From Sulfurovum sp. (GTDB lineage: Bacteria > Campylobacterota > Campylobacteria > Campylobacterales > Sulfurovaceae), in contig DYMA01000004.1 in assembly GCA_020721815.1 (NCBI GenBank), positions 1-38,986 of the forward strand: DNA of 38,986 nt, written 5' to 3'. Below, one piece after another: positions 1 to 38,986 of this stretch; the first letter of the stretch is position 1; each line of letters opens with the position of its first letter. Below the pieces are notes generated by a model. It ran no database searches, was not told where the DNA came from, and worked only from the letters and a program-made list of their open reading frames with translations. The position numbers were made by a program, and so were the translations under genes.

Positions 1-624
1 GTTTTTAAGCCCTTTGTCAAACGCCCAATAGTGATTGTAGCTACCATCTCGCAAAAATCCATAGGTCTCTACCAAATCAGCCTTGTCTCCAGCAATAGCG
101 ATATACTCATCAAGGTCATTAATATCTGTCACCTCTACCATACATCCCACCTCCAAAGCATCTCTTTGAGAGTTTTTGCCTTTGGCATAGAGTATATCGT
201 AGAGAGCTTTAACTTCAGGCACGGCGTACTCACCTATGGGCATATTGCGTAACGTTTCCTCGGAGTAGTTGATGGTGTAATCTTCCAAATTGGTGATGTT
301 AATATCGTACGAAGCTACGAGTCTCTCCACCGCTTGAATGTGCGTGGTTTCGGAGTTTTGGATATTGGCAAGTTGGTAGGTAGGATAGAGAGTGTTTAGC
401 ACATGATAGACATCATACGCCAACTTCTCCTCATGCCACATATAAGCTAGAGCGTACTTTTGTGCTTGATTGAGTGCAACCGTTGTATCGCTTGTTTGGG
501 TGAGTTGAGTGAGTGCATTATCAAGCCCCGCTTGTTGGTTGCCACCGCCACCGTTGCCATTACCTCCACCGCCACAACTTGCAAGAAGCAGTGCCAGGGA
601 TGCGATAGTTAATAGTTTTTTCAT
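1..624 (-). CDS. DUF2202-like (ferritin-like) lipoprotein, C-terminus beyond window edge
   Basis: Reverse strand from 624 reads MKKLLTIASLALLLASCGGGGNGNGGGGNQQAGLDNALTQLTQ...LAYMWHEEKLAYDVYHVLNTLYPTYQLANIQNSETTHIQAVERLVASYDI..., open to position 1; lipobox LASC and the EEKLA.DVY...NI..SE..H..AV..L pattern of DUF2202. Not in the ORF track because no stop is present in the window. Confidence 0.8.
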   Translation of the reverse strand, partial: MKKLLTIASLALLLASCGGGGNGNGGGGNQQAGLDNALTQLTQTSDTTVALNQAQKYALAYMWHEEKLAYDVYHVLNTLYPTYQLANIQNSETTHIQAVERLVASYDINITNLEDYTINYSEETLRNMPIGEYAVPEVKALYDILYAKGKNSQRDALEVGCMVEVTDINDLDEYIAIAGDKADLVETYGFLRDGSYNHYWAFDKGLKN

Positions 625-721
625 CTTTTTTCCTCGTTGTAGTAAGTATCAATAGTGCAATCTTACCCCTTTAGTATGAAAAAATTGTGAAATTTTCCCA
701 TAAGTCATTTGATATTTTATC

Positions 722-946
722 GGAAGTGGGACTTTAGTCCCACAAAAGCCAAGATTTGGTTATCGTTACCATCAAAGCCCTCACTTCACGACATATTCAA
801 TTTATCGTTCGTGCTGAGCTTGTCGAAGTACATCAAATCCAAGACCCTTCGACCCTTCGACAAGCTCAGGGTGAACGGATACGATATTTTTTACTCTGTC
901 GTGGAGCAAGATCAAAGCCAATAGGTGGGACTGAAGTCCCACTTCC
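722..946. repeat. Nested inverted-repeat (REP/BIME-like) intergenic element
   Basis: Outer arms 722-743 GGAAGTGGGACTTTAGTCCCAC and 925-946 (reverse complement GGAAGTGGGACTTCAGTCCCAC), each also self-palindromic; inner arms 806-828 CGTTCGTGCTGAGCTTGTCGAAG and 855-877 CTTCGACAAGCTCAGGGTGAACG. Confidence 0.7.
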
Positions 947-985
947 AAAATACCATTCCATTTGGAGTATTAAACACTATTTATG

Positions 986-1007
986 TATAATCATTCATAC
1001 GATTATA
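986..1007 (+). promoter_or_regulatory. Candidate operator/promoter of the toxin-antitoxin operon
   Basis: Inverted repeat TATAATC-N8-GATTATA just upstream of the antitoxin ATG (1024); left arm contains a -10-like TATAAT. Confidence 0.4.
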
Positions 1008-1023
1008 TGAACAAGGGTTAATT

Positions 1024-1251
1024 ATGCACAAAATAAGAAGTACATTTACTCTATCGGATTTTATTATGGAGGAGTTAAATAGCGTCTCCCAAGAACTCAA
1101 TGAGAAAAAATCTCATATTGTAGAAAAAGCATTGAGTATCTATTTTGATGCACTGGATGAAAAACTCTCCGATCAAAGACTCAAAAATCTTGAAGCTAAA
1201 AAAGAGAAGCTTATCCCTGCAAGTGAAGTTTTTAAAGAGTTAGGTTTGTAG
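1024..1251 (+). CDS. Ribbon-helix-helix type antitoxin
   Basis: 75 aa, RHH-like N-terminus (RSTFTLSDFIMEELNSVSQELNEKKSHIVEKAL), directly upstream of a RelE/ParE-like ORF. Confidence 0.7.
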   Translation: MHKIRSTFTLSDFIMEELNSVSQELNEKKSHIVEKALSIYFDALDEKLSDQRLKNLEAKKEKLIPASEVFKELGL

Positions 1252-1254
1252 TGT

Positions 1255-1515
1255 ATGTATGAACTTCACTTTTTAAGTAGTGCCAAAAAAGAGTTTGCCA
1301 AACTTGATAGTGTAGCTCAAAAAATCATCAAAGAAAAACTTCTCTTGCTTGTCACAAATCCAGATGTTTTAAAAAACAACATCAAACCGCTCAAAGGGGA
1401 ATACAAAGGGAAATTCAGGCTTCGTATCAATCAATACCGAGTTGTTTTTCAAGTCAAAGAGGAAGAGCTTATTATTATCGTTGTCCGTGTTGGACATAGA
1501 AAAGAGGTCTATTGA
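1255..1515 (+). CDS. RelE/ParE family toxin
   Basis: 86 aa; pattern ...SAKKEFAKLD...IKPLKGEYKGKFRLRINQYRVVFQVKEEELIIIVVRVGHRKEVY typical of RelE/ParE. Confidence 0.85.
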   Translation: MYELHFLSSAKKEFAKLDSVAQKIIKEKLLLLVTNPDVLKNNIKPLKGEYKGKFRLRINQYRVVFQVKEEELIIIVVRVGHRKEVY

Positions 1516-1522
1516 GATGCGA
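1457..1522 (+). repeat. 66-bp direct repeat, copy 1 (3' end of the toxin gene)
   Basis: aagaggaagagcttattattatcgttgtccgtgttggacatagaaaagaggtctattgagatgcga; copy 2 at 2892-2957, one mismatch (gga/ggg). Confidence 0.95.
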
Positions 1523-1578
1523 GTAGATTTACGAGTGTGGTCTATTGGTTTATTTGTATGGAAATGAAAAAAGATTTA

Positions 1579-2772
1579 TCAATACAAAAACCCAAAAAGC
1601 CATAAAGGGATTTTATTGCCGTTTCCTACCTCTGTATCATCCGATACCACAAAACTATTTGCAATATCTTTGATCTGAGCAAAACTTTTATTTTTTCCAC
1701 CCACTTCGACAATATATTTTTTTTCCACCACAAAATCACCTTGTTTGGAGATATGAAGTTTGTATTTATGGCTTACTTGATTTGCAAAAAATGTCTCTCT
1801 TACTGTTCCTATTTCACAACTACTGCAATAAGCAAAAAGTAGGTTTGTATTATTGAGATATATTTTGGCTGCTTTTTGTACTTTTTTGAGACCGTCTATA
1901 TTTTCATCCACCAAAAGCAACATCTGCCCATTGGCAAGGTAGGATAGATAATCATACAGTTTTACTCTACTTATCTCTGCTAGGGTTGCTATTTTTGAGT
2001 AATTTACCTCAAATGGTTTGCTTTCACATATTACCTCAAGAAGTTTTTTAAGTTTGTAGGTATATTTTTGCTCTACTAGTCCTAGTGAAGTCAAATCCAC
2101 ATCAATCGTAAGGTTGATAGTATTGAGTAAGTTTTGATAATAGGATGTTTGCTTGTCAAAATAAAACGGGTAATATCCCACCTCAATATACTCTTTGAAC
2201 TCTTTTAAAATATTAATTTCTTGCAATGGCAGGTTGTTTGCAATCTCTCTATGATTTGAAAAAATATCTTCTATTTCAAAGGATTGGAGTGTGAGGCGAT
2301 GTTTAAACTTCAAATACTCTCTAAATGAAAAACCAGCAAGATTATAAAGCGTCACTCTTCTACTTAAGTCACTTTTGGCATTCAAAATTGAGGTAGCACT
2401 ACTGCTTGTAAAGATTACTTTTATATCAAACAAATCATAAATTGTTTTAAGATAAGAGGCAAACTCTTCGTATCGGTGTACTTCATCTAGGAGTAAATAT
2501 TCTCCACCACTATCTACAAACTCTTCTACTATATCTATCAAATCTGCACCGCTTAAAAACGGATAATCAAGGGATATATAGAGTGCATTTTTGTTGTTTG
2601 ATTCAAGTTCTTTTAGGTGCTGAAAAAGTGTAGTGGTTTTGCCAACTCCACGAGAACCAAATAGAGCTATCATTTTATCATTGAAATCTATTGTGTCGTA
2701 GATGTATCTTTTGTACTCTATTTTAAAAGATTTTTTTAACCGTTCTTGGTATTTTTTGATATTTTCAAGCAT
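1579..2772 (-). CDS. AAA-family ATP-binding protein (AAA_14-like)
   Basis: 397 aa, Walker A GSRGVGKTT, Walker B EYLLLDEVHRY, sensor FTSSSATS; resembles AAA/DUF4143-type ATPases. Confidence 0.8.
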   Translation of the reverse strand: MLENIKKYQERLKKSFKIEYKRYIYDTIDFNDKMIALFGSRGVGKTTTLFQHLKELESNNKNALYISLDYPFLSGADLIDIVEEFVDSGGEYLLLDEVHRYEEFASYLKTIYDLFDIKVIFTSSSATSILNAKSDLSRRVTLYNLAGFSFREYLKFKHRLTLQSFEIEDIFSNHREIANNLPLQEINILKEFKEYIEVGYYPFYFDKQTSYYQNLLNTINLTIDVDLTSLGLVEQKYTYKLKKLLEVICESKPFEVNYSKIATLAEISRVKLYDYLSYLANGQMLLLVDENIDGLKKVQKAAKIYLNNTNLLFAYCSSCEIGTVRETFFANQVSHKYKLHISKQGDFVVEKKYIVEVGGKNKSFAQIKDIANSFVVSDDTEVGNGNKIPLWLFGFLY

Positions 2773-2783
2773 TATACAATCCT

Positions 2784-2854
2784 TTGTAAATGGTTATAGA
2801 CATTTACAATATTAGCTTTATTTTACTTTGTAAATGGCTATAAACATTTACAAT
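2784..2854. promoter_or_regulatory. Tandem palindromic operator-like sites upstream of the ATPase
   Basis: ttgtaaatggttatagacatttacaat (2784-2810) and ttgtaaatggctataaacatttacaat (2828-2854), each with GTAAATG...CATTTAC dyad symmetry, 44 bp centre-to-centre, immediately upstream of the minus-strand start at 2772. Confidence 0.6.
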
Positions 2855-2891
2855 TAAATCGATAAAATGAGCAAAACAACCAACAAAGAGG

Positions 2892-2957
2892 AAGAGGAAG
2901 AGCTTATTATTATCGTTGTCCGTGTTGGGCATAGAAAAGAGGTCTATTGAGATGCGA
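2892..2957 (+). repeat. 66-bp direct repeat, copy 2 (orphan fragment of the toxin 3' end)
   Basis: Matches 1457-1522 with one mismatch, includes the toxin stop codon; no toxin ORF precedes it here. Confidence 0.95.
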
Positions 2958-2970
2958 TTGTAGGGTAAAT

Positions 2971-4227
2971 CTAAACCGCCATAATGCAGTTTCTCCCCGA
3001 TGCTTTGGCTTGATAGAGGGCTTCGTCGGCTCGGTTGATGATTTGTTCATAGCTGTTATCTTCCTCTTTGAGGTAGCTAATGCCTACGCTACAGGTAATT
3101 TTTAGATTATAACTAAAACATTTTTCTTCGATAGCCTTGCGTAACTTTTCGACACTTAGCAGTGCTTTGTGTTTGTCGGTATGACTCAAAAAAAGAATAA
3201 ACTCCTCACCGCCCCATCTTGCAAATTGGTCGCTTTTGCGGATATTGTGGAGTATCTCTTGGGCAAACTCTTGCAACACCTTATCGCCCACATTGTGTCC
3301 GTAGCCGTCATTGACACGTTTAAAAAAATCAATGTCAAACATCGCAATGGAGAGAGGATGATGATAACGTTTGGCTGATTCGTAAACCACCTCCAATAGC
3401 GTGAGAAACTTCATGCGATTATTGACTTGCGTCAAAAAATCCACCGTTGCCATCTCCTCCATCAAGCGATGCCGCTCTTCAAGTTGCGAAATATCACTAA
3501 GCGATAAGATAATCTCATCCTCTAGGGGCAAATAGGTACTGTACATCTGAAAGGTTCGTGCCTTGCCTTGAAGGTCGTGGATTTGCACCTTTTCATTGAG
3601 ATTGTTGTATTTGCTTCGACGCATCAACGTTTGCATATTGGTTTTTTCGTGAGTCACAATCTCTGCACCAAAGAGCAGTTCATGGCAATCTTGGAGCATC
3701 TCTACGCTATCGATATTGAAAAACTCCAAAAAGCTCTTATTGCAAAAGCGAATCTTTTGATTTTTAAATACCGCAATCATGTTGCTTTGGAAATCAATAA
3801 CGTGCTGAACCAATCTGTTTTTCTCATCAAGGAGTTGTTTGTAGTAGAGATTTTTGGCGATGGTAGCAAGTTGCGAGAGCAAGAGTTTCATATTGAGGGG
3901 TTTGCGGTGGTAGTGGGTGATATTAAGCTCAATAGCCTCAAGCATAAAGTGTTCATGCACATAAGCCGTAGAGATAATAATAGGAATATCGCCATTAGAA
4001 GCCCGTATCAGCTTTGCCATCTCCAAACCATTGAGACGAGGCATGGTAATATCGGTAATGATAACATCAATGGCTTTAGTCCCAAACGCCTCATACCCCT
4101 CTTGTCCGTCTCGTGCCAAATAGACATAGGTACACTTTTTTTGCAAAAACTCCTGCAACGCCAAACCAATTTGCTCATCATCTTCAACAATTAAAATAGT
4201 TAGCCGCTTTAGTAGATTATCCTTCAC
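2971..4227 (-). CDS. Response regulator-diguanylate cyclase (REC, PAS-like middle, GGDEF)
   Basis: 418 aa; receiver LTILIVEDDEQIG...DVIITDITMPRLNG...; GGEEF active-site motif in FARWGGEEFILFLSHTD. Confidence 0.92.
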   Translation of the reverse strand: MKDNLLKRLTILIVEDDEQIGLALQEFLQKKCTYVYLARDGQEGYEAFGTKAIDVIITDITMPRLNGLEMAKLIRASNGDIPIIISTAYVHEHFMLEAIELNITHYHRKPLNMKLLLSQLATIAKNLYYKQLLDEKNRLVQHVIDFQSNMIAVFKNQKIRFCNKSFLEFFNIDSVEMLQDCHELLFGAEIVTHEKTNMQTLMRRSKYNNLNEKVQIHDLQGKARTFQMYSTYLPLEDEIILSLSDISQLEERHRLMEEMATVDFLTQVNNRMKFLTLLEVVYESAKRYHHPLSIAMFDIDFFKRVNDGYGHNVGDKVLQEFAQEILHNIRKSDQFARWGGEEFILFLSHTDKHKALLSVEKLRKAIEEKCFSYNLKITCSVGISYLKEEDNSYEQIINRADEALYQAKASGRNCIMAV

Positions 4228-4906
4228 CCATCAAACCTTGCCTATTTTTTTGCAATAGTATCGTAAAAAGTGCTCCGTTGTTGCGGTTTTCGACACTTAA
4301 TCGACCGTTCATATTGCGTTCTATGATACTTTTGGACATATATAAGCCCAATCCTGTGCCTTGTTTTTGAAACTTTGTCGTAAAGTAGGGTTCAAATATT
4401 TTTGAGCGTATGGTATCGGGTACACCCCCTGCGTTGTCTTGGACTTCGATGGTGACACACTCTTCGTTCTCCGTAAGATAGATATCAATCACACCTTTGA
4501 GCTTTTGGGCATTGATTGCATCTTGGGCGTTTTTGATGAGATTGATAATGACTTGCTTAAACTCATTGGGGTAGCCCAAAAACTCTATGGTTTGGCTCTC
4601 GTGGTGGATGGTGAGCTTAATGGCTTGTTGGTTGAGTTGAGATTGTATCATATTGACCACATCGTAGATGCTTTGGACGACATCAAAAAGCTCTTTTTGT
4701 TTGGAGGGCTTAAAGAAGTTTCTAAAATCATCAATGGTTTTGGACATATAGCGTATCGTATCATCAACACTTTTGTTGTATTCAAGCAAAAGCGACTCAT
4801 CAAGCTCATCGTTTTCGTAGCTCAAAATCAACAAATCTTTTTTGAGCGAAAGCAAATTGAGCGGTTGCCTCCACTGATGGGCGATAGAGCTTATCATCTC
4901 TCCCAT
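4217..4906 (-). CDS. Histidine kinase segment (HisKA + HATPase)
   Basis: MGEMISSIAHQWRQPLNLLSLKKD H-box; NLIKNAQDAIN N-box; DNAGGVP; GTGLGLYMSK. Same frame as the upstream 827-aa ORF. Confidence 0.9.
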   Translation of the reverse strand: MGEMISSIAHQWRQPLNLLSLKKDLLILSYENDELDESLLLEYNKSVDDTIRYMSKTIDDFRNFFKPSKQKELFDVVQSIYDVVNMIQSQLNQQAIKLTIHHESQTIEFLGYPNEFKQVIINLIKNAQDAINAQKLKGVIDIYLTENEECVTIEVQDNAGGVPDTIRSKIFEPYFTTKFQKQGTGLGLYMSKSIIERNMNGRLSVENRNNGALFTILLQKNRQGLMGEG

Positions 4907-4999
4907 GGCGGCGAGTTTGGATTGTTGGATGAGGAGTTGTTCTTGTTGTCTTAGCTCTTCAACCTTCTCTTTGACTTTGTTGGAGAGATTGAGATTGAG

Positions 5000-7483
5000 T
5001 TAGTTGAGGTTGTCTCGCAGCTGTTTGTTTTCGGTCATATCTTTGGCACTGACGATGATACGTTTTTTGTCGGGCATCAACGAAAGCGTCATATTGATAG
5101 TCACCACCGTACCATCTTTGGCAAAGCAGGATTTTTCAAAGTTTTTCACAAACCCTTTTCGCACCACCTTGGCAATCACCACTTTGGCTCGTTCATAATC
5201 TTGCGGGATACTTAGCTCAATGCACGAGGTTTGGAGCAGCTCCTTGCGAGAGTAGCCCGTAACCTCCATATAGGCATCGTTAAAATCCAAAAACCTAGAC
5301 TCCAAATCAAGGATAGCTACAGGGTCTTTGGAGATTTTGAAGATGGTTCCAAACTCCTCTTTTTGTTTGGCGATACTCTCTTTGAGCTTGGCCTCTTTGG
5401 TAATATCTTGCACAATACCTCGTGAGTAGATTGGTTTGCCCTCTTCATCGTAAAAAGTATTCCCTTTTTCACGCACGTATTTGATCTTTTTACTGGGCAA
5501 CACCATGCGATGCTCTACCTCATAGGGGGTTTTGTTTTCAAGCGATTGCTTATAGACACTATCGACAAGCTCTCTATCATCGGGATGAATGAGGCTCAAA
5601 AAAAACTCATAGGAGGGTTTGAAGTGTTCTTTGTCGAGTTCAAACAAAACAAAAATCTCATCCGACCATCGTAGCTCATCGTGGACAATATCGAGTGACC
5701 AACTCCCCATAAGTGCCATCTTTTGGGCTTCATCGAGTTCAAAATTGGAGTTTTTTATCTCCTCTATCTTCTCATTTACGAGTCGTTCAAGCTCATATTT
5801 GTAGCCATTAAGCTCCTCTTCTCTTTTGTAAATCTCTGTTTTGTCTTGACAAATAATCGAAGCACCGCTAATTCTATCGTGTTCGTTGTAAAAAGGCTCG
5901 ATTTTGCAAAAGTATCGCACTCCTTGTTCATCGAGTTCAAAGCGTTTGCTCTCCCCTTTGGCAATGACATACTCCAAATGTTTACGCAGTTGAGGGAGAT
6001 TGACTTTGCACTCTATAGAGGTAATCAAATTGCCAATATCCCCATCACGCAACGCAAAGATATGTTTCATAAAAGGCGTATAACGACGAATACGCAACGC
6101 CTCATCGACAAACATCACGCCGTACTCAATACTCCTAAAAGCGTTGATAAGGTCATCGTTGATAAGCCTTAAATCATGGGTTTTAAGCTCCAATTCATCG
6201 TTTACCGTAGAGAGTTCTTCGTTGGAAGATTGCAACTCCTCGTTGGTGGTTTCAAGCTCCTCGATAGTCGTTTGCAAACGCTCTTTTACCACCATCAATT
6301 CATGCTCCAAAGCCTCCCTATCCTCATTGTTAAGCAAGGTATTGGAAGAGGGAGTATAGCTATTATCGTTTTGAACCTCCGAAAACATAATAAGCAACGC
6401 CTCATAGAAGTAGTCGCTGCTGGGCATGGGTAATACGGTAATGTAGTATTTTTGGTTGGGTTGGGTTGATGAGCTTATTTTGTGGGTTATGGCTTGTTGT
6501 TCTCGTCGGCTTTTGTAAATCGCAGCTCTAAGGTCGATACGAATCTCTTCGGTAGCAAAGGCTAAAATATCGTTGGTCATTTTGCCCAGTGGAATATCAA
6601 AATAGTGCTTAATCTCTCCATGCGTATAGATAATGGCGTTGTCTTTGTCGATAATCAAATAGTTTTTGGCAAAAAAACGGGTAATACTTACCGAAATAGC
6701 ATCAAGCATAATTTGCTCTTTGTCCAAAACGGGTTTGAGTTTGGGCTCGATGACTTTGACGCTTGAGGGGTAACGCTTGGGATAGTATTGCAAGAAGTCC
6801 AAATTGGGAGCTGAGAGCGTCTCTTTGCGTTGAAAAATTTTCCACTTGCTATCGATGGTGCTAAAGATGCTGGTTAATCCACTCGTGCTTTCGCTCTTGC
6901 CCAAAAAGAGATACCCTTTGGGACGCAATGCGTGATGAAAGACGGCAAAGAGGCGTTTTTGGAGCGTGGAGTTGAAGTAGATAAGCAAATTACGGCACGA
7001 GAGCATATCGAGATTGATAAAGGGAGGGTCTTTGATAAGGTCGTGTTGCGAAAAGACTACCATATCACGAATATTTTTGGAGATTTCGTAGTAGTCATCT
7101 TTGGCGATAAGGTAGTTATCGACAAGTGCGTGGGGAATATGAAACACCTCTTCTTTGAAGTATTTTGCCGACCGTGCTTGGGTAATCGCCTCTTTGGATA
7201 TATCCGTAGCAAATATTTGTACTTTGATGATAGAGATTTTTTCTTGTTTGAGCAACTCTTGATGCAACAACATGGCGATAGAAAAAACCTCCTCACCCGT
7301 AGCACACCCTGGAATCCAAATGCGAATACTCTCTCCGCCATGCTTTGAGGTGACAATATCGGCAACCACACTTTTGAGCGACTCAAACGCCTCTTCATCT
7401 CTAAAAAAAAGAGGTGACAATGACAAGCAAATCTTTGTAGAGAAGCTTGGACTCTTTGTTGGAGTTTTTGAGATACTCCACAT
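5000..7483 (-). CDS. CheR methyltransferase (C-terminal part) with coiled-coil and PAS domains
   Basis: FFRDEEAFESLK...IRIWIPGCATGEEVFSIAMLL...DMLSCRNLLIYF; ELETTNEELQSSNEELSTVNDELELK coiled coil; PAS segments. Residues before FFRDEE (upstream of about 7403) appear out of frame with the real protein. Confidence 0.88.
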   Translation of the reverse strand: MWSISKTPTKSPSFSTKICLSLSPLFFRDEEAFESLKSVVADIVTSKHGGESIRIWIPGCATGEEVFSIAMLLHQELLKQEKISIIKVQIFATDISKEAITQARSAKYFKEEVFHIPHALVDNYLIAKDDYYEISKNIRDMVVFSQHDLIKDPPFINLDMLSCRNLLIYFNSTLQKRLFAVFHHALRPKGYLFLGKSESTSGLTSIFSTIDSKWKIFQRKETLSAPNLDFLQYYPKRYPSSVKVIEPKLKPVLDKEQIMLDAISVSITRFFAKNYLIIDKDNAIIYTHGEIKHYFDIPLGKMTNDILAFATEEIRIDLRAAIYKSRREQQAITHKISSSTQPNQKYYITVLPMPSSDYFYEALLIMFSEVQNDNSYTPSSNTLLNNEDREALEHELMVVKERLQTTIEELETTNEELQSSNEELSTVNDELELKTHDLRLINDDLINAFRSIEYGVMFVDEALRIRRYTPFMKHIFALRDGDIGNLITSIECKVNLPQLRKHLEYVIAKGESKRFELDEQGVRYFCKIEPFYNEHDRISGASIICQDKTEIYKREEELNGYKYELERLVNEKIEEIKNSNFELDEAQKMALMGSWSLDIVHDELRWSDEIFVLFELDKEHFKPSYEFFLSLIHPDDRELVDSVYKQSLENKTPYEVEHRMVLPSKKIKYVREKGNTFYDEEGKPIYSRGIVQDITKEAKLKESIAKQKEEFGTIFKISKDPVAILDLESRFLDFNDAYMEVTGYSRKELLQTSCIELSIPQDYERAKVVIAKVVRKGFVKNFEKSCFAKDGTVVTINMTLSLMPDKKRIIVSAKDMTENKQLRDNLN

Positions 7484-8213
7484 ACTCGCTTAGATTGCCT
7501 ATCTTATTGACCGCCATACGTCGATGGATACGGCGTTGAATGGTGTTGATTTTGTAATCGGTAAAATCGGTATCCGAACGTTCAATAAGTATATCGTAAA
7601 TGGTATCGAGTTGTTTAGGAGCATCTTCATTGACAAAAAAGATATTGGGAGCGGAGATAATCGATTGAATCTCTCGTCCAATCGTAGCAGGGAGCAAAAT
7701 AGCATCAACCAAACCCGTCTGAATCGAGGCTCTGGGCATTGAGGCGTATTTGGCACTCTTTTCATCTTGGACGATGGTAATGCCTCCTGCGTTTTTAATC
7801 GCCTTAATCCCCAACGCCCCGTCGCTTCCCGAACCCGATAGAATAATGCCAATAGCATTCTCCTCTTTGTCTCTAGCAAGTGAAGCGAAAAAGGTATCAA
7901 TAGAGGGCTTGGGAAAAATTTTGGATGCGGGAGGGGTGAGCATAATGGTGTTTTTGACAACGGTAATGTTTTTATTGGGAGGGCAAATATAGATGGTGTT
8001 AGGCTCAATATACTCCCCATCTTGCGCCTCTTTGATAGGGATTTGCGTACTTTTTGAGAGCAAATTGACAATGAGTGAGGGTTGCGAAGGGTCAAGGTGC
8101 TGCGCGATAATAAATGCCAAATCACCGTGAGGCTCAAGGTTGCTAAGAAGCTTCTGAATCGCCTCAAACCCACCCGCACTTGCTCCTATGCCTACCACTT
8201 TTGTGTTATCCAT
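7401..8213 (-). CDS. CheB methylesterase with N-terminal start of CheR
   Basis: VVGIGASAGGFEAIQKLLSNL...AQHLDPSQPSLIVNLLS...SGSGSDGALGIKAIKNAGGITIVQD; ends inside CheR helical domain at ...KDLLVIVTSFF*. Confidence 0.9.
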   Translation of the reverse strand: MDNTKVVGIGASAGGFEAIQKLLSNLEPHGDLAFIIAQHLDPSQPSLIVNLLSKSTQIPIKEAQDGEYIEPNTIYICPPNKNITVVKNTIMLTPPASKIFPKPSIDTFFASLARDKEENAIGIILSGSGSDGALGIKAIKNAGGITIVQDEKSAKYASMPRASIQTGLVDAILLPATIGREIQSIISAPNIFFVNEDAPKQLDTIYDILIERSDTDFTDYKINTIQRRIHRRMAVNKIGNLSEYVEYLKNSNKESKLLYKDLLVIVTSFF

Positions 8214-8290
8214 TTGTTCAACTTTCCATAGATTTTGTGCTTATTATTATATCTTTATATTGATTACAATTGTACCTTGTATTCTGACCT

Positions 8291-8492
8291 TACGCACTTA
8301 AAAAATAACCCCTTTAATGCCATTTTTAGCTGTAGGTTCAACTGTAGGTTCGGCTTTAGCCGAACAATTGGAAGTTGTTGAATGCTTTAAACTCGGCTAA
8401 AGCCGAGGCTACAGATTCAAAGTCGTAATTTAAAATAGATTGCTTCGTGCCTAGCAATGACCTGTTTCAATGGGGTAATTTTTAAGTGCGTA
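8291..8492. mobile_element. MITE-like element with ~21-bp terminal inverted repeats
   Basis: Left TACGCACTTAAAAAATAACCCC (8291-8312) and reverse complement of 8472-8492 TACGCACTTAAAAATTACCCC; internal palindromes gttcggctttagccgaac (8348-8365) and ctcggctaaagccgag (8392-8407); no coding capacity. Confidence 0.6.
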
Positions 8493-8499
8493 ACATCAG

Positions 8500-9363
8500 T
8501 TACTCGTTGGCTTTGGAACTAAGATAGATAAAGAGTCCCAGTGCTATCATCAAAATCGAAACGCCGCCGATGAGGTAGAGGGCGTGAATCATCGCTTCGT
8601 AGCTGTGAATAGCAATCTTAAAGACCACCATAAGGGCTTCGATAAGCAACGCTATAATGATGGTAATGGAGAATTTAATAAGCACTTTGTACTCACTTTT
8701 GCCTCGTTTGGAGTAGCTTTTGAAGATTACCTCTTGTTCGACGGAAGTTTTGGCAAGATCAAATATCGCTAATCCTAACGTAAGGGCGATAACGGGCTTG
8801 AAGATAGACTCAATGGACATATCGACCTTGACAAAAACCGAATGAAAAAACTCCCACACCGAGTAGCCCAGCGTAAAAAGAGCCAATCCCATCATAATAA
8901 TGCCTGTAATGATATAAAACCCTTTGGTCATAAAGTTAAACTCTTTGTGAATCTCCATAAGCCCCAAACGTTGCAACAAAGCGACTAGATTAAAATCCAT
9001 AAAGTAGATACTACCCGCCTCTTGTTTGGCTACGGTAATGCAGGTCTCTCCTGTAGCACTGCTAATGTAGGGTTTGGTAATGGCTAGATTGGAGTCATTA
9101 AAATCAATCTTCTCCATCAAATAGGAGCGGTCTCTGCCTCGTGGTGCCGAACTGCTTTTGGAGCGATAGATGTTGTCTGAGGTTTGCAAAAGATTGGTCT
9201 CATCGCACACATAGATAAGCTCAAGTGAGGGAAATACCGAGAAGAGCTTTTCAAATTGATTGCCTTGACGATCGTGAATCTCGCCCAAATTGAAGATAGT
9301 GCCTTCCAAAAAATGCTCTATATCATCAATATGTTCTTTATATGTTGCCATAAACTCTTGCAT
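8500..9363 (-). CDS. Membrane protein with PDC/Cache-like sensor region and C-terminal TM helices
   Basis: 287 aa; N-terminal region FPSLELIYVCDETNLLQTSDNIYR...RDRSYLMEK...ITKPYISSATGETCITVAK resembles PDC sensors; about four hydrophobic segments follow. Confidence 0.65.
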   Translation of the reverse strand: MQEFMATYKEHIDDIEHFLEGTIFNLGEIHDRQGNQFEKLFSVFPSLELIYVCDETNLLQTSDNIYRSKSSSAPRGRDRSYLMEKIDFNDSNLAITKPYISSATGETCITVAKQEAGSIYFMDFNLVALLQRLGLMEIHKEFNFMTKGFYIITGIIMMGLALFTLGYSVWEFFHSVFVKVDMSIESIFKPVIALTLGLAIFDLAKTSVEQEVIFKSYSKRGKSEYKVLIKFSITIIIALLIEALMVVFKIAIHSYEAMIHALYLIGGVSILMIALGLFIYLSSKANE

Positions 9364-9486
9364 TATCTTTTCCTATTTTTTTGTTTTATTATACACTATT
9401 GTTATCTAATTTATAATGCTCAATTGTTTAATTTTAATGCAATAAATCTAAAGCTTTGGATATAATTAAACAAAAAATGGGAATCA

Positions 9487-10086
9487 ATGCAAAACAAAAG
9501 AGCCTTTACACTTATTGAAGTTCTTATCTCTATTGCCCTGCTAGGATTTATCATAGCCGTACTCTACAAAAGCCTTGATATGGTTCGCTTTTCCAATCAG
9601 CACCTCTACAACGCTTTGCAAACAAGCTCAACCCAAATCAAAGCTATCAATACGCTCTATCTTGACATTCTCAAATCCGATGGCAATCTCACGATCAAAA
9701 ATGAGAATGATTTTAGCCGTTTGTGTATCGCTTCTACCCAAAATTCACTCTACAATCTCGCCTTTGCAACCGTCTGTTGGGTCGTATCCAAAGAGAACAA
9801 CCAACTGCTTCGTGTAGAGGGTAATGATTATGAACTTCCCAGTGCTTACGATGAGCCTATTGAGGTGGATGGTATTATGAAAGATGTCACCCAATTTAGC
9901 GTCGCACACAACGGCGATAAGGTATTGGTGATAGTAGCTACGCAAAAGCTTGAAGCCCTCTCTTTTTTGGTACAAGGTATCAAGCCTCCCGCCCCGCCCG
10001 TTCCACCCAACCAAAAAGCCCCCAATGGTCAAAACAAGATGGATACCAAAAAGGTCGAAAAAGATGCCAAGGATGGACTCTTCTAA
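9487..10086 (+). CDS. Type II secretion/type IV pilin-like pseudopilin (prepilin N-methylation motif)
   Basis: MQNKRAFTLIEVLISIALLGFIIAVLYKSL: class III prepilin signal (FTLIE). Confidence 0.85.
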   Translation: MQNKRAFTLIEVLISIALLGFIIAVLYKSLDMVRFSNQHLYNALQTSSTQIKAINTLYLDILKSDGNLTIKNENDFSRLCIASTQNSLYNLAFATVCWVVSKENNQLLRVEGNDYELPSAYDEPIEVDGIMKDVTQFSVAHNGDKVLVIVATQKLEALSFLVQGIKPPAPPVPPNQKAPNGQNKMDTKKVEKDAKDGLF

Positions 10087-11714
10087 TGCCTTTTAGAGTG
10101 CGGTGGATACTCCTTTTTTTGCCACTTTTTGCCTACGCTTTGACCCCTGCACTTATCCATGAAAAATACAAAGCCTACTTCAAAACCCAAAAAGCCATTA
10201 CGATGTGCATCGACCCCGATTGGATGCCCCTTGAAGCGATGGAGAATGGCAAAATGGTAGGCGTTAATAGAGAGTTTATCGATTGGGTTCAAACCCACCT
10301 TCCTATCCCTATCACGCTCATTCCTACCCAAAATTGGAGTGAGTCTTTGGTATTTGCCAAACAAAGAAAATGCGATATTCTCTCGCTTGTTATGCGAACT
10401 CCCTTGCGTGAGAAATATCTCAACTTCACCTCAAGCTACCTTGAACTGCCCAATGTGATAATTGTGCATCAAGATGCCTACAAGCCTCTTTCGCTTTTGG
10501 ATTTGCACGGCAAAAAGATAGGCGTTGTCAAAAATTACGCCATGGCAGAGATTATGCGAAACCACTACCCCCAAATCCACTTAATCGAAGTTCCCAATGA
10601 GTATGAGGGATTGGTACAAGTACAAAAGGGGCATATTGATGGATTGGTAGCCACCTCTTTGGCAGTAGCCCACAATCTTCAAAGCGGTGAATTTAAAAAT
10701 CTTCACACAGCTATCACGCTTCCGTGGCTTCTTCGTTTGGGTTTTGGTGTACGTCTGGATGATACCGTGCTTTTGGCTATTTTAGAGGAGATTGTGACGC
10801 AAACGCCTCAAACCAAACTTGATGCTATCTTTGGCAAGTGGATTACTGCCAAACCGCTTGAGAGAGACACAAACTCTCAACTCTTTCGCAATGTTATGTT
10901 GGCTTTGTTGGCTATTTTGCTCTTTATTCTCTACCACTACCACAACTCTCGCAAACTCAACCAAAAACTTCAAGAGAGTCTCGCTATTCAAATCCACGAC
11001 ATTAGACAAAAAGATACAATCATCTTCCACCAAAACAAATTGGCCTCTATGGGGGAGATGATCCAAAACATAGCCCACCAGTGGCGACAACCCCTTGCGC
11101 AAATCAACTCCGCTATCGGTGTGATTGACAATAGGCTCTATCAAAACAGTATATGCGATAGGATTATTGAAGAGAAATTGGTTGAGATAGAGAAGATGAC
11201 ACACTATATGTCTCAAACCATTGATGATTTTCATGGTTTTTTGGATGAAAACAAACAAAAAGAGTCGTTTAATCTCTACGAAACAATCCAAAAAGCCATT
11301 GATATTACCAAAGGTTCACTCGAATCGTGTCAAATTGATATTCGATTGCATTTGGATATAAACATTACGCTCGTAGGGTATCCCAACGAACTGTTGCATA
11401 TTTTTGTCGTGCTTCTTTCCAATGCCAAAGATAGTATTCAAATACGTCACATTACCCATCCTACCATCACGGTACTGCTTAAACGTATCGATAACTTTTT
11501 TGAGATTTATTTCTGCGACAACGCTGGTGGTATCGACCCCTCCATCGAAGAGAAGATATTTGAACCCTATTTTAGCACCAAAGGGAAACAGCAAGGAAGA
11601 GGTTTGGGACTCTACATCTCCAAAATGATTATGCAAGAGTCTTTCAAAGGCGATATTAGACTCCAAAATAGTCTCAAGGGTGCTTGTTTTGTGATAGAAT
11701 TTTATCAAGACTAA
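10086..11714 (+). CDS. Sensor histidine kinase with periplasmic substrate-binding (SBP_bac_3-like) domain
   Basis: MCIDPDWMPLEAMENGKMVGVNREFIDWVQ... periplasmic sensor; TM LALLAILLFILYHYH; MGEMIQNIAHQWRQPLAQINSAI; DNAGGIDPSIEEKIFEPYFSTK; GRGLGLYISK. Confidence 0.92.
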   Translation: MPFRVRWILLFLPLFAYALTPALIHEKYKAYFKTQKAITMCIDPDWMPLEAMENGKMVGVNREFIDWVQTHLPIPITLIPTQNWSESLVFAKQRKCDILSLVMRTPLREKYLNFTSSYLELPNVIIVHQDAYKPLSLLDLHGKKIGVVKNYAMAEIMRNHYPQIHLIEVPNEYEGLVQVQKGHIDGLVATSLAVAHNLQSGEFKNLHTAITLPWLLRLGFGVRLDDTVLLAILEEIVTQTPQTKLDAIFGKWITAKPLERDTNSQLFRNVMLALLAILLFILYHYHNSRKLNQKLQESLAIQIHDIRQKDTIIFHQNKLASMGEMIQNIAHQWRQPLAQINSAIGVIDNRLYQNSICDRIIEEKLVEIEKMTHYMSQTIDDFHGFLDENKQKESFNLYETIQKAIDITKGSLESCQIDIRLHLDINITLVGYPNELLHIFVVLLSNAKDSIQIRHITHPTITVLLKRIDNFFEIYFCDNAGGIDPSIEEKIFEPYFSTKGKQQGRGLGLYISKMIMQESFKGDIRLQNSLKGACFVIEFYQD

Positions 11715-11720
11715 AAAGGA

Positions 11721-12416
11721 ATGCGTATGAATCTTGCACAAAACTCCTACACTCTGCTCTTTGTTGAAGACGAACTGAGTATTCGCACAAACTATGTCGC
11801 CTATCTCTCACGTTTTTTTGCAACAATCCATGAAGCAGCCAATGGCAACGAGGCGTATAGGCTCTATCGTGAAAAAAAACCCGATATTATGATTGTTGAT
11901 ATTAACATTCCCCAACTCAACGGCATAGAGCTATTGCAAAAAATCCGAGAACACGACCATACTACCCGTGCCATTATGCTCACAGCCCATCAAGATAGCG
12001 AACATCTTCTCAAAGCAACCGAACTTAAACTCACCAAATACATCATCAAACCCGCCAATCGAGATGACCTCAAAGAAGCACTCAACAAAGCAATCCAAGA
12101 ACTGGAGAGCTTTAGTATCAAATCCAAAGAGATGGTATTGCTCAAAGAGAACTATCGTTGGGAGATAGAAAACCGTGAGCTTAGCTGCAACAACCATCTT
12201 ATTTGGCTCACCAATCAAGAGAGAAACCTTCTTGCGTTATTGCTTTTGGATACGCATCGAATTTTTACTTACGATGAGTTGATTGTGTCGCTTTGGGATG
12301 ATTTTGAGAGTGATAAGCGTGACTCACTCAAAACACTTGTGAAAAATGTACGACGTAAACTCCCCAAAGATACTATCAAAAATATCTTCGGGATAGGCTA
12401 TCAAGCCGATATTTAG
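11721..12416 (+). CDS. OmpR-family response regulator (receiver + winged helix)
   Basis: YTLLFVEDELSIRTNYVAYL...DIMIVDINIPQLNG...; C-terminal LTNQERNLLALLLLDTHRIFTYDELIVSLWDD...LKTLVKNVRRKLP...NIFGIGYQ. Confidence 0.9.
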   Translation: MRMNLAQNSYTLLFVEDELSIRTNYVAYLSRFFATIHEAANGNEAYRLYREKKPDIMIVDINIPQLNGIELLQKIREHDHTTRAIMLTAHQDSEHLLKATELKLTKYIIKPANRDDLKEALNKAIQELESFSIKSKEMVLLKENYRWEIENRELSCNNHLIWLTNQERNLLALLLLDTHRIFTYDELIVSLWDDFESDKRDSLKTLVKNVRRKLPKDTIKNIFGIGYQADI

Positions 12417-12430
12417 CTCTATTGTGTCGA

Positions 12431-12673
12431 TTAGGAGCAGTGTCCGCCACCGCAACATCCATAAGGGTCACTTCGCTCATCCACAACAATTTTAAAATGC
12501 TCTCCCTCTTCAAAAAGCTCAAACTCATGCTTTTTGCAAAACTTAGTATTCATATAATTGACCATCAAATCAGCCTGAAGCTTTGCATCGGCTCTGGTTT
12601 GAAATTTCGCATGATTCTCATACGGACTCTTTTTGAAGCATCCGCACTCTTTGGTTACATAAATTTCATACAT
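12431..12673 (-). CDS. Small Cys-rich protein of unknown function
   Basis: 80 aa; ECGCFKK and C-terminal DPYGCCGGGHCS; located between convergent genes with its own short spacers. Confidence 0.65.
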   Translation of the reverse strand: MYEIYVTKECGCFKKSPYENHAKFQTRADAKLQADLMVNYMNTKFCKKHEFELFEEGEHFKIVVDERSDPYGCCGGGHCS

Positions 12674-12757
12674 ATTTACTCCTATTTGTTTTTTTGCGAT
12701 AGTATCATATTTGGTTTAAAACTTCAAGAGAGATACCGCCGCTTTGAGTCCAAAAAA

Positions 12758-15004
12758 TTAGCTCTTTACTAACTTACACAACCAAAAGTCACTGTATTTG
12801 CTCATAATAGCCTTGATTAAAACTTCAAGCCTTATCTCTATATCTTTGCTTTTGAGGTCGGTAATGAGTTGGTAGAGAGTTTCAAAGATGACACGATTCT
12901 CTTTTGTCATAATAATAAAATCTCCTTTGGGGTGATTTTTGAGCTTCTCTATCTCCTCATTGGAGACTTTGCCCCTTATTTTGCTCTCCCTTTCGTCTCG
13001 AAAGAGCCTAAAGTAGTAGTCGGGTTGCGTAGCGACAAAGTGGTTGAAGTTTTTGATACGATTGACAAACAATCGCCCCTCAAGGTGCAAAAATCCTACG
13101 GCGTATTGATATTTGGCTGTTTTGATAATGATGTGTTGGGGCATGGGTTTTTTGGTTTTGAAAAAGTCAAGTTCAAAAGGGTAAAGCTCCTCAAGGATAC
13201 CCAATATATATTTCAAACGATCCAAATCGTAATTATCGTCAATAATTGTTTTTTTGTCATACTCTGTGTATTTTTGCTGATAGACTTTGTCGATGTAGCT
13301 TTCGATGTTGAAATTGAGTACGATGGTGGGTTGGCGTTTGATACCCATGAGTCCTTCGAGATGTTTGATACGTTCAAGGAGTTCATCAACTCTCTCGTGA
13401 AGTGTGGGTTCTATCTTTTGAGGCAAATCAATAGCATAAACGATGTGTTTAAAGTAATCATTTGCACGATTGAGTACTCGCCTAATAGAGCTGTGGTTGA
13501 GTATATCGCCATAGATTAAACGCTCCTCAAAAATATCATCGAGTACAATACCACAAGCCAAGGCTCTGCTTTGGAGCAACTTTTTAAGCAAAGCGTTATC
13601 GGGGCGTTTGAGATGGATTTTGTTTTTGCCTATAAGGTCGATAATAGAGCCATCAAACAACGCTTCGTATTCGTTCCAACGATTGGGAAAGAGGTTGAGA
13701 ATGATAAGGGCGTTGGGGGTGTAGGTGATAAGTTCTTTGATTTTTTGCCCAAATGCAACCAAAAGCGGTTCATCATCGCTCATCGCTTCAAGCTGATCAA
13801 AAGAGATGATAAGTGGTTCATCAAAGAGCGAAAGTTGCCCAAAGAGCTTAATGGCGGTGAGTGAAAACTCCTCGCTATCAATCTCTCTCCATGCCTCCAA
13901 ATCGATACTTTTGAGCGTTTCCTCTTCCAAATCCCTACCGCTAAGATAGTCTATGACGTGTCCTTTTTTGGTCGCATCTTTGTAATAGGTATATTTTATC
14001 AAGGCTTTGAGCAAATTGATAGCCACAAGGTCGTTGCCGTATTGCTCTTGATACCACCCAATCATAAGCTTTTCGATAGAGTTCCACGTTCGTCTTCGGC
14101 TATCGCTCTCCTCTTTGCCAAAACGCTCATAAATATTGAGATGATCGGCTTTGAGTACCTCTACGGCTTTGGCGTTTTGTGAGCGAGGGATGATAATATC
14201 GGCAAAGGATTTAGCCAAGAGATACTCCAATTGCGTATAGGCAGAGTCGTTGATGGTTTGGATAAAAGATTCCAAAATTTTAGTGTAGGTGTGAAAGAGG
14301 ATACGTTTGGAGTCGTTGGGTTTGGGAATAAACAAAAAGCGATTGAGGCTTGATACGTGCTTCAAAAACCGCATCATCAAGTGCGTTTTGCCATTACCCG
14401 CCTCGCCTAAGACAAGGGCTGTTTTGCTTTGGTGGTTGGGGTCATTTTTGACCTCTTGCACAAGGCTTAAGAGATGCCTAAACTCAGGAGCGTAAAGTGC
14501 GTCAAAATCAAAATGGTCTTGAAAGGGTGAATCGACTTTGGTTGAGCTAAAGGGGTTGGTTTTTTGAGCGTTGGTTAGGCTTGTTTCGATTTGTAATAGT
14601 TTTTGATACAAAAGATAGGTAAAGTAGGCATCGTAGGAGGCACGGTGTGCTAAATTGGGATCAAAAAATGCTCCGTTGTGCAACAACATGAATTTTTGAG
14701 AAAGCACTTCAAGAGAGTAAGCCTCAAATCTAGGACGCAATGTTTTGGCTTTTTGATAGGTACAATGGGTTTTGAGTGCAACGTTTTTGCCAATGGAGGC
14801 GTAGCTTTGCATCAAGAGTTTTTTATCGTGCGTTGCGTTGTGGGCTACTATCCAATGCGTCGTTACAATAGGCTCAATAGAGGCTAAAACCGCCTCCAAA
14901 TTATCCCCTACAAAAGCTTCATAGATAAGTTTGCCACTACTATCAATAATGGCTATCTCTTTGAGTAGCTCCCCACCCTCCGTATCAATGACTACAAAAT
15001 CCAT
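12758..15004 (-). CDS. DEDDh exonuclease-P-loop ATPase fusion protein
   Basis: 748 aa; N-terminal exonuclease motifs VVIDTEGG, WIVAHNATHDKKLL, HRASYDAYFTYLLY; then Walker A GEAGNGKTHL and Walker B-like LIISFDQLEAM; C-terminal domain not recognised. Confidence 0.8.
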   Translation of the reverse strand: MDFVVIDTEGGELLKEIAIIDSSGKLIYEAFVGDNLEAVLASIEPIVTTHWIVAHNATHDKKLLMQSYASIGKNVALKTHCTYQKAKTLRPRFEAYSLEVLSQKFMLLHNGAFFDPNLAHRASYDAYFTYLLYQKLLQIETSLTNAQKTNPFSSTKVDSPFQDHFDFDALYAPEFRHLLSLVQEVKNDPNHQSKTALVLGEAGNGKTHLMMRFLKHVSSLNRFLFIPKPNDSKRILFHTYTKILESFIQTINDSAYTQLEYLLAKSFADIIIPRSQNAKAVEVLKADHLNIYERFGKEESDSRRRTWNSIEKLMIGWYQEQYGNDLVAINLLKALIKYTYYKDATKKGHVIDYLSGRDLEEETLKSIDLEAWREIDSEEFSLTAIKLFGQLSLFDEPLIISFDQLEAMSDDEPLLVAFGQKIKELITYTPNALIILNLFPNRWNEYEALFDGSIIDLIGKNKIHLKRPDNALLKKLLQSRALACGIVLDDIFEERLIYGDILNHSSIRRVLNRANDYFKHIVYAIDLPQKIEPTLHERVDELLERIKHLEGLMGIKRQPTIVLNFNIESYIDKVYQQKYTEYDKKTIIDDNYDLDRLKYILGILEELYPFELDFFKTKKPMPQHIIIKTAKYQYAVGFLHLEGRLFVNRIKNFNHFVATQPDYYFRLFRDERESKIRGKVSNEEIEKLKNHPKGDFIIMTKENRVIFETLYQLITDLKSKDIEIRLEVLIKAIMSKYSDFWLCKLVKS

Positions 15005-15141
15005 CTCGTACGCCTATTTTTTTGATAATTATACTACAATTACCCCTTAAAGCAATGAAAATCAACCATTTGGAGATTTGAGCCAATTTGCTTAAAAGAC
15101 TCTTTTTGTTATAATCGACAAATTTTTTAACCGAGCAACCC

Positions 15142-16356
15142 ATGAAGCCAACCCTATTTGGATACGGTCTAACGACCAAAGCCATCGCCACATCCCTTGG
15201 AGGTGGTTGTAAGATTTATGACGACAATGCTAAGCAACGCTACTACGATGAAGAGAATAATGAAATCATTCCCTCATGCGAGTTTGACCCCAATCAAAGC
15301 ACTTTGGAGGTCACAACACCCAGTTTCCCGCCCTCTCATCCTTTGATACAAAAAGCACGTCATTTGATTTCAGAATACGACTATCTTTTAGCACCCAGTA
15401 GCACCCAAAAAGTCCCTTTTACGATATGGATTTCAGGTACCAACGGCAAAACAACCACAACCCAAATGGTAACCCACCTGCTTGCTGGAAGGGGAGCATT
15501 AAGCGGTGGCAATATTGGCACACCTTTGGCATTGCTTGATAAAAAAGCACCTATTTGGGTACTTGAATCAAGCTCATTTACACTCCATCACACCTCTAGT
15601 GTTTTTCCCAATATCTATCTTTTGTTGCCCATTACTCCCGATCATCTCGATTGGCATGGCTCTACACAAGCTTATGAGGATGCCAAACTCAAACCTCTTT
15701 TGGGTATGAGGGAGGGCGAGATGGCACTTATCCCAAAAGGTCTCAAAGTGCCTCAAACCAATGCCTTTGTGGTAGAGTACGACTCCAACGAATTTTTGGC
15801 TCACTATTTTGCTATCGATGCTTCCAAAATCAACTTTAGAGGAGCTTTTTTGCAAGATGCCCTATTGGCGTTGGCGGTGACAAAGGTACTCTTTGATGAG
15901 ATTGATTATGAGGCTATCAATAACTTTCGTGTGGACGCTCATAGGCAAGAGGAGATACGAGATGCGCAGGGGCGACTCTGGATAAACGACTCCAAAGCTA
16001 CCAATATTGATGCTACCATTCAGGCCGTTGCGACGTTTGATGAGCGTTTGATTCATCTTATTTTAGGGGGTGATGATAAAGGAGTAGAACTGGATGAACT
16101 TTTTGAAGTCATGCCCAAAACCATTAGGCTCTATGCCATAGGAAGCAATACTCAAAAGCTTATGAGACTGGCACAAAAATACGAACGTGAAGCTTTGGCG
16201 TGTCATACTTTAGATAGAGCCGTTGATGCAATCGCACAAGCACTAACCAAAGAAGAGATTGCTCTGCTCTCACCTGCAGCAGCAAGCAAGGATCAATTTA
16301 AATCCTACATTGACCGTGGAGAGCAGTTTCGAGATTTGATTAAAAAAATATTATAG
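15142..16356 (+). CDS. murD: UDP-N-acetylmuramoylalanine--D-glutamate ligase
   Basis: 404 aa; ISGTNGKTTTTQMVTHLL, GGNIGTPLA, LESSSFTL, ITPDHLDWHGS, DAHRQEEI, NDSKATNIDAT, LILGGDDKG, LLSPAAASKDQFK. Confidence 0.95.
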   Translation: MKPTLFGYGLTTKAIATSLGGGCKIYDDNAKQRYYDEENNEIIPSCEFDPNQSTLEVTTPSFPPSHPLIQKARHLISEYDYLLAPSSTQKVPFTIWISGTNGKTTTTQMVTHLLAGRGALSGGNIGTPLALLDKKAPIWVLESSSFTLHHTSSVFPNIYLLLPITPDHLDWHGSTQAYEDAKLKPLLGMREGEMALIPKGLKVPQTNAFVVEYDSNEFLAHYFAIDASKINFRGAFLQDALLALAVTKVLFDEIDYEAINNFRVDAHRQEEIRDAQGRLWINDSKATNIDATIQAVATFDERLIHLILGGDDKGVELDELFEVMPKTIRLYAIGSNTQKLMRLAQKYEREALACHTLDRAVDAIAQALTKEEIALLSPAAASKDQFKSYIDRGEQFRDLIKKIL

Positions 16357-16947
16357 AGGTTTTTTAAATAGGCTAAAGATTTTGGAGAGTATATCTTGCT
16401 CTTTTTGCGATTCTTGGGGGGTGATTGCATTGGCTTTCTCTTTGCAACAACTGCTTAAGTCAATATTGTGCATGTACTCGTTAAACATTATGAGCGTCTC
16501 TACGTCGCTTTTGACAAATTGTTGAAGATTATTGCAGCCCGTCATGGCTTGAAAAATATATTTGACTTTATCCTCATTGTCCAAAATGGGTGACAAAATC
16601 ATATCTTTGATAGGCAAATCATCCATATTGTCAATGGCGGCTTGATATTCGCTTTTGTGCGTCACATCGTTGATAAAAAAAGCCTTCTTTTCACTAAAAG
16701 CTCTCCCTAGCACACCTCTATCTTTGACACTGGTAATGATTTGTCCCTCTACTTGTCTGCATAAAAGGTCTCTTTTTCTATCGTAAATCCATAATATAGA
16801 GTATTTGGCTGTCACCAAACTGCTTATCAAAGACTCCAAAAGTGTCACCGTCTGCGCACAATTTTCAACTTTTTTAATACTCTTCATGCACTCTAAGATA
16901 TTATCATATTTCTCTTTTTTAGACAACTCTTTTACGTATTCAATCAT
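16351..16947 (-). CDS. GAF domain protein
   Basis: 198 aa; RDLLCRQVEGQIITSVKDRGVLGRAFSEKKAFFINDVTHKSEYQAAID...DMILSPILDNEDKVKYIFQAM resembles a GAF domain. Confidence 0.7.
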   Translation of the reverse strand: MIEYVKELSKKEKYDNILECMKSIKKVENCAQTVTLLESLISSLVTAKYSILWIYDRKRDLLCRQVEGQIITSVKDRGVLGRAFSEKKAFFINDVTHKSEYQAAIDNMDDLPIKDMILSPILDNEDKVKYIFQAMTGCNNLQQFVKSDVETLIMFNEYMHNIDLSSCCKEKANAITPQESQKEQDILSKIFSLFKKPL

Positions 16948-17086
16948 CTATCTACACCCTTTTATCACAGATAATATATCATCTCATTTTCAATTATGAA
17001 TAATAACAAATTTTATTATCTTTTTAACTGATTTAAAAAAACAAATTTTATTATTTTGCGACCGATTAAGTCTGGAAAGTTCTATT

Positions 17087-17106
17087 GAGGCAACCCAAAT
17101 TGCCTC
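17087..17106 (-). terminator. Terminator-like hairpin downstream of roadblock gene A
   Basis: GAGGCAA-CCCAAA-TTGCCTC, 7-bp stem, 6-nt loop; no strong T-tract on the minus strand. Confidence 0.35.
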
Positions 17107-17112
17107 ACAAGA

Positions 17113-17487
17113 TTAAGAGAGTAACTCAACGGCATTGGGTAGGATTTTCTTCATTGCCATTTTGGCTAGAGTAATGTTTCCATCCAATGTAAAAATTGCA
17201 AACATATGAAGGTGTATTCGTGCATCTTCACCTGAACATGACATGAGTGCTACCGCACCTTCGGTATGAATCTCCAACATTTGAGCAGGTCCGAGTCCCA
17301 TGTGTTTGGATACAACGTGAGAATCGACAAAAATATCGTTAAAGGTTGCTGCAACCTCACTAAGATCGGTTTTGAGTTTTTGGGTATCGGAGATGATGAG
17401 TTCTCCTGCGTTTGTAGAGATAGCTGACGCTCTGTATCCTTTGATTTTCATCAAATCTTCTAATATGCTTTCATTAATCACTGTCAA
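17113..17487 (-). CDS. Roadblock/LC7-like protein (copy A)
   Basis: 124 aa; LMKIKGYRASAISTNAGELIISDTQ...MLEIHTEGAVALMSCSG...IFTLDGNITLAKMAMKKILP resembles roadblock/LC7 (MglB-like) fold. Confidence 0.65.
   Translation of the reverse strand: MTVINESILEDLMKIKGYRASAISTNAGELIISDTQKLKTDLSEVAATFNDIFVDSHVVSKHMGLGPAQMLEIHTEGAVALMSCSGEDARIHLHMFAIFTLDGNITLAKMAMKKILPNAVELLS
17171..17325. repeat. Near-identical tract shared with 18087-18241
   Basis: 155 bp with 3 mismatches by eye, with clearly lower identity on the 5'-gene side. Confidence 0.9.
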
Positions 17488-17574
17488 TCCTTTTAATAAA
17501 TAAGAGTTAAAATATTATAACTTAATATCAATTAAGTCAAACCTTGATGAAGTCTTTTTGAGTCCTTTGGTGAC

Positions 17575-17892
17575 CTAAAGAAGCCCTTTTACCTCATTCA
17601 AAACACTCTGCAACGACGCAAAACTTGCTTGACACCCAGCCGCATTTCCTGCATTTGCTGCCTCTACCAAGGAAGCTGCTGCAACGTCCATATCTTTGAT
17701 ATGAAAATGATTGATTTTGGCTTGTACCATGCCACCTAACTCTGCAACCGCACCGCAATCGTTTTCGCCTAGTAGTGCTTCAATGGCTACATAAATATCA
17801 TCCAATGAAACCACAATCTCAGACAACATCACTTTGACATCATCTGTAGAACACCCAAAATCCGAAGCCAATGCATTTATATCTACACTCAT
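17575..17892 (-). CDS. Small helical protein of unknown function
   Basis: 105 aa, predicted all-helical; located between two roadblock paralogs on the same strand. Confidence 0.6.
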   Translation of the reverse strand: MSVDINALASDFGCSTDDVKVMLSEIVVSLDDIYVAIEALLGENDCGAVAELGGMVQAKINHFHIKDMDVAAASLVEAANAGNAAGCQASFASLQSVLNEVKGLL

Positions 17893-18006
17893 GTTACAAC
17901 CTTTATATAATATTGGTATGACTAATTATAGCACTTCTTTGCCTATCTTTCACTTAAAGAGTATTTCTATAAGATTAGAAGATATGAATAAAAACAAAAA
18001 GAAGAG

Positions 18007-18027
18007 TAGAGACCAAAGCGGTCTCTA
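18007..18027 (-). terminator. Rho-independent terminator for roadblock gene B
   Basis: Hairpin TAGAGACC-N5-GGTCTCTA, followed on the minus strand by CTCTTCTTTTTGTTTTTATTC. Confidence 0.65.
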
Positions 18028-18028
18028 T

Positions 18029-18397
18029 CTAAGCAAGAAGTTCTACTGCTTTGGGTAAAATCTTTTTGATTGCCATCTTTGCCAATGTAATGTTTCCATC
18101 CAATGTAAAAATTGCAAACATATGAAGGTGTATTCGTGCATCTTCACCTGAACATGACATGAGTGCTACCGCACCTTCGGTATGAATCTCCATCATTTGA
18201 GCAGATCCGAGTCCCATTTGTTTGGATACAACGTGAGAATCAACAAAAATATCATTAAATGTGGCAGCAACCTCACTTAAATCTGTTTTAAGCTTTTGTG
18301 TATCGGAGATGATAAGCTCACCCGCATTAGTAGATATAGCTGCTGCTCTGTACCCTTTGATATTCATCAAGTCCTGTAGTATTTTCTCATCAATCAT
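18029..18397 (-). CDS. Roadblock/LC7-like protein (copy B)
   Basis: 122 aa, nearly identical to the 17113-17487 product. Confidence 0.65.
   Translation of the reverse strand: MIDEKILQDLMNIKGYRAAAISTNAGELIISDTQKLKTDLSEVAATFNDIFVDSHVVSKQMGLGSAQMMEIHTEGAVALMSCSGEDARIHLHMFAIFTLDGNITLAKMAIKKILPKAVELLA
18087..18241. repeat. Near-identical tract shared with 17171-17325
   Basis: 155 bp, 3 mismatches by eye. Confidence 0.9.
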
Positions 18398-18593
18398 AAT
18401 CTATCCTTTTGTATGGTTTTGATAATTATATCTTAATATCCATTAATTACTTCAAGTTATGGATTAAAAAATGGTCATTTCCTTGAAGATAATGCGTATA
18501 ATCCTCTATTTAACTGATTAATATAATAAATAAAAATGATAATTATAAGCAATAGTAAAATGAACGCAATCGAAAGCGTTGGGAGAAGCAACA

Positions 18594-19775
18594 CTAAAAG
18601 CGATTGAGTTCGTATCGGTGAATATCTATAAAATCTTCAAAGGTTTTGGTAATAGAGTAGTTTTTGGAGTGCTGGTGAGCATTGTGCGACATTTGGTCAA
18701 TATCAATCTCTTTGTTTTCAATACGAAGAAGCGTCTCCACCCAATGATTGTGGTGATTGATAGAGCATACCCATCCAATGGGTGCTTTGGCACTCTCAAC
18801 AATACCACGAGGTCCGCCCATATCGGTTACCATTACAGGAGTAGCACTCGCAATCGCCTCCAAAACGACTTGCCCTAAGGTATCAGTAATAGAGGGAAAC
18901 AAAAAAATGCTCGAAGAGGCATAGATGGGAGCTAACTCTTCACTGTTTTTGTGTCCCAAAAAACGCACATTGTATTCCTTTAGCTCCTCTTGGTGTCTCT
19001 CCAATACTCCTGTACCTACCAAAATCAAATAGCTTGTTTTGTGAGTGCTTTGCTTATAGAAGCTTTTCCAAATCTCAAAGAGTTCTTGAACATTTTTCTC
19101 TTTGCTTATACGTCCTACATAGAGAAACTTCATAGCCTCTTTGGGGATACCGTAGCCCTCCCAAATGCTCTCGTCTTTAAAGGTAGGTTGAAAGCGACGG
19201 GTATTGGTTCCTGCACTCAAAAAGTGAATATGCTCTTTTTTGAAACGAATATCTTTTTCGATAATCTCCAAATACTCAGGCGAACGTGTCACCATGGCTT
19301 GAAAAGGTTTGTAGTAGAGCTTCATCATGTAGCTTGTAATATCTTTGGCAATGTTTGAGTTGGTGTTTTTGTAAAGATACATCGGAAAATCGGTATGATA
19401 AGTGCCTATTATGGGCAATTTTTTGCGTTTGGCGATGTTGCGTCCTGCAAGACCAATAAACCCAGGCGTGGAGACGTGAATAATATCGGGGGCAAACTCT
19501 TTGATGGCTTTGGAGATTTTAAAATAGGGCGGAAAGGCTGCATCAAGCTCTTTGTAAAAGGGCATCGAAAAACGAAAAAGAGGCTTATAGATATGAATGT
19601 TTTCATTGAGGTCGCAATAGTTTTTAAGCGTTGAACTAAAGACTTTAAGCTCAATATCGTCACATTCAAGTGCCTCTTTGGTCATATCTTGAATAAAACG
19701 TGATACGCCATTGGCATCACACAAAGTATCGGTAAATAGGGCGATTTTTAGTTTTTTCTTTTCCATGTATGCCAT
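18594..19775 (-). CDS. Glycosyltransferase family 4 (GT4) protein
   Basis: IALFTDTLCDANGVSRFIQ...PDIIHVSTPGFIGLAGRNIAKRKKLPIIGTYHTDFP...FLYVGRISKEKNVQELFEIW...SIFLFPSITDTLGQVVLEAIASATPVMVTDMGG. Confidence 0.9.
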   Translation of the reverse strand: MAYMEKKKLKIALFTDTLCDANGVSRFIQDMTKEALECDDIELKVFSSTLKNYCDLNENIHIYKPLFRFSMPFYKELDAAFPPYFKISKAIKEFAPDIIHVSTPGFIGLAGRNIAKRKKLPIIGTYHTDFPMYLYKNTNSNIAKDITSYMMKLYYKPFQAMVTRSPEYLEIIEKDIRFKKEHIHFLSAGTNTRRFQPTFKDESIWEGYGIPKEAMKFLYVGRISKEKNVQELFEIWKSFYKQSTHKTSYLILVGTGVLERHQEELKEYNVRFLGHKNSEELAPIYASSSIFLFPSITDTLGQVVLEAIASATPVMVTDMGGPRGIVESAKAPIGWVCSINHHNHWVETLLRIENKEIDIDQMSHNAHQHSKNYSITKTFEDFIDIHRYELNRF

Positions 19776-19818
19776 TTTATAGCACTACGGTTACGTTTTG
19801 ATACTATTTTCAATCACG

Positions 19819-20322
19819 CTATCGTACAAACGTTTGTTTCTCTTCTATCCAAATATTGATTGAGGGTTTTCGATAAGCCCTTGTCACTTCATAGTGGGTA
19901 TTGGCAATCTCCAAAACCATCACTTCGCTTAAATCCTTTTCTCTAGCACACACTTCACCTGAATTTAAAAACAGCGTACCGCCTTTGTGTTCGATGGTGT
20001 GGTGGTGGGTGTGACCGTAAATCACAATATCGCTATCGGGAGTCAAATAGTAGGGAAGATGCATAAGCTTAAAGGTGTGTTCTTTGATTTTAAAGTAGTA
20101 GGGTTCTTGTTTGATACTAGGGTCGTGCAACGCTCTGTCGTTGTTTCCTCGTACCAACACAAAGGGTTTTTGGGTCGCTTTGAGATCATCGATATTGCTT
20201 TGGGTGCAAATATCCCCCGCATGGATGATATACTCCACCTCTTTGCTCACTAGGTATCGTAAAGCCTTTTGATGAAGCTCTCTTTTGGTGTGACTATCGG
20301 AAAGAATGCCTATTTTTAACAT
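19819..20322 (-). CDS. YfcE/MJ0936-type metallophosphoesterase
   Basis: IGILSDSHTK, IHAGDICTQ, LVRGNNDRA, IVIYGHTHHHTIE, LFLNSGEV. Confidence 0.9.
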   Translation of the reverse strand: MLKIGILSDSHTKRELHQKALRYLVSKEVEYIIHAGDICTQSNIDDLKATQKPFVLVRGNNDRALHDPSIKQEPYYFKIKEHTFKLMHLPYYLTPDSDIVIYGHTHHHTIEHKGGTLFLNSGEVCAREKDLSEVMVLEIANTHYEVTRAYRKPSINIWIEEKQTFVR

Positions 20323-20323
20323 T

Positions 20324-22528
20324 CTACTCTTCTATTTTCACTTTGTGTTTGCACTTAAAGCACTCGTGAAACGTTCCGCTTTTGAGTGTTTTTATGCCCA
20401 TTAGGTAGCCGCACGTTGGACAATTGGCGTTGATGGGTTGGAAATTGGCTATAAAGGTACAAGTAGGATAGTTTGCACAACCAAAAAACTTGTTTCTTCT
20501 CCCCTGCTTCTCTTGTATCTCGCCTTTGCACTCAGGGCAAAGTGCCTTAATGACTTTGGGTGGATTGATAGGTTTGGCATTTTTGCATTTTGGATAGGCA
20601 CTACAAGCCAAAAATTTGCCACGGCGAGAGTCTTTGATGACCATATCAGCTCCGCATTTATCGCACTTCTCGTCACTTTTTTCGACCGCAGGAGTCTCTT
20701 TTTGTCCCATGTTTTTGGTGTATTTGCACTGTGGGAAATTGCTACACGCCACAAACTCCCCGTAGCGTCCCTTACGCAACAACAAATCCCCATCACCGCA
20801 CTGAGGACACTTTTCGCCTGTAGGCTTGACGACTTTGAGACTTGCAATGGTGTTTTTGCCCTCATCGACTTTTTCTATAAAAGGATCATAAAACTCTTTG
20901 AGTACCTTTTGCCAATCCTCCTGCCCTTGGGCTATCTTATCAAGTCTATCTTCCATATTGGCAGTAAATTGGCTATCGACTATATCGTAAAAGTGTTTTT
21001 CAAGCAGTTGCGTCACGGTAAAGGCGACTTCGGTTGGGGCAATCTTTTTTTTATCAATCGTAATGTAGTCTCGTGCTTGAAGCGTTGAGAGAGTAGGTGC
21101 GTAGGTACTGGGTCGCCCAATGCCCAAAGACTCAAGTTTTTTGATAATGGAAGCTTCATTGTATCTCGGAGGTGGTTCGGTGAAGTTTTGTTTGAAATCA
21201 AGCTTGTCAAGACTCACCTTTTGCCCCTCTTCCAAAGGCGGAAGGAGTGTATCTTTTTGGTTGGTTTTGGCTACTTTGTAGTATCCATCAAAAACCAATT
21301 TGCTTCCTGTGGCTTTAAACTCTGTTTTGCTCCCTCCAAAGATAATGGTTTGAGATTCAAGCTGGGCATCGCTCATTTGCGAAGCAACAAAGCGGTTGTA
21401 GATAAGCGTATAGAGTTTGAGTTCATCACCGCTAAGATAATCTTTGGCAACTTGAGGTGTAAAGCCAATAAGGGTTGGACGTATCGCCTCGTGTGCCTCT
21501 TGGGCGGCTTTGGATTTGGTGGTATAGATTTTGGGGCTTTTGGGCAGATATTTTTCGCCGTATGTATGGGCAATGTACTCTCGCACCCCCTCGACCGCCT
21601 CTTTGGAGAGATTGAGGCTATCGGTACGCATATAGGTGATAACTCCCGCCATACCCTCATGGGTTGCAACACCCTCATAGAGCTTTTGGGCTATCATCAT
21701 CGCTTTTTTGGGCGACATTCCTAGGGTATTGGAGGCGGTTTGTTGGAGTGTGGAGGTCATAAAAGGGGGAGGTGTTTTGGAGTTTTTGAGTGCCTTTTTG
21801 ATCTCTTTGACATTAAAACTCTCTCCTTGGACGCTCTCAACTATTGCGTTGGCTTGTGCCTCATTGGCGATGGAAAGCTTTTCGAGTTTATTGCCCTCAA
21901 ACGAATAGACAGAGGCCTCAATCGTTTTTTCAAAGAGTGCATCAATACTCCAATACTCTACAGGCTTAAATTCATTAATCTCACGCTCTCTATCGACAAT
22001 AAGCTTAAGCGTCGAGCTTTGGACTCTACCCGCACTCAATCCCTTTTGAACCTTAGAAGCCAAAAGCGGTGAGAGTTTGTAGCCTACAATTCTATCAAGC
22101 ATCCGACGAGTTTGTTGGGCGTTGAAGCTATCATTATCAATCGTGCGTGGATTTTCAAGAGCGTGCAAAATCGCTTTTTTGGTAATCTCATGAAAGACAA
22201 TACGAGGAAGTATTTGGGGATCTTTTCCAATGGCTTTGGCAATATGATACCCAATAGCCTCCCCCTCTCTATCCTCATCGGTTGCGATATAGACAGTTTG
22301 GGCTTTTTTGGCCAACTCTTTAATCTCTTTGACGGTAGGACTAGCGGTGCGTGGAATAGAGTATTTGGGGACAAACTCACCACTATTTTCATCAATGGTA
22401 ATTCCAAAGGTACTCTTGGGAAGATCTCGAATATGCCCTTTGGAGGCAATGACTTTGTAATTTTTGTCCAAAAAGTTAGAGATAGTCCTAGCCTTGGCGG
22501 GGGATTCAACGATAATTAAATTTTTCAT
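20324..22528 (-). CDS. topA: DNA topoisomerase I
   Basis: MKNLIIVESPAKARTISNFL...ASKGHIRDLPK...ATDEDREGEAIGYH...GLSAGRVQSS...ITYMRTDS...; four C-terminal CxxC zinc-ribbon motifs. ORF track starts at 22615, but MKNLIIVESPAK at 22528 is the likely start. Confidence 0.97.
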   Translation of the reverse strand: MKNLIIVESPAKARTISNFLDKNYKVIASKGHIRDLPKSTFGITIDENSGEFVPKYSIPRTASPTVKEIKELAKKAQTVYIATDEDREGEAIGYHIAKAIGKDPQILPRIVFHEITKKAILHALENPRTIDNDSFNAQQTRRMLDRIVGYKLSPLLASKVQKGLSAGRVQSSTLKLIVDREREINEFKPVEYWSIDALFEKTIEASVYSFEGNKLEKLSIANEAQANAIVESVQGESFNVKEIKKALKNSKTPPPFMTSTLQQTASNTLGMSPKKAMMIAQKLYEGVATHEGMAGVITYMRTDSLNLSKEAVEGVREYIAHTYGEKYLPKSPKIYTTKSKAAQEAHEAIRPTLIGFTPQVAKDYLSGDELKLYTLIYNRFVASQMSDAQLESQTIIFGGSKTEFKATGSKLVFDGYYKVAKTNQKDTLLPPLEEGQKVSLDKLDFKQNFTEPPPRYNEASIIKKLESLGIGRPSTYAPTLSTLQARDYITIDKKKIAPTEVAFTVTQLLEKHFYDIVDSQFTANMEDRLDKIAQGQEDWQKVLKEFYDPFIEKVDEGKNTIASLKVVKPTGEKCPQCGDGDLLLRKGRYGEFVACSNFPQCKYTKNMGQKETPAVEKSDEKCDKCGADMVIKDSRRGKFLACSAYPKCKNAKPINPPKVIKALCPECKGEIQEKQGRRNKFFGCANYPTCTFIANFQPINANCPTCGYLMGIKTLKSGTFHECFKCKHKVKIEE

Positions 22529-22683
22529 AATTTGGGTTACTTTGCTAAATTTTTGCGTAATTCTAACATAAAAAAATAATAGTTCAAGTGATTGTCTTGA
22601 CTTTTTAACGCGCATGGCTTATCAATATCAATAAAAGTTAAGCTCAATTTAAATATAATAATTTCTTTACAAAAAATAGTATA

Positions 22684-22703
22684 TTTATCGATTTTTCGAT
22701 AAA
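22684..22703. promoter_or_regulatory. Perfect 8-bp dyad between topA and tig
   Basis: TTTATCGA-TTTT-TCGATAAA in the divergent topA/tig intergenic region. Confidence 0.35.
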
Positions 22704-22734
22704 ATCACGCAATTATAATTAACAAAAGGGTTTT

Positions 22735-24051
22735 GTGGTGGATATTACAACAAACAAATTGGACAATGCAAACTATAGCATTGCTACTAAAGTAACAACA
22801 AAGATAATCGATAACAAAGTCGATAAACTTGCCAAAGAGGCAGGAAAGCAACTCAAACTCGATGGTTTTAGAAAAGGTAAAGTGCCTACTCATGTAGTCA
22901 AAGCACGTCACGGTGAGCGATTGACTCAAGATGCTGAGGCTGAGATTGTCAGAGAGTTGCTTGATAGAGGATTAAGAGAGCTTGATATTGCCTCTAACCG
23001 TGTTATTGGACAACCTATCTTCAAAAAATATGAAAAGACTCAAGAGGATTTGGATATAGAGATTGAAGTCTCTATAACACCCGATATTGATTTGAGTGGA
23101 TACGAAGAGATAGCACCTCACTATGAAAAACCCCAAACTTCACCTCAAGAGGTCGAAGAGCGTGTGAAGGGATTGGTTGAGGCACAAGCACCTTTTGTTA
23201 AGATTGAAGCAGATCGTGGCGTAGAAGAGGGCGACATGACCGTCATTGATTTTGAAGGAAGCATTGAGGGAGTACCCTTTGAAGGCGGCAAAGCACAACA
23301 CTTTAGTTTGCGTATCGGTTCAGGGCAATTTATCCCAGGATTTGAAGAGCAACTCAAAGGGATGAAGATGGGAGAAGAAAAAACCATCACCGTTACCTTC
23401 CCAAGTGATTACCAAGCCAAAGATTTAGCGGGTAAAGAGACGCAATTTAGCGTTATACTTCATGAGATTCAAACCAAAGGCGAGGCGGTATTGGACGATG
23501 CTTTGGCTCAAAAGCTACTGGGTGGAGAAGCCGATGCAACACCCCAAAAGGTACACGAGAGAGTCAAAGCACAAATGGAGTCTGAAAAACTCTCAAAACT
23601 CTACAACGAAGAGCTTAAGCCCAAAATGCTCGAAGCATTGGTGGAGAAATTTCAGTTTGATTTGCCCAACAATATCGTAGAACAAGAGATTGATGCGCAA
23701 GTCAATCAAAAAGCACAAAGCATGAGCAAAGAGGAGCTTGAAACCTATAAAAACGACGCTGCTAAGCTCGAAGAACTCCGAGAATCGGTACGAGAAGATG
23801 CCGCAACAAGCGTCAAGGCTACCTTTATTGTTGATAGTCTTGCTAAGGCCCTAGAGATTAGAGTCAGTGACGAAGAGGTGAGTCAAACGCTCTATTATGA
23901 AGCCATGATGCAACGACAAAATCCTCAACAAGTCATCGAGTACTACCAAAAAAACAATCTCCTTCCTGCAATCAAGATGGGAATGATTGAAGATAGACTC
24001 TTCTCAAAGCTTCTTGATTTAAATAACAAAGATGAGCAAGAGGAAATCTAA
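22735..24051 (+). CDS. tig: Trigger factor
   Basis: 438 aa; ...[21 protein letters not shown]...; FKBP region [54 protein letters not shown] start. Confidence 0.96.
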
Positions 24052-24644
24052 TGAGCTATATACCCTATGTGATAGAACAAACCGCTAGAGGTGAGCGAAG
24101 CTACGATATCTACTCAAGGCTACTTAAAGATAGAATTATTATGCTTACAGGCGAGGTCAATGATGCTGTGGCCTCCTCTATTGTGGCTCAATTGCTCTTT
24201 TTGGAAGCCCAAGACCCTGATAAAGATATCTATTTTTACATCAATTCACCAGGTGGCGTTATCACAAGCGGTCTCTCTATGTACGATACCATGAACTACA
24301 TCAAGCCCGATATCGTGACGATTTGCGTAGGACAAGCTGCCTCTATGGGGGCTTTCTTGCTCTCTTCGGGTACCAAAGGCAAACGTTACGCACTGCCCCA
24401 TTCACGCATTATGATCCACCAACCCTCAGGCGGTGCACAAGGGCAATCGACCGATATTCAAATTCAAGCTCAAGAGATTCAACGTCTCAAAGATACGCTC
24501 AATGAGATTATGGCAACGCAAACGGGTAAAACCAAAGAGCGTATTGAAAAAGATACTGAACGAGACTACTTTATGTCAGCACAAGAGGCATTGGAGTACG
24601 GCTTGATTGATAAAGTATTGGAAAAACACAACATCAACATCTAG
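24051..24644 (+). CDS. clpP: ATP-dependent Clp protease proteolytic subunit
   Basis: [34 protein letters not shown]...[19 protein letters not shown]...[37 protein letters not shown]. Confidence 0.98.
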
Positions 24645-24653
24645 GCTTAAACC

Positions 24654-25166
24654 ATGATACGAGAGATTTTAATCTATCCCGATAAACGTCTCGGGATTGT
24701 CTCAGACGAAGTTCAAACCTTTGATACCCAACTTCATACTCTTCTTGATGATATGTATGAGACAATGGTTGCCCGTAACGGTGTAGGATTGGCCGCCATT
24801 CAAATAGGCATTCCCCAAAGAGTACTTATCATCAATCTGCCCAACGAAGAGGATGGCACACAACCCAAAGAGAAGACTTTGGAGGTGATTAATCCACTCT
24901 TTTTGATTCAAGAGGGTACAACAAGCTATCAAGAGGGGTGTCTAAGTGTCCCCAATGTCTATGAAAATGTCAAGCGTTTCAAATACGTCAAGATTGAGTA
25001 TCACGATCGTTACGGCAACAAGCAGATAGTAGAGAGTGATGAGTTTTTGGCGATTGCTCTACAGCACGAGATAGAACATCTCAACGGTCACGTTTTTATC
25101 GAAAATCTCTCCTTTGTCAAACGCAAAAAGTTTGAAAAGGCATGGCGAAAAAAACACAATCTCTAA
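24654..25166 (+). CDS. def: Peptide deformylase
   Basis: GVGLAAIQIGIPQRVLIINL; EGCLSVPNVYENV; LAIALQHEIEHLNGHVFIE. Confidence 0.97.
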   Translation: MIREILIYPDKRLGIVSDEVQTFDTQLHTLLDDMYETMVARNGVGLAAIQIGIPQRVLIINLPNEEDGTQPKEKTLEVINPLFLIQEGTTSYQEGCLSVPNVYENVKRFKYVKIEYHDRYGNKQIVESDEFLAIALQHEIEHLNGHVFIENLSFVKRKKFEKAWRKKHNL

Positions 25167-26161
25167 AAATTATACGAAATAGAGATTTTACCCTCAAAGG
25201 GGGAGATACCTCCTTCCTCTCGCCATGGCCAACGGGTCTTCATGTATTCGTTGGAGTAGATGATGGAGAATTTGCCTTTGCGACTATCTGCCCAACCCAA
25301 TGAGAAGCTGTAATCAGACTCATAATCCTCTTGCAAACCCCAATCACTGTACAAAAAGATACTACCCGCTACAAAAAACTTATCGTAAACAAAGGATTTC
25401 ATCGAGAGTTGGAGTTTGTGTTGATTGTAGTGCAAGGATTTGTCGTAATCAAACGAAAAAGAGCTTTTATCACCGATTTGGCGGTATCCTGATAGAGAGA
25501 CAAAAGTAAAATCTTTATTGGGAATATGCTTGATTTTGGGGACTAATAAAAACTCTTGCCATTTGGTTCGATAGTGTATCTCCCATGTGCCATCCCCAAA
25601 TCCCGCACTCTTTTCATCTGCATTAAAGCGATTGTTTTCGTAGTTGGAGTAGGAAAATCCCCAGCTATCAAGGGCGTAGGAGTCGTAACCAAAAGTGTAG
25701 TAGAAATTGGGTTGATAATCACTATCCTTAAATCCATTGGTATCAAGCATTAAACCTGTAGTAAAGTACAAATGGCTCAAAGGAGAAAATCTCAAACCAA
25801 TGTCAAAAGTTTCACGCGTTGCATCTCTACGGGTGAGATTTTGAATAGAGCTATTGAAGCTTAGTGTTACATCAAGCCAATCTTTGAAATCTTTAAAAAG
25901 CTCTTTCTCTTGCGGTTTGGCAACCAAAGGGGTTTTGGATTTGCTTTGGAGTTTTTCGTAGTAGTGGTTTATATCGTGCATAATAGAGCTGTTGGTGTTG
26001 CGATTGGTGGTGTGTTCAAGAAGTGTGAGTTTGAGTGCTTCCACCTTTTTGATAGGTTTTTTTGGCAAAGGCGTAATGTATTGAATGATTGATGGAGGTA
26101 TGGTGTTAGGCTTTTGCGTACTATTGACCTCATGTGAGAGGGTGTTGTTATCATCATGCAA
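25163..26161 (-). CDS. Outer-membrane beta-barrel (probably the frameshifted C-terminal part of the 26209-29316 protein)
   Basis: Low-complexity linker then amphipathic strands (FDIGLRFSPLSHLYFTTGLMLDTNG...) ending ISISYNF with terminal Phe; no signal peptide of its own; the frame continues upstream as NSPTLPIETNQTTAQEDNNTTTTLHDDNN... into the A10 tract. Confidence 0.65.
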   Translation of the reverse strand: MHDDNNTLSHEVNSTQKPNTIPPSIIQYITPLPKKPIKKVEALKLTLLEHTTNRNTNSSIMHDINHYYEKLQSKSKTPLVAKPQEKELFKDFKDWLDVTLSFNSSIQNLTRRDATRETFDIGLRFSPLSHLYFTTGLMLDTNGFKDSDYQPNFYYTFGYDSYALDSWGFSYSNYENNRFNADEKSAGFGDGTWEIHYRTKWQEFLLVPKIKHIPNKDFTFVSLSGYRQIGDKSSFSFDYDKSLHYNQHKLQLSMKSFVYDKFFVAGSIFLYSDWGLQEDYESDYSFSLGWADSRKGKFSIIYSNEYMKTRWPWREEGGISPFEGKISISYNF

Positions 26162-26208
26162 GGTGGTGGTTGTGTTGTTATCTTCTTGAGCGGTGGTTTG
26201 GTTTGTCT

Positions 26209-29200
26209 CTATCGGGAGTGTTGGGGAATTTTTTTTTTACCCTTTTGGCATGGAAGCTCAAATGTAAGATTGCCATCATCAATAAGACGATTTTCATAAG
26301 GGAGTCGATAGTCGTAGCGATAGTAGCGGTTGCCCCACAAAAATTGGCTCGAATCAATAGAGGTTTGCACTATTGTAAAATTTCTATCGTCGCCATCGTT
26401 TAAAAATCGCTTGTCAAATTCAAGAGCGCTAAGGTTGGTATCAAGGGTTTGGAGATAGTGCTGTGCCTCTTGGAGTGTGGCAAATGAGCCAACTCTTACG
26501 ACATAATCCTCCCCTTGAGGTTCAATGCGAACCAAATCATCGGCTTCAAAACGTTTAAGGAGTTTGAGTGCATAATCAAAAAGCTTCATGGTAGGCGAAC
26601 TAATGGTGTAGCGTTTGGATTGAAGCAAAGGCTTTTGGAGGGCGATTTTATCGCGTGCTATGGGGCTTTTGTGATAATAAAAATTGCCAATTTGTTTGTA
26701 GTAAATTGATTCCAATACCGCAGCGTTGGTCATAATGTTAAGCGACTTATTGGGGCGTTTAAAGTCGTGATAGTAGCCTCCAAACCACCCCTCTTTGGGA
26801 TTGTAAAAATCTTTAACGCTTTGCTTGAGTAGCCTTGCATACTCATCAATATGCCCATAGAGTGCATCATAGATAAAAGCCGCTTTGGTGCTGTAGGTAG
26901 AAAAATCCTGAAGCGGTTCATTGTAGCGGTTAAAATCACTCCAGTGGCGACCGTTGTTATAGACATCATTAGCCACAAAAAAAGGTGCTTGGTCAAGATG
27001 TTCATGGCTTGAAGTGGTTATCTTGTGGGTTGTGTCGTAGCGATGCTTTTGAGCCAAAAAGAGATTGGAAGCGTAGTGTTTGTATTTAAGGTAGTAGGGA
27101 TGCTCCATCAAACTCCACAAAAAAGTCTCGGCGTTGCTTACTTTGTGTACGGCTCCTGCGGGTACTTCGTAGTCGTCAATGCGTGGATAGTGCAAGTGCC
27201 GCTCATCGATAAAATGGCTGTAGGTGTGAATATTAAAGAGTTTGAGTGCACTGTGGATGTAGTGTTCGATGGAAGGGTCTCCTATTTGGTAGAGCTTTTC
27301 GGTTGAGTTGCCCTCATAGGTATCGATTTGAGCGTTGAAAGTTCCATGGGTAATGGCACGAGCGAAGTTAAATCTTGAAACAATAGTGCAAATATCATCG
27401 CTGTATTTTGGGTATTGATTTTGCAAATGGTAAAGTCCGCTCATCATGTGTGCTACGGGATAGATTCTCCACCCCGCACCTTGTGCATCCTCTTCTCCAA
27501 ACTCTTTGGTCATTTTGGCTGTCGTAGCGTTGTAGTAGGTATTGGGTAGTTCATTGTTATAAAGTGGCAACGTTTTAAGCGTCTCCATAAGTTTGTCGAT
27601 TCGTTCATCAAACTTCTCTTGAGTGATAATATCCAAACTTCTAGCCGCTAACGTTCCTAAAATAGTTTTGCCAATGGCATCAACTTCAATAATAGGATAG
27701 TTGTGATAGGCATTTACGATACCCGTATCGGGATTGTAGTTGTTTTCAAAAAATACCCACGCTATCTTTGCATCCTCTTTGTCCTCCAAAACGCTACGAT
27801 TGTAGTCTGTATCGATGGAGTAGGGCTCTAGGATGATTTTGGATTGCTCACTGGGCAAACATCGAAAGCTATTAACGTTGTTGCGATAGTAGTCATAAGT
27901 GCCTCGCTTGTTGATAGATTTAAGTTTTTGAAGAGGTCCCATGTTTTTAAAAAGCAGTGAAGTCAATATGATGGAGTTGGTGTTGAGCGTCACGGCTCTG
28001 TTGGCTCCAGGCATGGTTTCGTAAATCCCTGCATAGTAGCCCCTCTCTTTGTCGTAATTCTCATCCATCAAATCAAAAAGCTTGGCGGTGTAGTTGGTAT
28101 CAAAGAGGACTTTCATGCCAATAGCGGCTTTGGTACTAATGGATTTAAACTCTTCATAATCTTGGGCGTGATGATCGACAATCTTCCATGTTTCAAGATT
28201 TTCGTAGATGGTGTTGTAGAGAAAATAGGGAGCTTGGTCGATATGGTCTTCGGCTACGGCTGTAAATTGTGCGGTTTCATTAAATCTCGCCTCTTGAACA
28301 TCGTAAATGCTTTGGATGTATTTGCCCGATTCATTATCGTCCACACCGTAATCAAAACCTGTGTACCAATAGGACTCACTCCCTACAAAGGCACTGTAAA
28401 AATCTCGTGTCTCAGTAGGAACATCCACGCCAAAAATAGTGACCTCTTTCATAAACTTGTAGCTTCTTGCTTCGCTTAAGTCAAACCCCCAAATCTCATA
28501 ACTTCTAGCCAAATACTCTTCGTATCCCGTAAGGGTTTCGTGGTTGAGGTTGGTTTGTCCATCAAGGTATTGCGCACCGTACATATTGCCCACGACGCTT
28601 AGGCTACGGCAATAGCGATAACGAAGCAGAAGTTTTTCGATGGTGGGATTGAGTGTATCTTCGCACTGTTGGAGCATATTGAGTGCGGCCATTAGTCTTG
28701 TCAAGTCGGCTATCGACCACCCTATCCCTTGAGGTTGTTCGACATTGTTGTAATCGGTCATCTTCGCAGAGAGGGTATTGTAGGTTTTGTTGGGCAGTTC
28801 GTTGTTAAACAGCTCCATCTCTTGCATGGTCTCTAAAAACCGATTGATCATCTTTTCAAATCGCTCTTGGGTAATGAAGCCAAACTTTTTGGCACTGTAG
28901 ATACCGTAAAGTCCATTAGCCCAATCCCATACCGATGCTGAGGGGTAGTTGTCGGCTGCGTTGATGAGTCCTGTTTGTTCGTTGTAGTTGTTTTGAATAT
29001 ACTTCCACGCAACACGAGCCATTTTAAGCTCCTCTTTGGTGGGCTTTGTGAGGAGTTTGCACGGGTCGTTTGGGTCTTCTAAGATGGTCTCATTTTCATC
29101 ACTCTTGTTGTTGTCGCAACAAAGTTGCATAGGATTGATACAGCAGTTGCTCTTGGAGGCAAGGGCAGTGCGATTATGCTCTGTTGATTTTGATGGGAGA

Positions 29201-29316
29201 ATATCATTGTAGATATAAAAATAGAGCGGTAGAGTCAAAAAGAGCAATAAAAACAACAAACCACCCCCAATAATCCATAAGGCTTTTGTAGAGTTGTTTG
29301 ATTTTTTCTCTTTCAT
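26209..29316 (-). CDS. Membrane-anchored protein with two DUF3131-like domains and SPOR-like C-terminal region
   Basis: 1035 aa; N-terminal TM; domain 1 ARVAWKYIQNNYNEQTGLINAADNYPSASVWDWANG...GIGWSIADLTR...EDHIDQAPYFLYN; domain 2 AKIAWVFFENNYNPDTGIVNAYHNYPI...GAGWRIYPVA...HEHLDQAPFFVAND; SPOR-like DYVVRVGSFATLQEAQHYLQTL. Confidence 0.8.
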   Translation of the reverse strand: MKEKKSNNSTKALWIIGGGLLFLLLFLTLPLYFYIYNDILPSKSTEHNRTALASKSNCCINPMQLCCDNNKSDENETILEDPNDPCKLLTKPTKEELKMARVAWKYIQNNYNEQTGLINAADNYPSASVWDWANGLYGIYSAKKFGFITQERFEKMINRFLETMQEMELFNNELPNKTYNTLSAKMTDYNNVEQPQGIGWSIADLTRLMAALNMLQQCEDTLNPTIEKLLLRYRYCRSLSVVGNMYGAQYLDGQTNLNHETLTGYEEYLARSYEIWGFDLSEARSYKFMKEVTIFGVDVPTETRDFYSAFVGSESYWYTGFDYGVDDNESGKYIQSIYDVQEARFNETAQFTAVAEDHIDQAPYFLYNTIYENLETWKIVDHHAQDYEEFKSISTKAAIGMKVLFDTNYTAKLFDLMDENYDKERGYYAGIYETMPGANRAVTLNTNSIILTSLLFKNMGPLQKLKSINKRGTYDYYRNNVNSFRCLPSEQSKIILEPYSIDTDYNRSVLEDKEDAKIAWVFFENNYNPDTGIVNAYHNYPIIEVDAIGKTILGTLAARSLDIITQEKFDERIDKLMETLKTLPLYNNELPNTYYNATTAKMTKEFGEEDAQGAGWRIYPVAHMMSGLYHLQNQYPKYSDDICTIVSRFNFARAITHGTFNAQIDTYEGNSTEKLYQIGDPSIEHYIHSALKLFNIHTYSHFIDERHLHYPRIDDYEVPAGAVHKVSNAETFLWSLMEHPYYLKYKHYASNLFLAQKHRYDTTHKITTSSHEHLDQAPFFVANDVYNNGRHWSDFNRYNEPLQDFSTYSTKAAFIYDALYGHIDEYARLLKQSVKDFYNPKEGWFGGYYHDFKRPNKSLNIMTNAAVLESIYYKQIGNFYYHKSPIARDKIALQKPLLQSKRYTISSPTMKLFDYALKLLKRFEADDLVRIEPQGEDYVVRVGSFATLQEAQHYLQTLDTNLSALEFDKRFLNDGDDRNFTIVQTSIDSSQFLWGNRYYRYDYRLPYENRLIDDGNLTFELPCQKGKKKIPQHSR
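26229..26238. repeat. 10-nt homopolymer (T10 on +, A10 on coding strand) at an ORF junction
   Basis: gggaaTTTTTTTTTTaccc; one extra A (or two fewer) fuses the 1035-aa ORF to the barrel ORF. Confidence 0.9.
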
Positions 29317-29320
29317 TGAT

Positions 29321-30631
29321 TTACCTTAATGCCAAAAGATGCCCCTCTTGAATAAAAAAGAGTGATTCTAAGATAACAGCATTGGTATTGCAACTAATAG
29401 CACTGTTTATTTTTTGACTATTTTCATAGATACCGCTATACCAACCTCTTTGACTACCCAAAGTTGCAACGGCATTGATAAGATTTTGTGTATAATCGGT
29501 GCGATAGAGTGCATACATTGCAAAGGCGGTTTTGGTGCTAAGTTGTCGTTTGTCTTGATAGATTTTGCCCGTCTCATCAATGGCTACCCATGCTTGATTG
29601 TTTACAAAGATAGAGTTGTAGATAAAGTAGGGTTTGGTATCAATATGGTCTTCGCTTACAGCGGTAAGGACTCCTGTTTGCTCAAAGCGTTTGGCTTGTA
29701 CTTTGTAGAGGCGGTAGCTAAACTCTTTGGAGTAGTAGTCCCACCCAAACTCTAATCCATCAAGCATATAAGGCTCCATCAATACATAGTTGTTGGCTCT
29801 AAAGGTGTTGCTATCACGAATATCGTAAGGCACATCCACGCCGTAAATCTCCTCAAAATCCAAAAATCTATCGTATCGCATGGAGTTGAGTGCATCGATA
29901 CCAAAAAGAGCATAGACTTTTGCAGCGTACTGCTCATACCCCAATCGTCCCTCTTGGAGCAATCTATTGCGATTGTTTTGTTTGATAGCTCCGTAGAGTT
30001 CGCCATTTTTTTGCAAAGCATTAAAATCCCATTTGGATAGTAGTTTACCGATGCGATTGTTGTAGTCTGGATAGTGACGACTTAGATAGGCAAGGGGCAC
30101 AAAGATACGCCCAATATCAATCACCGACCAACCAATCCCACCCTCTACGGCTTTGTTGGTGTAGTCACTCATTTGGAGGGTTTGGGTATGATAGACTTTA
30201 TTGGGTAATTTGCCTTGATAGAGTTCGATTAAACTAAGCGTTGTTAAGAGTTTATCGACTCTTTGATGAAAAGTAGCCTCATCGACAATCCCCAAACGAT
30301 AGGCACCAATCAATGCAGTAAGGTAGTTACCGCTATCCCACAGTGTGGTTGATGGGAAGTTATCGACAGAATTAACCAAACCCGTGGAGGGATTGTAGTT
30401 GTTTTCAAAATATCGCCACGCAATTTTAGCCCACTCTTGCTCTTGGGGAGTCAATGCTCTTTGGATTGGCGTTTTGGGTAGCTCTTTAGATGTTTTTATC
30501 TCAATCATTGAGTATCCTTGTTTGCGTAAATCAATGTTGTTTAAAAAGTAAATCAATACAAAACCCACAATCAATGCTATTAAAAATACAATATGGTGTC
30601 TTGCTTTTAAAAAATTATCTTTATTTATCAT
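29321..30631 (-). CDS. DUF3131-like membrane-anchored protein
   Basis: 436 aa; N-terminal TM; AKIAWRYFENNYNPSTGLVNSVDNFPSTTLWDSGNYL...EGGIGWSVIDIGR...SEDHIDTKPYFIYNSI...SCNTNAVILESL. Confidence 0.8.
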   Translation of the reverse strand: MINKDNFLKARHHIVFLIALIVGFVLIYFLNNIDLRKQGYSMIEIKTSKELPKTPIQRALTPQEQEWAKIAWRYFENNYNPSTGLVNSVDNFPSTTLWDSGNYLTALIGAYRLGIVDEATFHQRVDKLLTTLSLIELYQGKLPNKVYHTQTLQMSDYTNKAVEGGIGWSVIDIGRIFVPLAYLSRHYPDYNNRIGKLLSKWDFNALQKNGELYGAIKQNNRNRLLQEGRLGYEQYAAKVYALFGIDALNSMRYDRFLDFEEIYGVDVPYDIRDSNTFRANNYVLMEPYMLDGLEFGWDYYSKEFSYRLYKVQAKRFEQTGVLTAVSEDHIDTKPYFIYNSIFVNNQAWVAIDETGKIYQDKRQLSTKTAFAMYALYRTDYTQNLINAVATLGSQRGWYSGIYENSQKINSAISCNTNAVILESLFFIQEGHLLALR

Positions 30632-30634
30632 AAG

Positions 30635-32383
30635 TTATCCTTCAAATCTATAACGAGCTGCTTTTACAATCGCAAAAAGAGCTAAGATATTATATATTGC
30701 CCACATTAAATTGACACTGTATCCCGTAAGATACTCACGATAATCCAATAAAAGCATAAGTGTTGCATAGATAATTGCCACAAGATACAACCCAATCAAA
30801 CCCACCTGAAATTTAACCAACGGCAAAAAGTTACCGCTTTTGGCTACTTTGGAAGTGACGACAAATTGTATCGGTTTGCCTCTTATAACATCCCAAAAGG
30901 CACTAAGGACAATAGGAAAAATGGCAATAAAAAATTGTGCCCCTCGATTGGTCGAAACGCCCCATGTTGCTACCAATAGAGCCAATTGATTGAAAAACAA
31001 AAAGGGAACAAGATGAATAAAAAACTCCATTGAGTAGCTCTCAACAGGAGCAATATTGGTGAGCATATAGACAATAGGCGAAAAGAGCAACACAAGAAGC
31101 CAAATCGCTCCCGTATAGGACCAAAAGGTACTAAAGTACATCAATTTTTGTCCCAAACTCAACCCCGAACTCAAAAATCTCTTAAACTCTCTTTTGGTCA
31201 AATCAATCGTTCCTCCTGCGTAACGGAAGCGTTGAGCCGACCATGTGAGCATATCCAAAGGCGAGAGCATTTTGGATTCAACCTTAGGGTGGAGAATGGA
31301 GCGGTATTTTTTGCCTTTGTAGGCATGGATGAGGAGTGAGGTGTAGATATCTTCGGAGGTGTGATAGGCAAGGTACTCGACATCAAGCTCACAAATGGCT
31401 TTGGTTTTCTCTTTGGATTGGGTTATGCGTTCTGCCCATCTATGGAGTGCCACTTCACGCAAGGCATCGGTTCGGTGAATGGAGGTAGCACCGCAACAAA
31501 ATGAGGCGTTGTAGTGGTTGCGTCTTCTTTGAATCACATCAAAAAACATTTGAGGATCATTGGCAAAAATATCCTTGCCCGTCTCAATTTTACCCGTCAA
31601 TTTTTGCACCCAATGAGCCAATATTTCGCCTACTTTGCCCCCTTTTTGACTCCATGAGTTTGTCAGTGACTCTCCTTGTGTGGTGTCGCAAAACCACTGC
31701 GGAGTCTGTACCCATGCGACATTGGGGTCTTTGAAATAGCCCATGGTGTTGAGGAGTATATCGGGAAAAAGGCGTGTATCGGAATCAATAATGACAATAA
31801 AATCACCCCCCGTTACATCCATGGCGTGAGCAATTGCCCCTGCTTTGCGTCCTTTGTTGCCTTTGCGGGTAATTTGCACTATCTCTTGCGTTTGTGCCAT
31901 TTGCGTCATCAAAGGATTGTTGCTATCATCAAGCAGATAGATACCCACTTGCCAACTATCAAGTTTTCTAAGCCTTTTGGCTGCTTTGATACTCTCTTGT
32001 ACCAATAGGGGTTCTTCGTTGAAGACGGGGATATAGATATCAATCTTTATGGCTCTATTGGAGTAATGCTCTTTGGCGATTACTACCTCTTCCATGGTAA
32101 GTGGTGGCGTTTGAGGCGGGGTATCGTCAATCTTCCAAAAGTTTATCACGACCAAAAGAGTCCCTACAAACATCATTGTTTCGGCAAACGCCAAAGGAAT
32201 AGCAAACCACAAAGCATCCATATTGAGCGACTCGCTCCATCGATACTCCAAATACCAAAAGCCTAGCATAATGGTAATAATACCCAAAAATTGAAACGCA
32301 CTCTCTTGCCACGGGGAGTAGGGTTGGGGAGCGGGAGGGGTGCGTCCATCAAATGAGCTATCCAAAAAATAGAGTGGATTCAT
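30635..32383 (-). CDS. Cellulose-synthase-like family 2 glycosyltransferase (no PilZ domain seen)
   Basis: 582 aa; IYIPVFNEEPLLVQES, YLLDDSNNP, FIVIIDSDTRLFPD, FCCGATSIHRTDAL, AYHTSEDIYTSLLIH, SAQRFRYAGGTIDL; multiple TM helices. Confidence 0.88.
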   Translation of the reverse strand: MNPLYFLDSSFDGRTPPAPQPYSPWQESAFQFLGIITIMLGFWYLEYRWSESLNMDALWFAIPLAFAETMMFVGTLLVVINFWKIDDTPPQTPPLTMEEVVIAKEHYSNRAIKIDIYIPVFNEEPLLVQESIKAAKRLRKLDSWQVGIYLLDDSNNPLMTQMAQTQEIVQITRKGNKGRKAGAIAHAMDVTGGDFIVIIDSDTRLFPDILLNTMGYFKDPNVAWVQTPQWFCDTTQGESLTNSWSQKGGKVGEILAHWVQKLTGKIETGKDIFANDPQMFFDVIQRRRNHYNASFCCGATSIHRTDALREVALHRWAERITQSKEKTKAICELDVEYLAYHTSEDIYTSLLIHAYKGKKYRSILHPKVESKMLSPLDMLTWSAQRFRYAGGTIDLTKREFKRFLSSGLSLGQKLMYFSTFWSYTGAIWLLVLLFSPIVYMLTNIAPVESYSMEFFIHLVPFLFFNQLALLVATWGVSTNRGAQFFIAIFPIVLSAFWDVIRGKPIQFVVTSKVAKSGNFLPLVKFQVGLIGLYLVAIIYATLMLLLDYREYLTGYSVNLMWAIYNILALFAIVKAARYRFEG

Positions 32384-32392
32384 CTATTCCCC

Positions 32393-33562
32393 TTACATCT
32401 TTTCATGAAACGACTCAATGGTCTCTTTGATCTCTCGTTTGAAGGGGCTAAGCTCTCGTCTGCCTTGTCTGGCATCGTGAATCAAAAAATCAAGCCCCAC
32501 CCCTTTGAGGTCAAGGTAGCCTCCATCGGGGTCAATAATAAACTGTTGTGTGATAATGCGGTGTTTGAAATGAAGATTTTTGTTGATTTTGGTATAGGGC
32601 AAAACCACACTCTCTTGAAGATGCACCCCCTCTTCGATAAGCACTCCTGAACCTATCATGGTAGGACCTACTATCTTTGCCCCTTTGCCAATGCGTACGC
32701 TATTGCCAATATAAACAGGAGGGGTAATATCAATCGCATCAAAATCAATAGCGCAATTGATACCGCACCAAACATTGGGGGCTATCTCTTTGCCGTAGGG
32801 TTTGACTTGATTGATTTGACCTTGCAAAAGCTTGATGTTGGCTTGATAAAAATCTTTGGTCGTTCCTACATCAAGCCAATAAAATGTGGGTGCATGGGCA
32901 TAAAAAGCAATCCCTTGTTCTACCAGTAGCGGCAACAGCTCACCGCCAATATCGTACTTTTGATTATCGGGAATATAATCCAAAATCGAAGGCTCAAAGA
33001 TATAGATACCCGTATTGATAATATTGCTTTTTGCCTCTTCCACGCTGGGCTTTTCTTGAAAGCTTTTGATTTGACCCGTTTCATCGCACACAACGACACC
33101 GTAGCGGTAAACCTCACTGGGGGGTATCTCTTTGCATACAACCGTAGCAATAGCTCCGTGGGCTTTGTGAAAAGCCATAGCTTGTGTTAAATCCAAATCG
33201 ATAATAGCATCCCCACACACCACCAAAAAGCTCTCATCAAAAAAAGAGGCAAAAGCTTGTACTTTTTTCAATCCACCCGCAGACCCCAAGGTGTGAGGGA
33301 CAAGCTCTCCGTTTTCTACATTTCCCTCAAGCGAATAGGCGATATGAATACCGTGTGCGTGTCCGTTTTGGTAGTGAGCTTCAAGCATATCGGCTTTGTA
33401 GCTTACGGTAACAATCACTTCATTGAAGTTGTGATTTCTAAGCAAATCAAAAAGATAGCTTATAATAGGGCGTTCAACTATGGGAATAAGAGGTTTGGGA
33501 ACGCAATAGGTCAAAGGACGCGCACGACTCCCCTCGCCTCCGCTTAATACAACTGCTTTCAT
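32393..33562 (-). CDS. Sugar-1-phosphate nucleotidyltransferase (mannose-1-P guanylyltransferase-like) with left-handed beta-helix region
   Basis: MKAVVLSGGEGSRARPLTYCVPKPLIPIVERPII...VVCGDAIIDLDL...NTGIYIFEPSILDYIP...WLDVGTTKDFYQAN; hexapeptide-like IGNSVRIGKGAKIVGPTMIGSGVLIEEG. Confidence 0.9.
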   Translation of the reverse strand: MKAVVLSGGEGSRARPLTYCVPKPLIPIVERPIISYLFDLLRNHNFNEVIVTVSYKADMLEAHYQNGHAHGIHIAYSLEGNVENGELVPHTLGSAGGLKKVQAFASFFDESFLVVCGDAIIDLDLTQAMAFHKAHGAIATVVCKEIPPSEVYRYGVVVCDETGQIKSFQEKPSVEEAKSNIINTGIYIFEPSILDYIPDNQKYDIGGELLPLLVEQGIAFYAHAPTFYWLDVGTTKDFYQANIKLLQGQINQVKPYGKEIAPNVWCGINCAIDFDAIDITPPVYIGNSVRIGKGAKIVGPTMIGSGVLIEEGVHLQESVVLPYTKINKNLHFKHRIITQQFIIDPDGGYLDLKGVGLDFLIHDARQGRRELSPFKREIKETIESFHEKM

Positions 33563-33894
33563 TGTCTATCACCCGCAAGAGATTCCATGCTTAAATCATC
33601 AATCAATTGTTCAAGCCCTACCAATCGAATAAGCTCTTTGGGTTGTTCGCCTAGAGGTGCTAATCTAAGAGTACCACCTGCTTGATGAATATGTTTTAAA
33701 GCAAAAACAATAAAGCTAAGCCCCATACTATCCATAAATTCTAATGCACTTAAATCAAGTACAATGTTTGTGTTGTGATTATGGGTTGCCTCCCTAATTA
33801 TCTCTTTGAGTTGTTCAAGACGATCAAAATCAAAACGCTTTGTGTCAATTTTGATATGCAATTGATTATCTTTGTCGGTTATAATGATTTTCAT
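33559..33894 (-). CDS. STAS-domain anti-sigma factor antagonist-like protein
   Basis: 111 aa; NIVLDLSALEFMDSMGLSFIVFALKHIHQAGGTLRLAPL; 4-bp overlap with the nucleotidyltransferase start. Confidence 0.85.
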   Translation of the reverse strand: MKIIITDKDNQLHIKIDTKRFDFDRLEQLKEIIREATHNHNTNIVLDLSALEFMDSMGLSFIVFALKHIHQAGGTLRLAPLGEQPKELIRLVGLEQLIDDLSMESLAGDRQ

Positions 33895-33989
33895 GGTAAA
33901 TCCTAGATAAGTGGTAAAAGATTGGGTGAAATATGAGAAGTAGATTTTATGCAGATAGGGTATTGTATCAAATCTGCATAAAATATTGC

Positions 33990-35408
33990 TTAGTCTAATG
34001 AGAAAACCGTATCAACAATATCTTGCTTAAAAACAATATCACCCAATCGATAGAGACTCTTTTCATCAATAGCGGAAGTTTTGATGATGCCCAAATGGTA
34101 CTCATTGAAGATAAAATATTGGTATCCGTTAATATCATTTTGAGGATTATCAAAGAGATTCATCACCGCAAACCCAAAAAGACCGTTTTGGACAAGCTCC
34201 TCTTTGGAGTCCATAAGCTCCCAATAGACACTGTTTGCCTCATCTTCCCAACCATCCACATCAAGCTCACTGTACTCTACGACTGCGTTTTGATTGCTAT
34301 CACTCCATGTTGCTGTTGCAATAGCGATATAGGGCATAAAGACAGGTTTGTTGTATTTTTGATGCAAAAAGCTGCTCATATTGCTAATGCGTTTGGCTAG
34401 ATACTCAATCCCTAGCTCCTCATTGGTGTAGGCTTTGGGATTGGGGGCTTTGTAGTATCCTGGATTGTCGTGGTCTCGACTAAATTGACCTATCATTTGA
34501 TTAAAAGAGATAAAATCAAGCTTATCTTTCAAGGCATTATAGATAATCTCAGGCTTTGCCCATTCGCTTTGGTCACCCAATGCGCAATGGTCGTAACCGC
34601 ACTTTGGATAGAGTTCATCGACTCCTCTATTACCCGTATCCATCATGCTTAGCGAAAAGAGTACATCTTGGGTATTGTTTTTGATTGTATCAATGGCGTT
34701 GGAGATAATGGATGCAAATTTCTCTTGATTGGCTTGTGAGCTTATGACAATATCTTTGTTAAATTCAGGCTCCATAATCACAATTTTTGTTCCCTTAAAC
34801 TGTTGCAAAAATTTAGCCAAACGCATATTATGCTCATAGTACTCTTGGATATGTGCTTCACTGGGCAATCCTCCATCAAGCTCATCGGCAAAATACCAGT
34901 AGCTAAAGACAGGGATATAGCCTCTATCCATTACGCTTTGAAGCTTTTTGACATCGTACCAACTCTCTTGCCAATATTTTGTTGCCCAACAGACTATATA
35001 TTTAGAGTTTTTTAGTTTTTGTTGGAGGTAATCAAATTGAGTACCATCGAAATTTTTAATATCTTGATAGTAGCTGTTTTGGCTAATGGGTGTTTCACCC
35101 ACCAAATCCCACGCACTTAGCCAAACTACCTCTTGGGTATTGCCCTCAAAACCAAACGAACTGTTATCACCAAAGCCAACATGAAAAGAGTTGTAGAGTT
35201 TATCAGCAGTAATGACGCTGTTGGTGTCCACTGGAGTCGTTGTGTTGTTTGGATCTGCTGGATCAACGCTGTTGCTAGGTGGAGTCGTTGTATCGTTTGG
35301 GGATGGGGGATTTTGCGTATCACCGACAATTGCATCACTCGAACCGCCACCGCCACCGCACCCATTGAGAGCGAGAATCAAAAAGAGTAATAAAAACAAC
35401 TTTCTCAT
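33990..35408 (-). CDS. Lipoprotein with glycoside-hydrolase-like (TIM-barrel-like) domain
   Basis: 472 aa; lipobox LNGCGGGGGSS, Pro/Thr-rich linker, then VVWLSAWD..., YIPVFSYWYFADELDG, IVIMEPEFNKDI, FISFNQMIGQF, KPVFMPYIAIATATW; TIM-barrel-like pattern with acidic residues at strand ends (inferred). Confidence 0.6.
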   Translation of the reverse strand: MRKLFLLLFLILALNGCGGGGGSSDAIVGDTQNPPSPNDTTTPPSNSVDPADPNNTTTPVDTNSVITADKLYNSFHVGFGDNSSFGFEGNTQEVVWLSAWDLVGETPISQNSYYQDIKNFDGTQFDYLQQKLKNSKYIVCWATKYWQESWYDVKKLQSVMDRGYIPVFSYWYFADELDGGLPSEAHIQEYYEHNMRLAKFLQQFKGTKIVIMEPEFNKDIVISSQANQEKFASIISNAIDTIKNNTQDVLFSLSMMDTGNRGVDELYPKCGYDHCALGDQSEWAKPEIIYNALKDKLDFISFNQMIGQFSRDHDNPGYYKAPNPKAYTNEELGIEYLAKRISNMSSFLHQKYNKPVFMPYIAIATATWSDSNQNAVVEYSELDVDGWEDEANSVYWELMDSKEELVQNGLFGFAVMNLFDNPQNDINGYQYFIFNEYHLGIIKTSAIDEKSLYRLGDIVFKQDIVDTVFSLD

Positions 35409-35570
35409 ATATATTCCTTGGTTAAATCTTATTGTATGTTATTTTAACTAAATTTTCTTAAGCCCTTGCTTTAAAGCCTTAGGATTACGCTTGATGTGAA
35501 CGCTTTTTGTTGCGAAAATGTTGTGAAAAAACGGTACAATACTTTTACAATTATTTCATAAGGAGAAGCA

Positions 35571-36143
35571 ATGGGTATTAGTTTAAGCAAAGGCGGACGT
35601 ATCGATTTAGCCAAAGAGGCCCCGGGTTTAACACAAGTAGGATTTGGTTTGGGATGGGACGAAAACGGAAGCAATACAGGCGGTGAGTTTGATTTGGATG
35701 CTTCGGTTTTTATGCTTGATGCAAGCGGCAAGATTCCACAAGATCGCTATTTTGTCTTTTACAACAATCTAACCTCCAGCGATGGTGCTATCGAACACAC
35801 AGGAGACAATCGTACGGGCGATGGAGAGGGAGATGATGAGACTATTCATGTGGATCTTAGCAAAATCAACCCCGCTATTACGGAGCTTGTTTTTGTCGTC
35901 ACCATTCACGAGGCACACGCACGCAAACAAAACTTTGGACAAGTACGCAACGCCTTTATCCGTCTCTATGACCGCAACACGCACCACGAAATAGCCAAAT
36001 ATGACCTTGAAGAGGATTTTTCAACCGAAACGGCGTTGGAGTTTGGACGACTCTACAAAAAAGAGGGCTCATGGCGATTCAAAGCCGTAGGGACGGGGTA
36101 CAACGCAGGGCTACAAGGTTTTGTTGATCAGTTTATAGCATGA
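35571..36143 (+). CDS. terD: TerD-family tellurium/stress protein
   Basis: GISLSKGGRIDLAKEAPGLTQVGFGLGWDEN...GEFDLDASVFMLDASGK...FYNNLTSSDGAIEHTGDNRTGDGEGDDETIHVDLSKI. Confidence 0.93.
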   Translation: MGISLSKGGRIDLAKEAPGLTQVGFGLGWDENGSNTGGEFDLDASVFMLDASGKIPQDRYFVFYNNLTSSDGAIEHTGDNRTGDGEGDDETIHVDLSKINPAITELVFVVTIHEAHARKQNFGQVRNAFIRLYDRNTHHEIAKYDLEEDFSTETALEFGRLYKKEGSWRFKAVGTGYNAGLQGFVDQFIA

Positions 36144-36196
36144 TTAATCAAAACACTATATACTTCGCCAAATACATTTATTAGGATACACACTTC

Positions 36197-37186
36197 ATGA
36201 AACATTTTTATTCATCCATTGTTATTACCCTTATTGGTCTGGTGATTGCCCTCTATTTGGGTGGTTTTTATGCACTCTACATTACCATACTTTTGGCAAT
36301 ACTGGAGGTGTCGCTCTCGTTTGATAACGCCGTAGTCAATGCTAAGGTGTTGGCAACCATGGAGCCTAAGTGGCAAAAGCGATTTATTACCATCGGTATT
36401 CCTATTGCCGTCTTTGGTATGCGTTTTATCTTCCCGATTTTAATCGTTTCGGTAGCTAGTTCGATGGGTTTTGTCGAGGCGTTCAACCTAGCCCTCAATG
36501 AACCCGAAAAATACCACCACACCCTTGAAAGTACCAAAAATCTTATCTATGCTTTTGGTGGATCGTTTCTTTTGATGGTCTTTTTGGATTTCTTTTTTGA
36601 AACCGATAGAGAGCATAAGTGGATTAAGATTATCGAAGAGAATCGTGTTGTCAATAAGATTTCAGAGGTTAATAATGTAGAGATTATGGTTGCTATCTCT
36701 TTGGGACTTATTTTGGTCGATCAAACCAAAGATGTAGGGGTAGCGTTGGCGTTTTTTGGTGGAGTATTGTTGCACTCTATTATTGGTTCTTTGGATGAAT
36801 TGCTCTCTACTGATGGGGTACGAAGCGGTATTATGGGCTTTTTATACCTAGAGGTATTGGATGCTTCCTTTAGTTTTGATGGTGTGATTGGTGCGTTTGC
36901 GTTGAGTAGCAATATCTTTATTATTATGATTGGTTTGGGTATCGGAGCTATGTTTGTAAGAAGTTTGACGCTCTATTTTGTAGAGAAAAAGACACTCAGT
37001 GAGTTTAGATACCTCGAACACGGTGCGCATTATGCGATTTTGGCACTTGCTTTGGTGATGTTTATCAAGATGTTCTTTGAGATTAGCGAAGTCATTGTAG
37101 GTACGATTGGGATTACCTTCATTGGTATCGCCGTCTATCAATCGATTCGTGAAAACAAAAAAGAGCAAGAAGTGGCAAATCAATAG
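36197..37186 (+). CDS. DUF475/TerC-like integral membrane protein
   Basis: 329 aa polytopic; LEVSLSFDNAVVNAKVL, LEVLDASFSFDGVIGAFALSSN, LEHGAHYAILALA typical of DUF475/TerC. Confidence 0.88.
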   Translation: MKHFYSSIVITLIGLVIALYLGGFYALYITILLAILEVSLSFDNAVVNAKVLATMEPKWQKRFITIGIPIAVFGMRFIFPILIVSVASSMGFVEAFNLALNEPEKYHHTLESTKNLIYAFGGSFLLMVFLDFFFETDREHKWIKIIEENRVVNKISEVNNVEIMVAISLGLILVDQTKDVGVALAFFGGVLLHSIIGSLDELLSTDGVRSGIMGFLYLEVLDASFSFDGVIGAFALSSNIFIIMIGLGIGAMFVRSLTLYFVEKKTLSEFRYLEHGAHYAILALALVMFIKMFFEISEVIVGTIGITFIGIAVYQSIRENKKEQEVANQ

Positions 37187-37242
37187 CGGGTCAAGTCCGC
37201 AATGACGGGAATTTGCTCACCAACAACAACCTTAAATCCGTA

Positions 37243-37375
37243 GCCTCGGCTAAAGCCTGAGTTTGAGAGACTCAATAACCTCCAAATGTTCGGCTAAAGC
37301 CGAACCTACGTCCGAACCTACAGCTCAAAAGGTAGAAACAAGCTTTCGCTATTGCTAATAAGTGCGTAACATCAG
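37243..37375. repeat. Palindromic intergenic repeat sharing one end with the 8291-8492 element
   Basis: cctcggctaaagcctgag, gttcggctaaagccgaac (37288-37305), and terminal taagtgcgtaacatcag (37359-37375) matching the right end of the first element. Confidence 0.6.
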
Positions 37376-37378
37376 GTG

Positions 37379-38122
37379 CTAAATAGGCAATACCCGAATA
37401 TGCTCATCAAGCTCTTTTTTGAGTGTTGCTTCGATAGCAAAAAGCGTACCCGTATTGGCACTCGCACACCCACTGCAAGCTCCCAAATAGCGAATATAGA
37501 TATCAATATGCGGACCGTTTTCTTTGATGTCCAATATCTCCATATTGCCTCCATCGGCGATAAGCATGGTGCGTATATGCTCATCGATTACTCTATCGAC
37601 GGCTTTGACTTTGCCTACGATGGTGAGGTCTCTAAAGGTGTCCTCTTTTTGTTGGGGTGTTGGCGTGGCTTTGGGTATCTCCAAAGAGGCTACCTCTACG
37701 CCTTTGTAAGTCGCTATTGCCTCGTAAATAACCTCTTGAATTGTTTGCACTTCGCTTAGTTTGTGAGAGGGAAACGCAGGGGTATCGTCGTGGTCACGCA
37801 AGGCTTTTTCGATACGTTCAATCGTCAATCCCAACACCTCATCGACACTTTTGCCTAGACAAAGCTCCACCGCCGCATCGCAACTGGCTATCATCACGGG
37901 TGTACCGTAGCATTGAAATTTGGCAGCTTTTATCGTATCGTTTGCCTCATCAATCGCCATGTAGAGCCGTATCGCTCCCGCACCACGAGGCCCCACGATA
38001 AGCTTTGCTCCCCACTCCAACGCCTCTTGGGGTGTGATTTCTCCTTGATGGAGTGGGGCATTCATACGCTCCATCATCTTTTGACTGTAGTGGTTGTTGG
38101 CTACTAAACTATCTATTCCCAT
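37379..38122 (-). CDS. NifU-like protein lacking recognisable scaffold Cys ligands and the central BFD-like domain
   Basis: 247 aa; N-terminal YSQKMMERMNAPLHQGEITPQEALEWGAKLIVGPRGAGAIRLYMAIDE...FQCYGTPVMIASCDAAVELCLGKSVDE; C-terminal Nfu domain MLIADGGNMEILDIKENGPHIDIYIRYLGACSGCASANTGTLFAIE. Confidence 0.85.
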   Translation of the reverse strand: MGIDSLVANNHYSQKMMERMNAPLHQGEITPQEALEWGAKLIVGPRGAGAIRLYMAIDEANDTIKAAKFQCYGTPVMIASCDAAVELCLGKSVDEVLGLTIERIEKALRDHDDTPAFPSHKLSEVQTIQEVIYEAIATYKGVEVASLEIPKATPTPQQKEDTFRDLTIVGKVKAVDRVIDEHIRTMLIADGGNMEILDIKENGPHIDIYIRYLGACSGCASANTGTLFAIEATLKKELDEHIRVLPI

Positions 38123-38986
38123 TGTTATCTCCTTGTGAAATGGTTCGTAATCGTTTGACCGCTTTTTTTAGCGCTTCAATGGTATCATCAATCTCCTCTT
38201 GGGTTGTCAATCGACTCAACGCAAAGCTTACACTGTTTGGCTTTTCGCCCATACTTGCTACGATACCCGATTGACCCAAATCCCACAACATCGCTTCGCC
38301 GTGAATGCCCTCAAAGGTTAGAGCAAGAGTGTGAGGAGTGCGTATCGTTTGAGGGGTCAATGAAAGAGTATGAGGAAGTGCAAGTAAAGCCTCTTCGAGT
38401 CTATCACGCAACTCTTTGGTATCTTCTAGCTCAAAATCCATTGCATCAAAAGCAAGTTCCATCGCTTTGCCCATGCCAATGACTCCAGCGACATTGACGT
38501 TACTCTCCCAAAACGCTCTATCAAGCTCTTTGCCTTGACGCATATAAAGCCCTCCGACTCCTTGGGGTCCGTGAAACCTATTGGCACGAAAGCTTACATA
38601 ATCCACGGGGGTATCTTTGAGCGAGATAGGGATTTTGCCAACGGCGTGGGTAGCATCACTGTGAAGCAATACCCCTTTGGCTTGACAGATAGAGGCAATA
38701 GCATCCATAGGAAAGATTGCCCCACTCTTGCCACTAGCCCACGGTATCGAGACAAATGCCGTTTGAGGCGTAATAAAATCATGCACCGTATGCGCTTCAA
38801 CCACTCCTTGGGCATTGAGGGGCAAATAGGTCACCTTAACGCCTTTGGATTGCAAAAAATCGATGCTTTTGGTCAAAGATTGCTCTTTGATAGTCAGGAT
38901 ATGATTTTTTTTGCTATGCAAAATGTGTTGAAAATAGAGTCCCCATGCCACCATAGACTCGTGTGCGGTTGGGATAATGGTATCTT
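38109..38986 (-). CDS. NifS/cysteine-desulfurase-like pseudoenzyme, N-terminus beyond window edge
   Basis: Open frame to the window end (...DTIIPTAHESMVAWGLYF...); NHILTIKEQSL...VTYLPLNAQG...LLHSDATHAVGKIP...VSFRANRFHGPQGVGGLYM...GEAMLWDLGQSGIVASMGEKPNSVSFALSRLTTQEEID. NifS fold is clear but active-site residues are altered. Confidence 0.85.
   Translation of the reverse strand, partial: DTIIPTAHESMVAWGLYFQHILHSKKNHILTIKEQSLTKSIDFLQSKGVKVTYLPLNAQGVVEAHTVHDFITPQTAFVSIPWASGKSGAIFPMDAIASICQAKGVLLHSDATHAVGKIPISLKDTPVDYVSFRANRFHGPQGVGGLYMRQGKELDRAFWESNVNVAGVIGMGKAMELAFDAMDFELEDTKELRDRLEEALLALPHTLSLTPQTIRTPHTLALTFEGIHGEAMLWDLGQSGIVASMGEKPNSVSFALSRLTTQEEIDDTIEALKKAVKRLRTISQGDNNGNR

Follow-up and report, generated by a model that had tools for sequence, protein, structure and literature searches.

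Several bacterial genes are known in which a run of adenines precedes a stop codon and a change of frame is needed to read on. In the tssM1 (Citrobacter rodentium) and tssM3 (Yersinia pseudotuberculosis) system, an envelope protein is encoded with an A-run shortly before the 0-frame stop, and its full length requires a frame change (PMC4256274). In tssM1 the run is A11, transcriptional slippage amounts to 20-25%, and both forms of the protein are needed (PMC4256274). Two-ORF dnaX genes of the Chlorobium type carry an A10 run, and their short form ends at a stop immediately behind the slip site (PMC3711429, PMC5009743). Among dnaX orthologues, some species employ RNA polymerase slippage and others -1 ribosomal frameshifting (PMC3711429, PMC5009743). 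The dnaX heptamer is A_AAA_AAG, and a heptamer followed by a stem-loop is the textbook signal for -1 ribosomal frameshifting. Homopolymers also underlie the phase variation of surface genes, where poly-A and poly-G tracts are known (PMC3441752; Helicobacter pldA and fliP, PMC11756786).

The window studied here is a stretch of 38,986 nucleotides from a Sulfurovum-type MAG (2.41 Mb, 277 contigs), and it holds a comparable arrangement on its minus strand. ORF1 (26209-29316, 1035 aa) encodes an N-terminal membrane anchor or signal, two DUF3131 domains, a conserved module of ~130 aa and a short tail that ends in a slippery run. Its 3' end reads GGT AAA AAA AAA ATT CCC CAA CAC TCC CGA TAG. The plus strand carries T10 at 26229-26238, which is A10 in the coding sense; this confirms the run that had been noted at the junction, and it is the proposed slip site. 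It contains an in-phase A_AAA_AAA heptamer (26230-26236, 0-frame codons AAA AAA), and the 0-frame TAG that ends ORF1 (26209-26211) lies 18 nt past this heptamer. A second frame, at -1 relative to ORF1, opens at the A-run and remains open from 26236 to 25163. It comprises 357 codons from stop to stop, encodes a Thr/Pro/Lys-rich linker and then a barrel, and overlaps ORF1 by 28 nt (26209-26236). The A10 is the longest homopolymer in the window (the next longest has 8 nucleotides). Just four A10 sites exist assembly-wide, and the remaining three fall within intact ORFs. Genome-wide A9 counts give a chance expectation of ~3e-4 A9 runs in the ORF overlap of the window and of 1e-4 to 3e-3 in that of each relative. 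The A-run at the ORF junction is therefore not a product of chance.

We propose, with a probability of roughly 0.7, that both ORFs belong to a single gene whose decoding includes a programmed -1 frame change, so that a short product and one with the barrel arise. Most transcripts or ribosomes would end at the 0-frame TAG and yield the 1035-aa protein, which would be membrane-anchored and periplasmic, with two glucanase-like DUF3131 domains. A fraction would slip at the A-run, either because RNA polymerase inserts an extra A or because the ribosome moves back one base on A_AAA_AAA. This fraction would read on into the linker and the 14-strand barrel, producing a form of ~1380 aa that could reach the outer membrane and anchor there. 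The cell would always have both forms, probably as a way of tethering a polysaccharide-handling module of the adjacent cellulose-synthase-like locus to the outer membrane at a set ratio. The likeness to tssM lies in the envelope protein, the position of the run and the frame change needed for full length. In contrast to tssM, the protein is a different one, the recoded part is an outer-membrane barrel, the -1 offset is fixed over six genera, and slippage is inferred, along with its rate, its agent in the window genome (RNA polymerase or ribosome) and the glycan role. The analysis itself shows the anatomy, the conserved frame and run, selection on the barrel, a natural in-frame version and, in one relative, a classical frameshift signal.

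The barrel domain (25166-25954, minus strand) is supported by alignments, AlphaFold2, Foldseek and dN/dS, and ends in a C-terminal Phe. Its AlphaFold2 model has 14 strands (pLDDT 87), and the PDB matches of this model in Foldseek are outer-membrane barrels, mostly porins. Sequence searches with the barrel or ORF1 found no relatives of solved structure. Between the window and the PC08-3 MAG, both of which carry A10 and are unfused, dN/dS is 0.11 for the barrel domain, 0.15 for the whole -1 ORF and 0.14 for ORF1. The barrel is under purifying selection between two genomes that both have it out of frame, and thus appears to be translated in its own frame. This speaks against a decaying pseudogene fixed by the frameshift, as do the full-length barrel ORFs and the conserved C-terminal residue among relatives at 24-47% identity; broken or partial copies in two genomes, G137 and G152, would suit such decay, which we nonetheless regard as scarcely credible.

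The overlap resembles that of translationally coupled genes, and ribosomes could in principle begin the barrel at a separate start or re-initiate once they have passed the ORF1 stop. The TTG at 26161, which the ORF finder had taken as the barrel start, has neither a Shine-Dalgarno sequence nor a signal peptide. In none of 12 relatives does an ATG occur within codons 1-50 of the barrel ORF; the earliest one is found 51-149 codons into it or is missing altogether, and two of the 12 have none before the barrel. The start scan of these relatives, which is crude, saw no signal peptide at the start of the barrel ORF and one GTG with a Shine-Dalgarno-like stretch, far inside the ORF; the Shine-Dalgarno part of the scan is weak, given that many true ORF1 starts fail it too. 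Together with the existence of two natural fusions (see below), this makes two separate genes very improbable. The scan agrees with the earlier note that the barrel ORF lacks a good start or signal peptide of its own, and the barrel would have to rely on the export signal encoded upstream. If recoding does take place, the conclusion drawn there, that the protein as sequenced probably stays unexported, is likely to be mistaken.

Barrel homologues were found in 14 of the 176 genomes of the family and in further genomes of the order, including Hydrogenimonas and G179; searching the families of G179 and G325 gave no new members. The ~130-aa C-terminal module of ORF1 is conserved in the alignment, and it co-occurs with the barrel in 10/10 genomes of the order sample. 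Within the family, only two genomes depart from this pattern: G137 has just a fragment of the barrel, and in G152 the linker breaks. Since the two parts are found together in this way, we regard ORF1 and the barrel ORF as one evolutionary unit and, by this token, one gene. In the G152 contig (L109, 1952-2510), the linker shifts frame again after A11-TAG and ends before the barrel, reflecting either a degenerate copy or an assembly error.

The frame relation is just as uniform across Sulfurovum of caves and the deep sea and their relatives. In 13/13 unfused readable junctions from six genera (12 clean ones plus G152, with A11 then TAG and the later linker break), the barrel lies at -1, with a run of A9, A10 or A11 and, in one case, A6G. 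An in-phase A_AAA_AAA or A_AAA_AAG heptamer is present in all 12 clean junctions and in G152. A run of at least 8-9 A marks the shift site in the window (A10) and in 11 other unfused junctions, the exception being HLG_WM_MAG_02 (L036, A6G). If the two OFF frames are taken as equally likely, all junctions would agree in frame by chance with P = 0.004 when nine lineages are counted and 0.03 when six genera are counted. The 0-frame stop lies at most one codon from the last heptamer in 8/12 junctions and 6/9 lineages (P = 1.8e-4 on lineages, at a per-junction chance of 0.12). Altogether, two genomes have the barrel in frame, 13 junctions have it at -1, and none is cleanly at +1. The Faavne contig L031, whose name ends in _pilon, has broken frames at other places too and was therefore not counted; read as it stands, it does not have the barrel at -1.

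The in-frame genomes are FS08-3 (A11) and SZUA-451 (A10). FS08-3 and PC08-3, MAGs from Italian sulfidic caves, are the closest relatives of the window genome. The tract is A10 in the window and the PC08-3 MAG and A11 in FS08-3, whose barrel is 99% identical to that of the window. In FS08-3, ORF1 and barrel form a single open frame of 1381 aa that reads ...GKKKNSPTLPIETN..., as had been predicted for the addition of one A. Slippage in FS08-3 and SZUA-451 would have the opposite effect and truncate the protein, as stops come up within 4 to 18 codons at the corresponding run. They would thereby parallel tssM3, described as an in-frame sister that slips to a shorter form. Since both genomes are in frame without recoding, recoding does not appear to be essential to every lineage.

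These tract differences speak for the reading put forward in the earlier note, a phase-variable switch in which replication slippage interconverts A10 (barrel OFF) and A11 (barrel ON). Window positions 25200-28110 and the FS08-3 contig L028 share a block of ~2.8 kb that differs by four substitutions and the A10/A11 indel only, and the flanks of this block are ~94% identical. With the indel being one of just five differences, the tract seems to be fast-mutating, although an assembly error could also account for it. The block stems either from recent recombination between cave Sulfurovum lineages or from a chimeric contig, and either the tract changed after the block was shared or one assembly miscalled the run length. 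A change in tract length is plausible and may re-set the ratio of short to long form. As in H. pylori pldA and fliP or the poly-A tracts of V. cholerae O1, there is an in-frame homopolymer, a surface-exposed product and a length that differs between close strains. In contrast to these, the frame offset is conserved over genera, the run is dispensable in one lineage and no random states are seen. Under switching, every one of the three phases should be represented among the relatives, so the finding of one phase at A9, A10 and A11 in all unfused readable junctions argues against it. OFF would moreover be the consensus in nearly all lineages while the barrel stays under purifying selection, and a DNA switch explains neither the stop right after the run in most lineages nor the run-less relative with a stem-loop. 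What the earlier note said would refute the switch, a fixed tract length and separate genes with a signal-peptide start, is not what the relatives show either: tract length varies among them, and in none does the barrel carry a signal peptide of its own. We therefore consider an ON/OFF switch unlikely as the main function, although phase switching may be superimposed on recoding. Conserved programmed recoding, by transcriptional slippage and/or -1 frameshifting, fits better, since under a random on/off switch in the DNA a single frame would not persist.

The run-less relative, HLG_WM_MAG_02, is particularly informative. Its junction reads GCA AAA AAG AAT TAG, with an in-phase A_AAA_AAG in place of a long A-run. 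A 14-bp stem-loop (L036:4458-4505; -19 kcal/mol, z -4.2) begins 3 nt past this heptamer. None of 200 shuffles was as good, and it is the strongest 50-nt structure across both ORFs. The stem-loop is known from this single genome, and its spacer of 3 nt compares with the 5-9 nt usual for -1 frameshift stem-loops. HLG_WM_MAG_02 thus keeps the -1 relation though the run is missing, with a ribosomal signal in its place, which speaks against the shared function being that of a DNA switch. No unusual structure was seen at the junctions of the other relatives (rank 0.17 to 0.97, versus 0.003 in L036). Apart from this stem-loop, neither a shared 3' RNA structure nor a consistent upstream Shine-Dalgarno stimulator was found at the junctions of the window and its relatives, so that the window and nearly all other relatives have the heptamer only.

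The same genome weighs against an assembly or consensus error at the homopolymer in one or both assemblies, with a gene that is in truth fused. Several facts would suit such an error: every genome compared is a MAG, miscalls are frequent in runs of 10-11 A, the gene is fused in SZUA-451 and FS08-3, and the Faavne contig is broken in several places. On the other hand, independent assemblies from six genera arrive at the same -1 frame at differing run lengths, and FS08-3 was sequenced by Illumina HiSeq (PMC4288042). Errors would also yield +1 and cannot create A_AAA_AAG with a stem-loop. We hold this explanation to be improbable, considerably more so than a phase switch.

If the gene is recoded, the route may differ between lineages. 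A run of 9 A or T suffices for efficient transcriptional slippage, and in E. coli the heptamer A_AAA_AAG is far stronger than A_AAA_AAA (PMC5009743). Given this weakness and the lack of a stimulator, ribosomal slippage alone may be inefficient in the A9-A11 genomes, for which RNA polymerase slippage would be the simplest route. For HLG_WM_MAG_02, we propose ribosomal frameshifting. By the GeneTack rule, a shift in one direction only indicates ribosomal frameshifting (PMC3711429); this would favour the ribosome throughout, but is not decisive with runs of A9-A11. For the window, the two routes cannot be separated. In the window's genome, the 26 tRNA genes found include a single tRNA-Lys(UUU) and none with CUU; because this set is incomplete and G174 showed none, the tRNA counts were left out of the argument. 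The arrangement resembles dnaX of T. thermophilus, E. coli and the two-ORF type in having A10 or A_AAA_AAG and a short-form stop right after the slip site. It differs from dnaX in that the product is not a polymerase subunit and that the stem-loop is found in one relative only, without an upstream Shine-Dalgarno stimulator there.

A broader, tentative reading, to which we give somewhat less than even odds, is that the barrel is added to the periplasmic glycan-processing protein by recoding alone, and that the means changes from lineage to lineage: most would use poly-A slippage and one A_AAA_AAG plus a stem-loop, while two have the parts fused in frame. Here, the mutable tract would re-set the short-to-long ratio via DNA, uniting phase variation and recoding. 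The natural series of A9, A10, A11, A_AAA_AAG with stem-loop and fused genes lets one ask how RNA polymerase slippage trades for ribosomal frameshifting. Should the proposed recoding be real, gene callers cut this gene in two in nearly all relatives, and a polysaccharide locus of a common group of sulfur oxidisers has an outer-membrane component that is misread as a signal-less barrel. The case also cautions against taking every homopolymer in a surface gene of Campylobacterota for a phase switch; what has to be asked is whether relatives keep one frame. In the literature searched, no paper ties the two-ORF gene, DUF3131 or Sulfurovum to recoding.

Two further observations concern the relatives. 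One genome carries elsewhere a second, partial copy of the C-terminal ~97 residues of the barrel, 88% identical (L027, G014:C26:8880-9170), and the linker in L040 contains a stretch of N between near-repeats of one sequence.

The surroundings of the gene suggest what the protein may do. ORF1 has an N-terminal membrane segment and matches DUF3131 (PF11329, E 3.4e-190) in two stretches. The model of this domain is weaker than that of the barrel (pLDDT 69), and it matches best to 'putative glucoamylases' of Bacteroides and to endo-beta-1,2-glucanases, while BcsZ ranks lower. The two-ORF gene lies downstream of four minus-strand genes. These encode a membrane-anchored companion protein with a single DUF3131 domain (29321-30631, 436 aa), a processive, cellulose-synthase-like family 2 glycosyltransferase (30635-32383; its match to the CelA domain is partial and below the cut-off), a sugar-1-phosphate nucleotidyltransferase (32393-33562) and a STAS-domain protein (33559-33894). 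From the glucanase-like DUF3131 model and the cellulose-synthase-like neighbourhood, we infer a role of the ORF1/barrel protein in polysaccharide handling. Polysaccharide loci are known to encode outer-membrane export porins of the PgaA, BcsC and PelB type. Like these, and in keeping with a GH144-like beta-1,2-glucanase fold, the protein would place periplasmic glycan domains ahead of a C-terminal barrel, beside a cellulose-synthase-like GT2. Unlike these, it has no sequence match to a solved structure, and its barrel would be reached via a frame change. A putative lipoprotein of 472 aa without a Pfam or NCBIfam match (33990-35408, minus strand) heads the same cluster.

Follow-up and report, generated by a model that had tools for sequence, protein, structure and literature searches.

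What is the role of a nifS-nifU pair in which both genes have lost catalytic or ligand residues and are conserved nonetheless? The pair in question lies at the right end of the window, the whole 38,986-nucleotide stretch analysed here, which is the entire contig C265 of a Sulfurovum draft genome in 277 contigs (G000). The first-pass annotation described two intact, overlapping open reading frames (ORFs) that had lost such residues together, and proposed a shared new function for them. The overlap of about 14 bp is confirmed by the ORF positions (Table 1), and NifU is indeed complete, but NifS is cut by the contig end and lacks ~50 N-terminal residues. We identified both proteins with Pfam and NCBIfam profiles, at scores well under the equivalog cut-offs; the best NCBIfam match of the truncated NifS is TIGR03403 (nifS_epsilon), at 276 bits against a cut-off of 587.7. 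Sulfurovum sp. FS08-3 (G004), a member of the same genus, encodes a 95%-identical, complete pair, in which NifS is a 341-aa ORF (L163, 2366-3391). The G+C content of the pair (37379-38984) is 46-48%, and that of the window is 41%.

Table 1. Features of the degenerate nifS-nifU pair, in positions of the window.
Feature	Position	Strand	Evidence or remark
Pseudo-NifS with the fold of class-V aminotransferases, last 291 aa	38109..38986	-	PF00266 109.7 bits; ORF 38109..38984, open at contig end
Pseudo-scaffold NifU, 247 aa, complete ORF	37379..38122	-	NifU_N 74.5 bits, NifU(Nfu) 66.3 bits
14-bp overlap between the two genes (end of nifS, start of nifU)	38109..38122	-	ORF positions
PLP Schiff-base lysine site of NifS, AGG (Arg)	38577..38579	-	Thr in G004
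Junction of catalytic-Cys loop deletion, ~18 residues	38250..38256	-	GIVAS/MGEKP (junction at slash); canonical GIAASTGSACASEDLESNPV
N domain of IscU type, cluster ligands C, D, C, C lost	37697..38089	-	Residue alignment
Nfu carrier domain, intact	37391..37600	-	CxxC (GACSGCAS) at 37466-37477

Members of the Sulfurovaceae inhabit sulfidic settings such as sulfur vents and caves. We searched 175 genomes of this family and retrieved the loci found, which yielded degenerate pairs of the kind that the first-pass annotation had proposed looking for: 32 loci in six genera (g1, the genus of the window, and g2, g6, g7, g10 and g11). The joint loss first noted in the window recurs in 31/31 complete pairs, in which the NifS Lys, Cys and stacking His and the NifU scaffold cysteines are all gone and no mixed pair occurs; the exception is the very divergent G020, the sole member of g7, in which one scaffold Cys remains and the residues are only roughly aligned. 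Canonical pairs retain every tested residue except for Ser in place of Thr in three. Among the Sulfurovaceae loci seen, there was no pair in which only NifS had been lost. This is not one decaying locus, but a co-degenerate pair spread over the family. One genome (G069) carries a canonical pair together with a probable degenerate fragment. Almost every g2 genome that we read has a divergent gene for a LysR-type regulator immediately upstream of its degenerate nifS (for example, L063:1496-2410). The NifU frames in L045 (G012) and L166 are 640-642 aa long and carry an extra insert after the N domain, possibly an intein or a domain insertion.

Alignment of the window NifS to canonical relatives revealed that the motif SAHKFHGP is changed to RANRFHGP, with Asn in place of His and Arg in place of Lys. 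A 2-residue deletion accompanies the replacement of the stacking-His motif EVEHPS, and the loop with the catalytic Cys (TGSACASED..., ~18 residues) is missing, which agrees with the first-pass description. The Lys-to-Arg change reported there is real in the window but is not a stable trait: the position holds Thr in FS08-3 and Ser, Asn, Ala, Pro or Leu in other lineages, and Lys in none of the 32 loci. The conserved trait at this site is the loss of Lys, not one replacement. The loop is deleted in g1 and g10, the catalytic Cys is replaced in the other degenerate clades, and the stacking His is gone in all degenerate lineages. Members of g1, g6 and g10, and most of those of g11, retain the Asp that binds the pyridine nitrogen of PLP; most of g2 has Asn at this position.

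The NifU was described as devoid of ligand cysteines, which applies to its IscU-like domain but not to its Nfu domain. All four IscU-domain ligands (three Cys and one Asp) are lost from the NifU of G000 and FS08-3, and the scaffold cysteines are also lost in the other degenerate pairs. The BFD [2Fe-2S] domain is wholly deleted in g1 and shows graded loss elsewhere, with four Cys kept in g11, partial retention in g6 and g10, and cysteines largely lost in g2. The Nfu domain (PF01106) of the window scores 66.3 bits against a cut-off of 27 and contains its CxxC, as do 31/31 complete degenerate pairs. We predict that it is a [4Fe-4S] cluster carrier.

Conservation by column follows the same lines. 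In NifU, 18/141 near-invariant columns are lost in all five degenerate clades, including all four IscU-domain ligands (hypergeometric enrichment 1.9e-4); in NifS, the figure is 10/112, including H102, K204 and C326 (5.3e-4). The degenerate NifU proteins keep 82-97% of the near-invariant columns in Nfu, their best conserved part, 29-55% in the IscU domain and 20-51% in BFD; the window Nfu domain keeps 97%. The folds of both proteins are predicted to be intact. An AlphaFold2 model of the FS08-3 NifS (pLDDT 84.5, pTM 0.84) has NifS 5zsp as its top structure match (TM 0.90), and a model of the window NifU N domain matches IscU in the Escherichia coli IscS-IscU complex 3lvl (TM 0.84 by target). At the level of residues, the pair is shown to be catalytically dead.

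The reading frames are intact in the degenerate loci read, in all six genera. When close pairs of degenerate loci are compared, dN/dS (Nei-Gojobori) is 0.04-0.12 for NifS and 0.045-0.14 for NifU, against 0.01-0.075 for canonical pairs. For the window pair we obtained 0.122 for NifS and 0.116 for NifU (0.181 for its N-part and 0.047 for Nfu). These ratios show that the degenerate pair is under purifying selection. The first-pass annotation had named restriction to a single strain with elevated dN/dS as an outcome that would count against it; what we find is a window dN/dS of ~0.12 and a pair present in many genera.

The two genes are also tightly packed. The nifS-nifU spacing ranges from -14 to +9 bp in degenerate pairs (median -4 bp, n=31) and has a median of +47 bp in canonical pairs (n=29), a difference with p=4e-10 in a Mann-Whitney test that ignores shared ancestry. 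The stretch of DNA that G000 shares with FS08-3 reaches from precisely the nifU stop (37379) to the contig end. The flanks downstream of the pair are unrelated (TerC/TerD in the window, a phytase-domain protein in FS08-3), which means that the pair persists as a unit. In the gap between nifU and terC (37187-37379), an intergenic repeat, CGGCTAAAGCCGAACCTACG, lies at 37291-37310 and occurs again at 8343-8362 and 8394-8413. Its copy near the nifU stop, where homology to FS08-3 ends, is a possible recombination site.

A joint NifS and NifU tree groups the degenerate pairs of four genera (g2, g6, g10 and g11) in a single clade (support 100) that joins the canonical pairs of the Sulfurovaceae and their order. 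The window pair is placed as the sister of this clade with support of 92, and an AU test retains a separate origin (p 0.195); the long branches of the degenerate pairs make placement in the tree uncertain. The locus that other genera use for the canonical nifSU, near dnaA, is occupied by the degenerate pair in g7, g10 and g11; it is flanked by folE/tig/clpP on one side and recJ, pyrG, dnaN and dnaA on the other (gene names read from the sequences, only some of them confirmed by profile scan). This synteny implies that the ancestral operon itself went dead, and it rules out a recent paralog of the canonical pair. The pair is best read as a derivative of the vertically inherited nifS-nifU operon of the Campylobacterota.

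Other systems for Fe-S assembly are present in most of these genomes. SufB/SufD were detected in nearly all pair-bearing genomes outside g1, and SufE likewise. The suf operon in the Sulfurovaceae loci read is sufB-C-D-E-T without sufS. Loss of SufE was ruled out, as the protein is present and keeps its GC.S motif with its Cys, and a search for a hidden SufS found none in the Sulfurovaceae operons read. In ~18 pair-bearing genomes of 93-100% completeness, a PF00266 search above 100 bits returned only the dead NifS, nor was a canonical NIF found in ~18 near-complete pair-bearing genomes. Among the ~18 genomes without a recognisable cysteine desulfurase is G023, a closed genome in a single 2,101,285-bp contig that is putatively Nitratifractor salsuginis. 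Its further PF00266 hits are weak, and one that we inspected resembles O-acetylhomoserine sulfhydrylase. For Nitratifractor salsuginis E9I37-1T, S0 reportedly serves as a source of sulfur (PMC3156401). By analogy with archaea that use the SMS system, our guess is that sulfide is supplied directly to SufE/SufBCD.

We found no SUF in the genomes of g1. FS08-3 carries a second, complete and canonical nifS-nifU (L041). In G000, the C-terminal half of a canonical NifU lies at the edge of contig C12, its partner NifS is absent from the assembly, and the C12 stretch is 98.5% identical to the FS08-3 DNA that holds the complete canonical pair. As read from these genes, a second NIF pair can make clusters in the lineage of the window. 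Lack of any other Fe-S scaffold had also been named as evidence against a special role for the degenerate pair; the canonical NifU fragment on C12 points to such a scaffold. In G013, the canonical pair is located elsewhere in the genome. A stand-alone Nfu of 92 aa (C31) is also encoded by G000. A further G000 protein of 323 aa (C112:676-1647, L004) fuses N-terminal Sel1-type repeats, recognised by eye, to a C-terminal Nfu with CxxC; hits of similar length occur in FS08-3 and other genomes.

A parallel exists in another family of the same order (f8). In 13 genomes of its genus g18 (L200-L212), NifU has dead IscU-domain cysteines and intact BFD and Nfu cysteines, and its gene adjoins sufB, with no nifS at the locus. 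The f8 relatives read have a canonical nifS-nifU, and one of the f8 genomes (G043) encodes SufS within its suf operon. This case arose independently and by the same logic: assembly passes to another system, the scaffold site is lost and the carrier half remains. Peculiar to the Sulfurovaceae, in comparison with f8, is that the dead NifS is also kept.

Our best explanation, in which we place about even confidence, is that the pair is a dead but selectively kept NIF derivative, acting as a pseudo-desulfurase and pseudo-scaffold complex that positions the Nfu cluster carrier. Clusters would be made by another system, SUF in most relatives and the second canonical NIF in the lineage of the window, and the old NifS would no longer be a desulfurase, nor would NifU still offer a scaffold in its IscU-like domain. 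The overlapping genes probably still give rise to a NifS-NifU complex, whose active remainder would be the Nfu domain, joined in some genera by the [2Fe-2S] domain BFD. We speculate that this complex receives clusters and passes them to apoproteins, with the dead domains serving as docking or targeting surfaces. Co-conservation and purifying selection support the shared function first proposed for the pair, but this function need not be new. We prefer the carrier reading because a retained accessory role needs fewer assumptions.

Several observations count against the carrier model. The stand-alone Nfu may make a carrier role redundant in G000, the loss of NifS in f8 means that the carrier half is able to function on its own, and a carrier role alone does not predict a NifS dN/dS near 0.1. 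It is possible, if on the whole doubtful, that the pseudo-NIF pair acts across the family as an obligate complex in its own right, which would deliver clusters for SUF or gate them, in hosts without desulfurases that feed sulfide or S0 directly into SufBCDE. We consider it unlikely that the pair is a regulatory decoy or inhibitor that tunes assembly by binding canonical NifS/NifU, SufE, SufBCD or ferredoxin. A canonical NIF does coexist with it in G000 and FS08-3, in G013 and probably in G069, and the SUF-bearing genomes hold a SufE with its Cys and without SufS, so that partner binding is possible; on the other hand, there is no canonical NIF to titrate in the ~18 near-complete genomes, and the strongest constraint falls on the Nfu CxxC domain, which a decoy would not need. 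A regulatory decoy was among the functions suggested by the first-pass annotation; as a decoy of the canonical NIF, it is rejected as a general role, since most pair-bearing genomes lack a canonical NIF. That Nfu far exceeds the other parts in conservation, and that the f8 NifU survives without NifS, would fit a pair in which only the Nfu domain matters and the pseudo-NifS and dead N-domain are passengers of operon structure. A passenger gene would, however, be expected to decay into a pseudogene, and NifS has intact frames in the loci read, a dN/dS as low as that given above and no case of its sole loss in the Sulfurovaceae, which makes this reading quite unlikely.

A residual scaffold fed with sulfide in the manner of Archaeoglobus fulgidus would suit the sulfidic habitats and the many genomes without a desulfurase, and the loss of the lysine is common to the A. 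fulgidus IscS (PMC7585200). That protein keeps its cluster-ligating Cys, whereas here this Cys and the IscU-domain cysteines are gone, and we regard such a scaffold as improbable. A new enzymatic function in the pseudo-NifS pocket is very improbable, despite the retention of the PLP-binding Asp in g1, g6, g10 and most of g11 and the residual PLP binding seen in IscS K206A, which likewise lacks the Lys (PMC9978102): the residues that replace Lys (Arg, Thr, Ser, Asn, Ala, Pro or Leu by lineage) offer no conserved replacement chemistry, the Asp itself has become Asn in most of g2, and the stacking His has disappeared everywhere. We give hardly any credence to ordinary decay, in which pseudogenes are being lost; the missing active residues and long tree branches would be expected from it, but intact frames in 6 genera, low dN/dS and tight operons would not.

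The direct ancestor is the NIF system of Campylobacterota such as Helicobacter pylori and Hydrogenimonas, with which the pair has gene order, domain folds and the Nfu CxxC in common. The two H. pylori proteins assemble as (NifS-NifU)2, and both of them make contact with Fe-S proteins (PMC8144621), a precedent for the complex proposed here. Unlike that system, the window pair lacks the PLP Lys, the catalytic Cys and the scaffold ligands, which makes cluster synthesis by the NIF mechanism impossible. The A. fulgidus IscS (PDB 4hvk, 4eb5 and 4r5f) and the Methanosarcina IscS1 are likewise desulfurase homologues of anaerobes that lack the PLP lysine and have an IscU-type partner next to them. The former has Asp in place of Lys, has no desulfurase activity and contributes one Cys as a ligand of the cluster on IscU (PMC7585200); in the pair studied here, which belongs to a different lineage, both this Cys ligand and the IscU ligands are lost. 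The NfuA of gamma-proteobacteria resembles the pair in that a dead domain is attached to an intact Nfu carrier, and its degenerate, non-cluster-binding A-type N domain is needed to target the intact Nfu domain (PMC8593673). In NfuA, however, the dead domain is an A-type carrier within one polypeptide, and here the dead parts are an IscU domain and a separate NifS. The SMS system of desulfurase-less archaea such as M. jannaschii accepts sulfide as a sulfur source (PMC12192291), and a genome without cysteine desulfurase is the condition that we infer for many pair-bearing Sulfurovaceae; SMS consists of SmsC and SmsB only, whereas SufB, SufC, SufD, SufE and SufT are all present in these bacteria. 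We found no description of a co-degenerate desulfurase-scaffold pair in the open-access papers searched. Lysine-less IscS and NfuA are precedents for parts, not for a family-wide co-degenerate pair.

Annotation pipelines would call these dead genes functional nifS and nifU, and would thus count the genomes as NIF-positive. To our knowledge, NIF, ISC and SUF have all been described as requiring a cysteine desulfurase. In the ~18 Sulfurovaceae genomes without a recognisable desulfurase, one of them putatively that of the cultured type strain of Nitratifractor salsuginis, the sole class-V desulfurase homologue has been conserved although dead, and so has the dead scaffold that accompanies it. The pair opens two questions to direct test: which roles NifS and NifU have apart from catalysis, and whether SUF can run in bacteria that lack a desulfurase. 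If it can, this would constitute a bacterial desulfurase-free SUF pathway.
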